Assembly (NCBI RefSeq): GCF_041154745.1
Contig: NZ_AP031573.1
Coordinates: 620,001-684,000 of the forward strand
Direction of reading: 5' to 3'
Length of the DNA stretch: 64,000 nt
From: Flavobacterium sp. CFS9
Lineage (GTDB): Bacteria > Bacteroidota > Bacteroidia > Flavobacteriales > Flavobacteriaceae
Below the pieces are notes generated by a model. That model saw only the letters and a program-made list of their open reading frames with translations, had not been told where the DNA came from and searched no databases. Made by a program: the position numbers and the translations under genes. Shown one piece after another: positions 1-64,000 of this stretch; within the stretch, counting starts at the first letter, position 1; each line of letters begins with the position of its first letter.

Positions 1-2
1 TG

Positions 3-1004
3 AGCCTGCCTTTATTTTCAGGATTCAAAATTCAGAATAGTATTGAGGCCTACGATAACTTATACGAAGCAGAAAATGCTACTGCTGCCAAAACGAAAGA
101 GGATGTTGCTTTAAAAGTAATTACCTATTACACTGCTTTGTATAAAGCTCAAAAAACATTGGATGTTTTAAATGAAAATCAAAAAAGTGCGAAACAACGT
201 GTTACTGATTTTACCGAATTGGAAAAGAATGGAATTATTCCCAGAAATGATTTATTAAAGTCTCAATTACTGGTTTCAAAAACGCAATTATCTATTGATG
301 AAGCCACTAACAATCTTAATAATATCAATTTCTATCTAGCCACTTTATTAAAGTTAGACCCTAACACGAAACTTCAGGTTAATGAAGCTGATTTTTTCAA
401 CTTAAAAACAAGCAATGCGCCAACATCAGATGCAATAGCTCTTGAAAACAGAAAAGATCTGGAAGCTATTCGTTTACAGCAAAAAGCTACTGAGTCAAAT
501 ATCAAAGTAGCAAAGGCAGCCTATTATCCTACATTAGCCTTATTGGGCGGTTATACAGCTCTGGACCTTAAAGACATTATAACGGTAAGATATGCTATGA
601 ACTTTGGATTAGGTTTAACTTATGACTTATCCGGAATTTACAAAAACAGTGCTCATGTACGAGTAGCGGAAAGCAAAGCTCTGGAAGTTAAAAATAGTGA
701 GGCTCTAATGACGGATCGTATTAAAGTTGAAGTTCAAAAATCAATTGAAGATTATGATTTGGCTATAAATCAAAGTGTAGTTTATGATGAAGCTCTTCAA
801 CAGGCAAGTGAAAATTACAGACTTGTAAAAGATAAGTTTGACAATGGTTTAGCAGATACTAATGATTTGGTTGAAGCTGACGTTGAACAATTAAGCGCTA
901 AAATAAATACCGCTTTATCTAAAGCGACTATTATTCAAAAATATTACGAATTACTTTCGGTATCCGGACAATTATCACAATCATTCAATCTTTCTAAAAT
1001 ATAA
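3..1004 (+). CDS. TolC-family outer membrane efflux protein (5' end outside window)
   Basis: This is the outer-membrane channel subunit of a tripartite drug exporter. The reading frame is open from the first bases of the window, so the gene is cut by the window edge; about 333 C-terminal residues are visible. The protein is rich in long amphipathic, heptad-like helices and Ala/Gln/Lys/Glu, with the characteristic 'AAYYPTLALLGGYTAL' strand-type segment in the middle and a second repeat-like helical half after it, which is the OEP/TolC pattern. It is followed after 12 bp by an EmrA-like adaptor and then an EmrB-like transporter, which supports an efflux operon. No signal peptide can be judged because the N-terminus is missing. 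Substrate is not predictable. Confidence 0.9.
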   Translation, partial: SLPLFSGFKIQNSIEAYDNLYEAENATAAKTKEDVALKVITYYTALYKAQKTLDVLNENQKSAKQRVTDFTELEKNGIIPRNDLLKSQLLVSKTQLSIDEATNNLNNINFYLATLLKLDPNTKLQVNEADFFNLKTSNAPTSDAIALENRKDLEAIRLQQKATESNIKVAKAAYYPTLALLGGYTALDLKDIITVRYAMNFGLGLTYDLSGIYKNSAHVRVAESKALEVKNSEALMTDRIKVEVQKSIEDYDLAINQSVVYDEALQQASENYRLVKDKFDNGLADTNDLVEADVEQLSAKINTALSKATIIQKYYELLSVSGQLSQSFNLSKI

Positions 1005-1016
1005 TCGACAGCTCTC

Positions 1017-2096
1017 ATGGAAAAGAAAAAAACAAATACTAAATTCATCATTATACTAGCCGTTTTGGTTTTAGTGGGCGGAACTTACGGAATAACTAAG
1101 TACATGCACTCTTTAGCTCACGAGGAAACGGATGATGCTCAAATCGAGAAAAAAATGAATCCGATTATTCCAAGAGTATCGGGATATATTAGTAAAGTAT
1201 ACGTAAAAGATAATGATTTTGTAAAAAAAGGCGATACGTTGTTTACGATTGATAAAAGAGATTATCAGTTAAAAATCGATGAGGCTAATGCTGCTTTATT
1301 AGGTGCTGAAGGACAATACGAAGCTGCAAAAGCTGACATTGGAAGTGCTAATGCAAGCATCTCTGTATCGGATGCACAAATGAGATCGGCAACAGGTTCT
1401 ATCGAAAGCGCAAAAATCAGATTAAGACAAATTACGAACGATTATAACCGTTACAATAATTTGTACAAAACACATACGATTACAAAACAACAATACGAAC
1501 AGGCACTATCTGCAAAAGAAGAAGCTGAAAATCAAGTACGTGTTTTACAAGATCAACAAAGAGCGAGTTCTTACCAAAAATCAGTAATTCAATCAAAATC
1601 AAAAGTTTCTGACAAACAAACTGAAGTAGCTTCCGCTAATATCAAAAAAGCGAAAACAATGTTGGATGTTGCTCACTTAAATCTTAGCTATACGGTTGTA
1701 ACTGCTGCAATCGACGGACAGGTTTCTAAAGTAGATATCCAACCGGGACAATTAGTTCAACCGGGACAATCTTTATTCTACATCATCAACAACAATGAAG
1801 CTTGGGTTGTGGCTAACTTTAAAGAAACGCAATTGAACAAAATGGTTGCCGGACAAAAAGTAAGTCTAAAAGTGGATGCTTATCCAAACTATGAATTTAA
1901 AGGAACTGTAACTTCTTTTTCTCCTGCAACAGGGTCACGTTTTTCTTTATTACCTCCTGATAATGCAACAGGTAACTTCGTAAAAACAATTCAGAGATTG
2001 CCTGTAAAAATTAGCTTAGACGAATCAAACGATCCGGAGAAAGTAAAATTACTAAGACCAGGGATGAATGTTGATGTAGATGTACATTTAAAATAA
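1017..2096 (+). CDS. EmrA/HlyD-family periplasmic adaptor protein
   Basis: Membrane-fusion protein linking the inner-membrane transporter to the outer-membrane channel. It has one N-terminal membrane anchor (about residues 9-28), a first half of a biotinyl-lipoyl-like domain with 'GYISKVYVKDNDFVKKGD' (about 55-75), a long coiled coil rich in Ala, Gln and Lys (about 85-215), then the second lipoyl half with 'DGQVSKVDIQPGQLVQPGQS' followed by a beta-barrel domain. Length of 359 residues is normal for EmrA-type proteins. It starts 12 bp after the TolC-like gene and ends 4 bp before the MFS gene, so the three are almost certainly co-transcribed. Confidence 0.93.
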   Translation: MEKKKTNTKFIIILAVLVLVGGTYGITKYMHSLAHEETDDAQIEKKMNPIIPRVSGYISKVYVKDNDFVKKGDTLFTIDKRDYQLKIDEANAALLGAEGQYEAAKADIGSANASISVSDAQMRSATGSIESAKIRLRQITNDYNRYNNLYKTHTITKQQYEQALSAKEEAENQVRVLQDQQRASSYQKSVIQSKSKVSDKQTEVASANIKKAKTMLDVAHLNLSYTVVTAAIDGQVSKVDIQPGQLVQPGQSLFYIINNNEAWVVANFKETQLNKMVAGQKVSLKVDAYPNYEFKGTVTSFSPATGSRFSLLPPDNATGNFVKTIQRLPVKISLDESNDPEKVKLLRPGMNVDVDVHLK

Positions 2097-2100
2097 AATA

Positions 2101-3687
2101 ATGGCAGCAGTACAAGCAGACGAAGATTTAGTAGAATACGGATACAGACGTGTCATCATTACGATTACGGCAGTACTTTGTGCCTTGCTTGAAATTGTAG
2201 ATACGACAATTGTAAACGTAGCACTAACAGACATGCGAGGTAGCCTTGGTGCTACTTTAACTGATGTGGCCTGGGTAATTACAGCATACGCAATTGCGAA
2301 TGTGATTGTAATTCCGATGACGAGCTGGCTTTCGCAACAATTTGGAAGGCGTAATTATTTTGTGGCTTCTATCATAATATTTACGGTCTGTTCCTTTTTA
2401 TGCGGAAACGCCACCAATATTTGGGAACTGGTAGCTTTTAGATTTGTTCAGGGTATGGGTGGAGGTGCCTTACTGGTAACAGCACAAACCATTATCACCG
2501 AAAGTTATCCTATAGCAAAACGTGGAATGGCTCAGGCTATTTACGGAATGGGGGTAATTGTTGGACCAACTTTAGGACCGCCATTAGGAGGATATTTAGT
2601 AGACAACTATTCATGGCCTTATATCTTTTATATTAATATTCCTTTAGGAATTATCGCTACAATTTTAGCGCTAACATTCGTAAGAAGCCCTAAGTATGGA
2701 GAAAAATTAAAAGCCAATCAGGTTGACTGGTGGGGAATTATATTACTGGCAGCCTTTATCGGATCTTTACAATTCGTTCTGGAGCATGGGCAACAAGACG
2801 ATTGGTTCAACGATTCAACTATCATAACTTTAAGTGTGGTTACGGTTTTAGGATTGGTCTTATTTATCTGGAGAGAGCTTACTTATAAATATCCAATCGT
2901 AAACTTAAGTGTTCTAAAGGACGGAAATCTTAGAATAGGAACTGTAATGTGTTTCATCCTTGGTTTCGGTCTGTACGGATCGACTTTAATTATCCCAATC
3001 TATACGCAATCTATTTTAGGATGGACAGCAACAGATGCCGGATTATTATTGATTCCCGGGTCTATCACTACAGCGGTTATGATGCCTTTTGTCGGGAACA
3101 TGATTCAGAGAGGAGTTCCTCAGGGATATATGGTTGGAGTAGGATTTCTGGTATTCTTTTTCTTTACCTTTATGATGCAGACCCGTATGACTCCTGATAC
3201 CGGAGTTGAACATATGTACTGGCCTTTAATTCTACGAGGAATTGGTTTGGGATTACTTTTTGTTCCTATTACTACACTCTCTCTATCTACTTTAAAAGGA
3301 AAACATATTGGTGAAGGAGCTGCTTTTACCGGAATGATGAGACAATTAGGAGGTTCGTTTGGTATTGCCATTATTACCACGTTTATTACTCGTTTAGGAC
3401 AGGAACACCGAGTGAACTTACTAACTAATTTAGATCCTGCGAAATATGAAGTACAGCAGCGTATTGCAGGAATGCAAAGAGCTTTTATGTCTAAAGGATA
3501 TAGCGCCGATGTTGCACTGAAAAAAGCCTATCAGGCCATTGAATATTCTGTAATGAAACAAAGTACCGTTATGGCCTATATGGACATTTTCATGTATTTA
3601 GGAATTATGTTCTTATGCTGCATACCAATTATTCTTTTAATCAAAAAAGGAAAAAACAAGATTAATCCTGCTGATGCAATGCATTAA
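2101..3687 (+). CDS. DHA2-family (EmrB/QacA type) MFS drug transporter
   Basis: Proton-driven multidrug exporter of the 14-helix DHA2 branch of the major facilitator superfamily. At 528 residues it has the expected size. Diagnostic motifs are visible: 'DTTIVNVAL' in helix 1, a motif-A-like 'SQQFGRRNYF' between helices 2 and 3, and the antiporter motif C region 'GMGVIVGPTLGPPLGGYL' in helix 5. The start lies 4 bp after the EmrA-like stop codon and a strong terminator follows, closing the operon. Expected to work with the upstream adaptor and channel to expel hydrophobic compounds across both membranes; the substrate cannot be deduced. Confidence 0.94.
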   Translation: MAAVQADEDLVEYGYRRVIITITAVLCALLEIVDTTIVNVALTDMRGSLGATLTDVAWVITAYAIANVIVIPMTSWLSQQFGRRNYFVASIIIFTVCSFLCGNATNIWELVAFRFVQGMGGGALLVTAQTIITESYPIAKRGMAQAIYGMGVIVGPTLGPPLGGYLVDNYSWPYIFYINIPLGIIATILALTFVRSPKYGEKLKANQVDWWGIILLAAFIGSLQFVLEHGQQDDWFNDSTIITLSVVTVLGLVLFIWRELTYKYPIVNLSVLKDGNLRIGTVMCFILGFGLYGSTLIIPIYTQSILGWTATDAGLLLIPGSITTAVMMPFVGNMIQRGVPQGYMVGVGFLVFFFFTFMMQTRMTPDTGVEHMYWPLILRGIGLGLLFVPITTLSLSTLKGKHIGEGAAFTGMMRQLGGSFGIAIITTFITRLGQEHRVNLLTNLDPAKYEVQQRIAGMQRAFMSKGYSADVALKKAYQAIEYSVMKQSTVMAYMDIFMYLGIMFLCCIPIILLIKKGKNKINPADAMH

Positions 3688-3710
3688 TAATAATTGATTT
3701 ATAATACGTA

Positions 3711-3751
3711 AAAACGCCGAGTTCATTCCTGTAACTCGGCGTTTATTTTTT
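3711..3751 (+). terminator. Rho-independent terminator of the efflux operon
   Basis: A perfect 12-bp stem (AAACGCCGAGTT / AACTCGGCGTTT) with a 9-nt loop is followed by a T-rich tract. It lies 24 bp after the transporter stop codon. Confidence 0.9.
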
Positions 3752-3766
3752 TCAAACAATAATAAT

Positions 3767-3884
3767 TTAACCGCAAAGCGCGCAAAGAATTTATTTCTAA
3801 GAAGCTTTAAATATGCAAAGTTCGCAAAGCTTTGTGTAAAAACTTTGCGAACTTTGCGTAAATCATTGTGTTCTTTGCGGTTAA
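3767..3884. repeat. Palindromic intergenic repeat built from GCAAAGNNN units
   Basis: The segment opens with TTAACCGCAAAG and closes with CTTTGCGGTTAA. Inside are GCAAAG units spaced 9 bp apart (GCAAAGCGCGCAAAG, GCAAAGTTCGCAAAG) on the left arm and their complements (CTTTGCGAACTTTGCG) on the right arm, so the whole element can fold into a long hairpin. A second copy of the family lies at 49531-49625. The element sits between a terminator and the convergent yaaA gene. No coding potential is apparent. Confidence 0.75.
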
Positions 3885-3887
3885 AAG

Positions 3888-3923
3888 CCTAAGTATCTTA
3901 GCATCTTAGTCCCTTAGAACCTT
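3888..3923. repeat. CTTAG-type period-8 repeat, single arm
   Basis: A run of CTTAG motifs spaced 8 bp apart (CTTAGCATCTTAGTCCCTTAG) abuts the GCAAAG palindrome and ends just before the yaaA stop codon. It belongs to the same family as the repeats at 13121-13206, 20091-20131, 20541-20582 and 30691-30932. Confidence 0.7.
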
Positions 3924-3932
3924 TAAAAAAAC

Positions 3933-4691
3933 CTATCTCGTAAAAACCAGATGATTTCCCTTCGAAAGATTACCATCAAACTGATAACCTTCATAATTAA
4001 ATCCTTTTAAGTCCTCTATCGTTTCGGCGTTGGTATCAATAATATAACGCACCATCATCCCTCTTGCTTTTTTGGCAAAGAAACTAATCATTTTGAGTTT
4101 CCCATCCTTGTAATCTTTAAAATCCGGTGTGATTACAGGAACTTTTAGAGCTTTTACATCTACAGCTGAGAAGTACTCATTACTTGCTAAATTCACAAAC
4201 AACTCTCCTTTAGACAATTCTTTATTTAGTGCTTTCGTTACGGTTGGTTTCCAAAATTCGTGTAGGTTTTTATACTCCTCTACCGGTAATTTTGTACCCA
4301 TTTCTAAACGGTAAGCCTGCATTAAATCTAATGGTTTCAAAACCCCATAAAGTCCTGACAGAATTCGGAGTTTACTTTGAAGAACGTCCAGTTTTTCTAC
4401 CGGAATGGTATAAGCATCCAGACCTGTATAAACGTCTCCATCAAAAGTATAGACCGCCGGACGGGCGTTTTCAGGTGTAAATGGAGTTTTCCACTCCTGA
4501 TTTCTTTTCCAGTTCAAGTCTGATAATTTAGCTGAAATTGACATTAATTCAGACAACTCAGCAGGTTTTTTAGTCTTTAAGATTTTATGAACCACACGTG
4601 CTTCTTTTAAAAAATGAGGTTCTGTATATTGAGTAGTAGGTAATTCTTTCTCGAAATTCAATGACTTTGCAGGCGATATAACAATTTTCAT
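3933..4691 (-). CDS. yaaA: YaaA-family peroxide stress protein
   Basis: Member of the YaaA (DUF328/UPF0246) family. The E. coli member limits free intracellular iron and protects DNA and proteins during hydrogen peroxide stress. The start is placed at the ATG that begins 'MKIVISPAKSLNFEKELP', giving 252 residues, the normal family length; the reading frame is open 33 codons further upstream but that extension does not resemble the family. Conserved features include the N-terminal ISPAK motif, 'RILSGLYGVLKPLDLMQAYRLEMG' split over about residues 105-130, and the 'VNLASNEYF' segment. It is monocistronic, convergent with the efflux operon and flanked on both sides by palindromic repeats. Confidence 0.92.
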   Translation of the reverse strand: MKIVISPAKSLNFEKELPTTQYTEPHFLKEARVVHKILKTKKPAELSELMSISAKLSDLNWKRNQEWKTPFTPENARPAVYTFDGDVYTGLDAYTIPVEKLDVLQSKLRILSGLYGVLKPLDLMQAYRLEMGTKLPVEEYKNLHEFWKPTVTKALNKELSKGELFVNLASNEYFSAVDVKALKVPVITPDFKDYKDGKLKMISFFAKKARGMMVRYIIDTNAETIEDLKGFNYEGYQFDGNLSKGNHLVFTR

Positions 4692-4783
4692 GTGTACATT
4701 TTTATATACTCCAAAAATACAAATTGAATTTCTAAAAATAGGAGATCCTAATTGATTTGTTTTATTGAGGTATAGTTTTTTTT

Positions 4784-4862
4784 GCCACAAATTACACGAA
4801 TTCCCACTAATTTCTTTTTAAAAAATCCCAAGAGATTCGTGAAAATTCATGCATTTTGTGGC
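4784..4862. repeat. Imperfect palindrome of the GCCACGAATT family
   Basis: The element starts GCCACAAATTACACGAATT and ends with the near-complement GATTCGTG...TTTTGTGGC, with CAC.AATT units about 9 bp apart. A cleaner copy of the same family is at 30735-30784. It lies between yaaA and the CCA-adding enzyme gene, which point away from each other. Confidence 0.6.
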
Positions 4863-4954
4863 AGTCAATTTTACTTTGATAAAAATAGATGCTCTAAACT
4901 GTGAATTTATTCAAAAAAGTGACCCTTAGATTATAAAAGGCATTTTCTATGTTG

Positions 4955-4962
4955 TAAATTTG
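4955..4962 (+). promoter_or_regulatory. -7 promoter element of the CCA-adding enzyme gene
   Basis: TAAATTTG matches the Bacteroidota -7 consensus TAnnTTTG and lies 57 bp upstream of the chosen GTG start. No convincing -33 TTG was found at the usual distance. The in-frame TTG at 4960 is part of this box, which argues against it being the translation start. Confidence 0.5.
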
Positions 4963-5019
4963 CCTGCATTTCATTTCTTAGAAATCGAAAATGTTTTTCA
5001 TTCAAAAATTAGTGAATTC

Positions 5020-6447
5020 GTGGCTATACAAACAAATTATAAAACTGCTTTACAACATAGAATCTTCGAAATAATTTCGAAAGCATCCCGGGAACTCAAC
5101 GTTGACAGCTATGTCATTGGAGGTTTTGTTCGGGATTTACTTTTAAACAGAGGTTCTAAAAAAGATATTGATGTTGTTGCTGTGGGCAGTGGAATCGAAT
5201 TGGCTTTAAAAGTTTCTGAATTATTGCCCAACAAACCAAAGGTTCAGGTTTTTAAGACCTACGGGACAGCCATGCTTCGTTTTGAAGATACCGATATTGA
5301 ATTTGTCGGAGCAAGAAAAGAATCCTACAACTTCGACAGCCGAAATCCGATTGTTGAAAACGGAACTCTGGAAGACGATCAAAACCGTCGTGACTTTACC
5401 ATTAATGCTTTGGCTTTATCGCTGAACGAAGAAAACTTTGGAGATCTTTCTGATCCTTTTAATGGTTTGTCTGATTTAGAGAGCAAAATCATCAAGACTC
5501 CTTTGGATCCGGACATCACCTATTCTGATGACCCGTTGCGCATGCTTCGTGCGATTCGTTTTGCCACACAATTGAATTTCGAAATAGAAGAAAATTCATT
5601 AAACGCCATCACAAAAAATGCAGATCGCATTAAAATTATCTCGGGTGAAAGAATTGTTGATGAATTGAACAAAATTCTCTCTACTCCTAAACCTTCAACC
5701 GGCTTTTTACTATTATACAAAACGGGGCTTTTAGATTTAATTTTACCTGAATTAACCGCATTGAATCAGGTAGAAGAAATCGAAGGGCATACCCATAAAA
5801 ATAACTTTTATCACACACTGGAAGTAGTCGATAATATTTGTCCGAATACAGATGATGTCTGGTTGCGCTGGGCAGCACTGTTGCATGATATTGGAAAAGC
5901 GCCTACAAAACGTTTCAATAAAAAACAAGGCTGGACTTTTCACGGGCACGAGTTTTTAGGCGGAAAGATGACCAAAAAAATCTTCGAACGTTTACACATG
6001 CCACTGAATCACAAAATGAAATTTGTGCAAAAAATGGTTATCATGAGTTCACGCCCTATTGTTTTGGCTGACGACATTGTAACCGATAGCGCAGTGCGTC
6101 GTTTGGTTTTTGATGCCGGTGAGGATGTCGAAAATCTAATGACTTTGTGCGAGGCAGATATCACCACTAAAAATCCGTCAAAGTTTAAAAAATACCATAA
6201 AAACTTCGAAATCGTCCGCAGAAAAATTGTTGAAGTCGAAGAGCGCGATCATGTTCGTAATTTTCAACCGCCTATTTCGGGTGAAGAAATTATGGAAATC
6301 TTTGATTTGAAACCTTCGAGAGAAATCGGAATCCTGAAAGAAGCGGTAAAAGAAGCAATTCTGGAAGGCGACATTCCGAATGAATATCAGGCTGCTTATG
6401 ATTTTGTGATTAAAAGAGCTGAAAAATTAGGCTTAAAAAAAGTATAG
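5020..6447 (+). CDS. cca: CCA tRNA nucleotidyltransferase with HD domain
   Basis: Adds or repairs the 3' CCA end of tRNAs. The N-terminal class II nucleotidyltransferase domain shows 'YVIGGFVRDLLL' and 'KKDIDVV' (the metal-binding DxD), then 'RRDFTINALAL' and the head-domain signature 'DPLRMLRAIRFA'. A C-terminal HD phosphohydrolase domain carries 'LHDIGKAPTKRF'. I place the start at GTG 5020 ('VAIQTNYKTALQHR'), giving 475 residues, because the further in-frame TTG at 4960 lies within a promoter -7 element. The tRNA genes in this window do not encode CCA, so this activity is needed. ctaA follows after 23 bp and may be co-transcribed. Confidence 0.9.
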   Translation: MAIQTNYKTALQHRIFEIISKASRELNVDSYVIGGFVRDLLLNRGSKKDIDVVAVGSGIELALKVSELLPNKPKVQVFKTYGTAMLRFEDTDIEFVGARKESYNFDSRNPIVENGTLEDDQNRRDFTINALALSLNEENFGDLSDPFNGLSDLESKIIKTPLDPDITYSDDPLRMLRAIRFATQLNFEIEENSLNAITKNADRIKIISGERIVDELNKILSTPKPSTGFLLLYKTGLLDLILPELTALNQVEEIEGHTHKNNFYHTLEVVDNICPNTDDVWLRWAALLHDIGKAPTKRFNKKQGWTFHGHEFLGGKMTKKIFERLHMPLNHKMKFVQKMVIMSSRPIVLADDIVTDSAVRRLVFDAGEDVENLMTLCEADITTKNPSKFKKYHKNFEIVRRKIVEVEERDHVRNFQPPISGEEIMEIFDLKPSREIGILKEAVKEAILEGDIPNEYQAAYDFVIKRAEKLGLKKV

Positions 6448-6470
6448 AGAATTAAGTATTATTTTATAAA

Positions 6471-7496
6471 ATGAAAAAAGAAAATAAATCAGTAATCATC
6501 TGGTTGCTATCGGGTTGTGTTTTATTGTTTTTAATGGTGGTCGTTGGCGGAATTACCCGTTTGACCAATTCAGGTTTATCCATGACCGACTGGCACTTAG
6601 TGACAGACACTTTCCCACCACTGACAGAAGCAAAATGGAATGAAGCTTTTGAACAATACAAGAAATTTCCCGAGTATCAAAAAATCAATATTCATAATGA
6701 TTTTCAACTTTCAGACTATAAATTCATCTATTTCTGGGAATGGTTTCACCGTTTCATAGGGCGCATTATCGGACTGGTTTTCTTTGTTCCTTTTGTTTAT
6801 TTCTTAATTCGAAAAAAACTAGATCGTCCAACTATAAACAAATGTATCGTTCTTTTGGCAATGGGAGGTTTTCAGGGATTCTTAGGATGGTTTATGGTAC
6901 GCAGCGGATTAATCGACAATCCGGATGTTAGTCATTTCAGACTTTCTCTGCACCTTACTTTTGCCTTTATTACTTTTGCTTATACTCTTTGGGTTGCCTT
7001 AGATTTAATTTATCCGGAACGCAATGTTTATAAAATAATTCCGCTTCGTAATATCGCAAGAATAGCTCTTGTCGCTTTACTGATTCAAATTATTTACGGT
7101 GGATTTGTAGCAGGTCTTAATGCCGGTTTAATACACAATCACTGGCCTTTAATGAGTGACGGGCAATTTATTCACGATTCGGTTTTTATTGAACAACCTA
7201 CGTTGGTTAAAAATTTAATCGAAGGGAAAAGCGGAGTTCAGTTTGTACACAGAACCTTTGCGTATGTAGTAGTGGCACTAATTCTTTTCTTATATTACAA
7301 AGGAACCCAATTTTCTCTTACCAGAAATCAATCTAAAGGAATCGACGTTCTTCTTGTTTTTGTTTTCATTCAGTTCTTACTGGGCGTTTTTACACTTTTA
7401 TACAGCGTACCGTTGGCTTTAGGATTAATTCATCAAATTATGGCTTTTTTCCTTTTAAGCGCCATGACTTATACTTTACACCGATTGAGTAAATAA
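6471..7496 (+). CDS. ctaA: Heme A synthase (CtaA/COX15 family)
   Basis: Oxidises the C8 methyl group of heme O to give heme A for aa3-type cytochrome oxidase. The 341-residue integral membrane protein has eight predicted helices. The signature 'GGITRLTNSGLSMTDW' follows the first helix, and four conserved helix histidines are visible in 'EWFHRFIGR', 'RLSLHLTFAF', 'QFVHRTFAY' and 'LGLIHQIMAF'; these are the paired heme-ligand histidines of the two half-domains. The presence of the gene implies an aerobic chain with an A-type heme. It is followed directly by a strong terminator. Confidence 0.93.
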   Translation: MKKENKSVIIWLLSGCVLLFLMVVVGGITRLTNSGLSMTDWHLVTDTFPPLTEAKWNEAFEQYKKFPEYQKINIHNDFQLSDYKFIYFWEWFHRFIGRIIGLVFFVPFVYFLIRKKLDRPTINKCIVLLAMGGFQGFLGWFMVRSGLIDNPDVSHFRLSLHLTFAFITFAYTLWVALDLIYPERNVYKIIPLRNIARIALVALLIQIIYGGFVAGLNAGLIHNHWPLMSDGQFIHDSVFIEQPTLVKNLIEGKSGVQFVHRTFAYVVVALILFLYYKGTQFSLTRNQSKGIDVLLVFVFIQFLLGVFTLLYSVPLALGLIHQIMAFFLLSAMTYTLHRLSK

Positions 7497-7510
7497 TATT
7501 TTTAATTATA

Positions 7511-7548
7511 AAAAAAAGCGCCGGAAAATTTCCGGCGCTTTTTTTTAT
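7511..7548 (+). terminator. Rho-independent terminator after ctaA
   Basis: The stem GCGCCGGAAA / TTTCCGGCGC is flanked by an A-run on the left and a T-run on the right, so it could work in both directions. It lies about 15 bp past the ctaA stop. Confidence 0.93.
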
Positions 7549-7931
7549 ATCAATATATATGCTAAGAATATGTGCCAAGCCTACGGTTTTCTATGCTGGG
7601 GACTTATCATTTTTGATCGGATTAAAATCCGAGCCTATAAATATGTCGAGCCTATGCTCTTTGTTCAAATTATTAAACCTATTGAAACACAGCAAAAATT
7701 CTGAACGAATCACAAATAATACAGCAAGGATTATTAATTCTTCGAAAAAAATGTGTCGAGCCTATGCTCTTTGTTCAAATTATTGAACCTAATGAAACAC
7801 AGCAAAAAATTCTAACCGAATGACAAATAATACAGTAAGGATTCTTAATCCGTCGAAAAAAAAGTGTCAAGCCTACAGCACTTTTAAATATTTCACATCT
7901 TACATCATACATCTTACATCTCTCAAGAAAA
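7549..7931. repeat. Non-coding gap with REP-like 110-bp tandem repeats
   Basis: This 383-bp gap holds two adjacent direct repeats of about 110 bp (7644-7753 and 7754-7864) that differ at only a few positions. Each starts TGTCGAGCCTATGCTC, in which GAGC-CTAT-GCTC is a small hairpin, and ends with a TCGAAAAAA run. A truncated start of a further copy (TGTCAAGCCTAC) begins at 7865 and a diverged one (TGCCAAGCCTAC) at 7573. An additional small inverted repeat, CGGATT/AATCCG, is near 7620. The short reading frame through the region has no recognisable features and I regard it as spurious. Confidence 0.75.
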
Positions 7932-8699
7932 CTACCCCAACCAGTTTTTAAAGTCCTGCACTTTCTCGCGGCTCACAATTACCTCATCCTCTTTATAGGT
8001 AGGTAAAATTACCTTTAAGCGTGAATTGGTGTACACCTGAATTTCTTTTATCGCCGTAAGCGGAACAATGAACTTTCGGCTCACGCGGAAGAAATCTTTT
8101 TTATCGATTTCCTGCTCCAGGATTTCTAAAGTCGAATCGATTAAATAATTTCTATTATCAAAAGTATGAATATAGGTTCCTTTATTTTCACTAAAGAAAC
8201 ACTCAATTTCGTCGGTTGTAATGACTTTTAAATGCTGTCCGATTTTAACCGTAAACCGTTTTTTATAATTCTTTTCAAAAGGATTCGACAACATTTGGCG
8301 AATTTGTTCAAAATCAAGCTGTAAATTTGAAGTATCCGCACTTGCTTTAGGCAATCTTGTTCTGAACTTTTCAACAGCGACTTCCAGATCATCTTCGTCA
8401 ATTGGTTTTAAAAGATAATCGATACTGTTTAATTTGAATGCTTTTAAAGCGTATTCATCATAAGCCGTGGTAAAAATAATGGCGCTCTGAATGTTTATTT
8501 TTTCAAAAATTTCAAACGATAAACCATCAGACAATTGAATATCCAGGAATATGAGATCCGGATGTTCATTATTTTCAAACCAATAAACAGATTCTTCAAC
8601 AGAATGCAGCATGGTCTTTACAGCAATATCCAACTTTTCAAGTTTTCGTTGTAGTAATCTTGCCGCCGGTTTTTCGTCTTCTATAATTAGTGTGGTCAT
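7932..8699 (-). CDS. LytTR-family response regulator
   Basis: DNA-binding response regulator of the LytR/AlgR type, 255 residues. The receiver domain carries the N-terminal acidic pair ('LIIEDEKPAARLL'), the phospho-acceptor in 'DLIFLDIQLSDG' and the conserved lysine in 'YLLKPIDEDD'. A LytTR DNA-binding domain occupies about residues 150-252 ('YKKRFTVKIGQHLKVI', 'FFRVSRKFIVPL'). It is the last gene of a minus-strand cluster that starts with a LytS-type kinase at 11808 and contains five 2TM proteins between them. The family pairing of His_kinase and LytTR proteins is well known, so it is the probable partner of that kinase. Confidence 0.93.
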   Translation of the reverse strand: MTTLIIEDEKPAARLLQRKLEKLDIAVKTMLHSVEESVYWFENNEHPDLIFLDIQLSDGLSFEIFEKINIQSAIIFTTAYDEYALKAFKLNSIDYLLKPIDEDDLEVAVEKFRTRLPKASADTSNLQLDFEQIRQMLSNPFEKNYKKRFTVKIGQHLKVITTDEIECFFSENKGTYIHTFDNRNYLIDSTLEILEQEIDKKDFFRVSRKFIVPLTAIKEIQVYTNSRLKVILPTYKEDEVIVSREKVQDFKNWLG

Positions 8700-8736
8700 T
8701 TCGTAAGATGCAAAAAATTAAAAATTCAGCTTAAAA

Positions 8737-9105
8737 TTACTTCCATTTATTTTTATTTTCAGCCTCTTTCTCCATTATTTTTTGAATTTTCTTTTGCTCC
8801 CAATCTCTATTGAAAAAAACATCAGGGCCAAAAACAGAAATTCCATGAATCACTAAAGCAATTCCCCAAAAAAATGCAGTCGAGTAAATTTCCCAGTCAT
8901 TAAATCCCCTAATTACAAAGTCACCGCTAACATAAGGTTTATTCAGACTTGAAATAATGATGATAATATTCACCATAATATAAACTCTCAAATGCGAATA
9001 AAAACCTTTAATTCGTTTTACTTTTTTGTATGCTAAATTGAAACTTTCATCTGTACTAAACTCATGTGAATAATCTTCGTACATCTGTCTTCTAAACTGT
9101 CCCAT
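8737..9105 (-). CDS. 2TM-domain membrane protein (copy 5 of the array)
   Basis: Small integral membrane protein, 122 residues, of the 2TM family (two transmembrane helices joined by a short loop; function unknown). It has a basic N-terminus, 'STDESFNLAYKKVKRIKGFY' leading into helix 1, helix 2 around 'FFWGIALVIHGISVFG', and the family's C-terminal 'DWEQKKIQKIMEKE' amphipathic tail. It closely resembles the neighbour at 9124-9495. It sits between that gene and the LytTR regulator, 37 bp upstream of the regulator start, and looks like part of one operon. Confidence 0.85.
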   Translation of the reverse strand: MGQFRRQMYEDYSHEFSTDESFNLAYKKVKRIKGFYSHLRVYIMVNIIIIISSLNKPYVSGDFVIRGFNDWEIYSTAFFWGIALVIHGISVFGPDVFFNRDWEQKKIQKIMEKEAENKNKWK

Positions 9106-9123
9106 ATTATTTTAATTTAAAAA

Positions 9124-9495
9124 TTATTGCCATTTTGTGTTATTGTTCTGAGCATCTCTCTCCATATATTTTTGGATCTTTTTTTGCTCCCATTCCCTGC
9201 TGAAAAAAATGTCAGGGCCGAATACCGTAAAAGCGTGAATAACTAAAGCTATTCCCCAAAATATCGCTGTCGAATAGGTACGCCAGTCTAACAATTCGTT
9301 TTCAGAAACACTATGACTGAAATAATCCCGGTTTAAATTAGAAACTATAATGATTACGTTTACAATCAAATACACTTTTAAATGTGTATAAAAACCTTTT
9401 ATCTTTTTTACTTTTCTATAGGCTAAATTGTAGCTTTCGTCTGTACTAATTTCATCTCTGAAAGCTTCATACCTGTCTCTTCTATATCGTCCCAT
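9124..9495 (-). CDS. 2TM-domain membrane protein (copy 4 of the array)
   Basis: Paralogue of the gene at 8737-9105 (123 residues), with the same basic N-terminus (MGRYRRDRYEAF), 'STDESYNLAYRKVKKIKGFY', two hydrophobic helices and the 'FGPDIFFSREWEQKKIQKYM' tail. The pair share the long N-terminal extension and the GPD.FF motif that the shorter copies lack, suggesting a recent duplication within the array. Function unknown; the context is a LytS/LytTR signalling operon. Confidence 0.85.
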   Translation of the reverse strand: MGRYRRDRYEAFRDEISTDESYNLAYRKVKKIKGFYTHLKVYLIVNVIIIVSNLNRDYFSHSVSENELLDWRTYSTAIFWGIALVIHAFTVFGPDIFFSREWEQKKIQKYMERDAQNNNTKWQ

Positions 9496-9505
9496 TTCAC
9501 TATAA

Positions 9506-9811
9506 TTATTGCCATTTATTTTTATTCTCTCTCTCCTTTTCCATCAGTTCTTTAATCTTTTTCTCTTCCCAGTCTTTTCCGAGAACCGGAAATACTTTAA
9601 AGACTTTCAAACCGTGAAAAACTACTCCAATTCCCCACCACATTAAAGGCCAGTAAAACCATAAATACCTTGGTGATGTATAGAGATTGATAAAAATCAG
9701 AACAAGATTTACAATAACATATGCCGTTAAATTGCCATAGAATCCTTTGATTTCCTTCACTCTCTTTTTTGCAAGGTAATATTTATCCTCTTCATTCAAA
9801 TTTACTTCCAT
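9506..9811 (-). CDS. 2TM-domain membrane protein (copy 3 of the array)
   Basis: Short 2TM protein, 101 residues from the ATG that gives 'MEVNLNEEDKYYLAKKRVKE'. An in-frame ATG four codons upstream (9823) overlaps the preceding stop codon; I prefer the downstream one because its N-terminus matches the METN/METS starts of related copies. Conserved features are 'AKKRVKEIKGFYGNL', a Trp-rich loop 'YLWFYWPLMWWGIGVVFHGL' and the tail 'DWEEKKIKELMEKE'. It is tightly coupled to the upstream copy. Confidence 0.85.
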   Translation of the reverse strand: MEVNLNEEDKYYLAKKRVKEIKGFYGNLTAYVIVNLVLIFINLYTSPRYLWFYWPLMWWGIGVVFHGLKVFKVFPVLGKDWEEKKIKELMEKERENKNKWQ

Positions 9812-9813
9812 GA

Positions 9814-10143
9814 TTACTCCCATTTTTGTTTTTTTTCTTTTTTCTCTAAGATGCTCTTCATTTTACGCTCTTCCCACTCTTCTCCAAAAATTTTAAGAGA
9901 AGCAAATATATCTATCGCCGATACCACAAAAGCAGTTGTCCAGATACACATGACAAATCCGTTCAGATATTGTACAGGAAAAATATTAAGCGGAAGTCCA
10001 AAATAATCTTTTAAAATATAAAGTATAAGACCAGCAACATAGAAAATCACATGGGTATAAAAAGCCTTTAACTTTACAACCTTTTTGCTCGCTATCTTTT
10101 GAAGTTCGAAATCTTCCTGTTCTCTATTAAAATTAGTTTCCAT
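9814..10143 (-). CDS. 2TM-domain membrane protein (copy 2 of the array)
   Basis: 109-residue 2TM protein beginning METNFNREQEDFELQ. It overlaps the end of the upstream copy by 11 bp, which indicates translational coupling. It is the most diverged of the set: the motif before helix 1 reads 'ASKKVVKLKAFYTHV' and helix 2 lacks the conserved WG.G..IHG core, but the C-terminal 'EEWEERKMKSILEKKE' tail is typical. Function unknown. Confidence 0.8.
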   Translation of the reverse strand: METNFNREQEDFELQKIASKKVVKLKAFYTHVIFYVAGLILYILKDYFGLPLNIFPVQYLNGFVMCIWTTAFVVSAIDIFASLKIFGEEWEERKMKSILEKKEKKQKWE

Positions 10144-10447
10144 AATTATGATCAGATTTGCCGGTTCTTTCTTTTTCTAAAATTTCTTTGATTTTTCTCT
10201 CTTCCCAGTCTTTACTAAAAAAAGGCGGAATATTAAACACTGTCAGCCCATGAATCACTACTCCAACTCCCCAACCCAAAACACACCAGACAAACCATAA
10301 GTAACCGGGAGAAGTTATAAGATTTACGGCTATCACAATAATGTTTACCATAATAAAAACTGCCAAATGCTCGTAAAACTCTCTAATTTCTTTTACTTTT
10401 TTCTTAGCCTGATAAAAACGTTCTGCTTCTATAAAATCCTTTTCCAT
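10133..10447 (-). CDS. 2TM-domain membrane protein (copy 1 of the array)
   Basis: 104-residue 2TM protein. The start is the ATG giving 'MEKDFIEAERFYQAKKKVKE', two bases after the kinase stop codon; a longer in-frame reading into the kinase gene is unlikely because it would overlap it out of frame. It shows 'AKKKVKEIREFYEHL', helix 1 'VFIMVNIIVIAVNL', helix 2 'WGVGVVIHGLTVF' and the tail 'DWEERKIKEILEKE'. It resembles the 2TM domain fused to the C-terminus of the kinase encoded just upstream. Confidence 0.87.
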   Translation of the reverse strand: MEKDFIEAERFYQAKKKVKEIREFYEHLAVFIMVNIIVIAVNLITSPGYLWFVWCVLGWGVGVVIHGLTVFNIPPFFSKDWEERKIKEILEKERTGKSDHNYGN

Positions 10448-10449
10448 GG

Positions 10450-11808
10450 CTATTTCCAGTTTTTTTGTTTGTTTTCGCGTTCCAAAATCTCTCTTATTTT
10501 TCGTTCTTCCCAATCTGAGCTGTACCCAAACACTTTAAAAGCATGCATGACAACTCCAAACCCCCAGCCTAAAGCCGAGAACCAAAACCATTGAAATCCA
10601 GGAGAGTACCTCAAATTTATAAAAATTAAAAATGGTACCACACAACAATATGAAATTACGTTACCGTAAAAACCTTTCAGTTCCTCTACTCTTTTCTTCG
10701 CTCTGAAATAAGCTTTATTCTCATCACTATATTCTGCACTTGTTTCCATAACTGTAATTTGTTTGGTTAAAATTGGAATTTTAACGGTGAAATTTTCTTC
10801 GTTTTGTTCAATCAGAACCTTTCTGTTGGTTACAATTGAATATCGGTTCACAATGTTCTGCAATCCTACTCCCTGCCTGTCCTGTAAAACTTCTTTTTTC
10901 TGAAAATCATTTTGTATCGCCAGATAATCTCCATCCACAAAAATCCTGATATGCAACGGTTTTTGCTCGCTGACGATATTGTGTTTTACCGTATTCTCCA
11001 GTAAAAGCTGTAAGGATAACGGAACTACTTTTGCCTCGGGATTAATATTTGTCGTTGGTAATTCATAAAACAAACTGTTCTCGAATCGCATTTTTAGCAA
11101 ATTCATATAGGTTTTAGCAAACGACAGTTCATCTTCAACAGAAACTAACTCTTTATCCTTCTGCTCTAAAACATAACGGTATATTTTAGACAATGAGGTT
11201 GTAAATCGTTGTGCATTATCCGGATTTTCTTCGATTAGTGAACTAAGAACGTTTAAACTGTTAAAAAGGAAATGCGGGTCTATTTGATTTTTTAAACTTT
11301 CGAATTTAGCATTTGCCGTTCCTGCAATAATTTTTTGCTGTGTTACTTCAAATTTGGAAGCCTGTTTCCACTTCACCATAAAGCTTCGGGCCTGCATGAA
11401 AGTTGAAACTCCGAGAGACAGAATCACATAAAAAAGGTGAGCCCAAATCATCCTTTCACTAAAAAACTGATCCGGCGGAAGATGCTGAACAAATACGCAA
11501 ACAACATAATTGATTCCCAAAACAACCGGAACGGTATACAATATGGTAATCAAAATTCCGTAGTACACTCGTAGATTGGTTTGTTCCAGCCAATCCCACT
11601 TTTTATCTAAAAGAACGTTGATAAATCCGTTGCCAAAGCCCAATCCAAAAGAGTAAAGACAGCTAATCCCGAAGGTCAGCAATACATTTTCAACATTTAA
11701 ATCGGTACCCAAAAAGGCGCAGAATAAAATGGTAAAGACCATAGAAATCTTGAAACACATAATGGTTCCACTTTTTAAATCGGCAAATGAGTTTCTATGA
11801 TCTTTCAT
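10450..11808 (-). CDS. LytS-type sensor histidine kinase with C-terminal 2TM domain
   Basis: Membrane sensor kinase, 452 residues, that probably phosphorylates the LytTR regulator at 7932. The N-terminal half has about four transmembrane helices (roughly 15-145). A His_kinase module follows, with the phospho-accepting H179 in 'QIDPHFLFNSLNVLSS', an N-box 'LLLENTVKHNI' (N272) and a short ATPase region with 'GVGLQNIVNRY'. After residue 353 comes a complete 2TM domain (residues 354-452, 'AKKRVEELKGFYGNV' to 'DWEERKIREILERE') that is colinear with the five free-standing 2TM proteins downstream and starts exactly with a methionine. Internal initiation at that codon (10749) could make a sixth separate 2TM protein. 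Confidence 0.92.
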   Translation of the reverse strand: MKDHRNSFADLKSGTIMCFKISMVFTILFCAFLGTDLNVENVLLTFGISCLYSFGLGFGNGFINVLLDKKWDWLEQTNLRVYYGILITILYTVPVVLGINYVVCVFVQHLPPDQFFSERMIWAHLFYVILSLGVSTFMQARSFMVKWKQASKFEVTQQKIIAGTANAKFESLKNQIDPHFLFNSLNVLSSLIEENPDNAQRFTTSLSKIYRYVLEQKDKELVSVEDELSFAKTYMNLLKMRFENSLFYELPTTNINPEAKVVPLSLQLLLENTVKHNIVSEQKPLHIRIFVDGDYLAIQNDFQKKEVLQDRQGVGLQNIVNRYSIVTNRKVLIEQNEENFTVKIPILTKQITVMETSAEYSDENKAYFRAKKRVEELKGFYGNVISYCCVVPFLIFINLRYSPGFQWFWFSALGWGFGVVMHAFKVFGYSSDWEERKIREILERENKQKNWK

Positions 11809-11829
11809 TCTATTCTTTTGGTATTAAAT

Positions 11830-12453
11830 TTATTTTTTACAATTTTTTTGTGTTTCCAAAGCTCTTTCTAATCCCCATTTTGGAGAAAAAGGCGTGGCTG
11901 GTTTAAAAGTAGCAAAAAGTTCGACAGCTTTATCCACTTGTGCACACAACGGTTTGGTATCAGCCCCTGACCATTTTGCTCCTCCAATCTGATAATCCGC
12001 TTCACCAAAAACAATTCTTGGATTGTTAGGGTCTATCGCTTTTCCTTTTGCATAAGCTTCCATCACCTTAGCCGAATATTTCATTCCGTTTGTCATTGGA
12101 TCAGCTACTACCCAGGCTGTATAGATTAAAGCCTGCATCGCATATAATTCGGCATTATTTTGATCTTTAATAAATTCTGTATCCAGTGCATCCTGTGCTT
12201 TCGTCAGTAGCAAATCGATTTTCGTTTTATCTTTTTCAGAAAATGCGGATGTAGTGTTGATTAAGGCTACATAATAATTTGGCAAGTAACTGTTTTTTTC
12301 TGCTGCCGCGATTCTTTCAAACATAGCCGAAGCCTCCGTATTTTTTCCTTCTTTCCAAAGCCCGAAAGCTTTTCCCATTCCTTGTTCAAATTGTGTTTGT
12401 GCTGAAGTTAGCAATACGGTAAATAATGCAATTGAAGTAATAATTCTTTTCAT
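11830..12453 (-). CDS. Secreted TPR-like protein of unknown function
   Basis: A 207-residue exported protein. The start is placed at the ATG of 'MKRIITSIALFTVLLTSAQTQ', a clear signal peptide; the frame is open further upstream into the DUF2141 gene but that part is not protein-like. The mature part is helical, with 'AFGLWKEGKNTEASAMFERIAA' type segments and 'AKGKAIDPNNPRIVFGEADY', which look like degenerate tetratricopeptide units. It lies 21 bp upstream of the LytS-type kinase and 43 bp downstream of the DUF2141 gene. Its conservation with a TonB receptor suggests a periplasmic role, but none is known to me. Confidence 0.8.
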   Translation of the reverse strand: MKRIITSIALFTVLLTSAQTQFEQGMGKAFGLWKEGKNTEASAMFERIAAAEKNSYLPNYYVALINTTSAFSEKDKTKIDLLLTKAQDALDTEFIKDQNNAELYAMQALIYTAWVVADPMTNGMKYSAKVMEAYAKGKAIDPNNPRIVFGEADYQIGGAKWSGADTKPLCAQVDKAVELFATFKPATPFSPKWGLERALETQKNCKK

Positions 12454-12496
12454 TTTGATTGTGTTAAATTGGTTACTGTTTTTAGTTTTAGATTTT

Positions 12497-12904
12497 TTAA
12501 AATACGATGTTAGCTTTTGAATCCTTATTGACGTTAAATTTAGCATCGTTATATGCCGGAGGTCCCATAAATCCCTTCGCGTTGTTCGAACAGGCATAAT
12601 CTTCAGAAGGAATTCCCATCATATTACGGTCCATTTTTCCGTTATCGTTTTCGTCATGATAAGTTGAAATTCCGTATTCTCCTTTGGGAATTCCAACAAA
12701 AGTTATCGTAGCTTCATTATTTTTAATTTCGGAAACAATACTTTTATAAGTCGTCTTAAGAAATGTTTTATCTGAATTGTACAAGCCTATTCTAACGGTT
12801 CCCTTATTGTTTTTTAACCCTGAAACAGCAACTGTGAGATTGACATTCTGGGCAGATAACAAGCTGCAGATAAACAGCATAAGTAAAGTGATAATTTTGA
12901 CCAT
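12497..12904 (-). CDS. DUF2141 family secreted protein
   Basis: 135-residue exported protein with signal peptide 'MVKIITLLMLFICSLLSAQ' and a beta-rich DUF2141 domain. Family hallmarks are 'NNKGTVRIGLYNSDKTFL' near the start, 'FVGIPKGEYGISTYHDENDN' and the following 'GKMDRNMMGIPSEDYACSNN'. The HDENDNGKMD stretch resembles a calcium-binding loop. The family's function is unknown; it is often found beside TonB-dependent receptors in Bacteroidota, as here. It precedes the TPR-like gene in the same orientation. Confidence 0.88.
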   Translation of the reverse strand: MVKIITLLMLFICSLLSAQNVNLTVAVSGLKNNKGTVRIGLYNSDKTFLKTTYKSIVSEIKNNEATITFVGIPKGEYGISTYHDENDNGKMDRNMMGIPSEDYACSNNAKGFMGPPAYNDAKFNVNKDSKANIVF

Positions 12905-12914
12905 GATTTCTTTT

Positions 12915-13000
12915 TTTAAGTTTCTAAGTGACTGCGTTTTGATGATGATGATGATTAAAACTCTTTTTTTAGATTCTAAGGTTCTAAGTTTTTTTTCTTA
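12915..13000. repeat. Degenerate CTAAG period-8 repeat fragments
   Basis: Short tracts TTTAAGTTTCTAAGTGACTG (from 12915) and GATTCTAAGGTTCTAAG (from 12973) carry the same 8-bp spaced CTAAG unit as the complete palindrome just downstream at 13121-13206. They lie immediately 5' of the DUF2141 start codon. Confidence 0.55.
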
Positions 13001-13120
13001 TCCGTAAACCTTTGTATCTCTGTTCCTTTTAATTTACACTTCAAAAGTATATCGGATTTTATTCTTTTAAAATTAAATGATACCGAGTTGTTGATTTTGG
13101 TGACTGAATTGTTTTTTTTT

Positions 13121-13206
13121 GAGGTACTGAGGTTCTGAGTTGCTAAGGTGCTAAGTTTTATTCTGAATAGCTTAACATCTTAGTTTCTTAGAACCTTAGC
13201 GACTTA
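13121..13206. repeat. Complete period-8 CTAAGNNN palindrome
   Basis: The left arm reads CTGAGGTTCTGAGTTGCTAA and continues GGTGCTAAG, i.e. four CTRAG motifs exactly 8 bp apart. After a 15-bp AT-rich loop the right arm has the complement, CTTAACATCTTAGTTTCTTA followed by GAACCTTAG, also with 8-bp spacing. The arms pair imperfectly over about 35 bp. The right arm overlaps the TonB-receptor stop codon at 13204-13206, so the element forms the 3' end of that gene and could act as a transcript end or processing site. Confidence 0.75.
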
Positions 13207-15363
13207 CAAATTCTTTAACTGATTCTCATTCTTATTCTGACTAATCGTCCAAAAGAAACCTACGAAGAAAAAGCGATCTGCAGTTGGTATAATGGCTTGT
13301 CTGTTATAAACTCCATTGGCATCTGGATTTCTGGCGTAATCGTATCCAAAAACATTTTGAGTTCCCAATACATTCGAAACAGAGAAATACAGGATTTTTT
13401 GAGTAGTTAATAAATAAGCCCAGTTGAAGCTCAAACTATTATACGCTTTTGTTCTTCCATTCATGAACTGAGTCTGGTTCGGATCATTGTACGGACGTCC
13501 GGAACTGAAACTGTTCGTAAAGCCAATTTGAGATTTCCAATCGGTAATAAAATATTTTGTTACGACAGACAGGGTATGATGAGCCACAAAACTAGGAGTT
13601 ACCATCGCCGGGAAATTCTTGTACTGTCTCTCTGAATCGATATAGGAATAAGAAATCCAGTATTCCAGGTTTTTATGCAGATTGCTGTCTCTCCAAAACA
13701 AATCCAATCCTTTTGCATACCCCGAACCGTTGTTGTTGAAAACCGAATTGTACTGAATATCTCTCGTATTGTACTGTACTAAATTGCTGTAATCTTTGTA
13801 GTAAGCCTCTGCTCTAAAAGTTTGTCCCGGTTTTGTAAACTGATAATTTAAGATATAATGTCTCGCTTTTTCACTTTCAAACTGGTGGTATTTGGAGTAT
13901 TTAATATAATCAACTACCGGTGTTTGTGTAAAGTCTCCATAAGCAAATGAAAACTGACTGGTTTTTGAAATTTTATAAGCCAGCGAAGCTCTTGGGGCAA
14001 TATTGGTTTCGTTTAGCAAGCTGTTATTCGAAAGTCTGAAACCTACTTTTGCAGCCAGTTTTTTCGAGAATAAAATGTCTCCTTCCGTATAAAAAGCGGC
14101 AATGTTAGAATTGTAACCGTTTGCTGTGTTTATAGTGCTATTGTCCGTATAATTTTCATTAAACTTTGTGATGAAATAATCGGCTCCAAATGACAATTTG
14201 AAATAATTCGAGATGTTTTTTCTCAATTTCAATTTTAGCTGTGCCGCATTTTCGTTATTGTCTACATCATTAATATCAAATTTGATTTTGTTTTTGCTGT
14301 ACCCGTAACTAATTCCTGATGTCAACTGCCAGCCTGTTCCGAAATCTCCCTTGTAAGATGCATTCAGATAAAAGTTATTGTTGTCCAGATCAGTTCGGAT
14401 AGGATTAGCAAAATTGACATTTTTCTGATTCAAATCGAATTTCTCTGCATCAAAAGCAGCGTAGAATTTAAAAATTCCTCTCTCAAAATTATAGCGATAT
14501 ACGGCCTCACCACCCAAAGACTGATACGGATTATTCCAATCCACGTTCTGCGGAATTACAGCCTGGTAAGGTGCCAGATTAATATAATTGGTATTGATAC
14601 TGAACGAGCTTTTTTTCCATTTTTGGGTATTCCCTACTCCCAAACCTACAGTCATTAAAGCAATATCGGTTTTATTCTGATCCGGTTCATCCTGAGTGTT
14701 TAGCAACAAAACACTTGATAGAGCTTCACCATATTCGGCAGAATATCCTCCGGTTGAAAACGCAATTCCGCTAAACAAAAACGGAGAGAATCGGCTTCGG
14801 GTGGGCAAATTATTAGTCGTTGCACCATAAGGCTGTGCGACACGAAGTCCGTCGACAAAAGTTTGTGTTTCGCTTGCCTCGCCTCCACGAACAAATAAAC
14901 GTCCATCTTCGCCAACGCTTTGTGTCCCCGGTAAAGTTTGCAAAGCTGCAATAATATTTCCGGCTGATCCGGCTGTGGTTACAATATCCAGAGGTTTTAA
15001 GACTGAAACTCTTGCTTTATCCCCTGATTCTAATGTCCCCGCGGTAATAACAACGGCATCAAGTGCATTTACGTTCTCTCTTAGTTTTACCGTTTGATCT
15101 TTATAATTGGCAACGTCTATTTCCTGTTTGAAAGTTTCGAAAAGCAAAAAACTCACCACCAAAAATTTATTTCCTTTTTCGCTGGTTTCGAATGAAAAGC
15201 TGCCGTCTTCAGAACTTGTAGCTCCGTCATAAGTTCCGTCTATGTAAATATTAGCGCCCTGAACCGGTTTTCCTTTTTGATCAACCACTTTTCCTGAAAT
15301 CGTATTCTGGGCAAAAGTAAAAATGGTAAATAATAATAAAATAAGAGTAATTTTGGTTTTCAT
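13204..15363 (-). CDS. TonB-dependent receptor with carboxypeptidase-regulatory-like N-domain
   Basis: Outer-membrane active transporter, 719 residues. The signal peptide is 'MKTKITLILLLFTIFTFAQ'. Next comes a CarboxypepD_reg-like domain ('ISGKVVDQKGKPVQGANIYI', about 22-100), a plug domain ('RVSVLKPLDIVTTAGSAGNI', then 'LFVRGGEASETQTFVDGLRV', about 120-220) and a 22-strand-type beta barrel ending 'RFFFVGFFWTISQNKNENQLKNL'. It is much shorter than SusC-type receptors (about 1000 residues) and has no SusD partner, so glycan import is not implied. It heads the minus-strand cluster leading to the LytS/LytTR genes, with a 300-bp repeat-rich gap before DUF2141. Confidence 0.93.
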   Translation of the reverse strand: MKTKITLILLLFTIFTFAQNTISGKVVDQKGKPVQGANIYIDGTYDGATSSEDGSFSFETSEKGNKFLVVSFLLFETFKQEIDVANYKDQTVKLRENVNALDAVVITAGTLESGDKARVSVLKPLDIVTTAGSAGNIIAALQTLPGTQSVGEDGRLFVRGGEASETQTFVDGLRVAQPYGATTNNLPTRSRFSPFLFSGIAFSTGGYSAEYGEALSSVLLLNTQDEPDQNKTDIALMTVGLGVGNTQKWKKSSFSINTNYINLAPYQAVIPQNVDWNNPYQSLGGEAVYRYNFERGIFKFYAAFDAEKFDLNQKNVNFANPIRTDLDNNNFYLNASYKGDFGTGWQLTSGISYGYSKNKIKFDINDVDNNENAAQLKLKLRKNISNYFKLSFGADYFITKFNENYTDNSTINTANGYNSNIAAFYTEGDILFSKKLAAKVGFRLSNNSLLNETNIAPRASLAYKISKTSQFSFAYGDFTQTPVVDYIKYSKYHQFESEKARHYILNYQFTKPGQTFRAEAYYKDYSNLVQYNTRDIQYNSVFNNNGSGYAKGLDLFWRDSNLHKNLEYWISYSYIDSERQYKNFPAMVTPSFVAHHTLSVVTKYFITDWKSQIGFTNSFSSGRPYNDPNQTQFMNGRTKAYNSLSFNWAYLLTTQKILYFSVSNVLGTQNVFGYDYARNPDANGVYNRQAIIPTADRFFFVGFFWTISQNKNENQLKNL

Positions 15364-15383
15364 GATTTTGGTTTTTGATAGAG

Positions 15384-15391
15384 CAAATGTA
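15384..15391 (-). promoter_or_regulatory. -7 promoter element of the TonB-receptor gene
   Basis: TACATTTG on the minus strand matches TAnnTTTG and ends 20 bp upstream of the receptor start codon. The -33 element is not clear. Confidence 0.5.
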
Positions 15392-15500
15392 TTTTAACAT
15401 TTCCTGTTAAAAAATATTAAATAACCCAATTGTAGAATTTTAAGGATGAGTTGTAAATATCTAATTTGTATCTTAGCTATGAATTCTAAAATCTCCACTT

Positions 15501-15959
15501 ATGTCAGAAAGTAAAAGAATTTCAAATCTGTATCAATCCATTTATGATGGAGATCCGTGGCTGGAAGTTAACTTAACCAAAACTCTGGAAAATGTAACTG
15601 CCGCACAGGCCTACCGAAAAATAAATCCTAACTTAAATACCATTTGGGAAATTACCAACCATTTGATCCAATGGAGGAGAAACATTCTGAACCGAATGCA
15701 GGGAGAGGCAGTAGTAACACCGGATCACAACTATTTTGTACCAGTTTTGGATCCGTCAGAAGCAGCCTGGGAGCAATCGCTTCAAAGTCTGGCAAAATCA
15801 CAGGAAGCATGGAATACTTTCTTTCAGGATTTTGATGATGCGGATCTGACTAAAATATATGTAAATAATGGTCATACCTATTATGAACATCTTCACGGAA
15901 TTATTCAGCATGACGTCTATCATTTAGGACAGATTGTTATCTTGAAAAAACTTCTTTAA
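15501..15959 (+). CDS. DinB-superfamily protein
   Basis: 152-residue four-helix protein of the DinB/YfiT-like metal-dependent fold. The three metal-binding histidines expected of the family can be assigned to 'NHLIQWRRNIL' (about H53) and the C-terminal 'HLHGIIQHDVYHLGQIVILK'. Members act as thiol transferases or small hydrolases, but the specific reaction cannot be read from the sequence. It begins a run of four closely spaced plus-strand genes encoding small cytoplasmic or periplasmic enzymes. Confidence 0.82.
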   Translation: MSESKRISNLYQSIYDGDPWLEVNLTKTLENVTAAQAYRKINPNLNTIWEITNHLIQWRRNILNRMQGEAVVTPDHNYFVPVLDPSEAAWEQSLQSLAKSQEAWNTFFQDFDDADLTKIYVNNGHTYYEHLHGIIQHDVYHLGQIVILKKLL

Positions 15960-15971
15960 AATAAGTCTGCT

Positions 15972-16430
15972 ATGAAAAAAATAGTATCATTTTTCGCTTT
16001 ACTACTATTCTGTGCCATTGGATTTGCTCAGGAAACTGAAACTAAATTCGATGAAAAACTGGCCAAATCTCTGAATGCCGATGAGTATGGAATGAAAAAA
16101 TATGTCTTCTGTCTTTTAAAATCCGGAACCAACACTACCGCATCCAAAGAAGAAAGCAAAAAACTGTTTGAAGGTCATATGGAGAATATCGGAAAATTAG
16201 CCAAAGAAGGAAAACTGGTTGTTGCGGGACCATTTATGAAAAACGATCGAAATTATCGCGGCATTTATATTTTCAATGTTGAAACCATAGAGGAAGCAAA
16301 AGCATTGGTGGCAACTGACCCCGCTATCAAAGCAAACTTACTGGAAGCTGAGTTAACCCCTTGGTACGCCACAGCAGCTTTGCAGGAAACTGTAAAAATA
16401 CACGACAAAATTGCCCGAAAGAAAATATAA
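15972..16430 (+). CDS. Secreted YCII-domain protein
   Basis: 152 residues with an N-terminal signal peptide ('MKKIVSFFALLLFCAIGFAQ') and a YCII-like ferredoxin-fold domain: 'KYVFCLLKSGTN', 'HMENIGKLAKEGKLVVAGPF', 'RGIYIFNVETIEEAKALV', then 'DPAIKANLLEAELTPWY'. The conserved histidine of YCII proteins is present in 'FEGHMENI'. Most YCII proteins are cytoplasmic, so the clear export signal is notable. The domain is usually linked to small-molecule turnover but has no single assigned reaction. It starts 12 bp after the DinB-like gene. Confidence 0.85.
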   Translation: MKKIVSFFALLLFCAIGFAQETETKFDEKLAKSLNADEYGMKKYVFCLLKSGTNTTASKEESKKLFEGHMENIGKLAKEGKLVVAGPFMKNDRNYRGIYIFNVETIEEAKALVATDPAIKANLLEAELTPWYATAALQETVKIHDKIARKKI

Positions 16431-16439
16431 AAACACTTT

Positions 16440-17006
16440 ATGAAAACCGAAAAGGAAAAAATGATTGCCGGAGAATATTATCTGGCAGGTGACCCTATTT
16501 TAGTAAAAGAACGCCGAAAAGCCAAAAACTTACTGCACCGCTTAAACGTCACCGAATACCGAATGACCAAAAAAGCCAAGGAAATTCTGGCAGAACTAAT
16601 TCCAAATGCAGGCAAGAGTTTTTACATTGAACCTCCTTTTCATTGCGACTATGGTTACAATATTTCATGCGGCGATAACGTTTATTTTAATGTAAACTGT
16701 GTTGTTTTGGACTGTGCTCCGGTAAATATTGGGTCAAATGTATTTTTTGCACCAAATGTTCAAATTTATACCGCCACGCATCCGCTTGACGCTGAACTCC
16801 GAAAAACACTCGAAAATGCTTTACCTATTTCTATCGGAGACGATTGCTGGATTGGCGGAAATACGGTAATCTGTCCGGGTATCACCATCGGGAAAGGCTG
16901 TGTGATTGGTGCGGGATCAGTAGTGACCAAAGACATTCCGGACAACTCGCTGGCCGTTGGAAATCCGGCAAAAATTATTCGAAAATTAAATCAGGAACCC
17001 CAATAA
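16440..17006 (+). CDS. Maltose/galactoside-type sugar O-acetyltransferase
   Basis: 188-residue left-handed beta-helix acetyltransferase of the Maa/LacA branch. The N-terminal Mac domain begins 'TEKEKMIAGEYYLAGDPILV'; hexapeptide repeats follow ('ISCGDNVYFNVNCVVLDCAP'), with the catalytic histidine in 'IYTATHPLDAELR' and 'ISIGDDCWIGGNTVICPG'. The C-terminus 'GNPAKIIRKL' is typical. It transfers acetyl from acetyl-CoA to the 6-hydroxyl of sugars; the acceptor is unknown. It lies 9 bp after the YCII gene and 7 bp before the VOC gene. Confidence 0.92.
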   Translation: MKTEKEKMIAGEYYLAGDPILVKERRKAKNLLHRLNVTEYRMTKKAKEILAELIPNAGKSFYIEPPFHCDYGYNISCGDNVYFNVNCVVLDCAPVNIGSNVFFAPNVQIYTATHPLDAELRKTLENALPISIGDDCWIGGNTVICPGITIGKGCVIGAGSVVTKDIPDNSLAVGNPAKIIRKLNQEPQ

Positions 17007-17013
17007 AAAACCA

Positions 17014-17403
17014 ATGCTTACCTTAAATAAAGTTCATCATATTGCCATTTTATGCTCGGATTATCAAAAGTCTAAAACTTTCTACACTGAAATTTTAGGA
17101 CTGAACATTATCAGAGAGGTCTATCGCGAAGAGCGCCAGTCTTATAAACTTGACCTGTCCTTAAATGGCATTTATGTAGTCGAATTGTTTTCATTTCCCA
17201 ATCCACCGAAACGGCCTTCAAGACCCGAAGCGGTTGGCTTGCGTCACTTGGCTTTTGAAGTCATTAACTTAGAAGAAACCATCGCTTTTTTAAACACTAA
17301 AAACATCGAATCAGAACCTATCCGAATCGATGAATTCACCGAAAAACGATTCACTTTTATCGCCGATCCGGACGAATTGCCTATTGAATTTTATGAGAGA
17401 TAA
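17014..17403 (+). CDS. VOC-family (glyoxalase/YaeR-like) protein
   Basis: 129-residue single vicinal-oxygen-chelate domain. The first module begins 'KVHHIAILCSDYQKSKTFYT' with the metal-ligand histidine, the central strand gives 'YVVELFSFPNPPKRPSRPEA', and the second module has 'GLRHLAFEVINLEETIAFL' and ends 'FIADPDELPIEFYE' with the ligand glutamate. The pattern 'FPNPP.RPS.PEA.GLRHLAF' is typical of YaeR (SMU1112c) proteins, whose substrate is unknown. Last gene of the small four-gene group. Confidence 0.9.
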   Translation: MLTLNKVHHIAILCSDYQKSKTFYTEILGLNIIREVYREERQSYKLDLSLNGIYVVELFSFPNPPKRPSRPEAVGLRHLAFEVINLEETIAFLNTKNIESEPIRIDEFTEKRFTFIADPDELPIEFYER

Positions 17404-17540
17404 AGACTAAACGAACAGAAAGAGTTCTACTCAACTGACAACTTTAACACAATATAGGGAGCGATTTGTATTAAAAACCGAATTTGATTAGCTAATTTTG
17501 TAATCCGCATAAAAAATTGCGATTTCAAAATCGATCTCTG

Positions 17541-18821
17541 ATGAACAAAACGGCGAAAATCAAAAAAAATCATCAATTTATTGTCCTCAAAAAATTAGTT
17601 ATTGTTTCGGTATTAATTGGCTTTCTTTCTGCCTTTTTAGGAATCTCACTCAAAAAAATCACCGAGTATTACGAAGAAATCTTCTTTCATGAAGTCTCTG
17701 TAAATCCTATTTTTTACATACTATTCCCGGTTTTCGGATTGTCTGTTATTTACTTTCTGAGACAATATCTCTTTAAGAAAAAAGAAAACAAGGGCATTAA
17801 AGAAGTTTTCGAGAGTACTAAATCCTCTTCCAAAAACCTGCCTTCTTATAAAATTCCATCCCACTTTATCAACGGATTACTGACGGTCATTTTTGGAGGC
17901 TCTACCGGAATTGAGGTTTCAACCGTAGTAGCCACCGCCACCATTGGTTCTGTTGCACAACAAAAAGAAAATGTGTTTCGCCAATACAAAACCGAACTAA
18001 TATGTGCAGGAGTTGCAGCAGGAGTAACCGCTTTATTCAGCAGTCCGATTGCAGGAATTTTATTTGCCTTCGAAGTTATTTCACGAAAAGTAACCCGTGC
18101 TTTTATTATTTCGAATATTATTGCCGTTTCCATTGCTTTTGGCTTGCTTACTATCTTAAAAGAAGAACCCTTATTTGCTGTATCTATTACCACCTGGCAT
18201 TTAAAAGCCATTCCTTACTTCATCCTTTTAGGAATTCTGGCCGGAATAAATTCAGTTTATCTGACCCGTTGCGTTTTATTTTTTAAATCTCAATTCTCAC
18301 GAATCGATACACATTATTATAAAATCTTAATTGGTTCTGTGGTTTTAAGTGTTTCTCTTTTTATTTTCCCTCAATTGTATGGAGAAGGATATCACGCTAT
18401 AAAAGGAATATTCAGCACTACTTCTGAAATTCCATTAACCATAACTTTATCACTGACACTGATTGGTATATTGATTCTTAAACCAATTGTAACCTCTATC
18501 ACACTGGCCTCCGGGGGCGATGGCGGTGTATTTGCTCCGAGTTTGTTCATTGGTGCTTTTTTAGGATTACTATTGGCATCTGTATTGAATACCTTTTTTC
18601 ACGTACACGTAATTCCGATAAACTTTATGATTATTGGTATGGCGGCCGTATTAAGCGCCAGTATCCATGCCCCTTTTACAGCAATATTCTTAGTCTGCGG
18701 TTTAACAAACGATTATACCTTATTCCTGCCTATTCTTGTGGTTTGCCTGATTTCTAAATATACCGCAAAAATGATATATCCTTACACCGTATATTCTTAT
18801 TCTCCCAGCATTTCAAAATAA
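17541..18821 (+). CDS. ClC-family chloride channel protein
   Basis: 426-residue ClC protein with the usual repeated helical architecture. Start is ATG 17541; an in-frame TTG at 17517 is less likely. Recognisable segments are 'GGSTGIEVSTVVATATIGS' (helix N-terminus of the filter), 'SSPIAGILFAFEVIS', 'GGDGGVFAPSLFIGAFLG' and 'GLTNDYTLFLPI', which retains the central tyrosine. The gating glutamate position (GREGP in E. coli ClC-ec1) is threonine here (about T122), and the inner proton-transfer glutamate is valine (about V179). That suggests a passive channel, not an H+/Cl- exchanger. It has no CBS domains. The HPP gene begins 7 bp later. Confidence 0.9.
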   Translation: MNKTAKIKKNHQFIVLKKLVIVSVLIGFLSAFLGISLKKITEYYEEIFFHEVSVNPIFYILFPVFGLSVIYFLRQYLFKKKENKGIKEVFESTKSSSKNLPSYKIPSHFINGLLTVIFGGSTGIEVSTVVATATIGSVAQQKENVFRQYKTELICAGVAAGVTALFSSPIAGILFAFEVISRKVTRAFIISNIIAVSIAFGLLTILKEEPLFAVSITTWHLKAIPYFILLGILAGINSVYLTRCVLFFKSQFSRIDTHYYKILIGSVVLSVSLFIFPQLYGEGYHAIKGIFSTTSEIPLTITLSLTLIGILILKPIVTSITLASGGDGGVFAPSLFIGAFLGLLLASVLNTFFHVHVIPINFMIIGMAAVLSASIHAPFTAIFLVCGLTNDYTLFLPILVVCLISKYTAKMIYPYTVYSYSPSISK

Positions 18822-18827
18822 TACATC

Positions 18828-19433
18828 ATGCCCGTTCCAAACATAAAAAGAGGTTACCGCAAAACACGTTACATTCTTTACAAAGAAACTTTAATTGACT
18901 TCAAAGAGCATTTTTGGTCATTTCTGGGATCTTTTGTCGGAATTGGAATTTTGGCTTATTTGGAGTCAATACATTTTGGAGGAAGTGACCTTGTCTATCT
19001 GATTGGTTCTTTTGGCGCTTCAAGTGTTTTGATTTACGGAATCATACAGAGTCCGTTTTCACAGCCCAGAAATTTAATTGGAGGTCATTTAATTTCAGCA
19101 ATAATTGGAGTTTCCGTAAATAAACTAGTTCCGGATATTGTATGGATCGCTGCACCACTGGCCGTGTCTCTTTCCATTATTTTCATGCAGATTACCAAGA
19201 CACTTCACCCGCCCGGAGGAGCCACTGCGCTTATCGCTGTCACTGCTTCCCCGCAAATAAAAAATCTGGGATATATGTATGTACTGTCTCCTGTGTTAGT
19301 TGGAGTACTGATTTTATTTGTGACCGCCTTAATTTTCAACAACATGACTTCCAGCAGAATTTATCCAAGTCACAGCACCTACCACAAACACTATCATAAG
19401 ATTAGAAAACGTCTGAGCAGAAAGCGATCATAA
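18828..19433 (+). CDS. HPP-family membrane protein
   Basis: 201-residue integral membrane protein with four to five helices and the family-defining motif 'LHPPGGATALIAV' near residue 128. A second conserved segment is 'NLIGGHLISAIIGVSVNKL', and 'GSFGASSVLIYGI' occurs in the first half. HPP proteins are linked to nitrite transport in chloroplasts and cyanobacteria, but most bacterial members are uncharacterised. The 7-bp spacing from the ClC gene implies co-transcription and possibly related roles in anion movement. The C-terminus is strongly basic (KRLSRKRS). Confidence 0.9.
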   Translation: MPVPNIKRGYRKTRYILYKETLIDFKEHFWSFLGSFVGIGILAYLESIHFGGSDLVYLIGSFGASSVLIYGIIQSPFSQPRNLIGGHLISAIIGVSVNKLVPDIVWIAAPLAVSLSIIFMQITKTLHPPGGATALIAVTASPQIKNLGYMYVLSPVLVGVLILFVTALIFNNMTSSRIYPSHSTYHKHYHKIRKRLSRKRS

Positions 19434-19516
19434 GAGTTCTCAATCTTTCGCTATCGCTAAAGAAAAATCTTTTCAACAATTCGTAAATCAAAATTCGTAA
19501 ATCGTTAATTATACTT

Positions 19517-19524
19517 TACCTTTG
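19517..19524 (+). promoter_or_regulatory. -7 promoter element
   Basis: TACCTTTG fits the Bacteroidota -7 consensus and lies 23 bp before the start of the pRiA4b ORF-3-like gene. No clear -33 TTG was found. Confidence 0.45.
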
Positions 19525-19547
19525 GCCTTTCAATAAAAACAACGATT

Positions 19548-20087
19548 ATGGTTTATAAATTTAGAGTAATTCTAGACGCCGAAGAAGATATTTTTAGAGA
19601 CATTGCTATTCTTGAAGACGATACTCTTGAGGATTTACACAATGCGATCTTCAACGCTTTTGGTTTTGACGGAATGGAAGTGGCTTCGTTTTATACCTGT
19701 GATGAAACCTGGAATCAGAAAGATGAGATTCCGCTTTTTGACACTGGTGACGTGCCTGGTGAGCAAAGAACGATGGGCGATTATCCGTTATCTTCTATTT
19801 TAGACGAACAAAATACCAAAATTATCTATGTATATGATTTCATCAATATGTGGACATTCTTAGTTGAATTAGCTGCTATTGAAGATCAAATCGCGGGAGC
19901 TACATATCCTGAAACACTATTCTCACATGGAGAAATGCCGGACGAAGCTACCGAAAAGAACTTTGAAGCCGACATGCACGACGATATTTACGGAGAATTT
20001 GAAGACGATCTTGACGAAGATGATCTTGACATGTTCGAAGGCGACGACAGCTTTGAAGATTACGGATTTGAGGAGAATTGGAATTAG
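19548..20087 (+). CDS. pRiA4b ORF-3-like protein with acidic tail
   Basis: 179-residue protein of the plasmid pRiA4b ORF-3 family (also labelled IS1096 TnpR passenger). It opens 'MVYKFRVILDAEEDIFRDI' and has the typical 'TLEDLHNAIFNAFGFDGMEV' helix and 'IIYVYDFINMWTFLVELAAI'. After about residue 140 the tail is extremely acidic, with runs of Asp/Glu and aromatic residues. Despite the family names no transposase or plasmid gene is nearby and the gene looks like normal Bacteroidota core content. Function unknown. Confidence 0.85.
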   Translation: MVYKFRVILDAEEDIFRDIAILEDDTLEDLHNAIFNAFGFDGMEVASFYTCDETWNQKDEIPLFDTGDVPGEQRTMGDYPLSSILDEQNTKIIYVYDFINMWTFLVELAAIEDQIAGATYPETLFSHGEMPDEATEKNFEADMHDDIYGEFEDDLDEDDLDMFEGDDSFEDYGFEENWN

Positions 20088-20090
20088 TTC

Positions 20091-20131
20091 GTAAGTACTA
20101 AGCTCCTTAGATGCTAAGATACTAAGTTTTT
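20091..20131. repeat. Left arm of inverted period-8 repeats flanking the four-helix-bundle gene
   Basis: The arm has CTAAG-type units about 8 bp apart (ACTAAGCTCCTTAGATGCTA, then AGATACTAAGTTTTT). Its inner end GATACTAAGTTTTT is nearly the complement of the start of the right arm at 20541. It begins 3 bp after the preceding stop codon. Confidence 0.75.
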
Positions 20132-20181
20132 ATATTTGAGGCATTTTTCTTACTTTTATAATTTATTTTAAAAGCAAGATA

Positions 20182-20541
20182 ATGAGTCATTTTAGAAAAA
20201 TTTTAGTTTGGCAAAAATCAATTTCCTTAGTTACCAAAATTTACAAAGTAACAAATAGGTTTCCAAAAGAAGAAATGTTTGGATTAACTTCGCAAATACG
20301 TCGGAGTTCAATTTCCGTTCCGAGCAATATTGCAGAAGGATCAGGTAGAGAAAGTACTAAAGAATTTTTGCGATTTTTATTTATTTCTCTAGGTTCTCTA
20401 TTTGAAATGCAGACTCAGCTTGAAATTGCAAAAAATATAATTTACATAAACGAAGAAGAATTTAACCTTTTATACGAGGACAGTCGAGAGATTGAAAGGA
20501 TGTTAGCGTCGTTAATTAAAAAATTAAAAGACAATAATTGA
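20182..20541 (+). CDS. Four-helix-bundle protein (23S rRNA intervening-sequence type)
   Basis: 119-residue protein of the four-helix-bundle/S23 family first found inside intervening sequences of 23S rRNA genes and structurally related to Avd of diversity-generating retroelements. Family motifs are 'LVWQKSISLVTKIYKVTNRF', 'EMFGLTSQIRRSSISVPSNI', 'AEGSGRESTKEFLRFLFISL' and 'GSLFEMQTQLEIAKNI'. The protein is basic and is expected to bind nucleic acid. There is no rRNA gene here. The gene is bracketed by inverted copies of the CTAAGNNN repeat and interrupts the space between two unrelated genes, so it looks like cargo of a palindromic element. Confidence 0.9.
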   Translation: MSHFRKILVWQKSISLVTKIYKVTNRFPKEEMFGLTSQIRRSSISVPSNIAEGSGRESTKEFLRFLFISLGSLFEMQTQLEIAKNIIYINEEEFNLLYEDSREIERMLASLIKKLKDNN

Positions 20542-20582
20542 AAAACTTAGAATCTTAGAAACTTAGAATCTCAGCAACTCAA
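20541..20582. repeat. Right arm of inverted period-8 repeats flanking the four-helix-bundle gene
   Basis: The arm reads AAAAACTTAGAATCTTAGAA and continues ACTTAGAATCTCAGCAACTC, four CTTAG-type units 8 bp apart. It begins on the last base of the four-helix-bundle stop codon and ends 4 bp before the next start codon. It is inverted relative to the arm at 20091-20131. Confidence 0.75.
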
Positions 20583-20585
20583 AAT

Positions 20586-21644
20586 ATGATCAACTTATTC
20601 AACACCCACATCGATACGCTTGCGATACACCGCGTAGGAAACAAAAGCAGAAACGAAGCGATTTTTTTATCAGAACAACCATTTAATTTAAATGATGAAA
20701 TTGTTCCTTTGATCAAAGAGTACTTCTTTAAGCCTTTCAGAGAGAAAGAAGAAAACTATTATCAGTTTGCGCACGAAGTGGATCTGGACTACAACGACAT
20801 GTTTAAATATGCGACAGAAATTTTTAGCAACCCTGGGAATTTACATGAGGTTTCGAAAAAAATCACGACGCACTTATTCGAACAATCCAATCACCCGCAC
20901 ATTAAAAACGGAGAGGTTTACATCACGTACCTAACCAACCTGAGTATCGATAATAATGTCGTAGATGCGATCGGAATCTTTAAAAGCGAGTTACAAGCCG
21001 ACTTTTTACAATTTGAAGAAAAAGGGAGCAATCTTGAAATGATCCTTCAACAAGGTATCAACTTAAGCAAATTAGACAAAGGATGTTTGATTTTCAACTA
21101 TAAAAAAGAAGAAGGATACAAAATCCTAACCGTTGACAGCAACCGTTATGACGCTCGCTACTGGTTAGAGCACTTTTTATCCGTTGATGCTTTTGAAGAT
21201 GAAAACTTCATCACTAAAAAATACTTAAAATTCTGTCAGAACTTCGCCAAAGATGTAGTTTTACCGGCAGAAGACAAAAAAGAAGAAGTAATGTTCATGA
21301 ACCGATCTGTGAATTACTTCGCGAAAAACGATCAGTTTGAAGAACAAAATTTCTTAAACGAAGTACTGGACAATCCTGAATTAATTCCTGAATTCAAAAA
21401 CTATAAAGTAGATAAAGGAGAAAAATACAGCATCGAAGATGTAACCTCATTCCCTATTGCCAACGCAGCAGTTTCAGACGCCAGAAAATCAATCAAAAAC
21501 GTGATTAATCTGGACACTCACATTCAGATCAAAATGGATTTTATCAATCCGGAAAGTGCTGAAAAATTTGTTGAAAAAGGCTGGGATGAAGAAAAACAAA
21601 TGTATTACTACTTAGTGTATTTCAATAAAGAAGAGAAAAGCTAA
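20586..21644 (+). CDS. Nucleoid-associated protein (NdpA/YejK family)
   Basis: 352-residue protein of the 37-kDa nucleoid-associated family. The start 'MINLFNTHIDTLAIHRVGNK' and the features 'LKEYFFKPFREK'-like segment at about 45, 'NHPHIKNGEVYITYLTNL', 'LDKGCLIFNYKKEEGYKI' and 'YWLEHFLSVDAFEDENF' match the family. Such proteins associate with bulk nucleoid DNA; their precise function is unclear. It begins 4 bp after the right arm of the inverted repeats and is followed by a good terminator. Confidence 0.9.
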   Translation: MINLFNTHIDTLAIHRVGNKSRNEAIFLSEQPFNLNDEIVPLIKEYFFKPFREKEENYYQFAHEVDLDYNDMFKYATEIFSNPGNLHEVSKKITTHLFEQSNHPHIKNGEVYITYLTNLSIDNNVVDAIGIFKSELQADFLQFEEKGSNLEMILQQGINLSKLDKGCLIFNYKKEEGYKILTVDSNRYDARYWLEHFLSVDAFEDENFITKKYLKFCQNFAKDVVLPAEDKKEEVMFMNRSVNYFAKNDQFEEQNFLNEVLDNPELIPEFKNYKVDKGEKYSIEDVTSFPIANAAVSDARKSIKNVINLDTHIQIKMDFINPESAEKFVEKGWDEEKQMYYYLVYFNKEEKS

Positions 21645-21676
21645 GAGTCATTCATTTTCTATTACTTACTTAAAGC

Positions 21677-21716
21677 AAAAAACGGCAACTACACTGGTAA
21701 TTGCCGTTTTTTTTTG
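21677..21716 (+). terminator. Rho-independent terminator
   Basis: Stem AAACGGCAA / TTGCCGTTT with a 12-nt loop followed by a run of nine Ts, about 33 bp past the nucleoid-protein stop codon. An A-run precedes it, so it may also serve the convergent tetR gene. Confidence 0.9.
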
Positions 21717-21729
21717 TTTCATTTCAAAG

Positions 21730-22311
21730 TTATAATACTGAAAACATCGCTTTTAGAATATCATCGTAAACCTTCTTGTCATTCTCTCCGGAACGAGCCA
21801 GCACCCTGATTCCGGTATAATTATTAAAAATAAAACGAGCCAGCGTTTTTGCTTCTAACTGCGTTGAAATCTGCCCTGCTTCTTGTCCTTTTTTTACGGC
21901 TGTCAAAAAAATCTCTTCCACTGTTTGCCGATTATCGCTCACAATTTTAGCAATCTCTTCGTCATGCATAGCGAGTTCAACAGCAGCATTCACGACGAAA
22001 CAGCCCTTTGTCATTCGATCATCCAGACTTTCAATAACCGCTTGTTTAAAAATTTGGGTTAATGTTTCTTTTATATCTTCTGATTGGTTCAAAAGGCTCT
22101 TGGTTGCTTCCTGCCCATGTTCCAAATACCTTCTTAAAGCTTTTGAAAAAAGTTTCTGTTTGTCTCCAAAAGTATCATACAAACTCGAACGACTTAACCC
22201 CAAATGCGTTACCAGATCCTGTGCTGAAGTACCATTATATCCTTTGCACCAAAAAATTTCTATAGCTTTATCCAGAGCCTTATCCTCATCAAATTCTTTT
22301 GTTCTGGCCAT
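21730..22311 (-). CDS. TetR-family transcriptional regulator
   Basis: 193-residue repressor. The N-terminal helix-turn-helix is clear: 'ALDKAIEIFWCKGYNGTSAQ' followed by 'DLVTHLGLSRSSLYDTFGDK'. The C-terminal ligand-binding domain is all-helical with 'GCFVVNAAVELAMHDEEIAK'. A palindrome with ACGGAAC/GTTCCGT half-sites lies just upstream of its own promoter, and a near-identical one lies in the promoter of the short-chain dehydrogenase gene next to it, so it probably represses both itself and that enzyme. The ligand is unknown. Confidence 0.92.
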   Translation of the reverse strand: MARTKEFDEDKALDKAIEIFWCKGYNGTSAQDLVTHLGLSRSSLYDTFGDKQKLFSKALRRYLEHGQEATKSLLNQSEDIKETLTQIFKQAVIESLDDRMTKGCFVVNAAVELAMHDEEIAKIVSDNRQTVEEIFLTAVKKGQEAGQISTQLEAKTLARFIFNNYTGIRVLARSGENDKKVYDDILKAMFSVL

Positions 22312-22334
22312 AACTTCATAATTAAATTCTCTTA

Positions 22335-22342
22335 CAAAGATA
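22335..22342 (-). promoter_or_regulatory. -7 promoter element of tetR
   Basis: TATCTTTG on the minus strand, 23 bp upstream of the tetR start codon and 6 bp downstream of the palindromic operator. Confidence 0.65.
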
Positions 22343-22348
22343 CGAAAA

Positions 22349-22372
22349 ATTACGGAACGACTGTTCCGTAAT
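22349..22372 (-). promoter_or_regulatory. Palindromic TetR operator upstream of tetR
   Basis: Ten-base arms ATTACGGAAC and GTTCCGTAAT are perfectly complementary and separated by 4 bp. The site lies where the space between the -33 and -7 elements is expected, so binding would block the promoter. The same ACGGAAC/GTTCCGT half-sites recur at 23189-23214. Confidence 0.8.
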
Positions 22373-22384
22373 TAGAGCAAAAAA

Positions 22385-23137
22385 TTAAACCACTGTGTTT
22401 ACAGTAAGCCCACCGTCTACAACAATTTCGGTTCCTGTAATAAACGAAGCGTCGTCTGAAGCAAGGAAGGTTACTGTCTTAGCAATCTCTGAAGCTTTAC
22501 CAAAACGTTTCAATAAAATTTTATCGCTTAACGCTGCTCCAAACCCTTCAATTTCTGCTTTTTCCAATCCTAATTTTCCAAAAATAGGTGTTTCAATAGG
22601 CCCCGGTGAAATCGCATTAATTCTAATATTTCTTGGTGCCAATTCAGTTGCAAAAACACGGTTTAAAGATAACAGCGCCGCTTTACTTGCCGCATAAACT
22701 CCTGAATTTTCCATACCAACATTGGCATTTATAGAAGTATTAAAAACAACAGAACCTCCATCATTTAAAATAGGCAACAACTTTTGAAGTGTAAAATAAA
22801 CTCCCTTAACGTTCACATCCATAATCGAATCATAATGACCTTCTGAAGCAGATTCCAAAGGAGCAAAAGAAGCGATTCCGGCATTTAAAAACAGGATATC
22901 AATTTTACCAAACTTATCTTTTACTTCAGAAACTAAACCGTCAATTGATTTTAAATCGGATTGATCTGATGCAATTCCGGTTACTTTCAATTCAGCTTCT
23001 GCTTTTGCTAAGGCATCTTTGTTTCTTCCGGTCACAATTACTTTTGCACCATTTGCTGCCAAATCTGCTGCAGCCGCATACCCTATTCCACTATTTCCAC
23101 CTGTTACAATCGCTACTTTATTCTCTAATTTTTTCAT
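22385..23137 (-). CDS. Short-chain dehydrogenase/reductase
   Basis: 250-residue classical SDR enzyme. Start is the ATG of 'MKKLENKVAIVTGGNSGIGY'; the frame is open 15 codons further but that part overlaps the promoter. NAD(P)-binding Rossmann features are TGGNSGIG at the N-terminus, 'LFLNAGIASFAPLES' (NAG motif), catalytic Ser/Tyr/Lys in 'NTSINANVGMENSGVYAASKAAL' (split: Ser in NTSINAN, YAASK), and the C-terminal 'FITGTEIVVDGGLTVN'. Substrate unknown. It is controlled by a palindromic operator shared with the adjacent tetR gene, so it is likely induced by the compound sensed by that repressor. Confidence 0.93.
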   Translation of the reverse strand: MKKLENKVAIVTGGNSGIGYAAAADLAANGAKVIVTGRNKDALAKAEAELKVTGIASDQSDLKSIDGLVSEVKDKFGKIDILFLNAGIASFAPLESASEGHYDSIMDVNVKGVYFTLQKLLPILNDGGSVVFNTSINANVGMENSGVYAASKAALLSLNRVFATELAPRNIRINAISPGPIETPIFGKLGLEKAEIEGFGAALSDKILLKRFGKASEIAKTVTFLASDDASFITGTEIVVDGGLTVNTVV

Positions 23138-23179
23138 TTTAATTGTTTTTAAATTACTGATTATTTGATTATTCTGATA

Positions 23180-23187
23180 CAAAGATA
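23180..23187 (-). promoter_or_regulatory. -7 promoter element of the SDR gene
   Basis: TATCTTTG on the minus strand, identical to the tetR -7 element, directly downstream of the operator and 42 bp from the start codon. Confidence 0.65.
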
Positions 23188-23188
23188 T

Positions 23189-23214
23189 AATAACGGAACG
23201 ATCGTTCCGTTATT
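23189..23214 (-). promoter_or_regulatory. Palindromic TetR operator upstream of the SDR gene
   Basis: A perfect 26-bp palindrome with half-site AATAACGGAACGA and its exact complement. It abuts the -7 element of the SDR promoter and shares the ACGGAAC core with the tetR operator. It also lies upstream of the divergent gene at 23364. Confidence 0.85.
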
Positions 23215-23363
23215 AGTTACGTTAATATTTTGTTAAAGAAAACAGATTGCTTTTTAGCCCTTCTATTTACAAGCTTTTGCTCTATGCTATCATAAAGGAA
23301 AGAAATGATGAAATGCTAAAAATTCTTAATTTATGCTTAAATTTACAGTCTAAACCAATTCAG

Positions 23364-25733
23364 ATGGATATTCATTTATACAACGAAAGTCCTTTCGAAA
23401 CGATCATCTCCTTTCATAAGCTTATTAAATCTTTTGAAGAAATTGCTTTGTCGGATGTTGATTACAGGGCTAACTATGCAAAAGCCATTTTAAAACAAAT
23501 AGAAGCTCTTCCGGAACTCAGGAGCGGAATTAAAGAATACGCAACGATCAAAGACAATGAGGCTTTAATCAAAAACCTGCTGGCTGATATCTTTCCAACT
23601 GCCCTTACCAATAATGAAATAAAGGCTGTTACCATACCATTTCAGAATTTATATTTCAACTATACAGAACGCTTCAAAAAAATTCTAAGCAATGCGGGAT
23701 CTGAGTTTGATATGGAAATTCGCGATTTCGATCATCATCAATTCTATGTCAACAACTGCTGTATTATTTTAGGCGCCCATTATAAACAGCGTATCGATTT
23801 TAATAACCCTTTTTTCTATGACATTCCGGATGAAAATGGAATAGAAAAACACTATCGTATTCTGTACAACGCCGATTTCATGGACGTTACTCCGACTGAA
23901 AAAGCGATACCTTTAACTCAGGACGATATCGATTTACTACTGGACAATTACAATGATCTTGAACTATGGAAATCAAAATTTCCTAAAGGAAGCTGGATTT
24001 TAAAAGGTTTTGGAATTGTTTCTCTGTTTGATGCGACTACAGAAAGTGCTATTTCGAACTTAAAGAGTAACTTATTAAAACCTGATTCAAAAACTGTTGC
24101 GACTGATGAAATTGTGTCGAATATTTTTAAATCGATCTTCAAAATTCCTGATTTAAAAGTCGGTTTCATTGTATATAATCCGGAGGAAGAAAAGTTTATA
24201 CGACCAGTCAAATTCGAGACTCAGCTACAGAGTTTTCTGCTTTCAAAAGATCAGGAGATCGATTGTAAAAATGCTTTCTTTGGATGTACTTTCGAAAAAT
24301 TATTAGGCAATAAAGAACCATTGGTAATTTCAAATGTCGAAAAATTCATTGCAGAATCTCCGAATATCAAATTAGGAGAACATTTATTAAAGCAGGGAAT
24401 CCAAAGCTGTGTTTTTGCACCGGTCATAAAAGACGGACAGTTACTGGGCGTTGTCGAACTGGTTTCTTCTCAAAAGAAAGCACTCAATACGATTAATGCT
24501 ACCAAACTGGAACTGGTACTTCCATATTTAACCGATACTATCGATCGTTACAATACGGACATGCAGCATCAGATAGAAGCCATTATCCAGCGTGAGTACA
24601 CCACCATTCATCCAAGTGTGTACTGGAAATTCAAGAAAGAATCGCAAAACTATTTCCAAAATATCAATCATACCAAGGATTATATTTTTAAGGAAATTGT
24701 ATTTAAGAATGTATATCCGCTTTACGGGCAAATTGATATCAAAGGTTCTTCGGAACATCGAAATGAAACAGTTAAGATCGACCTTAAAAATCAATTGACT
24801 GCCTTGCTGAAGATTTTCGAATCTCAGAATGCAAACCACAATCTGGTCCTTTTGGAACAGCGTAAATTTGAACTGGAATCTTTTCGGGATGAACTTGACG
24901 CTCCTTTAAAAGCAGATACGGAACAATATATTCAGCGTTATATTGAAGAAGAAATTCATCCTCTTTTAAAAAACACGAAAGAAACAGAAAAAAGCGAAAA
25001 ACTCGAAAAACAATATTTTGATAGTCTGGATGCAAAGAGCGGATTGTTTTATCAGGAGCGAAAGAAATTTGATAATGCGATGTCTATTATCAACAAGAAA
25101 CTAGCCTCGGTTCTGGACAAAAAACAACTCGAAGCACAACAGATTTATCCACACTATTACGAACGTTTTAAAACGGATGGCGTTGAGCATAACCTCTATA
25201 TTGGGGCTTCTATTGCGCCTACTCAACCATTTGATATGATGTATCTGCACAACTTGCGCTTGTGGCAATTACAAACTTTGTGCGAAATGGAACTTGAACA
25301 TCATCAGCTTAAAGAATCACTCCCGTACGAACTGGATGTGACTTCTTTAATTTTAGTGTTTACTTCTCCGCTTTCGATCCGTTTCAGAATGGATGAAAAA
25401 CGTTTTGATGTAGACGGAACCTACAATGCCAGATACGAAGTGGTGAAAAAACGTATCGACAAATCGAATATCAAAGGCACAAAAGACCGCATTACAGAGA
25501 AAGAAAAAATTACAATTGTCTATTCTCAAAACAGTGAGGAGGCTGAATATTTGAAATACATCAAATACCTGCAGCACAAAAAAATTCTCGAACCTTCCAT
25601 TGAACAATTTGAAGTTGAAGACCTTCAGGGAGTTTCGGGCCTAAGAGCCATTCGTGTGAAAGTAATCAACAATAATACAAATCCCGTAGCGAAAAAAATT
25701 ACCTATCAGGACTTACTAGATGAGCTCAACTAA
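23364..25733 (+). CDS. Large GAF-like domain protein of unknown function
   Basis: 789-residue cytoplasmic protein. I place the start at ATG 23364 ('MDIHLYNESPFETIISFHKL'); the frame extends 39 codons further but that part is not conserved-looking. Residues about 250-400 resemble a GAF domain: 'IVSNIFKSIFKIPDLKVGFI', 'IRPVKFETQLQSFLLSKDQE', then 'QGIQSCVFAPVIKDGQLLGV' and 'VELVSSQKKALNTINATKLE'. The C-terminal half is helical and charged with no output domain (kinase, cyclase or HTH) that I can recognise. It is monocistronic and divergent from the SDR gene. It could be a ligand-sensing scaffold, but no function can be assigned. Confidence 0.75.
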   Translation: MDIHLYNESPFETIISFHKLIKSFEEIALSDVDYRANYAKAILKQIEALPELRSGIKEYATIKDNEALIKNLLADIFPTALTNNEIKAVTIPFQNLYFNYTERFKKILSNAGSEFDMEIRDFDHHQFYVNNCCIILGAHYKQRIDFNNPFFYDIPDENGIEKHYRILYNADFMDVTPTEKAIPLTQDDIDLLLDNYNDLELWKSKFPKGSWILKGFGIVSLFDATTESAISNLKSNLLKPDSKTVATDEIVSNIFKSIFKIPDLKVGFIVYNPEEEKFIRPVKFETQLQSFLLSKDQEIDCKNAFFGCTFEKLLGNKEPLVISNVEKFIAESPNIKLGEHLLKQGIQSCVFAPVIKDGQLLGVVELVSSQKKALNTINATKLELVLPYLTDTIDRYNTDMQHQIEAIIQREYTTIHPSVYWKFKKESQNYFQNINHTKDYIFKEIVFKNVYPLYGQIDIKGSSEHRNETVKIDLKNQLTALLKIFESQNANHNLVLLEQRKFELESFRDELDAPLKADTEQYIQRYIEEEIHPLLKNTKETEKSEKLEKQYFDSLDAKSGLFYQERKKFDNAMSIINKKLASVLDKKQLEAQQIYPHYYERFKTDGVEHNLYIGASIAPTQPFDMMYLHNLRLWQLQTLCEMELEHHQLKESLPYELDVTSLILVFTSPLSIRFRMDEKRFDVDGTYNARYEVVKKRIDKSNIKGTKDRITEKEKITIVYSQNSEEAEYLKYIKYLQHKKILEPSIEQFEVEDLQGVSGLRAIRVKVINNNTNPVAKKITYQDLLDELN

Positions 25734-25752
25734 TTTTTAGTTGAGCTTTTAT
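25723..25752 (+). terminator. Rho-independent terminator overlapping the stop codon
   Basis: An 11-bp perfect stem AGCTCAACTAA / TTAGTTGAGCT includes the stop codon TAA of the GAF-like gene, with a tight 3-nt loop and a short T tract. The convergent gene ends 2 bp beyond the stem. Confidence 0.8.
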
Positions 25753-26927
25753 ATAGATTTGAAAGCAATTACAAAGGAAATTACGGTAACAATGATACCG
25801 ATCATAAAAAGATTGTAGGCAATACGCAGTAAATTATATTTGCGCTGCAGCACCAATCCCAGATAATACAAGTCTTTGATCATGGTCGAATACAGGTAAT
25901 CCTTGTCTTTCATCATTTCATTCATCGCCCAGTCGTATTCTTCCAGAGGCATTTTGTAGAAGTTTCCAAAGAATAATAAATTAATTTTCTTCGCCTCAAT
26001 GTCCTCGCGTGTAAAAACACCGGTAGTTACTTTTGGCCGTGTAGACAAAATGGCAAAAATAATGGTGACCACACTTGAGATCAACATGATAAAAGTAGGA
26101 ACAACTAAATGCGCGTTCTTCGGACTGTCTAATTTAGGGATAATGGTAGAAAGTGCGATCGAAATGATAATAGCATTTACCGACAATAAAATATTCGCTT
26201 TACTATCGGCAATCCCGCTTAAACGCGTATGATTTCCTAAAGTAACACGAAACAGAGTATCGATACCACGGTCCGGTTTTTCAATTTTCTCTTTCTTTCT
26301 GTTTTCTTCTTCGATTTTTTCGGCCTCTTTCTTTTCCAGCTTTTCGATCTTTTTCTGAACCATCAACAGATTTTTCTCTTTTAAAGGCTGCCATTTTCTC
26401 AGCGCATAATCTGTATAAAAACGGTGCTTGTTCATTAGAAAATTCAGGTTTTCTTTTGCCCATTCGGCATTTGAAAAGTTTAAATTCCAGGTATTCTTTA
26501 ATTCAATTCGCAATAATTCGCAGGTTGTTGCATACTCAGTACCCATAAGATGAGCAAAATCGGCATCCTTGATTATTTTCTCCAAATGTGTTTTAGGAAT
26601 ATGCTCTTTTACGGTTGCTAAAATCAGACTTGAAACCTGTGCAATGAATTCATCCGACACTTCTTTTTCCTTCAAAAAAGACGTAGCAATATTCACGCTC
26701 TCTTCTTCATGTCTCTCATAACCATTAATGTACCCGCTATCATGAAACCAGGCCGCCACTAAAAGTACCTCTTTCTCCTCAGGCGTAACATCTTCCTTTT
26801 TACAAAGCTCTTTTACAGCATTTACTACCGTTAAAGTATGGTTGAAATTATGATAAGAATATAAATTAGAAAGTTTATCTTTGAGTAAATTACTAACAAA
26901 ATCTTCGGATTGTTCTATTAAATTCAT
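25749..26927 (-). CDS. HD-domain protein fused to a Pycsar-type transmembrane effector domain
   Basis: 392-residue protein with two modules. Residues about 1-150 form an HD phosphohydrolase domain, with H26/H30 in 'YSYHNFNHTLTVV', the HD pair in 'AAWFHDSGY' (H62, D63) and a later aspartate in 'IIKDADFAHLMG'. A charged coiled-coil linker (183-219) leads to a Pycsar-effector-like TM domain: 'GNHTRLSGIADSKANILLSV' then helices at about 246-263, 273-294 and 368-388. In Pycsar anti-phage systems such TM domains respond to cCMP or cUMP; here no pyrimidine cyclase is adjacent. The HD module might hydrolyse a nucleotide signal. It converges on the GAF-like gene and diverges from the next gene by 26 bp. 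Confidence 0.85.
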   Translation of the reverse strand: MNLIEQSEDFVSNLLKDKLSNLYSYHNFNHTLTVVNAVKELCKKEDVTPEEKEVLLVAAWFHDSGYINGYERHEEESVNIATSFLKEKEVSDEFIAQVSSLILATVKEHIPKTHLEKIIKDADFAHLMGTEYATTCELLRIELKNTWNLNFSNAEWAKENLNFLMNKHRFYTDYALRKWQPLKEKNLLMVQKKIEKLEKKEAEKIEEENRKKEKIEKPDRGIDTLFRVTLGNHTRLSGIADSKANILLSVNAIIISIALSTIIPKLDSPKNAHLVVPTFIMLISSVVTIIFAILSTRPKVTTGVFTREDIEAKKINLLFFGNFYKMPLEEYDWAMNEMMKDKDYLYSTMIKDLYYLGLVLQRKYNLLRIAYNLFMIGIIVTVISFVIAFKSI

Positions 26928-26953
26928 AAAGAATATTTTTACACCACTAAATT

Positions 26954-29900
26954 ATGAAATTGTTTTTGGATAATCATTTTATTGCGAAAATTAAAACCTC
27001 TTCTTTGGCAATAGCTGTCTTGCTGCTCACCTACTCCTGTGCGACTCATAAAGCACAATATGGTAAAAATGTCAGTGCCAACGAAACGGAAAACGCAACA
27101 GATAGTATAAAAATTGCCCACACTTTTTATTTAGTGGGTGATGCCGGAAACGCAGACGAAGAAAAAGCACAGCAAACTCTTGAATTACTGCATCAAAGGC
27201 TAAAAAAAGCGAGTAAAAAATCGACCTTACTTTTTTTAGGAGATAATATTTATCCGAAAGGGTTTCCCGCCAATAATGAGGGTCCGGAAAAGGCTTTGGC
27301 CGAAACCAAACTGACCAATCAATTAAAACTTACCGAAGGATTCAGAGGAAAAACCATTCTCATTCCCGGAAACCACGATTGGTACAACGGTATCAAAGGT
27401 CTTGAACTTCAGGCTGAATTTGTTACTAAATATTTAAATGATAAAAAAGCTTTTTTACCCCGAAAAAGCTGTGCCATAGAAGCTGTTAAAATAGACAGTA
27501 CAACTGCTTTAGTAACGATTGACAGTGAATGGTTTCTGGAAGACTGGAACAACCACCCTACAATAAATGACAATTGTGATATTAAAACCAGAGAAGATTT
27601 TTTTGATGAACTGGAAAGTATTCTGAATAAAAATCAGGAGAAAACGGTCATTCTTGCCATACATCATCCACTTATGAGCAACGGATCGCATGGCGGCCAA
27701 TATTCGTTGGAAAAACAACTGTTCCCTTTAGAGCAAAAAATTCCGCTTCCGGTAATTGGATCCTTTATTAATTTACTGCGAAAAACCACTGGTGCCAGTC
27801 CGCAAGACATTCAAAACAAACAATATACTGCTTATGCCAAGCGTATTAAAACACTACTGCAAAAACAAAAAAATGTGATTGTAGTTTCCGGTCACGATCA
27901 TAATCTGCAGTATATAAACAAGGAAAATATTAAGCAGATTATCAGCGGTGCGGGATCCAAATCTGAAGCTGCAAGGGCAATTAACTCCAATGATTTCTCT
28001 TATGGAGGAAACGGTTATGCTACCTTAACTTTATTCAAAAGCGGAGATGCGAAAGTTTCTTTCTTCGGAAATGAAAACAATCACGAAAAATTACTTTTTG
28101 AGCAGGAAATCATAAAGGCCAAAGAAATCAACTGGGCTGCTGATATTCCGAATAATTTCCCTTCTAAAATCACCACTTCTATCTATTCTCAAAAAATGAC
28201 TCAGAAAAGTCTGTTTCATAAATTTCTTTTTGGGAACCACTATAGAAAATATTATAGTTTACCCATTGAGGCAAAAACAGCTACTTTAGACACTTTAATG
28301 GGAGGTCTGAAACCAATTCGTGAAGGCGGAGGGCATCAATCGATATCCTTAAGATTATCCGATCCAAAAGGCCGTGAATATGTGATGCGTGCCATGAAAA
28401 AAAGTGCCACACAGTTTTTACAATCTGTTGCTTTTAAGGATCAGTACATTGTTAATGATTTTGAAAATACCTACGCCGAGAATTTCTTATTGGACTTTTA
28501 TACTACTTCTCACCCCTACACTCCTTTTGCAGTGGGGAATCTGGCCGATAGAATAGGACTGGCACACAGCAACCCGATTTTATATTACATTCCGAAACAA
28601 AATACCTTAAAGGAATTTAATTCGAATTTTGGAGATGAATTGTACATGGTCGAAGAAAGACCTGCCGACAATCATCTGGAAGGCAAGAATTTTGGAAATC
28701 CAACCAATATTATCAGTACATCTGACATGATGAAAAACCTTCATAAAGATGAAAAATATACTGTTGACGAAAACGAATATATAAAAGCCCGCTTGTTTGA
28801 CATGCTTATTGGCGACTGGGACCGACATGACGATCAATGGCGCTGGGGCGAATATAAAAAAGACGGAAAGGTCATTTACAAACCGATTCCCAGAGATCGC
28901 GATCAGGCTTTTTCGAAATATGACGGAACTTTACTTTCGCTCTTGATGAACATTCCTGCATTGCGTCACATGCGTACTTTTAAAGACAAAATCGACAATG
29001 TAAAATGGCTTAACAGAGAGCCTTATCCTCTCGATTTAGCTTTTTTAAAAACTGCCGAAGAAAAAGACTGGATTGCTCAGGCAAAATACATTCAGGAAAA
29101 TTTATCGGATACAGATATTGACAATGCTTTTAAAAGTTTACCAAAAGAGGTTCAGGACGAGACGATTAAAGACATTCAACAGAAATTAAAAAGCAGAAAA
29201 AAAGACCTTCAAAAATATGCTTCGGAATACTTTGACGTTCTAAGTCATACTGTGATGATCGCCGGAACAGATAAAAAAGATAAGTTTGTAATTCGTCATA
29301 GCGCCAGAAAAACACTGGAAATTCAGGTTTTCAGAGTTAAGAAAGAGGGCGACGAATTGGTATACACCAAAACCGTTACTGATGCCAAAACTTCAAACTT
29401 ATGGATTTATGGCTTAGACGATAATGATACTTTTGAGGTAACCGGTAATGAAAAATCAAACATAAAAATTCGTTTAATTGGCGGGCAAAACAATGATACG
29501 TATAACATTGAGAACGGAAAAAGAGTGATCGTTTATGATTTTAAATCAAAACAAAACACCTATAATCTGGATTCAAAAACCGGAACTCAACTAACAGATG
29601 ACTACGATGTTAACCTTTACAATTACGAAAAGCCAAAGTATAATGTGATTTCAGGGCTCCCAAATATGGGTTACAATCCTGACGATGGTGTAAAGCTCGG
29701 TTTTAATCTAAATTATACCGTAAACAATTTCAAACAAAACCCTTACACCCAAAAACATGTGTTAAACGGTTTTTATTATTTCGCAACAGAAGGTTTCGAA
29801 TTGGATTATGCAGCACATTTCCCGGGCTTACTTGGTAAATGGGTCATTGATGTTGAATCCCAATATACAACTCCCAATTTTACGGTGAATTATTTCGGAT

Positions 29901-30688
29901 ATGGAAATGAAACGATCAATAATACAGAGCAATTCGGAATGGATTACAACCGTGTTCGCATTCAGAAATTTAATGTTTCTGTCGCCATCAGACATGTTGG
30001 GCGATATGGAAGCGAATTTAGCGTACAGCCGATGTTACAGCAAATGAGGGTAGAAGAAACTAAAAACCGATTTATTGACATCCCAAACATCATCAATCCT
30101 GCTATTTTTGGAAGTCAGGTTTTTGGAGGTGCAAAAATCAAATACCATTTCAAAAATTCCGATTTCGCTGCAAAACCTACTTTGGGGGTTACTTTCATGA
30201 TCTCGGCAGCGTGGTTAGCAAATCTAAATGAAACCAAACAAAACTTCCCGACTCTTGAAAGCCTTTTAGGATTTACCCATAAAATTGATTCTAACGGAAA
30301 GCTGGTTTTGGCCACACTTTTAAAAGGGAAAGCAATCCTAAATAACAATTACGAATTTTATCAGGGTGCAGCTTTAGGAGGCGATACCGATTTACGCGGT
30401 TATCGAAACGAACGTTTTCTGGGAAGCTCTTATTTTTCTCAAAGCACTGATTTACGTCTTAGCATTGGTAAAATTCAAAAAACGATTGCTCCGTTAACCT
30501 ACGGAATACTGGGCGGTTTTGACTATGGAAGAATCTGGCTTGACGGTGAAAATTCCCGAAAATGGCATCAGGATTACGGCGGAGGATTTTGGCTGAATGC
30601 GATCAATGTCCTAACTGCAAGAATTACTTATTTCAAATCACCTGACGAAACCGGAAGAGTCATTTTTGGAGCGGCTTATAGTTTTTGA
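26954..30688 (+). CDS. Metallophosphoesterase / kinase-like / outer-membrane beta-barrel lipoprotein
   Basis: Very large (1244-residue) envelope protein. A lipobox is visible in 'LLLTYSCATHK'. Residues about 55-385 form a calcineurin-like metallophosphoesterase with GDAGN, 'LFLGDNIYPKG', 'LIPGNHDWYNG', 'ILAIHHPLMS' and 'VSGHDHNLQY'. Residues about 430-720 have a pattern like CotH/HipA-type kinases: 'YVMRAMKKS' (possible ATP-binding lysine, about 478), 'LFDMLIGDWDRHDDQWRW' (about 614-631) and 'PIPRDRDQAF' (about 643). The C-terminal 350 residues are a BamA/D15-like barrel with 'GAALGGDTDLRGYRNERF' near 1140 and a terminal aromatic 'AAYSF'. Phosphoesterase and barrel assignments are solid; the kinase assignment is inference. 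Confidence 0.85.
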   Translation: MKLFLDNHFIAKIKTSSLAIAVLLLTYSCATHKAQYGKNVSANETENATDSIKIAHTFYLVGDAGNADEEKAQQTLELLHQRLKKASKKSTLLFLGDNIYPKGFPANNEGPEKALAETKLTNQLKLTEGFRGKTILIPGNHDWYNGIKGLELQAEFVTKYLNDKKAFLPRKSCAIEAVKIDSTTALVTIDSEWFLEDWNNHPTINDNCDIKTREDFFDELESILNKNQEKTVILAIHHPLMSNGSHGGQYSLEKQLFPLEQKIPLPVIGSFINLLRKTTGASPQDIQNKQYTAYAKRIKTLLQKQKNVIVVSGHDHNLQYINKENIKQIISGAGSKSEAARAINSNDFSYGGNGYATLTLFKSGDAKVSFFGNENNHEKLLFEQEIIKAKEINWAADIPNNFPSKITTSIYSQKMTQKSLFHKFLFGNHYRKYYSLPIEAKTATLDTLMGGLKPIREGGGHQSISLRLSDPKGREYVMRAMKKSATQFLQSVAFKDQYIVNDFENTYAENFLLDFYTTSHPYTPFAVGNLADRIGLAHSNPILYYIPKQNTLKEFNSNFGDELYMVEERPADNHLEGKNFGNPTNIISTSDMMKNLHKDEKYTVDENEYIKARLFDMLIGDWDRHDDQWRWGEYKKDGKVIYKPIPRDRDQAFSKYDGTLLSLLMNIPALRHMRTFKDKIDNVKWLNREPYPLDLAFLKTAEEKDWIAQAKYIQENLSDTDIDNAFKSLPKEVQDETIKDIQQKLKSRKKDLQKYASEYFDVLSHTVMIAGTDKKDKFVIRHSARKTLEIQVFRVKKEGDELVYTKTVTDAKTSNLWIYGLDDNDTFEVTGNEKSNIKIRLIGGQNNDTYNIENGKRVIVYDFKSKQNTYNLDSKTGTQLTDDYDVNLYNYEKPKYNVISGLPNMGYNPDDGVKLGFNLNYTVNNFKQNPYTQKHVLNGFYYFATEGFELDYAAHFPGLLGKWVIDVESQYTTPNFTVNYFGYGNETINNTEQFGMDYNRVRIQKFNVSVAIRHVGRYGSEFSVQPMLQQMRVEETKNRFIDIPNIINPAIFGSQVFGGAKIKYHFKNSDFAAKPTLGVTFMISAAWLANLNETKQNFPTLESLLGFTHKIDSNGKLVLATLLKGKAILNNNYEFYQGAALGGDTDLRGYRNERFLGSSYFSQSTDLRLSIGKIQKTIAPLTYGILGGFDYGRIWLDGENSRKWHQDYGGGFWLNAINVLTARITYFKSPDETGRVIFGAAYSF

Positions 30689-30690
30689 TG

Positions 30691-30932
30691 GGAGGTTCTG
30701 AGATGCTGAGTTACTAAGATTCTAAGTTTTTTTTGCCACGAATTCACGAATGATTTTGTAATTTAAAATTCGTGAATTCGTGGCTAACTTTTTATTTTAA
30801 AGGTACTGAGTTAATAAGGTTCTAAGATCCTAAGCTTTCTTTCTCAGTATTCAAAAATGATACGGTAAACTAAAATTTGCGAATTCGTGGCAAAAAACCT
30901 TAGAGCCTCAGCTCCTCAGTACCTTAGTCCCT
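30691..30932. repeat. Composite nested palindromic repeat region
   Basis: This 242-bp intergenic block contains CTAAG period-8 arms at 30691-30731 and 30800-30838 (left-type) and a CTTAG/CTCAG arm at 30897-30932 (right-type). A different palindrome, 30735-30784, is nested between them, with perfect 17-bp arms GCCACGAATTCACGAAT / ATTCGTGAATTCGTGGC and a 16-bp loop. A further half-copy of that palindrome (GCGAATTCGTGGC) is at 30879-30891. The structure suggests successive insertion of small palindromic elements. No coding frame is evident. Confidence 0.75.
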
Positions 30933-30934
30933 TT

Positions 30935-31795
30935 TTATTTTAGCTTAAACTCATAAACATTCCCACCAGTCTTGTTTGCCTTCTCATCGGCAATCAGTAA
31001 AGTGTTGTTGTCTTTAAAAACGACAGCTTCTTTTTGCGAAAAGTGATCCAGTTTAATTTCCGTTTGAGATCCCTTGTGAAACAAATCATTTTTATACCCT
31101 TTAAACAAAACGATTTTATCATGACTCAGCAAAGCTACTTTTTTACCATCAGGGCTAATGGTTGCACTTGTTAAAACACAATGATTGTAATTGTCACAAG
31201 TCTTAAACTCCCCTATTTTAGTCGCTTTCTGAGTTCCCGGAGCGTTTAAAATTTTATAAATAAAGGCCGTTCCATCGAAGTTTTTACTGCGGTTTTTGGT
31301 AAACAGATAAAAATAATTCCCGTGTTCAAAAAAGCCTTCGACATCGTAGAACATTTCCTTTTTCTTCGGAGGAAATTCCGTTTGTTCCGGATAAGAAAAT
31401 GAAACCTTATACTCTGCCACTGCTGAATTTTTGTTCAATTGATTCTTATTGACTTTATAAATACACAGATCTTTACGCTCGTTGTCATTGTTCCCGAAAT
31501 CTCCGATATAAACATTCCCGATTTTGTCTTTGGTAATATCTTCCCAATCTACATTAGTTGCATTTGAAACAACAATCGATCGGGCTATTTTTCCGTCTGA
31601 TTTTATAGCATAAATCTCGTTTTTATTACCACTGTCTTCTACCGCATAAATTAAGTTTGTGTCAGGAAAATAAGTAATTCCCGAAACTTCTTTCAACTTC
31701 TTCGGAAGTGCGTAAAGCATCTTTAAATTGGTATTGGATTGTTGCTGACAAGCCAGTAAGGCTATAGAAGTGCCGAGTAAAAAAAACTTTTTCAT
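30935..31795 (-). CDS. Beta-propeller-like lipoprotein (SdiA-regulated-type)
   Basis: 286-residue lipoprotein with signal and lipobox in 'LGTSIALLACQQQ'. Blade-like repeats with short Asp/Gly turns are visible: 'EVSGITYFPDTNLIYAVEDS', 'EDITKDKIGNVYIGDFGNND', 'ATISPDGKKVALLSHDKIVL', 'EAVVFKDNNTLLIADEKAN'. This arrangement is like the SdiA-regulated/YncE-like propellers. The ligand or reaction is unknown. It is a separate transcription unit ending next to the composite repeat. Confidence 0.75.
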   Translation of the reverse strand: MKKFFLLGTSIALLACQQQSNTNLKMLYALPKKLKEVSGITYFPDTNLIYAVEDSGNKNEIYAIKSDGKIARSIVVSNATNVDWEDITKDKIGNVYIGDFGNNDNERKDLCIYKVNKNQLNKNSAVAEYKVSFSYPEQTEFPPKKKEMFYDVEGFFEHGNYFYLFTKNRSKNFDGTAFIYKILNAPGTQKATKIGEFKTCDNYNHCVLTSATISPDGKKVALLSHDKIVLFKGYKNDLFHKGSQTEIKLDHFSQKEAVVFKDNNTLLIADEKANKTGGNVYEFKLK

Positions 31796-31865
31796 AATAT
31801 CTTCTTTTAATGTTTAACCTGACTAAAACGTACTAACGACTAAAGATCTATTTTAAATGTCGTAC

Positions 31866-32918
31866 TTAAAGCAGGTTTGTATTTTTAAAATTACGTGTAA
31901 TAAATTCAAAAGCGGCAAACATAATATGTCCCATCGATTTAGCATTCTTGAACTTCATATCATTGGTATAACGATACAACTCCATTTTTAGCTGATTCAG
32001 ATGCTCTTCTGTCGAAATTGTATCGTGACACATAATGCTCAGCAGTTTTTTGATTCTGGTTTCGGCAGAATGAATACGCTTGGCCAAAATCGCTCTTTCC
32101 TCATCCTTGTACTGAATAATAGACCGGTCTTCTAATTTTTCTTTGATCAATTGAATCATCGGATAATTTTCTTTGAAAAACTGCGGACGATACACTTTAA
32201 AGTTCCCTTCGTAACATTGCTGATCAAAATCAATTGGACGGATTTTATACACTACCTGATCGAAGTCATGAATAGGCACTATCACATAATTATAAGCACG
32301 CATGTCACCTAAAAGCCTGATCATGCAACGCTCATTGAACTTCACAAATTCTTTTGCAATCTGTGACTTTTCCATTTCTGTACAACTATCCAATAAAGTA
32401 TCCATAAAAACGTCACCCGGGATTCCGATAATATGCTCTTCAATTAAAGTATCCTTAAAAACCAAAAAATTGATTTTATCCGGTGAGAGAATATCCTCCA
32501 GCTCTAATCCGTAAATTCTTGAAGCATCTGCTTTTTTGATATAAAAATGAACATAATTATCATTGAGAATATTACGAACTTTTATTCGAAAAGGTTTAGA
32601 ATTACCAAAAGTACAGTAATCAATCGCATCAATATTCAAATACTGAATGATCTCGTTATTTCCATCAGAATGTAAAAGGGAGTAGATTTTTTTCAGATTC
32701 AGATCGATTTCCTTTCGTTCAAACTCGCTGTAATACACTCTGATCCACAAAGTATCCGTTTCATTTTTATCGTAAACATTAACCGAACCTGAAAATCGTA
32801 ACAGATCATCATAGAATACCGATACTTTCGAAATACGTTCGTATCGTTCTAAATAACTAAGAAGAGACGGCATTAAAGGATAGGTCGGTTTTTTCAAAAC
32901 CATTAAAGGTTCGCTCAT
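31866..32918 (-). CDS. Uncharacterised protein with kinase-like DxxxxN...DFD motif
   Basis: 350-residue cytoplasmic protein that I cannot assign to a named family. The C-terminal half contains 'CMIRLLGDMRAYNYVI' (D205, N210) followed 20 residues later by 'IRPIDFDQQCYEG' (D230/D232). The D-x4-N spacing equals that of the protein-kinase catalytic loop and the DFD could be the metal-binding DFG equivalent. A lysine-bearing strand, 'YVHFYIKKADASR', could serve as the N-lobe. No membrane segment or signal is seen. It is the first gene of the minus-strand pair and is divergent from the ABC exporter. Confidence 0.6.
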   Translation of the reverse strand: MSEPLMVLKKPTYPLMPSLLSYLERYERISKVSVFYDDLLRFSGSVNVYDKNETDTLWIRVYYSEFERKEIDLNLKKIYSLLHSDGNNEIIQYLNIDAIDYCTFGNSKPFRIKVRNILNDNYVHFYIKKADASRIYGLELEDILSPDKINFLVFKDTLIEEHIIGIPGDVFMDTLLDSCTEMEKSQIAKEFVKFNERCMIRLLGDMRAYNYVIVPIHDFDQVVYKIRPIDFDQQCYEGNFKVYRPQFFKENYPMIQLIKEKLEDRSIIQYKDEERAILAKRIHSAETRIKKLLSIMCHDTISTEEHLNQLKMELYRYTNDMKFKNAKSMGHIMFAAFEFITRNFKNTNLL

Positions 32919-33028
32919 ATTTTTGAATATCTTTATTACAAATTTAAAGGAATAGCATCATATAAATAAATTTAGCGTAACAAAATAAAAGTTGAATCGT
33001 CTTACATAAAACTAAAACCGAAATAAAT

Positions 33029-33940
33029 TTGGAAACCATACTTACTATCGAGAATCTTAACAAAAGATACGGGCGTATTCAGGCCTTAAAAAATGTATCT
33101 TTTGAAATACAAAAAGGCCACGTTTATGGCATCTTAGGACCTAACGGAAGCGGTAAATCGACCACTTTAGGAATTGTCCTGAATGTGGTGAACAGAACTT
33201 CAGGAAACTATACCTGGTTTGGAGGAAAGGTTCAAACCCATGAAGCACTAAAAAAAGTAGGCGCTATCATCGAAAGACCTAACTTTTACCCGTACATGAC
33301 TGCCGAAGAAAACCTGAAACTGGTTTGTAAAATAAAAAGCATCAACTATTCTAAAATCAGTGAAAAACTTGATTTAGTTGGGCTATCCGAGAGAAAAGAC
33401 AGCAAGTTCAGTACCTTTTCATTGGGAATGAAACAACGTCTGGCCATTGCTTCGGCACTTTTGAATGATCCCGAAATTTTAATTTTAGACGAACCTACAA
33501 ACGGTTTAGATCCACAGGGAATTCATCAGATCAGGGATATTATCAGAAAGATTGCATCGCAAGGAACCACAATTTTACTGGCCTCTCACCTTTTGGATGA
33601 AGTTGAAAAAGTGTGTTCGCATGTAGTGGTTTTACGAAAAGGAGAAATTTTGTACTCCGGTACAGTAGACGGAATGTCTGCCAATGAAGGTTTCTTTGAA
33701 CTTCAGTCTGATGATAATCTGGCACTGAAAACCATTTTGGGAACACATCCGGCAGTGGAAAAAATCACTGAAGAAGATGGTAAAATTCTGGTTTACCTGC
33801 ATTCAGATTTATCCGCTTCGGAACTCAATCTTTTTCTATTTTCTAAAAATATTGCCTTGAGCCATTTAGTAAAACGCAAAAACAGCTTAGAAGCGCAATT
33901 TTTAGAATTAACCAAAAACGCCATTATCCAAAACAACTAA
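33029..33940 (+). CDS. ABC transporter ATP-binding protein (BcrA/NatA type)
   Basis: 303-residue ATPase subunit of an ABC exporter. Walker A 'GPNGSGKST', Q-loop region, signature 'FSLGMKQRLAIA' and Walker B 'ILILDEPTNGLD' are intact, followed by the H-loop in 'LLASHLLDEV'. The C-terminal region of about 90 residues is typical for the bacitracin-resistance/ABC-2 branch. The start is a TTG, required because the ATPase fold begins within a few residues ('TILTIENLNKRYG'). It is followed after 3 bp by its permease. Substrate unknown; peptides, antibiotics or sodium are known for the family. Confidence 0.93.
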   Translation: METILTIENLNKRYGRIQALKNVSFEIQKGHVYGILGPNGSGKSTTLGIVLNVVNRTSGNYTWFGGKVQTHEALKKVGAIIERPNFYPYMTAEENLKLVCKIKSINYSKISEKLDLVGLSERKDSKFSTFSLGMKQRLAIASALLNDPEILILDEPTNGLDPQGIHQIRDIIRKIASQGTTILLASHLLDEVEKVCSHVVVLRKGEILYSGTVDGMSANEGFFELQSDDNLALKTILGTHPAVEKITEEDGKILVYLHSDLSASELNLFLFSKNIALSHLVKRKNSLEAQFLELTKNAIIQNN

Positions 33941-33943
33941 ACC

Positions 33944-34780
33944 ATGAACAGACTACTCTCTATAGAACTACAAAAAATCTGGATAAATAAAGCTAGTCGT
34001 ATTTTAACGCTAACTTATTTCATACTGCTTTCTTTCATAGCCCTAATGGCTTCGATCAAATTTGACATAGGTCCTTTTAAATTCCATTTGGCAGAAATGG
34101 GTATTTTCAACTTCCCTTTCATTTGGCATTTCAATACTTATGTTGCGGCCTTACTTAAACTTTTCCTTGCAATCGTTATTGTCTCTATGATGGCCAATGA
34201 ATACAGCTACGGAACTTTAAAACAAAACCTGATTGACGGTCTAAGTAAAAAAGAATTCGTTCTGTCCAAATTTCTTACAGTCGTACTGTTTGCATTAGCC
34301 TCTACCATTTTCGTATTTGTTATGAGTGTAATTCTTGGATTGTGCTTTTCATCCTATACCGAATTTGATGTGATTGTGATGGACTTGGATTACCTTCTCG
34401 CCTTTTTCGTAAAACTAACGGGCTTCTTCGCATTCTGTTTGTTTTTGGGGATTTTGGTAAAACGTTCCGCTTTTGCTTTAGGTTTTCTTTTGGTGTGGAG
34501 TATCATAGAAGGAATTGCGAAAGGAGTTCTGATCTTTAAAATTTTCCCTGAAAGTTCGGTGGGTCAAACGATCATGAATTTTTTCCCACTTGAAGCCATG
34601 TCCAATCTAATAATTGAGCCTTTTTCAAGATTATCAGTAATTCGTTCAATAGGGACACAAATAGGAGTAGAAAATACCAAAGATTATGGCGTACACTATA
34701 CTTCGATTATAATCGTTTTAATCTGGACATTCTTATTTGTTTACTTCTCCTACAAACTATTAAAAAAGAGAGATTTGTAG
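33944..34780 (+). CDS. ABC-2 type transporter permease
   Basis: 278-residue membrane protein with six hydrophobic helices and a large loop between the first two, as in ABC-2 permeases. The segment 'MMANEYSYGTLKQNLIDGLS' followed by 'KKEFVLSKFLTVVLFALAST' is the conserved coupling region of this class. It starts 3 bp after the ATPase gene and should form the membrane half of the same exporter. Confidence 0.9.
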   Translation: MNRLLSIELQKIWINKASRILTLTYFILLSFIALMASIKFDIGPFKFHLAEMGIFNFPFIWHFNTYVAALLKLFLAIVIVSMMANEYSYGTLKQNLIDGLSKKEFVLSKFLTVVLFALASTIFVFVMSVILGLCFSSYTEFDVIVMDLDYLLAFFVKLTGFFAFCLFLGILVKRSAFALGFLLVWSIIEGIAKGVLIFKIFPESSVGQTIMNFFPLEAMSNLIIEPFSRLSVIRSIGTQIGVENTKDYGVHYTSIIIVLIWTFLFVYFSYKLLKKRDL

Positions 34781-34788
34781 TATATTTG
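34781..34788 (+). promoter_or_regulatory. -7 promoter element directly before the T9SS cargo gene
   Basis: TATATTTG ends 7 bp before the start codon at 34796, so the transcript would have almost no leader. The box abuts the permease stop codon, giving the cargo gene its own promoter inside an apparent operon. A -33 element is not obvious. Confidence 0.5.
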
Positions 34789-34795
34789 TTGTACT

Positions 34796-37150
34796 ATGAA
34801 CTATTTTAAAATCTTATCACTACTCTATTTTGTGTGTTTACTCTCTTCAAAAGTAAACGCACAAAATATTAGTATAGACGATACCAGAACTCCTGACGAT
34901 TTAGCCAAAAATGTTTTAATAAACAGTGCTTGTATCAACGTTACCAGTGTTAATGCAACCGGAAACCCCGCTAATACCGGCAAAAGTTATGCGTATTTTA
35001 ATTCGGGAGGAGGCAGTTTTCCCTTTTCAGGAGGTATTGTTTTAAGCACATCACCAAGTACAAATGCTTCAGGTCCATTTATAAAATCAAACTCTATAGG
35101 CGTTACTAATGATAAATGGCCGGGTGACTCAGACTTAAATCAGGCCTTAAACAATAACGAGAGTAAACAGGCAACTGTTCTGGAATTTGATTTTATCGCT
35201 TTAGCCAATTCCATCAGCTTTAATTATATTTTTGCTTCAAACGAGTATCAAACGTACTATCCGTGCATCTATTCTGATGGTTTTGCTTTTTTAATAAAAG
35301 AAGTGGGCACTAGCGATCCTTATAAAAATTTAGCCGTCTTACCCAATACAACAACCCCTGTCGCTTCTACAACCGTTCATACTAAAATCGACCCCGTTTT
35401 TGCCAATGGCACCAACTATCCGGGATGCGAACCTTTAAATGAAAATTTCTTCAATGGCTACAATACCATTAATAGCCCCATAAATTACGCTGGACAAACT
35501 GTAGTTATGAATGCTCATACAGATGTAATTCCAAACAAAAAATACCACTTAAAACTAGTAATTGCTGACGATCCGACGGGGCAATTCAACTCTGCAGTTT
35601 TTATAGAAGCGGGGAGTTTTATCTCTAGAATAAATCTTGGATCCAACAGAACAATTGCCGATAAAAACCCGGCTTGTTTTGGAGAAGGCATTCTATTAGA
35701 CACACATCTGGACAGCAATCTATATACTTTTAAATGGTTTAAAGAGACTACCACTGATAACTATGTAGAAATTTCTCCGGCAGAAACCGGTTCTGCCTAT
35801 ACTGTGACAACATCCGGCAATTATAAAGTTGAAGCCACACTAACCGGTACGACCTGTGTTGCCACCGGGAAAATTAAAATTGAGTTTGCGCCGGAAATTC
35901 TATCTACCAACACTTCATTAGTACAATGCGACGATGATACTGACGGAGTATCAATCTTCGACCTGACAAAGGTCGCTAATATCGTTAAAAACAATGTTGC
36001 CGAAACGCTGAACAAAGGATACTACGAATCATTAACGGATGCTCAGACTAAAGCAAATCCAATTCCAACTCCGGAAAAGTACAATAATAAATCCCAAAAT
36101 CAGGTCATTTACGTCCGACTTGAAAACCAATATGGCTGTAGTAAAATTGCAGAAGTGACGTTGCAAATTTCCAACACCGCAATTGCCAGTCAAAATCCAT
36201 TCGCGACTTGCGACGGAGACGACAAACAAGACGGATTTTATCAATTTGATTTGAATACACAGGTCACCCCTCAACTTTCGACAGGTTTACCTCCGGGTAT
36301 CACTTTCAGTTACTTTTTAAACACCAATGATGCTTTAGCCGATACAAACACGTTACCTACTATTTTTAAAAACACTACTGCTTTTACCCAAACCATTTAT
36401 GCAAAAGCTGTAAATGGACCAGATTGTTACGATATTCTTCCCGTAACTCTTGTTGTAAATACTTTTGATCCCCCAAATTTTCAAGACGAATCAATATATT
36501 TATGTAAAAACGAACAAATTACATTAAGCGTTGCGAGCGGTTTTACCAGCTACTTATGGAACACGGGAGCTACTTCGAACTCTATTACGGCAAATACAGT
36601 CGGAGATTATTCAGTACTTGTAAAAGACGTTAACGGCTGCGAAAAAACCAAAAAATTCAAAGTAATACTCTCCGAACCGGCACTTATAACCGGTGCAGAT
36701 ACAAAAGATTTCTCCGGTGATGAGAATTCTGTTTTAATTCAATACACAGGAGTTGGTAATTATGAATTTTCATTGGACGGAAGTTTTTTTCAGGACGATC
36801 CGTTATTCACTAACGTAAGACCAGGAGTTTATAATGTCATCGCAAGAGACAAAAATGGCTGCGGACCATCAAACCAATATCAGATTTACATTGCAGATTA
36901 CCCGAGATTCTTTACTCCAAATGGAGATGGTTACAATGATTTATGGCTAATTAAAAATTCCGATCAGCTTCCGGCTTTTAAAATCTTCATTTTTGATCGT
37001 TATGGAAAACTACTCAAACAATTGGATAAAAACACTCTGGGCTGGAACGGCCAGTTTAATAACCAGCAATTACCATCAGATGACTATTGGTTCAGCCTTC
37101 AATTTACGAATGGCAGAATTATTAAAGGCCATTTTAGTCTAAAAAGATAA
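34796..37150 (+). CDS. Choice-of-anchor L protein with T9SS type B sorting domain
   Basis: 784-residue secreted surface protein. Signal peptide 'MNYFKILSLLYFVCLLSSKV'. Residues about 30-260 form a choice-of-anchor L domain ('TGKSYAYFNSGGGSFPFSGG', 'SFNYIFASNEYQTYYPCIYS', 'DGFAFLIKEVG'). The middle consists of Ig/PKD-like modules with paired cysteines. The last 85 residues are the gliding-motility-type (type B) sorting domain: 'FFTPNGDGYNDLWLI', 'KIFIFDRYGKLL' and the basic end 'GHFSLKR'. Expected to be exported by the type IX system and retained at the surface via SprF-like proteins. Adhesion is a likely role but not shown. Confidence 0.92.
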   Translation: MNYFKILSLLYFVCLLSSKVNAQNISIDDTRTPDDLAKNVLINSACINVTSVNATGNPANTGKSYAYFNSGGGSFPFSGGIVLSTSPSTNASGPFIKSNSIGVTNDKWPGDSDLNQALNNNESKQATVLEFDFIALANSISFNYIFASNEYQTYYPCIYSDGFAFLIKEVGTSDPYKNLAVLPNTTTPVASTTVHTKIDPVFANGTNYPGCEPLNENFFNGYNTINSPINYAGQTVVMNAHTDVIPNKKYHLKLVIADDPTGQFNSAVFIEAGSFISRINLGSNRTIADKNPACFGEGILLDTHLDSNLYTFKWFKETTTDNYVEISPAETGSAYTVTTSGNYKVEATLTGTTCVATGKIKIEFAPEILSTNTSLVQCDDDTDGVSIFDLTKVANIVKNNVAETLNKGYYESLTDAQTKANPIPTPEKYNNKSQNQVIYVRLENQYGCSKIAEVTLQISNTAIASQNPFATCDGDDKQDGFYQFDLNTQVTPQLSTGLPPGITFSYFLNTNDALADTNTLPTIFKNTTAFTQTIYAKAVNGPDCYDILPVTLVVNTFDPPNFQDESIYLCKNEQITLSVASGFTSYLWNTGATSNSITANTVGDYSVLVKDVNGCEKTKKFKVILSEPALITGADTKDFSGDENSVLIQYTGVGNYEFSLDGSFFQDDPLFTNVRPGVYNVIARDKNGCGPSNQYQIYIADYPRFFTPNGDGYNDLWLIKNSDQLPAFKIFIFDRYGKLLKQLDKNTLGWNGQFNNQQLPSDDYWFSLQFTNGRIIKGHFSLKR

Positions 37151-37210
37151 ACGTCAAAATTCGGGTAAAAAAATAGAATGAGGAAATCTCACCTTTAGAT
37201 TACAAAAACA

Positions 37211-37250
37211 AAAAAAGCCAAATCCCAGTGAATGGAATTTGGCTTTTATA
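37211..37250. terminator. Bidirectional terminator between convergent genes
   Basis: Stem AAAGCCAAATCCCA / TGGAATTTGGCTTT (one mismatch) flanked by A and T runs, between the T9SS cargo and typA stop codons. Confidence 0.88.
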
Positions 37251-37266
37251 CTTTGAACTTAGAATA

Positions 37267-39063
37267 TTAGATTTTAAATCTTTTTCTGTCAGTTTCAGTC
37301 AAATAAATTTTTCTTAAACGAAGTGATTTTGGAGTTACCTCTACATACTCATCTTTCTGAATATACTCTAAAGCTTCTTCTAAAGAGAATTTGATAGCAG
37401 GGATAATTCTTGCTTTATCATCAGCTCCTGAAGAACGTACGTTAGAAAGTTTTTTCGTTTTAGTAACGTTAACAGTCATATCGTCGCTACGAGTGTTCTC
37501 TCCAATAACCTGACCTTCATAAATATCTTCGTTAGGATCAACGAAAAACTTACCACGATCCTGTAATTTATCGATAGAATAAGGAATTGCTTTTCCGTTC
37601 TCCATAGAAATTAATGAACCGTTGTTACGTCCAGGAATTTCTCCTTTGTATGGTTCATACCCTATGAAACGGTGTGCCATAATAGCTTCACCGGCAGTAG
37701 CGGTAAGCAATTGATTTCTTAAACCAATAATTCCACGAGAAGGAATATTAAATTTAATAATCATACGATCTCCTTTACCTTCCATACTTAGCATTTCACC
37801 TTTACGAATAGTAACGAATTCAACTGCTCTACCTGAAAGATTCTCCGGCAAATCGATTGTTAATTCCTCAATCGGCTCACATTTTGTACCATCAATTTCT
37901 TTGATGATAACCTGTGGCTGACCAATTTGTAATTCGTAACCTTCTCTTCTCATTGTTTCTATAAGAACAGATAAGTGTAATACACCACGACCAAAAACCA
38001 TGAATTTATCAGCAGAATCAGTTTCTCCAACTTTCATCGCCAAGTTTTTCTCTAACTCTTTAGTCAATCTCTCTCTGATGTGTCGTGAAGTAACAAATTT
38101 ACCTTCTTTACCAAAGAAAGGTGAATCGTTAATAGTGAACAACATACTCATTGTCGGCTCATCAATTGCAATAGTCTGTAAAGCTTCAGGATTCTCAAAA
38201 TCAGCGATTGTATCTCCAATTTCAAAACCTTCAACTCCAACAATAGCACAGATATCACCGGCGATAACCTGCTCTACTTTTCTACGGCCTAAACCTTCGA
38301 ATGTATGTAATTCTTTAATTCTTGATTTTATAATTTTTCCGTCTCTTTTTACCAAGGAAATTGGCATACCTTCTTTTAAAACACCTCTTTCAAGACGACC
38401 AATAGCGATACGACCTGTAAATGAAGAGAAATCTAAAGAAGTAATCAACATCTGTGGAGTTCCTTCAGAAACTTTAGGAGCAGGAACATTACCAATAACC
38501 ATGTCTAATAAAGGCTCGATGTTCGCTGTTTGGTTTTTCCAATCATCAGACATCCAGTTGTTTTTAGCAGAACCGTAAACAGTTGGGAAATCCAATTGCT
38601 CTTCAGTAGCTCCTAATTCAAACATTAGATCAAAAACTTTTTCATGAACTTCTTCAGGAGTACAGTTTTCTTTGTCCACTTTATTAATAACTACGCAAGG
38701 CTTAAGACCTAAGTCAATCGCTTTTTGCAATACGAAACGAGTTTGTGGCATTGGACCTTCAAAAGCATCCACTAGCAAACATACACCATCGGCCATGTTC
38801 AATACACGTTCTACTTCACCTCCAAAATCCGCGTGGCCAGGAGTGTCAATAATATTGATTTTTGTTCCTTTATATTGAACTGATACGTTCTTTGAAGTAA
38901 TAGTAATACCTCTCTCACGCTCTAAATCGTTATTATCAAGAATTAAATCACCTGTGTTTTCGTTGTCACGAAATAATTGACAGTGATACATAATTTTATC
39001 AACCAAAGTGGTTTTACCGTGATCGACGTGGGCAATAATTGCAATGTTTCTAATAGATTCCAT
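37267..39063 (-). CDS. typA: Translational GTPase TypA/BipA
   Basis: 598-residue ribosome-associated GTPase involved in stress and low-temperature growth and in late 50S assembly. G-domain motifs are complete: '[15 protein letters not shown]' (G1), '[11 protein letters not shown]' (G2), '[15 protein letters not shown]' (G3) and '[11 protein letters not shown]' (G4). Domain II, III and V regions and the TypA-specific C-terminus ('[18 protein letters not shown]') are present. Length is normal. A TACCTTTG promoter box lies 19 bp upstream. Confidence 0.97.
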
Positions 39064-39082
39064 CTGTGATTTTTAATGGGTG

Positions 39083-39090
39083 CAAAGGTA
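39083..39090 (-). promoter_or_regulatory. -7 promoter element of typA
   Basis: TACCTTTG on the minus strand matches TAnnTTTG and ends 19 bp before the typA start codon. No clear -33. Confidence 0.55.
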
Positions 39091-39195
39091 CACTTTATTT
39101 TGATATAAAAAACGTTTCTGCGATAGTTTGCGTAGAGACAAGTGATTAGTCACTTAAAAACAATGTAAATTTAAGTCTAAATTGAACTTTTCTTA

Positions 39196-39227
39196 TTGTT
39201 TAATTATAGTTAATTTAACTATATTTG
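39196..39227 (+). promoter_or_regulatory. Promoter with -7 box 4 bp from the start codon (leaderless)
   Basis: TTG at 39196-39198, a 21-bp spacer and TATATTTG at 39220-39227 form a standard Bacteroidota promoter. Transcription should start at about 39231-39232, the A of the kinase ATG, so the mRNA is predicted to be leaderless. Confidence 0.6.
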
Positions 39228-39231
39228 AGTG

Positions 39232-40941
39232 ATGAAAAGTAAAACTCTACAAATTACTCTGGTTTATATTATCATATCGTTATTTGTGGCAATCATCTGC
39301 CATAAATTACTTACAACTTACTTTTCAAAGAGCGATTACTACACTGTTTTTTTTTTAAAGGACATTTTTTTCATACTCACTACCGCACTGTTTTTCAAAT
39401 ACATACTCTCTAAAAACGAGAAAAAAAACATTGCTATTTTCAAAAAACTAAAGGAAACAAACGAAGAAATAAAGGAATCGAACGAAAAATATGACATTGT
39501 AGCAAAAGCAACAAGTGATACCATTTGGGATTGGAAAATTCAGGAAGACAGCATCAATTGGAACAAAGGAATAGAAAACGTTTTTGGGTACAATCCGGCA
39601 GAAGTTGGAAAAACATCCAAATGGTGGTTTGACAAGATTCATCCCGAAGACAGCATCAGAATGTCTATCAAATTATACTCTTTTATAGAACAAAAAACAG
39701 AAAAATGGCAAGACCAGTATCGTTTTAAATGTGCCGACGGAAGTTACAAATATGTTCTGGACAGAGGTTTTCTGCTAAAAGATGAAAACGGAAGAGCCAT
39801 CAGAATGATTGGAGCCATCCAGGACATCACCAAACAAAAGGAAGAAGAACAGCGTTTAAGACTTTTAGAAACTGTAATTACACAATCTAAAGATTCCATA
39901 TTAATAACAGAAGCCAATTCTCCGGATCGAAAAATACCAAAAATTGTTTACGTTAATCCCGCTTTTTCACAAATGTCAGGATACATGTCAAGTGAAATAA
40001 TTGGAAAATCACCCAATATCTTCAAAGGCCCAAAATCCGATTCAGAAGAATTAAAAAAACTCTTAAGAGCTATAAAAAATGAAGAAGAATGCTTAATTGA
40101 GACTATAACCTATACCAAATCAAAAGAAGAATACTGGGTAAGATTCTCCATGATTCCTATTTTTAACACCGAAGGCATCATTTCACACTGGATTTCCATT
40201 CAGAGAGACATTACCGATGAGAAGAAACTGGAGACCGAAAAAGAACACTTAATTAGAGAATTAACTCAAAATAACAAAGACTTAAAGCAATTCTCCTACA
40301 TCACCTCACACAATTTACGTGCGCCGTTATCCAATTTGATCGGACTATTAAATCTTATTGAGGACATACCTGTCGAAAACGAAGAGCTCGAAGAAATTCT
40401 GTCCGGTTTTACGAAATCAACACATTTGTTAAACGAAACCATCAACGACTTAGTAAAAGTAATCATCATCAAAGACAACCCTTCCATGCAAAAAGAGGAA
40501 GTCTCTCTACAGGAAGTTTTTGAGAATGTATTCAACCAACTATCGTTTCAAATCGAACTGCACAAACCCATTATCAAACTCAAATTCGATAAAGTTCCGT
40601 TGCTGAACACAAACAAAGCCTATATCGAAAGCATTTTACTAAACCTACTCACCAATTCCATAAAATACAAATCAGAAAACAGAAAACTAAAAATATCCAT
40701 TACAGCAGACCAAATCGACCAAAAAGCAGTTCTAACTTTCAAAGACAACGGAATTGGAATTGATTTAGAAAGAAACCGCGACAAAGTCTTTGGACTATAC
40801 CAACGATTCCATAACTACCCCGACAGTAAAGGACTGGGTTTGTATCTTGTAAAATCGCAAGTCGAAACCATGGGAGGAACCATCAGTATTGATAGTGAAG
40901 TCAACAAAGGCACTACATTTACAATAACATTCAAAAACTAA
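39232..40941 (+). CDS. PAS-domain sensor histidine kinase
   Basis: 569-residue membrane kinase. Two N-terminal helices (about 8-25 and 42-58) are followed by a coiled coil, PAS/PAC 1 ('SDTIWDWKIQEDSINWNKGI' to 'GAIQDITKQKEEEQ') and PAS/PAC 2 ('KDSILITEANSPDRKIPKIV', 'FSQMSGYMSSEIIGKSP', 'IQRDITDEKKLE'). The HisKA motif is 'QFSYITSHNLRAPLSNLIGL' and the ATPase domain has 'NLLTNSIKYKS', 'FKDNGIGID' and 'KGLGLYLVK'. The HNLRAPL phospho-acceptor is typical of cytophaga-type kinases. I choose ATG 39232 over the adjacent GTG. A single-domain response regulator follows 5 bp later, its likely partner. Confidence 0.93.
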   Translation: MKSKTLQITLVYIIISLFVAIICHKLLTTYFSKSDYYTVFFLKDIFFILTTALFFKYILSKNEKKNIAIFKKLKETNEEIKESNEKYDIVAKATSDTIWDWKIQEDSINWNKGIENVFGYNPAEVGKTSKWWFDKIHPEDSIRMSIKLYSFIEQKTEKWQDQYRFKCADGSYKYVLDRGFLLKDENGRAIRMIGAIQDITKQKEEEQRLRLLETVITQSKDSILITEANSPDRKIPKIVYVNPAFSQMSGYMSSEIIGKSPNIFKGPKSDSEELKKLLRAIKNEEECLIETITYTKSKEEYWVRFSMIPIFNTEGIISHWISIQRDITDEKKLETEKEHLIRELTQNNKDLKQFSYITSHNLRAPLSNLIGLLNLIEDIPVENEELEEILSGFTKSTHLLNETINDLVKVIIIKDNPSMQKEEVSLQEVFENVFNQLSFQIELHKPIIKLKFDKVPLLNTNKAYIESILLNLLTNSIKYKSENRKLKISITADQIDQKAVLTFKDNGIGIDLERNRDKVFGLYQRFHNYPDSKGLGLYLVKSQVETMGGTISIDSEVNKGTTFTITFKN

Positions 40942-40946
40942 CTCAT

Positions 40947-41360
40947 ATGCTCGAGCAAATTTTATGTATAGACGATGATCCAATCACGTTGATGTTATGC
41001 AAAAAAGTAATTTCGAAATCGTCATTCTCAAAAGAAATCATCACAGCTCAGAATGGCGAGGAAGCATTGCACCATTTCAATACACTTAAATACACCAACA
41101 ACAAAAACAAAGCAAACAAGAAACCGGAACTGATTTTTTTAGATTTAAATATGCCCGTAATGGGCGGTTGGGAATTTCTGGATCATTTTACCTCTCCGGC
41201 TTACAAAGAATTCAATACCGCAAACGTAATCATCCTCTCCTCTACTATCGATCCTGAGGATCTGGCCAAAGCTAAAAAATACCCCATTATAATCGATTTC
41301 CTTTCAAAACCAATTACTCTGCCAATGCTGGAGTATCTTAAAAAGAAAATCGGAATCTAA
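40947..41360 (+). CDS. Single-domain response regulator (CheY-like)
   Basis: 137-residue receiver domain without an output domain. Acidic pocket 'ILCIDDDPITLML', phospho-acceptor in 'ELIFLDLNMPVMGGWEFLDH' and the lysine in 'IDFLSKPITLPMLEYL' are intact. A Lys/Asn-rich insertion ('NNKNKANKK') precedes the acceptor strand, as in other cytophaga-type receivers. It sits 5 bp after the PAS kinase and probably relays its phosphoryl group to another protein. Confidence 0.92.
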   Translation: MLEQILCIDDDPITLMLCKKVISKSSFSKEIITAQNGEEALHHFNTLKYTNNKNKANKKPELIFLDLNMPVMGGWEFLDHFTSPAYKEFNTANVIILSSTIDPEDLAKAKKYPIIIDFLSKPITLPMLEYLKKKIGI

Positions 41361-41447
41361 TCCCAGAATTTCAAATTCTAAATCATAAATTCCAAAGCAC
41401 AATCAAATACTATCAAACTTTAAAAATCATCCGAATGAAACAAACAA

Positions 41448-41476
41448 AAAAAAGTCCTCATATGAGGACTTTTATA
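41448..41476 (-). terminator. Rho-independent terminator of rpsT
   Basis: Perfect stem AAAAGTCCTCA / TGAGGACTTTT with a 2-nt centre and T-run on the minus strand, about 22 bp past the rpsT stop. It is convergent with the response-regulator gene and may stop both. Confidence 0.88.
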
Positions 41477-41497
41477 TTTTTATCAAATTGTAATTAA

Positions 41498-41749
41498 TTA
41501 CAATTTAGCAACATGTTTAGTTAATTTAGACTTCAAGTTAGAAGCTTTATTATCATGGATGATGTTCTTTTTAGCTAACTTATCAATCATAGAGATTACA
41601 GTTGATAATTTAGAAGATGCATCAGCTTTATCAGTAGCTAATCTTAACGCTTTAATAGCATTACGAGTAGTTTTATGCTGGTATCTGTTAAGAACTCTTC
41701 TTTTTTCGTTGCTTCTGATTCTTTTTAATGCTGACTTATGATTTGCCAT
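41498..41749 (-). CDS. rpsT: 30S ribosomal protein S20
   Basis: 83-residue basic, helical ribosomal protein that binds 16S rRNA. The start 'MANHKSALKRIRSNEKRRVL' and 'YQHKTTRNAIKALR' and the end 'IIHDNKASNLKSKLTKHVAK' are characteristic. It lies downstream of the tRNA-Glu cluster in the same orientation but has a 150-bp upstream gap, so it is probably a separate unit. Confidence 0.97.
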   Translation of the reverse strand: MANHKSALKRIRSNEKRRVLNRYQHKTTRNAIKALRLATDKADASSKLSTVISMIDKLAKKNIIHDNKASNLKSKLTKHVAKL

Positions 41750-41905
41750 TTTCTTTTAATTTTTAGATGTAATAATTATTATAAATACTAGTTAAAAAAG
41801 AAAAACCTCCCACAATTATAAAACAATCACTTTGGTTTTAACTAATAAAACAAAAACCGAGACACCAATTTTTATTTTATAAAACTTATTTACAACTAAT
41901 TTTTG

Positions 41906-41977
41906 TAGTCTGTAAGGGAATCGAACCCCTGTTACCAGGACGAAAGCCTGGAGTCCTAACCCCTAGACGAACAGACC
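41906..41977 (-). tRNA. tRNA-Glu (UUC), divergent copy
   Basis: A 72-nt cloverleaf reads GGTCTGTTCGTCTAG at its 5' end with acceptor pairing GGTCTGT/ACAGACT. The anticodon arm is CCAGG-CTTTCGT-CCTGG with anticodon TTC and a good T-arm (GGTTCGATTCC). CCA is not encoded. Compared with the other two copies it has C32 and G37 in place of T32 and A37, and changes in the acceptor, D-loop and T-stem. It is the last tRNA of the cluster. Confidence 0.9.
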
Positions 41978-42021
41978 ATCATCGTACTAAGTTTTCTTCA
42001 ATTTAAAGAAATTGAAATTTG

Positions 42022-42093
42022 TAGTCCGTGGGGGAATCGAACCCCCCTTACCAGGATGAAAACCTGGCGTCCTAACCGATAGACGAACGGACC
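42022..42093 (-). tRNA. tRNA-Glu (UUC)
   Basis: 72-nt cloverleaf starting GGTCCGTTCGTCTATCGG, anticodon arm CCAGG-TTTTCAT-CCTGG (anticodon TTC), T-arm GGTTCGATTCC. Identical in sequence to the copy at 42132-42203; CCA is not encoded. Confidence 0.96.
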
Positions 42094-42131
42094 ATTACAT
42101 CAAGTTAAATAACTTTATCGCAGAAAAAAAG

Positions 42132-42203
42132 TAGTCCGTGGGGGAATCGAACCCCCCTTACCAGGATGAAAACCTGGCGTCCTAACCGATAGACGAACGG
42201 ACC
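42132..42203 (-). tRNA. tRNA-Glu (UUC)
   Basis: First gene of the minus-strand tRNA-Glu cluster and identical to the copy at 42022-42093. A well-formed promoter is found 22 bp upstream. CCA is not encoded. Confidence 0.96.
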
Positions 42204-42225
42204 GTGTGTTTCTCTAATGCGGATG

Positions 42226-42255
42226 CAAAGATACATCTATTTTTTAGTTGCACAA
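42226..42255 (-). promoter_or_regulatory. Promoter of the tRNA-Glu cluster
   Basis: On the minus strand a TTG at 42255-42253, a 19-bp spacer and TATCTTTG at 42233-42226 make a textbook Bacteroidota promoter. It ends 22 bp upstream of the first tRNA. Confidence 0.75.
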
Positions 42256-42283
42256 TAGCTGATGCAATTTTTTTTATTTTTTT

Positions 42284-43762
42284 TTAATATGCCTTAGCAA
42301 AAAGCACTCTTTTAGAAGATGGATTCCCAGTAAACACACAGGTTCCCGCCTCTTCAACAGCATCCAAAGGAATGCAGCGAATCGTCGCTTTTGTCAGGTC
42401 TTTTATCTTCTCTTCAGTAGCCGCAGTACCATCCCAATGAGCCGACACAAAACCACCTTTTCCTTCCAGAACTTCTTTAAACTCCTCAAAGCTATTCACT
42501 TCCGTAATATGGGTATCTCGATAGTTCAATGCTCTATTAAATAAATCAATCTGAATCTGCTCCAAAAGATCATTTATATGATTCACAATTTCACCACTAG
42601 AAACAACCTCTTTAGTCAGCGTATCACGTCTCGCAACTTCAAAAGTTCCATTTTCTAAATCCTTTGGTCCAACAGCGATTCTAACCGGCACCCCTTTCAA
42701 TTCCCATTCTGCAAACTTAAATCCCGGCTTCTGAGTAGTCCGGTCGTCATATTTAACCGAAATCTTCAGTTTTCTTAATTTAGCCGTCAATTCATTAACT
42801 GCAGCCGTAATTTCAGCCAATTGCTCATCTGTTTTATAAATTGGCACAATCACCACTTGTATTGGTGCTAAATTTGGAGGTAATACCAACCCCTGATCAT
42901 CAGAATGCGTCATAATCAACGCTCCCATCAAACGAGTCGAAACTCCCCATGAAGTTCCCCAAACATGCTCTTGTTTTCCTTCTGCATTAGCAAACTTAAC
43001 ATCGAATGCTTTAGCAAAGTTCTGCCCTAAAAAGTGAGAAGTTCCTGCCTGCAATGCTTTTCCATCCTGCATCAAAGCTTCAATACAATACGTTTCATCA
43101 GCACCTGCAAAACGTTCTGTTTCGGTTTTAAATCCTTTTACAACCGGAATTGCCATGAAATTTTCCGCAAAATCAGCATACACATGCATCATTTTTTCAG
43201 ATTCCTCTAACGCTTCCGCTTTTGTAGCATGAGCCGTATGCCCTTCCTGCCACAAGAACTCAGCGGTTCTTAAAAACAAACGGGTACGCATTTCCCAACG
43301 CACTACATTCGCCCACTGATTAATCAACAAAGGCAAATCTCTATAAGACTGAACCCAGCCCTTATAAGTAGACCAAATAATAGCTTCACTCGTTGGACGA
43401 ACAATAAGTTCTTCCTCCAGCCTCGCATTTGGATCTACAATCAACTTTCCGGGTTTTTCCGGATCATTCTTTAATCTATAATGTGTTACAACGGCACACT
43501 CCTTCGCAAATCCTTCTGCATTTTTCTCTTCCGCTTCAAACATGCTCTTAGGCACAAATAAAGGAAAATACGCATTCTGATGTCCTGTTTCTTTAAACAT
43601 TCGATCCAGTTCCGCCTGCATTTTTTCCCATATAGCATATCCGTAAGGTTTAATAACCATACATCCTCTAACTCCTGAATTTTCAGCTAGATCTGCTTTT
43701 ACAACCAGCTCGTTATACCATTTTGAATAATCTTCTGATCTTGTAGTGAGGTTCTTACTCAT
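42284..43762 (-). CDS. proS: Prolyl-tRNA synthetase (short, archaeal/eukaryal-like type)
   Basis: Charges tRNA-Pro. At 492 residues it is the short class II type without the bacterial editing insertion, as is usual in Bacteroidota. Visible features: '[20 protein letters not shown]' (motif 1 region), '[20 protein letters not shown]', '[20 protein letters not shown]' (motif 2), '[16 protein letters not shown]', '[20 protein letters not shown]' (motif 3) and the anticodon-binding domain with '[16 protein letters not shown]'. The C-terminal zinc-like domain ends '[11 protein letters not shown]'. The promoter overlaps the intergenic region shared with the divergent Gly-rich lipoprotein gene. Confidence 0.96.
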
Positions 43763-43815
43763 ATCGAATAGTTTGGCACAAATTTTGTTTTAATAATTTT
43801 AACTAAATAGTTTGA

Positions 43816-43843
43816 CAAAACTAACTATTTTTGTAATGTGCAA
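43816..43843 (-). promoter_or_regulatory. Promoter of proS
   Basis: On the minus strand TTG at 43843-43841, 17-bp spacer, then TAGTTTTG at 43823-43816, 54 bp upstream of the proS start. A plus-strand -7-like box TATTTTTG (43826-43833) for the divergent gene lies inside the same segment. Confidence 0.6.
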
Positions 43844-43863
43844 CAATAAAAAACACCACAGAT

Positions 43864-44898
43864 ATGAAAACTTCTATTTCTTTTCGCCAAAACTCAAGTC
43901 ATTTTTACTTAATTGGATTATTGAGTTTTCTACTAGCATCGTGTGGTTCTTACCAAAACACTTCCTATCATGACAATGACGGAATTTACGGAGGTTCACC
44001 AAGAACGTATGCTCAGGCAAATACCACAAATAATCAATATAAAGATTACTTCAGATCATTACAAGACGACAATCAGCCAACTGAAATTTTTACAGATGTG
44101 GACAACTATGGTAATTATGCCGTAAATGACAGCACAAAAACCGTTAGCAACTACCCTGCCTGGGGAAGTGCAACCACTGATGTTTCTGTAAACGTTTATT
44201 CTAACCCTACATGGTCATTAGGATTTGGTTTTGGCTTCGGATACCCTTACTATGGTTGGGGTTACGGAGGATACTGGGACAACTATTGGGGATATCCTGG
44301 CTATTGGGGATACCCTGGCTACTGGGGTGGCGGATGGGGATACCCAGGATGGGGTTACCCTGGCTACTGGGGACCTGGTCACAGATATGGATACAACAAC
44401 TACTCTTATAACTACGGAAGAAGAGGTTCTGCTGCTTATTACGGAGGAAGAAACTATTCTTCCGGAAACTACATCACAAACAGAGGCTACAGCACCAACA
44501 GAACTTACAACTCGAATAGAGACTACACCAATACTAACCGTAATTATAACAGCAACAGAACTTATAGCACAAACAGAAGCGATTTCTCTGATTCAAGAAG
44601 AAATGCGTCTGTAAACGGAAGAACATACAACAACTCCTCACCAACCTTTACAAACAGAGGAAACACAACTCAATACAATAGTGCTGATTACAGTAACAGA
44701 AGATCATCAAGCAACTACAATTACAACTCTAACAGAAGCTACAACTACAACAATAACAATTCTGCGCCAACAAGAAGCTACTCTCCTAGCCCTTCCCGTT
44801 CTATGAATAGCGGCGGTGGCGGCGGAGGAAGATCATACAGCGGCGGCGGTGGCGGTGGCGGAAGATCATACAGTGGCGGAGGAGGCGGAAGAAGATAA
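43864..44898 (+). CDS. Gly/Tyr/Asn/Arg-rich low-complexity lipoprotein
   Basis: 344-residue lipoprotein with lipobox in 'LLSFLLASCGSYQN'. After a short ordinary region (to about 105) it becomes low complexity: repeats of WGYPGYWG (about 125-175), then Asn/Tyr/Ser/Arg-rich tracts such as 'NRTYNSNRDYTNTNRNYNSN', and a C-terminus of GGGGGGRSYSGGGGGG type. Frames +1 and +2 are also partly open because of the repeats; the given frame has the signal peptide and so is the real one. Probably cell-envelope or surface associated; no function known. Confidence 0.8.
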   Translation: MKTSISFRQNSSHFYLIGLLSFLLASCGSYQNTSYHDNDGIYGGSPRTYAQANTTNNQYKDYFRSLQDDNQPTEIFTDVDNYGNYAVNDSTKTVSNYPAWGSATTDVSVNVYSNPTWSLGFGFGFGYPYYGWGYGGYWDNYWGYPGYWGYPGYWGGGWGYPGWGYPGYWGPGHRYGYNNYSYNYGRRGSAAYYGGRNYSSGNYITNRGYSTNRTYNSNRDYTNTNRNYNSNRTYSTNRSDFSDSRRNASVNGRTYNNSSPTFTNRGNTTQYNSADYSNRRSSSNYNYNSNRSYNYNNNNSAPTRSYSPSPSRSMNSGGGGGGRSYSGGGGGGGRSYSGGGGGRR

Positions 44899-44942
44899 TC
44901 GCCTCTTTCAATAATCACAAAATCATACTAAAAACTATCCAA

Positions 44943-46445
44943 ATGAAAAAAATATTATTCCTACTTATTACAGGACTAACTGTCAGCGTCTCACACTCTC
45001 AGGAAATATCAGATGCTGTACGTTATGCACAAGACAATTTAACCGGAACCGCAAGATTCAGAGCCATGGGTGGTGCTTTTGGAGCTGTTGGAGGAGATTT
45101 CTCCGCTATTTCTGTAAACCCTGCAGGATCGGCAGTATTCTCTAATAACCAGGTTGGAGTAAGTTTTAGCAATCAAAACATCAAAAACAATTCCAACTAT
45201 TTTGGAACAGGAATTAGCGAAAGCAAAAACTCTTTTATACTCAATCAGGCAGGCGCTGTTTTTGTTTTTCACGATCATAACCCAAACAACAACTGGAAAA
45301 AAATCACGATTGGAGCCACTTACGAAAACACTAATAATTTCGACAACAGAATTGTCTCAATAGGAACAAACCCAATAAATTCTATTGATAAGTATTTCTT
45401 AAAATTTGCAAACGGAATTCCTTTGAACGTAATAGACGGACTTAACTACAAAGACTTGTTTTATAACGAACAACAAGCCTATATGGGATATTGGGGACAT
45501 GTAATTGACCCTGTTAGCACAAACAGCAACAACACACAATACATCAGTAATGTACCAGCAGGCGGTAACTATTACCATGAGAATGAAGTTTTCACCAGCG
45601 GATACAATAGTAAAGTAAGCTTCAATATTGCAACATCTTACAAAGACAGAATCTACCTTGGAGCCAACTTAAATGTTCACGTTACTGATTACAGAAGATC
45701 TTCCAGCTTCTATGAAGACAATGACAATCCTTTAGAAACGAGAGAAACAATTTCAAGCCTACGTTTTAACAACGAACTATATACGTATGGTAACGGCTTC
45801 TCTTTTCAACTTGGAGCTATCGCTAAAGTTACTGATGCATTCCGACTTGGTTTAGCCTATGAATCCAATACCTGGTACGAACTAAACGACGAAACTTCGC
45901 AAAGTTTATACAGCACAAGAAAAGCTCAGGGCGGACAAGACATTAACGAAACGGTAAATCCAAAAATCGTAAATGTTTATGATTCTTACACCTTACAAAC
46001 ACCAGGAAAAACTACTTTCAGTGCCGCTTATGTATTTGGAAAATCAGGCCTTATCAGTGTTGATTACGCCATTAAAGACTACGGAAATACCAAATACAAA
46101 CCAACAAACGATGCCGGTTTCAGAGGAGTAAACAGCGACATTAGCAATCAATTGACGAATGCCGGCGAACTAAGAGTAGGTGCTGAATACAAAATAAAAC
46201 AATTAAGCTTACGTGGTGGGTATCGTTTTGAACAAAGCCCTTACAAAAACGGAACTACAATTGGAGACTTAAACAGTTACTCTGGTGGTTTAGGTTATAA
46301 TTTTGGAGGTACTAAAGTAGATTTAGCCTATTCTTATTTGGAAAGAAAGTCGAATCAGGGATTTTTTGCAACCGGATTTACTGATGGAGCAAACGTTACT
46401 TCAAAACTAAACAACGTTACGCTTACTTTATTATTTGAATTGTAA
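44943..46445 (+). CDS. OmpP1/FadL-family outer membrane transporter
   Basis: 500-residue outer-membrane beta barrel. Signal peptide 'MKKILFLLITGLTVSVSHSQ' and the family's N-terminal hatch motif 'ARFRAMGGAFGAVGGDFSAI' followed by 'SVNPAGSAVFSNNQVGVSFS'. The barrel strands alternate and the last strand ends in Phe-Glu-Leu ('NNVTLTLLFEL'). FadL-like proteins carry hydrophobic compounds across the outer membrane; the substrate here is unknown. It follows the Gly-rich lipoprotein by 44 bp and is closed by a terminator. Confidence 0.9.
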   Translation: MKKILFLLITGLTVSVSHSQEISDAVRYAQDNLTGTARFRAMGGAFGAVGGDFSAISVNPAGSAVFSNNQVGVSFSNQNIKNNSNYFGTGISESKNSFILNQAGAVFVFHDHNPNNNWKKITIGATYENTNNFDNRIVSIGTNPINSIDKYFLKFANGIPLNVIDGLNYKDLFYNEQQAYMGYWGHVIDPVSTNSNNTQYISNVPAGGNYYHENEVFTSGYNSKVSFNIATSYKDRIYLGANLNVHVTDYRRSSSFYEDNDNPLETRETISSLRFNNELYTYGNGFSFQLGAIAKVTDAFRLGLAYESNTWYELNDETSQSLYSTRKAQGGQDINETVNPKIVNVYDSYTLQTPGKTTFSAAYVFGKSGLISVDYAIKDYGNTKYKPTNDAGFRGVNSDISNQLTNAGELRVGAEYKIKQLSLRGGYRFEQSPYKNGTTIGDLNSYSGGLGYNFGGTKVDLAYSYLERKSNQGFFATGFTDGANVTSKLNNVTLTLLFEL

Positions 46446-46471
46446 TTAAAAAATAAATAGAATGAATAATC

Positions 46472-46503
46472 TCCGTCAAGCTCTTACTTGACGGATTTTT
46501 TTT
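46472..46503 (+). terminator. Rho-independent terminator
   Basis: Perfect 9-bp stem TCCGTCAAG / CTTGACGGA, 6-nt loop and a T-run of eight, 27 bp past the FadL-like stop codon. Confidence 0.92.
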
Positions 46504-46578
46504 AGCCCTGATGGAAGCGACATCCTTTTGTGCCCGCCGCGCGGATACAAAAGATACAGCGGACAGCAGGATAAGCTT
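46503..46578 (+). ncRNA. Candidate structured RNA (Flavo-1-like)
   Basis: A GC-rich 76-nt island in an AT-rich gap starts TAGCCCTGATGGAAGCGACA and ends GCGGACAGCAGGATAAGCTT. CCTG pairs with CAGG at the ends, and an internal hairpin CTTTTGT/ACAAAAG encloses a GC-rich loop (GCCCGCCGCGCGGAT). The conserved look (TAGCCC.GATGGAAGCG.CATCCTTTTG) matches what I recall of a common flavobacterial RNA motif, probably Rfam Flavo-1, but I could not check it. It directly follows a terminator and precedes rimO by 80 bp. Confidence 0.55.
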
Positions 46579-46631
46579 CATAAAAATCACCTAAAAGAAA
46601 CGGAAACTCGCGGTGTTTGAATAAAAAAGTG

Positions 46632-46639
46632 TAATTTTG
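46632..46639 (+). promoter_or_regulatory. -7 promoter element of rimO
   Basis: TAATTTTG matches TAnnTTTG and ends 19 bp before the rimO start. A TTTG upstream is only 12 bp away, too close to be a -33. Confidence 0.5.
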
Positions 46640-46658
46640 CACTCCAATTTATAAAAGT

Positions 46659-47972
46659 ATGAGAACCAAGTCTTTAAAAAAGAACAAAATTAACGTAATC
46701 ACTCTTGGGTGTTCGAAAAATGTATATGACAGTGAAGTGCTGATGGGACAACTTCGTGCTAATGGCAAAGAAGTACAACATGAGGCACCTGCTAAAGAAG
46801 AAGGAAACATTATCGTGATCAACACTTGCGGTTTTATTGACAACGCCAAAGCAGAGTCGGTAAACATGATTTTGGAATATGCTGATAAAAAAGACAAAGG
46901 ATTAGTAGACAAAGTTTTCGTTACCGGATGTTTGTCTGAACGCTACAGACCGGATTTAGAAAAGGAAATCCCAAATGTCGATCAATATTTTGGTACAACT
47001 GAATTACCTCAGCTTCTTAAAGCTCTTGGGGCCGACTACAAACACGAGTTACTGGGAGAGCGTTTGACTACAACTCCAAAGAATTATGCTTATTTGAAAA
47101 TTGCTGAAGGCTGCGACAGACCTTGCAGTTTTTGTGCGATTCCGTTAATGAGAGGTTCACATGTTTCGCAGCCAATTGAAAAACTGGTTAAAGAAGCTCA
47201 GGGCTTAGCTAAAAATGGCGTAAAAGAATTAATTCTGATTGCTCAGGATTTGACGTATTACGGTCTTGATCTTTATAAAAAACGAAATCTTGCTGAACTT
47301 CTGGAAGCATTAGCCGCTGTTGAAGGCATTGAATGGATTCGTCTTCATTATGCTTACCCTACAGGTTTCCCAATGGATGTTTTAGAATTAATGAAACGTG
47401 AACCTAAAATCTGTAATTACATCGATATTCCACTACAACATATATCGGATTCTATTTTAAAATCGATGCGTCGTGGTACTACTCAGGCGAAAACGACACA
47501 GTTATTAAAAGATTTCCGTGCTGCCGTTCCGGGAATGGCGATCAGAACAACTTTAATTGTTGGATATCCTGGTGAAACTCAGGAAGATTTTGAAATTCTG
47601 AAAGATTTTGTTCAGGAAATGAAATTTGACAGAATGGGATGTTTTGCTTATTCTCACGAAGAAAACACACATGCTTATTTATTGGAAGATAATGTTCCGG
47701 ACGATGTAAAACAGGCCCGCGCGAACGAGATCATGGAATTACAGTCGCAAATTTCATGGGACTTAAACCAGGAAAAAGTAGGACAGGTTTTCAAATGTAT
47801 TATCGACCGAAAAGAGGGAGCTCATTTTGTAGGGCGAACTGAATTTGACAGTCCGGATGTTGATAACGAAGTTTTAATTGATGCTTCTAAGCATTATGTA
47901 AAAACAGGGGAATTTGTTAATATAAGAATAATAGAAGCGACAGAATTTGATTTATACGGAGAACCTGCTTAA
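46659..47972 (+). CDS. rimO: Ribosomal protein S12 methylthiotransferase RimO
   Basis: Radical SAM enzyme that methylthiolates a conserved aspartate of ribosomal protein S12. 437 residues. The N-terminal UPF0004 domain has three cluster cysteines in 'TLGCSKNVYDSE', 'INTCGFIDNAK' and 'VTGCLSERYR'. The radical SAM motif is 'CDRPCSFCAIPLMRGSHVS' (CX3CX2C). 'GAHFVGRTEFDSPDVDNEVL' marks the TRAM domain at the C-terminus. The TLGCSKN and EGCDRPCSFC signatures favour RimO over MiaB. Confidence 0.96.
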   Translation: MRTKSLKKNKINVITLGCSKNVYDSEVLMGQLRANGKEVQHEAPAKEEGNIIVINTCGFIDNAKAESVNMILEYADKKDKGLVDKVFVTGCLSERYRPDLEKEIPNVDQYFGTTELPQLLKALGADYKHELLGERLTTTPKNYAYLKIAEGCDRPCSFCAIPLMRGSHVSQPIEKLVKEAQGLAKNGVKELILIAQDLTYYGLDLYKKRNLAELLEALAAVEGIEWIRLHYAYPTGFPMDVLELMKREPKICNYIDIPLQHISDSILKSMRRGTTQAKTTQLLKDFRAAVPGMAIRTTLIVGYPGETQEDFEILKDFVQEMKFDRMGCFAYSHEENTHAYLLEDNVPDDVKQARANEIMELQSQISWDLNQEKVGQVFKCIIDRKEGAHFVGRTEFDSPDVDNEVLIDASKHYVKTGEFVNIRIIEATEFDLYGEPA

Positions 47973-48015
47973 ATTTACGCTAAACAAGTATCAATTTTAG
48001 ATAAAATACACTTTT

Positions 48016-48573
48016 ATGAAACCTATACAATCTTTATTTATTTTGTTTTTCACCTTATTGTGTTTTAACTCTGTTTCTGCTCAATACGGAAATGGATACA
48101 ATAACGGTTACGGTGGTTATGGAAATGGCTACGGAAGAGGTGGCGGAATGGGCATGGACAGAAGTATGATGGGAGGCCCACAACCCAATACCAGTAAACC
48201 GAAAGAAGTACCTGTAGAGGAGACTGTTGGTAAAATTGTAGAACAGATGAAACCTGAAGTAAATCTTGACGAACTGCAAGTGATCGCTATTTCAAATGTT
48301 TTAGTGGACAGCATGAGAGAACAAGGAATTTTACTAAAAAATGAGAGCAGCAGTCAGGATCAAAAGATCGAACAGATTAAAGCTTTAAGAGAAAGCACCA
48401 CAAAAAAAATCACCGCTTTCTTAAATCCGGATCAGGTCCCAAAGTACACTGCCTTTATGGATAATTTTAAAGAGATCAAAAAGACCTCTAAATCTAAAAA
48501 GAAAAAAGACTCAAAAGATAAAGATACAAAAGAAGTAAAAGAAGACTCTGAAATGATGAAAGCTCAGGAATAA
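48016..48573 (+). CDS. Secreted protein with Gly/Tyr-rich N-terminus and Lys-rich C-terminus
   Basis: 185-residue exported protein. The signal peptide is 'MKPIQSLFILFFTLLCFNSV' followed by SAQ. A short low-complexity stretch (YGNGYNNGYGGYGNGYGRGG) leads to a helical domain (about 65-150) with 'NLDELQVIAISNVLVDSMRE' and 'ITAFLNPDQVPKYTAFMDNF', which resembles the Spy/CpxP-like 'LTxxQ...' pattern of Bacteroidota periplasmic proteins. The tail is a Lys/Asp/Glu run. Function unknown. The next gene begins about 36 bp later. Confidence 0.75.
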   Translation: MKPIQSLFILFFTLLCFNSVSAQYGNGYNNGYGGYGNGYGRGGGMGMDRSMMGGPQPNTSKPKEVPVEETVGKIVEQMKPEVNLDELQVIAISNVLVDSMREQGILLKNESSSQDQKIEQIKALRESTTKKITAFLNPDQVPKYTAFMDNFKEIKKTSKSKKKKDSKDKDTKEVKEDSEMMKAQE

Positions 48574-48609
48574 TTGTTTCAACTTCATCTAAAAAAAATG
48601 CAACTAACC

Positions 48610-49515
48610 ATGACAAAAAAACATTTTTGTTACCTGATTTTAGCAATTATTATTACTTCTTGCTCTACAAATCCGTACAAAAACACTGAAAAAGTTTACG
48701 ACCAGCAGCTTAAAACCTTAGAAGGACAAATTACCAGTAAAGAGGCTCAGCCAATTCCGGTAGTACCACCTATAGTTATTGACACGAGTTATGCACAGCA
48801 GCTTGGTATTATAAAAGACACTTTATCAAAAACCGGATCAACTTCTTTATTAAATGGCATACAGACAGAATGGATTGGAACGGTAAACTTCAACTTAAGA
48901 AAACCTAGTTTTATTATTATTCACCATACAGCTCAGGATTCGCTTCAACAGACGATCAATACTTTTACCAAAACAAGAACTCAGGTAAGTGCTCACTACG
49001 TCATATCTGAAAACGGAAAAGTAGTTCAAATGCTGAACGATTACTTGAGAGCCTGGCATGCAGGAGCCTCTACCTGGGGGAAAAATACAGATCTAAACTC
49101 TTCTTCTATCGGAATAGAACTTGACAACAACGGTTTTAAGCCTTTTACGGAAGCTCAGATCAGCAGTTTAGTAGCGCTTTTAACCAAACTAAAGAAAGAT
49201 TACAACATTCCAACTCAAAATATCTTAGGACATTCTGATATTGCTCCGGGAAGGAAACAGGACCCAAGTGCTTTATTCCCCTGGAAAACTCTGGCCGAAA
49301 AAGGATTTGGAATCTGGTCGGACGAAATTCTAGAGGAAGCTCCTTTCGATTTTAAAATTGAACAGGCGCTAAGGATTATTGGATATAACACTAAGAATCT
49401 TTCAGCTGCTATTATGGCTTTCAAATTACATTACATTCAAACTGATGTAACACCGACTTTGGATCGAAAAACAATTGATACGATTTATTCGATTTATAAA
49501 AAACAGCTTCAGTAA
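48610..49515 (+). CDS. N-acetylmuramoyl-L-alanine amidase lipoprotein
   Basis: 301-residue periplasmic cell-wall hydrolase of the Amidase_2 (AmpD/PGRP) fold. A lipobox is present in 'LAIIITSCSTNP'. Zinc ligands are seen in 'FIIIHHTAQDS' and 'ILGHSDIAPGRKQDPSALFP', and the substrate-groove segment 'SAHYVISENGKVVQMLNDYL' then 'RAWHAGASTW' is conserved. The C-terminal part resembles a peptidoglycan-binding-like helical region. I use ATG 48610 as start because it directly gives the lipoprotein signal; ATG 48598 is an alternative. Likely acts in peptidoglycan turnover. Confidence 0.92.
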   Translation: MTKKHFCYLILAIIITSCSTNPYKNTEKVYDQQLKTLEGQITSKEAQPIPVVPPIVIDTSYAQQLGIIKDTLSKTGSTSLLNGIQTEWIGTVNFNLRKPSFIIIHHTAQDSLQQTINTFTKTRTQVSAHYVISENGKVVQMLNDYLRAWHAGASTWGKNTDLNSSSIGIELDNNGFKPFTEAQISSLVALLTKLKKDYNIPTQNILGHSDIAPGRKQDPSALFPWKTLAEKGFGIWSDEILEEAPFDFKIEQALRIIGYNTKNLSAAIMAFKLHYIQTDVTPTLDRKTIDTIYSIYKKQLQ

Positions 49516-49530
49516 TTTAGAACTGAAGGC

Positions 49531-49625
49531 TAACCGTAATGAACGCTAAGATTTACGCAAAGTTCGCAAGCTAATACACAGCTTTGCGAACTTTGCGTTT
49601 TTTTCTTTGTACTCCTTGCGGTTAA
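49531..49625. repeat. Palindromic intergenic repeat built from GCAAAG units (second copy)
   Basis: The element opens TAACCG and closes CGGTTA, with ACGCAAAGTTCGCAAGCT on the left and AGCTTTGCGAACTTTGCG on the right. It is the same family and organisation as 3767-3884. It follows the amidase stop by 16 bp. Confidence 0.75.
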
Positions 49626-49730
49626 AAATTTAAGCTTTTATAGTATCGCACAAGCCAAACTTACGCATTAAGAATATTACCCTATAACTCACCACTCACA
49701 TTTCACAATACGCATCTCACCTAAAAAGAT

Positions 49731-49770
49731 AAAAAAGCTGCCAAAACATAAGTATGTTTCGACAGCTCCA
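49731..49770 (-). terminator. Rho-independent terminator of the porin gene
   Basis: On the minus strand GAGCTGTCGAAACAT pairs imperfectly with ATGTTTTGGCAGCTT, followed by a T-run. It lies about 30 bp past the porin stop. Confidence 0.75.
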
Positions 49771-49800
49771 AAAAAAAAAAAAAAATATCAATCTTTATCT

Positions 49801-50874
49801 CTAGAAAGAGTATGTTGTAGCTACCAATCCGTAGAATGATCCTCCGGTTGGAGTGGCATCTTTATCTAAAAAAATATCTTCAGAGGCAGCATCGTATCTT
49901 AACTCCGGGATAATTGTCAATTTCCCTACTTTATAATTCAAAGAAACAGTATTGGCAAAAACATTTGATCCAGTCAAAGTCCCTAAACTCGCAGCTGCCT
50001 TTTTCGCATCAAAATACTCCATTCTGTAAGCCAGACTCAAACTTGGTTTGAAAGCGTAATTTGCATATCCTACCAAAGCAAACCAATCGCCGTCGAGTGC
50101 ACTGTCGATATCATTATTTGTTTTAGCATATGTAGCATTAAACCCTAAAGAAAAAGCATCCGTTATGGTTTTAGACGCTACAAAATCAATCTGTGTTTTA
50201 TTCTCGTCAGAAGCCGGATTAGTACTTCCTGAAGTAAAATTCAAGTACGCACTTCCTGTATCTCCTATATACCCAACTTGTGCTATATATGTTTTTTGAC
50301 TTGAACCTGCATCCATTGCTGATTTAAAGTCGGTTGGATTGGTAATACCAACCATAGCTGTAAACTTCCCTGACGTGTATTGTGCTTTCAGACCGGTATT
50401 AAAAAACGGACCATAAGAAAAAGCATAGGACATACTGTAATTCTTATTCGCAACTGCATCCAATACTTCATAGCCTATATGCGTCCCAAAACTACCGGCT
50501 ACAAACTTAAATTTATCAGTAACCTGATAGGTAAAAAATAATTGTTTAATTAAAAATTTTGCATTTATGTCTTTATCTGTTGTTTCATTATAAGAAAACT
50601 CCCCTGCTCTTTTTCCAAAGCCCAAATCAACAAAGACTGAGGCTTTTTTAAAGGTATGTCCCGCCTGAACAGAAGCCATCCCTAATTCGAATGAATCCTG
50701 AGAATTGGTAAAACTTGTCAATCCATTCATTTGTTTTGAAAAATCATATTTATAATAAGCATCTGCCGATCCTCCCCAAGTGGTCGCCGGTGAAGTCGCA
50801 ACTTCAGTTTCATCCTGAGCAAAAGCAAAAGAACTTGTTAACATCACGGCTAAAATGTGCAATACTTTTTTCAT
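49801..50874 (-). CDS. Outer membrane beta-barrel porin
   Basis: 357-residue outer-membrane protein. The signal peptide is 'MKKVLHILAVMLTSSFAFAQ'. After 'TTWGGSADAYYKYDFSKQMN' the protein is a series of amphipathic strands ('LGMASVQAGHTFKKASVFVD', 'KFVAGSFGTHIGYEVLDAVA') that closes with a terminal aromatic 'GLVATTYSF'. This resembles the putative beta-barrel porin (BBP2) group. It is monocistronic with a very long, T-rich and C-poor upstream region on its own strand. Substrate unknown. Confidence 0.85.
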   Translation of the reverse strand: MKKVLHILAVMLTSSFAFAQDETEVATSPATTWGGSADAYYKYDFSKQMNGLTSFTNSQDSFELGMASVQAGHTFKKASVFVDLGFGKRAGEFSYNETTDKDINAKFLIKQLFFTYQVTDKFKFVAGSFGTHIGYEVLDAVANKNYSMSYAFSYGPFFNTGLKAQYTSGKFTAMVGITNPTDFKSAMDAGSSQKTYIAQVGYIGDTGSAYLNFTSGSTNPASDENKTQIDFVASKTITDAFSLGFNATYAKTNNDIDSALDGDWFALVGYANYAFKPSLSLAYRMEYFDAKKAAASLGTLTGSNVFANTVSLNYKVGKLTIIPELRYDAASEDIFLDKDATPTGGSFYGLVATTYSF

Positions 50875-51540
50875 GTTTTAATTGGTTTTGGTTATTAATT
50901 GATTTTGGTTAGTTAATCTTTTATATAGGTAATTGAATACTATAAGTCACTTTTAAAACCTCTTATTCCCTCTAAAACCTCTTCATTTTCAGTAGCGAAT
51001 TTATTAACTTTTACATGAGTAAAAGAATTCAAATCTACTTTTTTGACGTTTTCAAGCAAGAATTACGGATTACAAAAATTAACCTCTTCATAATCATTAT
51101 TTGACATTATTAACTATTCATTTTTAAAAAATAAACAACACAATATTTTCAATTACCCCATAAAAAAAAAGACTAACTAATCAAAAACAAAATAAAAAAA
51201 CAACATAAAAAATCAAAAATCAACACAAAAAAAATCAACACCCCATAATAAAAAACAAATAAACTTAAAATAACAAAAATAACTTCATTTAACCATTCCT
51301 AACTAATAAATACAAAAACACAATCTTGAAAAGAAAAAATTCTTACAAAAAACACACCCTTATAAACCAAAAATTTAATGCTTAGCATTCATTGCTAAAA
51401 GCACAAAAGTCCATTCTATCCTGAATAAACTTTACTAAAAAACTGAACCATAAACGTTCCATAAAAAATACGTTTCGCTCCGTTGGAGCAGTTTCTAAAA
51501 AAGGTGTGCTCCTTCTGATTTTTTTAAAAATTTATACCCA
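50875..51540. other. Gene-free AT-rich region with extreme strand bias
   Basis: No credible gene lies in this 666-bp gap. Between 51121 and 51326 the plus strand is composed of A, C and T with only one G in over 200 bases, so on the minus strand it is a T/G-rich, nearly C-free tract. It is upstream of the minus-strand porin gene and could be its leader. Near 51477-51490 a small GCTCC-GTT-GGAGC hairpin is embedded in a segment that looks REP-like. Confidence 0.6.
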
Positions 51541-51580
51541 AAAAAAAGCTGACTCAAAAAATGAGTCAGCTTTTTTTTAA
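51541..51580 (-). terminator. Rho-independent terminator of the aldo/keto reductase gene
   Basis: Perfect stem AAAGCTGACTCA / TGAGTCAGCTTT with flanking A and T runs, about 20 bp past the stop codon of the minus-strand gene. Confidence 0.92.
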
Positions 51581-51597
51581 AGTATATAAAAATCGAT

Positions 51598-52554
51598 CTA
51601 CACTAAAATTTTCTCAATGGCATTTAGTTCGTCTTCTGTGAAATCAATATTCTGTAAACATTCGATATTATTGTTCAATTGCTTTACAGAACTTGCTCCG
51701 ATCAAAACTGAAGTAATTCGTTTGTCTTTTTGGAGCCACGACAAAGCCATTTGAGCCAAAGATTGGTTTCTGTTTGTGGCAATTTCGTTCAACTGAACTA
51801 ATTTCTGTATGCGTTCCTGTGTAACCTCATCTTCTCTCAAATGTCCGTTTGGATTATGCGCTCTTGAGTTTTCCGGAATTCCGTTTAGATATTTATCCGT
51901 TAGAAGTCCTTGTGCCAAGGGAGAAAAGGCAATACACCCCACTCCTTTTTCTTCGAGAACATCTAATAAACCATTTTCTACCCAACGCTCAAGCATAGAA
52001 TATTTTGCCTGATGGATCAAACATGGCGTCCCCAATTGCTTCAAAACATCCACAGCTACTCTGGTTTGTTCTGCCGAATAATTACTTATTCCCACGTACA
52101 AAGCTTTTCCGCTTCTTACAGCATAATCTAAAGCCATCATTGTTTCCTCAATTGGAGTTTCAGGATCTGGACGATGCGAATAAAAAATATCGACATAATC
52201 TACTTTCATTCTTTTTAAACTCTGATCCAGACTTGACAGTAAATATTTTCGAGACCCCCAATCTCCATAAGGTCCATCCCACATGGTGTAACCAGCTTTG
52301 GTCGAGATAATAATTTCGTCTCTTAAATTTCCCTGAAAGTTATGCCAAAGAATCTTTCCAAAATTAGTTTCTGCAGATCCCGGAACCGGCCCATAATTAT
52401 TAGCCAGATCATAATGTGTAATTCCTTTATCGAAAGCTTCAACAGCAATACATTCTGCAGTATCAAAATTATCTACCGATCCGAAATTATGCCACAATCC
52501 TAAAGAAATCTGAGGCAGTAATAATCCGCTTTTTCCACATCTGTTATATTTCAT
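51598..52554 (-). CDS. Aldo/keto reductase (YghZ-like)
   Basis: 318-residue NADPH-dependent (beta/alpha)8-barrel reductase. Catalytic tetrad positions are visible: Asp and Tyr in 'GITHYDLANNYGPVPGSAE', Lys in 'IIISTKAGYTMW' and His in 'IFYSHRPDPETP'. The cofactor-binding end is 'VLIGASSVKQLNNNIECL'. The pattern 'NYGPVPGSAETNFGKIL' is typical of the L-glyceraldehyde-3-phosphate reductase (YghZ/Gpr) group, which detoxifies aldehydes such as methylglyoxal. Physiological substrate here is uncertain. Confidence 0.93.
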   Translation of the reverse strand: MKYNRCGKSGLLLPQISLGLWHNFGSVDNFDTAECIAVEAFDKGITHYDLANNYGPVPGSAETNFGKILWHNFQGNLRDEIIISTKAGYTMWDGPYGDWGSRKYLLSSLDQSLKRMKVDYVDIFYSHRPDPETPIEETMMALDYAVRSGKALYVGISNYSAEQTRVAVDVLKQLGTPCLIHQAKYSMLERWVENGLLDVLEEKGVGCIAFSPLAQGLLTDKYLNGIPENSRAHNPNGHLREDEVTQERIQKLVQLNEIATNRNQSLAQMALSWLQKDKRITSVLIGASSVKQLNNNIECLQNIDFTEDELNAIEKILV

Positions 52555-52625
52555 TGTTGTAATTTAAAGATTCTATTTTTATAATTTTAAAGGTAAAGAA
52601 AAAACAAATTTCTTTTTCATCATTT

Positions 52626-54008
52626 TCATTCAGTACTAAAACAAGAAGCAGGCAAATTCGCTTCATTAAACAGATCGGATTGGATGGTATTACCCCAGGC
52701 AAAACGAACCTTGACCGGATTTTTAACTTTTTTACTGCTTACTACAACCTGATTGTTTTTAATAGAAGCTTCAGCTGTGTAGAAAATATCATCTGCTCCT
52801 GCAACTTCAAACTGCTTTGACACTTTATCTTTAAAATACAAACCATCAGCATAGTCAAAAGAAAGAGTTACTAGCTCTTTATCAACTTTAAAACTCCTAA
52901 AAAGCGGTCCATTGACCAAACCGACAGCAATCTTATAAGTATTCGTCAAAGCCAGATTGGCTAAACGGACTCCTACTGTCTTCTTATCTTTTGGGTGAAT
53001 TTCTTTTACATCTGAAATATCACTGGTTACAATCATTCCGGCATTTGAGACCTCTTTCAGTAATTTCCTTTGTGAATCTCTTACGATGACATTATGAAAA
53101 TTATTACTTCCGGTTTTAAATGGGGCAATTTGTGCGTAATAAAATGGAAATTCATCGTTCCAGATTTTTCGCCATGAGGCAATCAGAGCCGATAATGTTT
53201 TGTCGTATACCAAAGAACCCACATTCGATTCTCCCTGATACCAAATGGTACCAGCAATCTTATATCCGACAAACGGATAGATCATCGCATTGTAAGCACG
53301 CCCCGGCTGTCGGGGTCCATACTCCTGCTCATTTAATTTCCTAGCATTTTCCAACAAAACGGGATCGTTCTGAACGACTTCTTCGGGCATCCAGACTTCT
53401 GCCGGAGTACCTCCCCAGTTGGAAGATATTAACCCGATTGGAACATTTTTTAATTCTTCTCTTAAGCGCTTGGCAAAAAAATAACCGACAGCACTAAAAT
53501 ATTTCATGGTTTCGGGAGTCGATTCTGTCCAGTTGCCAAGCAAATTGTTCTGTTGGGTTGCAGCGGTTAATTTGGGAACGTTAAAAAATCGAATATTCGG
53601 ATTTGAGGCATTTTTAGTTTCTTCCTCGCCATTGTCAATTCCCCAGCTTGACGACATTTCCATATTCGATTGCCCTGAACAGACCCAGACTTCACCAATC
53701 AAAATATTTTTAAGGATAATTTCATTATATCCTTTGATAGAAATTACATACGGGCCTCCCGCTTCGGGTGTTTTTATTTTCAATTCCCACTGCGCCAGAT
53801 TGTTTGCTTTAACTTTATATTCGGTATTGCTCCAGCCAACCATTAATCTGATTTCTTCCTGTGGATTGGCCCATCCCCAAATCTTAACTTCGGCATTGCG
53901 CTGTAAAACCATATTATCACCAAAAATATTGGGTAGAGAGACATTTGCCATCATAAAACCGGGAATAATCGACAGAAAGAGAACAAACTTAAACATATTA
54001 TTTTTCAT
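52626..54008 (-). CDS. Sialate O-acetylesterase family protein
   Basis: 460-residue exported SGNH-type esterase. A signal peptide is visible ('MFKFVLFLSIIPGFMMANVS'). The N-terminal beta-sandwich ('LPNIFGDNMVLQRNAEVKIW') precedes the catalytic domain with Ser in 'WVCSGQSNMEMSSSWG', the 'ISSNWGGTPAEVWMP' block, 'GTIWYQGESNVGS' and an Asp/His region near 'ISDVKEIHPKDKKTVGVRLA'. The family removes O-acetyl groups from sialic acids or hemicellulose sugars; without a linked glycan operon the substrate is open. It is a single gene adjacent to the aldo/keto reductase. Confidence 0.92.
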   Translation of the reverse strand: MKNNMFKFVLFLSIIPGFMMANVSLPNIFGDNMVLQRNAEVKIWGWANPQEEIRLMVGWSNTEYKVKANNLAQWELKIKTPEAGGPYVISIKGYNEIILKNILIGEVWVCSGQSNMEMSSSWGIDNGEEETKNASNPNIRFFNVPKLTAATQQNNLLGNWTESTPETMKYFSAVGYFFAKRLREELKNVPIGLISSNWGGTPAEVWMPEEVVQNDPVLLENARKLNEQEYGPRQPGRAYNAMIYPFVGYKIAGTIWYQGESNVGSLVYDKTLSALIASWRKIWNDEFPFYYAQIAPFKTGSNNFHNVIVRDSQRKLLKEVSNAGMIVTSDISDVKEIHPKDKKTVGVRLANLALTNTYKIAVGLVNGPLFRSFKVDKELVTLSFDYADGLYFKDKVSKQFEVAGADDIFYTAEASIKNNQVVVSSKKVKNPVKVRFAWGNTIQSDLFNEANLPASCFSTE

Positions 54009-54188
54009 CGTATCGCTTTTTTAAGAGAACCTGCTTAATCTGACTATTGCCAACTTAATTCTTAAACACTTAGCGTATTTTAACAATTTCGGTTTCCTTA
54101 GTCCTGTCATATTCTATAAAGAAGTTCTTTACGTTTTCTATAAAACATTGTTCTTAAAGATAGTAATTAAAAAAAGATAGAATAAACA

Positions 54189-54230
54189 TCATAAAAAAAA
54201 CTCCGGATACATTACATATCCGGAGCTTCT
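54189..54230 (-). terminator. Rho-independent terminator of the DUF1573 gene
   Basis: Stem CTCCGGATA / TATCCGGAG with 7-nt loop and T-run on the minus strand, about 29 bp past the DUF1573 stop codon. Confidence 0.88.
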
Positions 54231-54258
54231 CGCTTTATAACTAATATATTTAAAACTC

Positions 54259-54675
54259 TTAAATCACTGTGCCTTTTAGTGTAAGGACTTTTGGAGTACT
54301 TTCGGCACTTGTAGTTACCGTAACTGTTTTTGTAAAGCCGCCTTTATTTGCTGCATTATAAGTAGCGGTAACTTTTGCTGATTTACCAGGCAAAACTGGT
54401 TCTTTAGTATAATCTGTTGCTGTACAACCGCAAGATCCTACTACGTTTGTAATAACCACAGCAGTTTTTCCGGTATTTTTAAATTCGTAAACAATTGCTT
54501 TTGGAGTTCCCTGAGGAATTTCACCCACATCTATAGTTTCAGCTTTCCATACTACAGTTGAAGCCGCTGCTGCTGCAACTTTTGTTTCAGAATTTAATGA
54601 CTTTAACGGTGCGATTGCCGAAAAAGACATTAAACCTAGTGCCAAAGCTAACATCGAAATTTTAATCATTTTCAT
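54259..54675 (-). CDS. DUF1573 domain secreted protein
   Basis: 138-residue exported protein. A signal peptide (about residues 1-22) is followed by a single Ig-like DUF1573 domain with the characteristic 'YEFKNTGKTAVVITNVVGSC' continuing GCTATDY, then 'EPVLPGKSAKVTATYNAANK' and 'KTVTVTTSAESTPKVLTLKG'. The paired cysteines in SCGCT are the family hallmark. Its role is unknown; the family is very common in Bacteroidota. It is divergent from the two-component system at 54827 with 151 bp between them. Confidence 0.92.
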   Translation of the reverse strand: MKMIKISMLALALGLMSFSAIAPLKSLNSETKVAAAAASTVVWKAETIDVGEIPQGTPKAIVYEFKNTGKTAVVITNVVGSCGCTATDYTKEPVLPGKSAKVTATYNAANKGGFTKTVTVTTSAESTPKVLTLKGTVI

Positions 54676-54765
54676 AGCTAAATATTTTATTGGTTAATGA
54701 TATTTCAAAAGTACTTCTGAACGGATCAAATCGCTGTTAACCGCTTTCAAATCTTTGTTAACGAC

Positions 54766-54796
54766 TTGTTAATTGGCGTTTTTCACTATAAATTTG
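54766..54796 (+). promoter_or_regulatory. Promoter of the RprXY-like two-component operon
   Basis: TTG at 54766-54768, 20-bp spacer, TAAATTTG at 54789-54796, then 30 bp to the TTG start codon. The spacing fits the Bacteroidota consensus. Confidence 0.6.
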
Positions 54797-54826
54797 ATTA
54801 ATATTACACTTTAAAAAACTGTTTTC

Positions 54827-56089
54827 TTGAAACTCAACAAACTCAATAGCATCATTTTATTAGGCTTAGTGGCTATTATCAGTATACTGGTAACACAGCT
54901 GCTTTGGACTAAAGAAGCTTTTACCATAGAACAAAAAAAACTCAGCCAAAAAGCACATCTCGCTTTGCTTGAAGTCGCCAAAAAACTATACGAAGGAACC
55001 AATCACGAACTTCCGGCACAAAATCCTGTTCAAAAGATTGCCAACGATTATTATATCGTAAATATTGACAATGATTTTGAAGCTGATATTTTGGAATTTT
55101 ACCTTAAAAGTGAATTCAAAAAAATGAACATCACAACTGATTTTGAGTATGCGATGTACAATTGTCAGAGTGACGAAATGGTGTATGGTAATTATATTTC
55201 GCTAACTGAAAAAAAGACAATCAAACAACCGGTTTATTTTCCAAAGCACAAGAACCTGGTTTATTATTTTGCCATACGTTTTCCAAATGAGACGACCTAT
55301 TTGTTTAGTTCGATGCGATTTTGGTTCATACTTTCGATTGCTCTGATTCTTATCTTGCTAATTTATGTGTACTCGATTTTTACCCTTTTACAGCAAAAAA
55401 AATACTCCGAACTGCAGCGTGATTTCATCAACAATATGACCCATGAGTTTAAAACACCTTTGTCTTCTATTCTGATTGCATCTAAATATCTGATCGAGCA
55501 AACACCTATTAAAGAAGACAAAAAACTGCATACGTACACTGACATCATTATCAATCAAAGCAACAAACTGAATGGTCATATTGAAAAGATTCTAAATGTT
55601 GCCAAATCAGATTATGCACCACTGGAATTAAAGAAGGAAACGGTTTTAGTGGTTCCGATTATTGAAGAAGTAATCCAAAACATACTTTTAAAATATCCGG
55701 AAGCCAATATCAAAATTGAAACTCTTTCCAAAGAGTACAAAATAGAAACTGACGTTTTTCATTTCTCAAATTTGGTTTATAATTTACTTGATAATGCTGT
55801 TAAATATTGTTCCGGAAAATGCCTTATTCTAATTGGAATAACGGCCGAGAATTCGGTTTTAAAACTAGCTTTCAGAGACAACGGAATTGGGATTTCTTCT
55901 AAAAATCTTTCCTTTATTTTTGATAAATTCTACCGTGCTCAAAACGAAAAAAGCAATGAGGTAACCGGTTTTGGACTAGGTTTGTATTATGTAAAAGAAA
56001 TTTGCAACTTGCACAACTGGAAAATAAAAGCCGAAAACAATTCCGAAAAAGGCATCACTATAACTTTATCAATTCCATATAAAAAATGA
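54827..56089 (+). CDS. Sensor histidine kinase (RprX-like)
   Basis: 420-residue membrane kinase. A first helix (about 8-27) and a second (about 163-185) flank a periplasmic sensor of about 135 residues. HisKA 'RDFINNMTHEFKTPLSSILI' and HATPase 'NLVYNLLDNAVKYCSG', 'FRDNGIGISS' and 'TGFGLGLYYVKEI' are complete. The TTG at 54827 is the only start that retains the first helix. It overlaps the response-regulator gene by 4 bp. The pair resembles RprX/RprY of Bacteroides; the signal is unknown. Confidence 0.92.
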   Translation: MKLNKLNSIILLGLVAIISILVTQLLWTKEAFTIEQKKLSQKAHLALLEVAKKLYEGTNHELPAQNPVQKIANDYYIVNIDNDFEADILEFYLKSEFKKMNITTDFEYAMYNCQSDEMVYGNYISLTEKKTIKQPVYFPKHKNLVYYFAIRFPNETTYLFSSMRFWFILSIALILILLIYVYSIFTLLQQKKYSELQRDFINNMTHEFKTPLSSILIASKYLIEQTPIKEDKKLHTYTDIIINQSNKLNGHIEKILNVAKSDYAPLELKKETVLVVPIIEEVIQNILLKYPEANIKIETLSKEYKIETDVFHFSNLVYNLLDNAVKYCSGKCLILIGITAENSVLKLAFRDNGIGISSKNLSFIFDKFYRAQNEKSNEVTGFGLGLYYVKEICNLHNWKIKAENNSEKGITITLSIPYKK

Positions 56090-56769
56090 AACAATTCAAA
56101 ATACTTTATACTGAAGACGATGAAACCCTTGCATTCCTGACGAAAGACAATCTGGAACAGAACAACTATGACGTGAATCATTGCCGTGACGGACAAATGG
56201 GACTCGAAAGCTTTAAAAAAGAGAATTTTGACATTTGTATTCTTGATATCATGATGCCTAAAATGGATGGTTTTGAACTGGCTGCTCAAATCAGAAAATG
56301 CAACAGCGACATTCCGATTATCTTTCTTTCGGCCAAAACATTAAAGGAAGACCGCATTAAAGGGTTGCGTTTGGGTGCCGACGATTATCTCGTAAAACCT
56401 TTTAGCATTGAGGAATTGCTTTTAAAAATTGAAATTTTCCTAAAGCGTTCACAGAAAAACATTCTAATTGAAAAGCCGGTTTATGAAATTGGCAAGTATC
56501 AATTTGACACGAACAACTTTGTTCTTTTCAACGAAAATGAAAAAATCAGCCTCACGCAACGCGAAGCCGAATTATTAAAATTATTCCTTGACAATAAAAA
56601 CTCCGTTTTAAAAAGAGAACAAATCCTAACCTCTCTCTGGGGAACCGATGATTATTTTATGGGGCGCAGTCTGGACGTTTTTATTTCGCGGCTTCGTAAG
56701 ATTTTAAGCAATGAAAAAGGCATTTCTATTGAGAACCTTCACGGAATTGGTTTTCGATTTACAATGTAA
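56086..56769 (+). CDS. OmpR/PhoB-family response regulator (RprY-like)
   Basis: 227-residue regulator. The receiver has acidic residues in 'ILYTEDDETLAFLTKD', phospho-acceptor in 'ICILDIMMPKMDGFEL' and lysine in 'GADDYLVKPFSIEELL'. The C-terminal winged helix spans about 135-225 ('ISLTQREAELLKLFLDNKNS', 'VDVFISRLRKIL'-like region, 'IENLHGIGFRFTM'). The ATGA overlap with the kinase stop codon indicates translational coupling. Target genes are unknown; the divergent DUF1573 gene is a candidate by position only. Confidence 0.94.
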   Translation: MKQFKILYTEDDETLAFLTKDNLEQNNYDVNHCRDGQMGLESFKKENFDICILDIMMPKMDGFELAAQIRKCNSDIPIIFLSAKTLKEDRIKGLRLGADDYLVKPFSIEELLLKIEIFLKRSQKNILIEKPVYEIGKYQFDTNNFVLFNENEKISLTQREAELLKLFLDNKNSVLKREQILTSLWGTDDYFMGRSLDVFISRLRKILSNEKGISIENLHGIGFRFTM

Positions 56770-56823
56770 TTTATAACCTTAAATTCCTCCTTTTTTTGTA
56801 TTTTAGTACTTATTTCCTCCGAT

Positions 56824-57588
56824 ATGAAATTACATCATTTACGCAACGCCACTTTAGTTATAGAAACTGAAACCGATGTTATATTGGTTGATCCGATGTT
56901 GGGGAAAAAGAAAACGATTGCACCTTTTACTATTTTCCGTTACAAACCCAAAAGAAACCCACTTATTGCTTTACCCAAAAACAGCAGGGATATTTTGAGT
57001 AAAGTAACCGTCTGCCTTATTACTCACTTACATCCTGACCATATTGACAAAGCAGGTGAGATTTTTTTAAGACGCAAAAGTATTCCGGTCATTTGCAGCA
57101 GCAAGGATCAAAGTGCTTTATCAAAAAGAGGTTTAAGCATCGTACAAACATTAAACTATTGGGAACCTCAGGAGTTTTTGGGAGGCAAAATAACCGGAAT
57201 TCCCGCCATTCACGGCTACGGCTTTATTGCCAAACTTATGGGAAACGTTATGGGGTTTCATATCGAATTGCCTAACCAAAAATCGATTTATATCAGCTCT
57301 GATACTATTTTCACAGAACACGTACAAAAAGTCCTGATTGAATTTAAACCCGACATTTCGGTTGTTGCCTGCGGAACTGCAAGGTTAGATTTCGGTCAGC
57401 CCTTATTGATGCGAATGAACGATATTCTGAAATTTGCCGCACTTGCTCCCGGAAAGGTATTCGCCAATCATCTGGAAGCTCTGAACCACTGTCCGACAAA
57501 AAGATCAGCATTAAAACAAGCGCTTTTGGATAATAATCTTTTGGATAAAGTTTCGATTCCAAATGACGGTACCTGTGTCGAATACTAG
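56824..57588 (+). CDS. MBL-fold metallo-hydrolase (UlaG-like)
   Basis: 254-residue metallo-beta-lactamase-fold protein. The metal-binding motif is 'LITHLHPDHIDKAG' (H68, H70, D72, H73), with further ligands suggested by 'GIPAIHGYGF', 'YISSDTIFTEHV' and 'VFANHLEALNHCPT'. Length and motif order resemble UlaG-type or general L-ascorbate-6-phosphate-lactonase-like hydrolases, but the substrate is not deducible. A TATTTTAG box about 20 bp upstream may be its -7 element. Convergent with the radical SAM gene. Confidence 0.88.
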   Translation: MKLHHLRNATLVIETETDVILVDPMLGKKKTIAPFTIFRYKPKRNPLIALPKNSRDILSKVTVCLITHLHPDHIDKAGEIFLRRKSIPVICSSKDQSALSKRGLSIVQTLNYWEPQEFLGGKITGIPAIHGYGFIAKLMGNVMGFHIELPNQKSIYISSDTIFTEHVQKVLIEFKPDISVVACGTARLDFGQPLLMRMNDILKFAALAPGKVFANHLEALNHCPTKRSALKQALLDNNLLDKVSIPNDGTCVEY

Positions 57589-57612
57589 TTCTTCATTTAA
57601 TACAAAGAAAAA

Positions 57613-59847
57613 CTACAAAACCAATAATCCGAACTCACGCAAAGTATTAACAGGTTTGGAATACCAAAACAATTCAAAATCGTCTAAATTGGTTTCAAAA
57701 TCATTTTTCACTTCCTGAAAAGTGTAATTTTTAGTATTTGAAATGGCCATTTTACTTAAAATTCCAACCAGCCATTCTCCTTCCTCTTTATTCGTCTGAA
57801 TGTTGAAACTTTCTTTTTTATCATGAAAAGTAAAGCTCATCATTTCCCAGCTTCTTCCTTTTTTAGATTTTGTGAAATGCTCGACAAATGGTTTCCCGCC
57901 CAACCAGACTACTTTTGCATTGGGTTTTGTATTGAAATCATTTCCTTCTTCAAGGGCATTGAAAATAAAATCGGGGTCTATTTTGGTCTTCGGAATTTTA
58001 AAATCAAACCAATCCTGCAATTCGTAATCAAAACAGATTCCGTGCATGAAATTAAAAAGTGATTTTTTTAATCCGAAACTAAATTTATCGTGATTGATTC
58101 CTGTAGAATCGGTATAATCAATATCATTATTCGCAAAAGTTCCGATAGCTTCTGTTGTTTTTGTGACACCAAATTTTTCCGGATACAATCCAACCGGACT
58201 GTGAGCTGTCATCGCAAACTGGTGCCAAAATCCCGACTGCAGAATCCCTGCCTCGAATAACTGACGTACCATTTCGAGACTATCCACCGTTTCCTGAATG
58301 GTCTGAGTTGGATAGCCATACATTAAATAAGCATGCACCATGATTCCGGCCTCAGTAAAATTTCGGGTTACTCTTGCCACCTGTTCTACCGTTACACCTT
58401 TGTCAATTAATTTTAACAATCGGTCTGAGGCGACTTCCAAACCTCCCGAAACTGCAATACAGCCCGAAGCTTTAAGTAATAGACACAAATCTTTAGAAAA
58501 ACTTTTTTCAAATCGAATATTGGTCCACCACGTTACGGCTAATTTTCGACGTAAAATCTCTAAAGCCAAAGCACGCATCAATGCCGGCGGAGCTGCTTCA
58601 TCTACAAAATGGAATCCATTCTGACCGGTTTGCAGCATCATCTCTTCCATTCGATCGCACAATAAATTAGCCGCTACCGGTTCGTAAACTTTTATATAAT
58701 CTAATGAGATGTCACAAAAAGTACATTTTCCCCAATAACAGCCATGTGCCATGGTGAGTTTGTTCCAACGTCCATCACTCCACATTCGGTGCATGGGATT
58801 CACAATCTCAATTACGGAGATGTATTTATCCAAAGGCAGATCCGAATAATCGGGAGTTCCAACTTGGGATTGCTTATAATCGTGTTTTAAGGAATTGTTT
58901 TTATAGATTACTTCTCCGTTTTCCAGCAGAAAAGTTCTTTTGTATCTCTTCTCTTCCCTCGACTCCGCTCGGGAGGACAAGCTTTCAACAAGTTCTTCAA
59001 TTGGAACTTCTCCGTCATCGAGAGTGATAAAATCAAAAAACTCAAAAACACGTTGATCCGAAAGTGAACGCAATTCTGTATTGGGGAAACCTCCACCCAT
59101 CGAAATTTTAATTTCCGGATAATGTTGTTTTACCCACTGTGCACATCGGAAAGCACTGTACAAATTCCCCGGAAAAGGAACGGATATCAGAAAAAATGTA
59201 GGCTGAACAGTTTCTATTCTTTCTTTTAAAATCGAAATTAAAATAGAATCAATGTAGGTTGGTTCCTGCTGTAAAGCTTCGTACAATTCATCAAACGAAT
59301 TGGCACTTCGCCCTAAACGTTCGGCATATCGGCTGAAACCAAAATTCTCATCGATACATTCCACAATAAAATCTGAAATATCCTCGAGATATAGGGTAGC
59401 AAGATGCTTGGCTTTGTCCTGCGTTCCCATGGTTCCGAAAGCCCAGTCCAGTTCTTCCAACTGCGCAAAACGAGAAGCTTCTGGCAGAAAATCTTCCTGA
59501 CAGATCTGTAATGCCAGGGTTGGATTTTTCCCTTGCAAAAACTGAATTACCGGATCAATTGTTTTGATGTATTCGTCCTGCAACGCAAAAATACGTTTAG
59601 AATTATCTGAAATGTCTTCCCTCGACTCCGCCCGGGAGGACAAATCTTTAAAAAGATTTTCAGAATAAAGAAACAAATCAATCAATCCTTTCTTCGAAAA
59701 CAATTCCAAAATCACATCAATACCCAAATCAGCCTGGACCGATTCGATATTTATGGTATTCAGAAAACCTTTTATATACGCTGTTGCCGGATACGGGGTA
59801 TTCAGTTGCGTAAAAGGTGGCGTAATTACAAAAAGTTTTGTTTTCAA
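57613..59847 (-). CDS. B12-binding-type radical SAM protein with two in-frame repeat insertions
   Basis: 744-residue radical SAM protein. The N-terminal part resembles a cobalamin-binding fold ('LFVITPPFTQLNTPYPATAY', 'FFLISVPFPGNLYSAFRCAQ', 'ISMGGGFPNTELRSL'). The catalytic motif 'HGCYWGKCTFCDISLDY' has CX4CX2C spacing near residue 370, as in some B12-type radical SAM proteins. 'VSGGLEVASDRLLKLIDKGV' is a typical barrel segment. Start is the TTG at 59847 ('LKTKLFVITPP'); a further TTG at 59868 lies inside a promoter box. Two peptides LSSRAESRE (about 69-77 and 290-298) come from repeat DNA and interrupt the protein without breaking the frame. Reaction unknown. Confidence 0.85.
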   Translation of the reverse strand: MKTKLFVITPPFTQLNTPYPATAYIKGFLNTINIESVQADLGIDVILELFSKKGLIDLFLYSENLFKDLSSRAESREDISDNSKRIFALQDEYIKTIDPVIQFLQGKNPTLALQICQEDFLPEASRFAQLEELDWAFGTMGTQDKAKHLATLYLEDISDFIVECIDENFGFSRYAERLGRSANSFDELYEALQQEPTYIDSILISILKERIETVQPTFFLISVPFPGNLYSAFRCAQWVKQHYPEIKISMGGGFPNTELRSLSDQRVFEFFDFITLDDGEVPIEELVESLSSRAESREEKRYKRTFLLENGEVIYKNNSLKHDYKQSQVGTPDYSDLPLDKYISVIEIVNPMHRMWSDGRWNKLTMAHGCYWGKCTFCDISLDYIKVYEPVAANLLCDRMEEMMLQTGQNGFHFVDEAAPPALMRALALEILRRKLAVTWWTNIRFEKSFSKDLCLLLKASGCIAVSGGLEVASDRLLKLIDKGVTVEQVARVTRNFTEAGIMVHAYLMYGYPTQTIQETVDSLEMVRQLFEAGILQSGFWHQFAMTAHSPVGLYPEKFGVTKTTEAIGTFANNDIDYTDSTGINHDKFSFGLKKSLFNFMHGICFDYELQDWFDFKIPKTKIDPDFIFNALEEGNDFNTKPNAKVVWLGGKPFVEHFTKSKKGRSWEMMSFTFHDKKESFNIQTNKEEGEWLVGILSKMAISNTKNYTFQEVKNDFETNLDDFELFWYSKPVNTLREFGLLVL
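58952..58980 (-). repeat. In-frame palindromic repeat, copy A
   Basis: 29-bp unit; on the minus strand it reads TTGTCCTCCCGAGCGGAGTC followed by GAGGGAAGA, with palindromic core CCTCCCGAG/CTCG-type pairing. It encodes LSSRAESREE within the radical SAM protein. It differs from copy B by one base. Confidence 0.85.
59615..59643 (-). repeat. In-frame palindromic repeat, copy B
   Basis: 29-bp unit; on the minus strand TTGTCCTCCCGGGCGGAGTC followed by GAGGGAAGA, identical to copy A at 28 of 29 positions and in the same reading frame (LSSRAESRED). Confidence 0.85.
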
Positions 59848-59865
59848 GAGGAATTTATTTTTTTG

Positions 59866-59873
59866 CAAAAATA
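59866..59873 (-). promoter_or_regulatory. -7 promoter element of the radical SAM gene
   Basis: TATTTTTG on the minus strand, 18 bp upstream of the chosen TTG start at 59847. The in-frame TTG at 59868 is within the box. Confidence 0.5.
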
Positions 59874-59954
59874 CGGGATATTTAGAGACTTTTGAGGAAA
59901 AGATTTTATTAGTCCGCGTTTTGATTTTTTACTACTGTTTTATCAATATTTAAT

Positions 59955-59962
59955 TACATTTG
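59955..59962 (+). promoter_or_regulatory. -7 promoter element of the SBBP-repeat cargo gene
   Basis: TACATTTG matches TAnnTTTG and ends 20 bp before the start codon at 59983. The -33 is not clear. Confidence 0.5.
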
Positions 59963-59982
59963 CCACTATTCAATTTATTCAG

Positions 59983-62900
59983 ATGAAGCAACGTTTACTT
60001 TTATTTTTTTTCTTATTTACTTTTCAATTATTCTCACAAAATACAAGTCCGTCAATTGGGTTTAAAGAAAATAAAGGCCAGATTATTGATCAAAAAGGAA
60101 AACCAAATACTGCTGTAAAATACTTACTGAACACTAACGGATTAAATGTTCAGCTAAAGAAAAATGGCTTTTCATACGACGTATACGAAGTTAAGAAAAC
60201 TCCGCGTCGACAAACTCCAAAAACAGCCAAAACACTTCCGCATCTAATTCCCGAAAAGGATAATGAAGAAAATCCGGAGTTTGACTTAGAATACACCTTT
60301 CACAGAATTGATATTGACTTTGTAAATTCAAACTCAAAAGTTGAATTGGTTACTGAAAAAAAATCAACCGATTTTGATAATTACTATAATATTCCCAATA
60401 AACCGGAAGGAATTACTGGCGTTTATCAATACAAACAAATTACTTATAAAAATATCTATCCAAATATTGATGTTGTTTTTACGATTCCGAATGATCCCAA
60501 AAAAGTCGTCGAATACAATTTTGTAATTCATCCAAAAGGTAAAATCTCCGACATTCAGTTAAAATTTAATGGCGCCGAAACTGATTTAGTCGATAATAAA
60601 ATCCAGATGAATGTTCGTTTTGGAAAAATGGAAGAAACACTTCCTGCTAGTTGGATTGAAGATGGAAATAGTAAGAAAGAGATTGCGGTTGGCTACAGAA
60701 AAATAAAGAAGAATGTTTACGGGTTTGATTCAACTGATCCTGTTAATGGAAAAACGATTGTAATTGATCCCGTGCCAACGAGACTTTGGGGGACTTTTTA
60801 TGGGGATCACACTGGTTCAGCCCAAGTACTTAGCCCTTCAAGCATCAGCACTGACTCCTTTGGAAATGCATATGTATCTGGAAGCACAAATGCTTTAAAT
60901 TCATCATATGCTTCAGCAGGCGCCCATCAAACAATACCATCATCAGTATATTTAAACGGTATAATTGAAAAATTTGATCCTAATGGAAATCGTTTATGGG
61001 GAACTTATTATGGTGGACAAAATTATTGTGGTATAACTGATATAAAAATAGATTTCCAGGACAATGTAATTGTAACGGGAACAACTCAAGATCAAACTAA
61101 CATAAGTACTGCAGGATCCTATAAATCTAATTTAGGAGGTTATCAAGATGCTTTTTTAGTAAAATTTAATAGTTCAGGTGTTAGGTTATGGGGAACCTAT
61201 TTTGGTGGCGAGTATCAGGATTCTGGATTTGCGATAGATGTTGATCACAACAATAACATTTATATGATTGGTCTTACGACCAGCACAACTGGTATTGCTA
61301 TAAATAGCAAATTTCAAACACATATAAATGTAGACCCCGCTTTCTCTAATACAATTGATGGTTTTCTAACCAAATTTGAATCTTCAGGAAATTTAATTTG
61401 GAGTTCTTATGTGGGAGGTGAAAATCGTGATATATTTAATGATATAGTAGTAAAAAACAATTACTTGATTATCGGAGGATATACATATAGTTTTAACAAT
61501 ATTTCAACAGCAGGGGTGTTTCAAGAATTACACAATCCAATTACCCATCCGGATGGAGTTTTGTACAAATTTTCTCTTACCGGGGAAAGAATATGGTCAA
61601 CATATTACGGTGGAGAACAAATTGACGAAATACATGCAGTGGAAGTTGATGATGAAGATAACATTTATATCGGAGGAGAAACTGCCAGCAATAATAACAT
61701 CACAACTTCTGGCAGTTTTGAAAGCAGTAATACTTTTTCATATAAAGGTTTCTTTGCAAAATTAAATACTAATGGACAAAGAATTTGGGGCAGTTATTTA
61801 GGTGAAAATCATATTTATTCAATAGTTTTCAGAAACAACTCAATATATTTTGGTGCCACAAACTTTGGGTTTGCTAATTCAAAATTAACAAATGCTTGCT
61901 CATATCGATCTAATAAACATTTTGAACGATACATTGCTAAATTTTCGAAAGAAGCCGATTTTATATGGGGAACAGATATTGGAGGAGATGCACATCATAG
62001 TCCAACAAAAATAGTATTAGACAAAAACAATAACATATTTGTCAGCGGAATCTCAAGTGAAAATAACGGTATTGCAGATGCAAGTTCTTATCAATCTAAC
62101 ATTATCGGATTCCATAATTATTTTCTAATGAAATTTGAAGAATCAACCACAAATAGTATTCCAAATATAACAAGCAATTCTCCTGTTTGTATTGATAAAA
62201 CATTAGAATTAAAAGCATCAGGAGGAACCAGTTATCTATGGACTGGCCCAAATGGATTTACATCAACAGATCAAAATCCAACAATTACAAATACAACAAC
62301 AGCTAATGGCGGAGAATACATTTGTGTAATTTCAGGAACTGATGTATGTAATGGAACAAAAAAAACTAATGTTATCATTCAAAGTACTCAGCCCCCAACA
62401 GGGGATGCAAATCAACAATTTTGTACAGGTCAGAATCCAACGATTGCTAACATCCAAGTAAATGGAAATAATGTAAAATGGTACGATTCGTTACATAATG
62501 GTTCATCATTAGTAGAAACTACAAATCTTGTTAATGGTAAAACTTATTATGCCTCTCAAACCGTAAATAATTGTGAAGGACCGCGATTAGGAATTACGGT
62601 TTCCCTCGTAGATACCCCAACAGCTCCAACAGCTATTGATCAACAATCATTTTGTAAAAAGGAGAATAAAACGCTTAATGATCTTCAAATAACCGGGCAA
62701 AATATAAAATGGTATGATACCGGTTTCTCTCCTACTGCCTTACCCAATTCAACTTTATTGGAAAACAACAAAACCTACTACGCCTCACAAACTATTGGCT
62801 GTGAGAGTGACAGAACTCCAATTTTAGTAAAAATTCATAATACTCCATTGCCAGCCGGAAATAACAATCAACAATTCTGTATCGATGATATTTCAACAAT

Positions 62901-63585
62901 TGAAGATATAGCTATAACAGGAACAACTTTGAAGTGGTATGATTCTCCTATAAATGGAAATATTTTACAGGAAACGACATTATTAGAAAACCAAACTTAT
63001 TACGTAACACAAACACTAGACAACTGTGAAAGCGAAAGACTTGCTATCACTGTAAAAATACAGGACACCCAAAAACCAATAGCCGATTCACGACAAACCT
63101 TCTGTTTCCAGCAGAATGCCTCCATAAAAAACATCAACATTATTGGGCAAAATATAAAATGGTTTGAAAGTAATTCTTCTACGGCAACACTATTGGAATC
63201 AACTCCGCTTAAAAACGGCAGTACCTATTATGCCTCTCAAACCATTGCAAACTGTGAAAGCGACAGAATTTCAATTGCTATAAATATTCTTGAGGCTACA
63301 AATCAAAATTGTATCCACTTGATCGAAGAACTTCCTTTTCCTAAATTTTTCACTCCGAATAATGATGGCTATAATGATACCTGGACAATAGATTTTGGGT
63401 ATCTCGCTCCTAACACAGTGATTCAAATATTTGACCGTTACGGTAAATTCATCAAAGAAATAACCAAGGATGCATTTTGGGATGGAACGTACCTCGGGAA
63501 AAATGAACCTACTTCAGATTACTGGTTTACCGCTACACGTTCCAACGGTAAGGAATATAGAGGTCATTTTACTTTGAAACGATAA
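59983..63585 (+). CDS. SBBP-repeat protein with Ig-like modules and T9SS type B sorting domain
   Basis: 1200-residue surface protein. Signal peptide 'MKQRLLLFFFLFTFQLFSQN'. Residues about 20-260 match the N-terminal DUF7948-type domain ('GFKENKGQIIDQKGK', 'YKQITYKNIYPNIDVVFTIP'). Residues about 265-720 contain seven or more SBBP-like blades marked by 'RLWGTYYGG' and 'D..NNIYIGG.T' motifs, likely a beta-propeller. A PKD/Ig-like module (about 725-800) and four repeats with 'NIKWYDS...YYASQT...CES.R' (about 805-1110) follow. The end is the type B sorting domain: 'FPKFFTPNNDGYNDTWTIDF', 'IFDRYGKFIKE', 'GHFTLKR'. Predicted type IX cargo; binding partner unknown. Confidence 0.92.
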   Translation: MKQRLLLFFFLFTFQLFSQNTSPSIGFKENKGQIIDQKGKPNTAVKYLLNTNGLNVQLKKNGFSYDVYEVKKTPRRQTPKTAKTLPHLIPEKDNEENPEFDLEYTFHRIDIDFVNSNSKVELVTEKKSTDFDNYYNIPNKPEGITGVYQYKQITYKNIYPNIDVVFTIPNDPKKVVEYNFVIHPKGKISDIQLKFNGAETDLVDNKIQMNVRFGKMEETLPASWIEDGNSKKEIAVGYRKIKKNVYGFDSTDPVNGKTIVIDPVPTRLWGTFYGDHTGSAQVLSPSSISTDSFGNAYVSGSTNALNSSYASAGAHQTIPSSVYLNGIIEKFDPNGNRLWGTYYGGQNYCGITDIKIDFQDNVIVTGTTQDQTNISTAGSYKSNLGGYQDAFLVKFNSSGVRLWGTYFGGEYQDSGFAIDVDHNNNIYMIGLTTSTTGIAINSKFQTHINVDPAFSNTIDGFLTKFESSGNLIWSSYVGGENRDIFNDIVVKNNYLIIGGYTYSFNNISTAGVFQELHNPITHPDGVLYKFSLTGERIWSTYYGGEQIDEIHAVEVDDEDNIYIGGETASNNNITTSGSFESSNTFSYKGFFAKLNTNGQRIWGSYLGENHIYSIVFRNNSIYFGATNFGFANSKLTNACSYRSNKHFERYIAKFSKEADFIWGTDIGGDAHHSPTKIVLDKNNNIFVSGISSENNGIADASSYQSNIIGFHNYFLMKFEESTTNSIPNITSNSPVCIDKTLELKASGGTSYLWTGPNGFTSTDQNPTITNTTTANGGEYICVISGTDVCNGTKKTNVIIQSTQPPTGDANQQFCTGQNPTIANIQVNGNNVKWYDSLHNGSSLVETTNLVNGKTYYASQTVNNCEGPRLGITVSLVDTPTAPTAIDQQSFCKKENKTLNDLQITGQNIKWYDTGFSPTALPNSTLLENNKTYYASQTIGCESDRTPILVKIHNTPLPAGNNNQQFCIDDISTIEDIAITGTTLKWYDSPINGNILQETTLLENQTYYVTQTLDNCESERLAITVKIQDTQKPIADSRQTFCFQQNASIKNINIIGQNIKWFESNSSTATLLESTPLKNGSTYYASQTIANCESDRISIAINILEATNQNCIHLIEELPFPKFFTPNNDGYNDTWTIDFGYLAPNTVIQIFDRYGKFIKEITKDAFWDGTYLGKNEPTSDYWFTATRSNGKEYRGHFTLKR

Positions 63586-63590
63586 AAAAT

Positions 63591-63634
63591 GCAAAGTCCA
63601 CAGGACTTAATTGTAAACCCCTATGGACTTTGTA
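63591..63634. terminator. Possible hairpin between convergent genes
   Basis: CAAAGTCCA (63592-63600) pairs with TGGACTTTG (63624-63632) across a 23-nt loop. There is no good T-run, so terminator function is uncertain. Confidence 0.35.
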
Positions 63635-63664
63635 TAAATTCTTTTGAAAATAATAGTAAGAACT

Positions 63665-64000
63665 CTAAAACTTATGTTCGTCTTTACTAATCACCAAAAA
63701 GGAAACCAACGAAATTAGAGCGGCACCTGTCAAATAAAAACCTACATAACTTAAACCGTAAGTACTGGCCAGCCAAATGGCGATCATGGGGGCAAATGCC
63801 GCACCAAGGATTCCCGCCATATTAAAAGTCAAAGATGCTCCGGAATAACGAACATTTGTTGGAAATAATTCCGAGAGAAAAGTTCCTAAAGGTCCATAAG
63901 TGAATCCCATCAGAGCCATTCCGGTACAGGCAAAAGTGGTAATTAGAATGATATTTCCTTTGCTTAAAAAAGAAGAAAACAAAAATCCGAAAAGCGCTAT
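63665..64000 (-). CDS. MFS transporter (C-terminal part; 5' end outside window)
   Basis: About 111 residues of the end of a major facilitator superfamily permease; the frame stays open to the window edge. Three to four helices are present, with 'GPLGTFLSELFPTNVRYSGA' (the conserved loop of the metabolite:H+ symporter group) and 'SLTFNMAGILGAAFAPMIAI' as diagnostic segments. The C-terminus is short and charged (SKDEHKF). Substrate cannot be judged from this part. It is convergent with the T9SS cargo gene. Confidence 0.88.
   Translation of the reverse strand: MALFGFLFSSFLSKGNIILITTFACTGMALMGFTYGPLGTFLSELFPTNVRYSGASLTFNMAGILGAAFAPMIAIWLASTYGLSYVGFYLTGAALISLVSFLVISKDEHKF

What the first reader, a model, noticed from the sequence alone, without database searches (positions are those of the whole stretch)
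20091..20582. Four-helix-bundle (23S IVS-type) gene carried between inverted period-8 repeat arms
The gene is flanked tightly on both sides by inverted arms of the CTAAGNNN repeat (left arm 3 bp after the upstream gene, right arm 4 bp before the downstream gene). The same repeat occurs elsewhere in the window as an empty palindrome (13121-13206). This protein family was first known from stem-loop intervening sequences in 23S rRNA, which are also hairpins with the gene in the loop. The layout suggests a mobile or formerly mobile palindromic element, with the gene-less copies as MITE-like derivatives.
Basis: partly seen in the sequence, partly recalled or inferred. Interest (0 to 1): 0.75.

Follow-up and report, generated by a model that had tools for sequence, protein, structure and literature searches.

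The report
Helix-bundle protein with five-word DNA arms
A small bacterial protein of unknown function sits between two inverted DNA arms, each made of about five copies of a short word, and relatives in many bacterial phyla carry their own word, which suggests an unrecognised protein-and-repeat system that could explain long-known mystery repeats.

Summary
The gene at 20182-20541 is a 23S_rRNA_IVP/four-helix-bundle (FHB) protein; its arms (20091-20126, 20546-20582) are inverted arrays of five CTRAG words about 8 bp apart. The layout is general: 81 of 94 FHB genes in 13 complete congeneric genomes have inverted arms (p<=0.05; controls 10 of 81), as do 57 of 71 from outside Flavobacterium; arms with a clear period have 7 or 8 in 125 of 134. 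The word follows the protein: on a tree of 53 FHBs, CTRAG versus CARAG needs 2 changes, and genome-wide word counts shift with it.

Gene-less arrays of the same word are scattered, at gene edges; neighbours face inward (18) or the same way (7), never outward. Spacers do not match between arms, so protein recognition is likelier than hairpin pairing. 52 of 74 arrays have exactly five words; both solved relatives have five chains.

The gene is not hopping now: it keeps one site in many species, though elsewhere that site is empty or holds another FHB with other arms. Best reading: a REPIN/RAYT-like system built on an Avd-like pentamer. 8 of 14 cyanobacterial FHBs have heptanucleotide arms like the unexplained STRRs. 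Binding and movement are inferred.

The parts
20091..20126 (+). left arm: five words GTAAG, CTAAG, CTTAG, CTAAG, CTAAG, mostly 8 bp apart; 3 bp after the upstream stop codon
20182..20541 (+). four-helix-bundle (23S_rRNA_IVP / TIGR02436) gene, 119 aa, between the arms
20546..20582 (-). right arm: five words (- strand) TTGAG, CTGAG, CTAAG, CTAAG, CTAAG; 3 bp before the next start codon
13119..13155 (+). left arm of a gene-less inward-facing pair, five words
13171..13207 (-). right arm of the same gene-less pair, five words, 15-bp loop
30698..30726 (+). CTRAG array (four full words) beside a nested CACGAATT palindrome
30806..30834 (+). left arm of a second gene-less pair
30899..30927 (-). right arm of the second gene-less pair, 64-bp loop
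3889..3917 (-). single CTRAG array at a gene edge; an array is kept at the same place in relative G133 while the neighbouring palindrome differs
19548..20087 (+). upstream neighbour, PRiA4_ORF3 family (PF07929)
20586..21644 (+). downstream neighbour, NA37 nucleoid-associated family (PF04245)

Best explanation
The FHB protein is the word-specific recogniser of its own flanking arms and of gene-less arrays of the same word elsewhere in the genome. The protein forms a ring of five; each protomer takes one word (CTRAG here) and the 3-nt spacers run free, so one 37-nt arm, most likely as a single strand of RNA or DNA, wraps one ring, as (G/U)AG repeats bind TRAP. FHB gene plus two arms is the complete unit; the scattered arrays, about half of them in inward-facing pairs, are dependents kept up and spread by it, as REPINs are by a RAYT, but with host enzymes or an unknown partner doing the cutting. 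Shown: arms around most FHBs tested, period 7 or 8, about five words, pairs never outward, word following protein clade, words kept while spacers and loops differ, turnover at fixed sites. Inferred: the binding, the one-word-per-protomer rule, single-strandedness, and the movement.
Against: No binding, transcript or movement was observed. No nuclease domain was found in the FHB. The gene sits at one site by descent. 13 of 92 genomes without the homologue still have 20 or more CTRAG counts, and 15 of 57 with it have fewer than 20. The GTTGATGG word is found almost only beside its own FHB, so not every FHB has scattered dependents. This genome has more palindrome words than FHBs (by eye). Four-word arms are common (26 of 92), and some arrays have 6-11 words. 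38 of 74 arrays are unpaired. The word-genome correlations are not corrected for kinship, and CT/CA is at most two events. Across phyla the overall correlation of arm likeness with identity is weak (rho 0.03; 0.10 outside Flavobacterium, p 0.014). Only 5 of 11 Nostocales plasmid FHBs had clear arms on both sides.
Confidence: 0.5

Rival explanations
1. RNA-level regulator. FHB rings bind five-word arms in transcripts at gene ends (TRAP-like), protecting 3' ends or tuning termination; the arrays are a domesticated set of binding sites, and their flanking of the FHB gene is autoregulation. No element moves.
For: Arrays lie a median 7 bp after a stop codon when the outer gene (ORF call) points at them (41 arrays); spaces between divergent genes look avoided, 3 of 65 array contexts against 34 of 217 spaces. 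Several loops hold a terminator-like hairpin (by eye). An arm stays at the gene edge while the interior changes.
Against: 28 arrays lie at gene starts, antisense to the adjacent gene. Autoregulation does not need two inverted arms around most FHBs in many phyla. Sites swap word type or are empty in relatives.
Confidence: 0.25
2. The palindromes are moved by Y1 (RAYT/IS200-like) transposases, which the 13 complete genomes all have; the FHB gene is a passenger between the arms.
For: Y1_Tnp is present in 13 of 13 complete genomes.
Against: None of 20 Y1 loci fetched (of 50 places) has CTRAG word pairs within 250 bp; 13 of the 20 have inverted flanks of their own (z above 4), by eye mostly short self-complementary hairpins. 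The FHB clade predicts the word, which a passenger should not.
Confidence: 0.08
3. An Avd-like retroelement: the FHB works with a reverse transcriptase encoded elsewhere, and arrays spread by copying RNA.
For: Fold match to Avd and to a chain of DGR complexes; sub-threshold bAvd match, 31.9 bits against 40.
Against: RVT_1 is not found in 5 of 13 genomes, four of which have 148-355 CTRAG counts and one 27. The two neighbours of the FHB are not RTs.
Confidence: 0.07
4. Low-complexity intergenic repeats made by slippage; FHBs lie among them by chance.
For: Periodic palindromes of many words are common in this genome.
Against: Control genes 10 of 81 against FHBs 81 of 94; usual five-word length, inward pairing, word-protein match.
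Confidence: 0.03

Closest known systems
REPIN-RAYT systems (Y1 transposase with dispersed REP palindromes)
   Same: Gene at a stable site flanked by inverted copies of a repeat; scattered gene-less inverted pairs; the repeat type follows the protein type (RAYT side recalled)
   Different: FHB has no Y1 domain; arms are tandem arrays of about five words without spacer pairing, not self-complementary hairpins; the same genomes hold Y1 genes with their own REP-like hairpins
23S rRNA intervening sequences (IVS) with S23p ORF
   Same: Same protein family; ORF inside a unit bordered by inverted repeats
   Different: Here between protein genes, not in 23S rRNA; arms are word arrays; gene-less relatives are many. 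PMC4990558 (passages seen) says IVS function and origin remain unclear
Diversity-generating retroelement accessory protein Avd
   Same: Same fold
   Different: No RT beside it; NCBIfam Avd and Pfam bAvd cut-offs not reached
TRAP (trp RNA-binding attenuation protein)
   Same: Proposed mode: a ring reading tandem short words with free spacers (11 subunits and 11 (G/U)AG repeats, PMC4027176 abstract start)
   Different: Unrelated protein (recalled); five words of period 7-8; inverted pairs; many word variants
STRR repeats of filamentous cyanobacteria
   Same: 7-bp repeat arrays that can form hairpins; FHB genes on Nostoc, Calothrix and Anabaena plasmids have such arms
   Different: Described as repeats of unknown function (PMC2670836, one passage); no protein was linked to them in the passages that I saw

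Membership tests
PF05635 / TIGR02436 four helix bundle protein | score over curated cut-off | tested here: met
   140.9 bits against 33.8; 140.2 against 24
23S rRNA IVS element | lies inside a 23S rRNA gene | tested here: not met
   flanked by two protein genes
23S rRNA IVS element | ends form a base-paired stem | tested here: inconclusive
   arms inverted, but spacers of 18 gene-less pairs do not match beyond chance
REPIN-RAYT | protein is a Y1/HUH transposase | tested here: not met
   only PF05635 and a sub-threshold bAvd match
REPIN-RAYT | gene flanked by inverted cognate repeats, with dispersed gene-less inverted pairs | tested here: met
REPIN-RAYT | gene inherited vertically at a fixed site | tested here: met
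   120 of 120 pairs of 16 CTRAG loci share a neighbour
DGR Avd | Avd model cut-off reached and RT partner present | tested here: not met
   25.2 bits against 80; RVT_1 not found in 5 of 13 genomes
pentameric S23/Avd assembly | five-subunit ring | not testable with these tools
   2gsc and 2rld have five chains each; pentamer descriptions are recalled; no multimer was predicted
STRR | 7-bp tandem arrays in filamentous cyanobacteria, here on both sides of FHB genes | tested here: inconclusive
   8 of 14 cyanobacterial plasmid FHBs clear, 5 of the 11 from Nostocales; identity with published STRR families was not tested; the window's own arms have period 8

The most novel reading that the evidence does not exclude
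PF05635 proteins, found in many bacterial phyla, are five-subunit readers of five-word nucleic-acid arms, each clade with its own word. They and their gene-less dependents form a class of genetic element separate from transposase-based repeat systems; it explains cyanobacterial STRRs, the periodic palindromes of Flavobacterium and possibly the rRNA IVSs, and offers a protein family whose word specificity could be decoded.
Probability: 0.4. Interest if true: 0.95.

Novelty: categorically new. Interest (0 to 1): 0.85.

Why it matters
It gives a testable role to a widespread protein family of unknown function, links it to two long-standing puzzles (rRNA IVS proteins and cyanobacterial STRR repeats), and proposes a simple modular code: five protomers, five words. 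If true, it is a second REPIN-like way for bacterial genomes to fill with short palindromes, built on a protein that is not a transposase.

Tried and rejected
Hairpin pairing as the conserved feature: rejected for the CTRAG family by the spacer test (18 pairs). Gene-less copies as deleted gene-bearing ones: no convincing FHB remnant in nine loops of 40 bp or more (two chance-level hits, E 0.32 and 5.1). RT partner: not found in 5 of 13 genomes. Y1 mobilisation: none of 20 fetched loci has CTRAG pairs. A null of mismatched flanks (4 of 35 above its 95% point) was inflated by shared motifs and replaced by dinucleotide shuffles; searches used single-base shuffles. The GTTGATGG pattern gave almost no dispersed copies. 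Papers: searches listed no paper whose title or abstract start links FHB/S23 genes to periodic arms or STRRs; several lists were capped, and most subscription papers are not held. Seen: passages of PMC4990558, PMC2670836, PMC5524665 and PMC8700078; hits in the reference lists only of PMC7159879 and PMC4748335; abstract start of PMC4027176. The original STRR paper, the bAvd and XCC0516 structure papers and the pentamer statements are recalled.

Full report
What is there. The window is G000:C1:620001-684000 of a 5.37 Mb genome, a Flavobacterium by its nearest named proteins. At 20182-20541 lies a 119-aa 23S_rRNA_IVP / four helix bundle (FHB) protein. It is boxed by two inverted arrays: 20091-20126 on the + strand and 20546-20582 on the - strand, each five words of the form CTRAG at about 8-bp spacing, the outermost degenerate. 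The upstream gene (PRiA4_ORF3) ends 3 bp before, the downstream gene (NA37) starts 3 bp after. A gene-less pair with the same 5 + 5 build is at 13119-13207.

Not an accident of this locus. The genome has five PF05635 places, one with a stop, and each has its own inverted, short-period arms with a different word (p 0.005 to 0.025). 146 of 149 congeneric genomes have the family. I took every PF05635 place in 12 single-contig genomes plus the own five: 94 loci. Inverted arms (best local match of 200 bp upstream to the reverse complement of 200 bp downstream, 200 dinucleotide shuffles) reach p<=0.05 in 81 and p<=0.01 in 74; median z 7.3. Control genes of 90-220 aa in the own genome: 10 of 81, one of them an FHB, median z 0.34. 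With periods 5-11 allowed, 134 arms with a clear period have 7 (93), 8 (32), 9 (7) or 6 (2); median length is 4.5-5.2 units for periods 7 and 8.

Anatomy of an arm. In the own-genome stretches 74 CTRAG arrays were found (reversed-sequence control 6). A profile of 68 shows five RAG peaks 8 bp apart joined by four RYK-CT links, T-rich on both sides. Counting the degenerate outer word, 52 of 74 have exactly five words and 12 have four; among 92 arms around FHBs at the orthologous site, 51 have five and 26 four. Neighbouring arrays within 200 bp face inward in 18 cases, the same way in 7, outward in none; 36 of 74 arrays are in inward pairs. In 18 gene-less pairs, spacer letters agree between arms at 85 of 216 positions against 88.6 by chance, so base pairing of the spacers is not what is kept. 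Outer words lie a median 11 bp from a gene edge by ORF calls, and spaces between divergent genes look avoided.

Word follows protein. At the window's site the FHB is orthologous in many species; some have CTRAG arms, others CARAG (same neighbours seen by eye in most rows). On a tree of 53 FHBs, including Aquimarina, Confluentibacter, KSB1, Nitrospirae, Desulfobacteraceae and Elusimicrobia members (labelled CARAG by eye), the word needs two changes (shuffles 17.6); positions 86 and 109 separate all 30 CT from all 23 CA proteins. Arm type tracks the genome's CARAG share in 41 genomes (rho 0.65; medians 0.53 and 0.26). The 57 genomes with a homologue of at least 57% identity have a median of 102 CTRAG counts, the other 92 a median of 0; among genomes of at most 4.7 Mb, 9 (27 genomes) against 0 (90). 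For the AGTCNNN word, six carriers have 7-26 and seven non-carriers 0-10. Against: 13 of 92 non-carriers have 20 or more, 15 of 57 carriers fewer than 20, and the GTTGATGG word has almost no copies beyond its own gene. None of this is corrected for kinship. Of FHB pairs with at least one non-Flavobacterium locus, those of at least 60% identity have alike arms in 47% of 30 pairs, against 9% of 80 at 55-60% and 0.6-3% below; the overall rank correlation is only 0.03 (0.10 outside Flavobacterium, p 0.014).

Does it move? The gene itself is inherited at its site: all 120 pairs of the 16 CTRAG loci share a neighbour. Yet in 30 of the 92 genomes without a close homologue the same space shows no array that I recognised in 23, a broken FHB in G001, a different FHB subfamily with different arms in G126 and G053, a gene-less palindrome of another word in G124 and G101, and a single or partial array in G102 and G109 (read by eye; short inverted repeats in G063, G138 and G142 were not classified). 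In six relatives of 75-97% flank identity the 13119-13207 pair is at the same place with other spacers and loops in four, is replaced by a CARAG pair in G046, and is missing in G052. At 3780-3960 an arm stays at the gene edge in G133 while the interior palindrome differs. So words persist at gene edges while content turns over; the machinery is not visible.

Reading. A five-subunit ring and five words suggest one word per protomer, as TRAP's 11 subunits take 11 (G/U)AG repeats (PMC4027176, abstract start). Periods of 7 and 8 do not suit one face of a double helix, so I favour a single strand; this is inference. The system works like REPIN-RAYT but fails its defining feature, the Y1 enzyme. In cyanobacteria 8 of 14 fetched plasmid FHBs have clear heptanucleotide arms, 5 of the 11 from Nostocales; four others show heptamer repeats on the upstream side only, by eye. 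A 49.9-kb Nostoc plasmid stretch holds 9 period-7 arrays (two of them the FHB's arms), none of period 5, 6, 9 or 10, three of period 8 and one of period 11; some form gene-less inverted pairs by eye. That fits the description of STRRs, usually 7-bp repeats able to form hairpins, function not known (PMC2670836, one passage).

Noticed in passing
L366 and L367 (Anabaena sp. 90 and Pseudanabaena galeata plasmids): An FHB gene with heptanucleotide arms sits between cas6 and cas4 in both plasmids.
   Followed up: no
window 3812-3860, 49555-49598: CGCAAAGTTCGCAAAG palindromes, a further periodic word family without an FHB assigned in this genome.
   Followed up: partly
window 4783-4863, 30729-30897: CACGAATT palindromes, the second nested beside CTRAG arrays; similar ones lie inside the same arms in several relatives, a terminator-like hairpin in G045.
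   Followed up: partly
L260-L279: Many Y1 transposase genes of these genomes have their own REP-like hairpins, several with a GGTAG tag: REP/RAYT systems seem to coexist with the FHB system.
   Followed up: partly
window 8737-11808 (-): A run of small related ORFs; the one at 9124-9495 is a 2TM-domain protein, the last looks (by eye) fused to a histidine-kinase-like ORF.
   Followed up: no
L007 2545-2682, L015 16782-16912: TGTCATTTCGAC palindromes recur; another repeat family not analysed.
   Followed up: no
L022 4954-5093, L008 19734-19816, L024 19617-19693: GTTTCAG-type palindromes are frequent here although none of the five FHBs of this genome carries that word; L105 of G087 does, so they may be leftovers of a lost FHB.
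   Followed up: no
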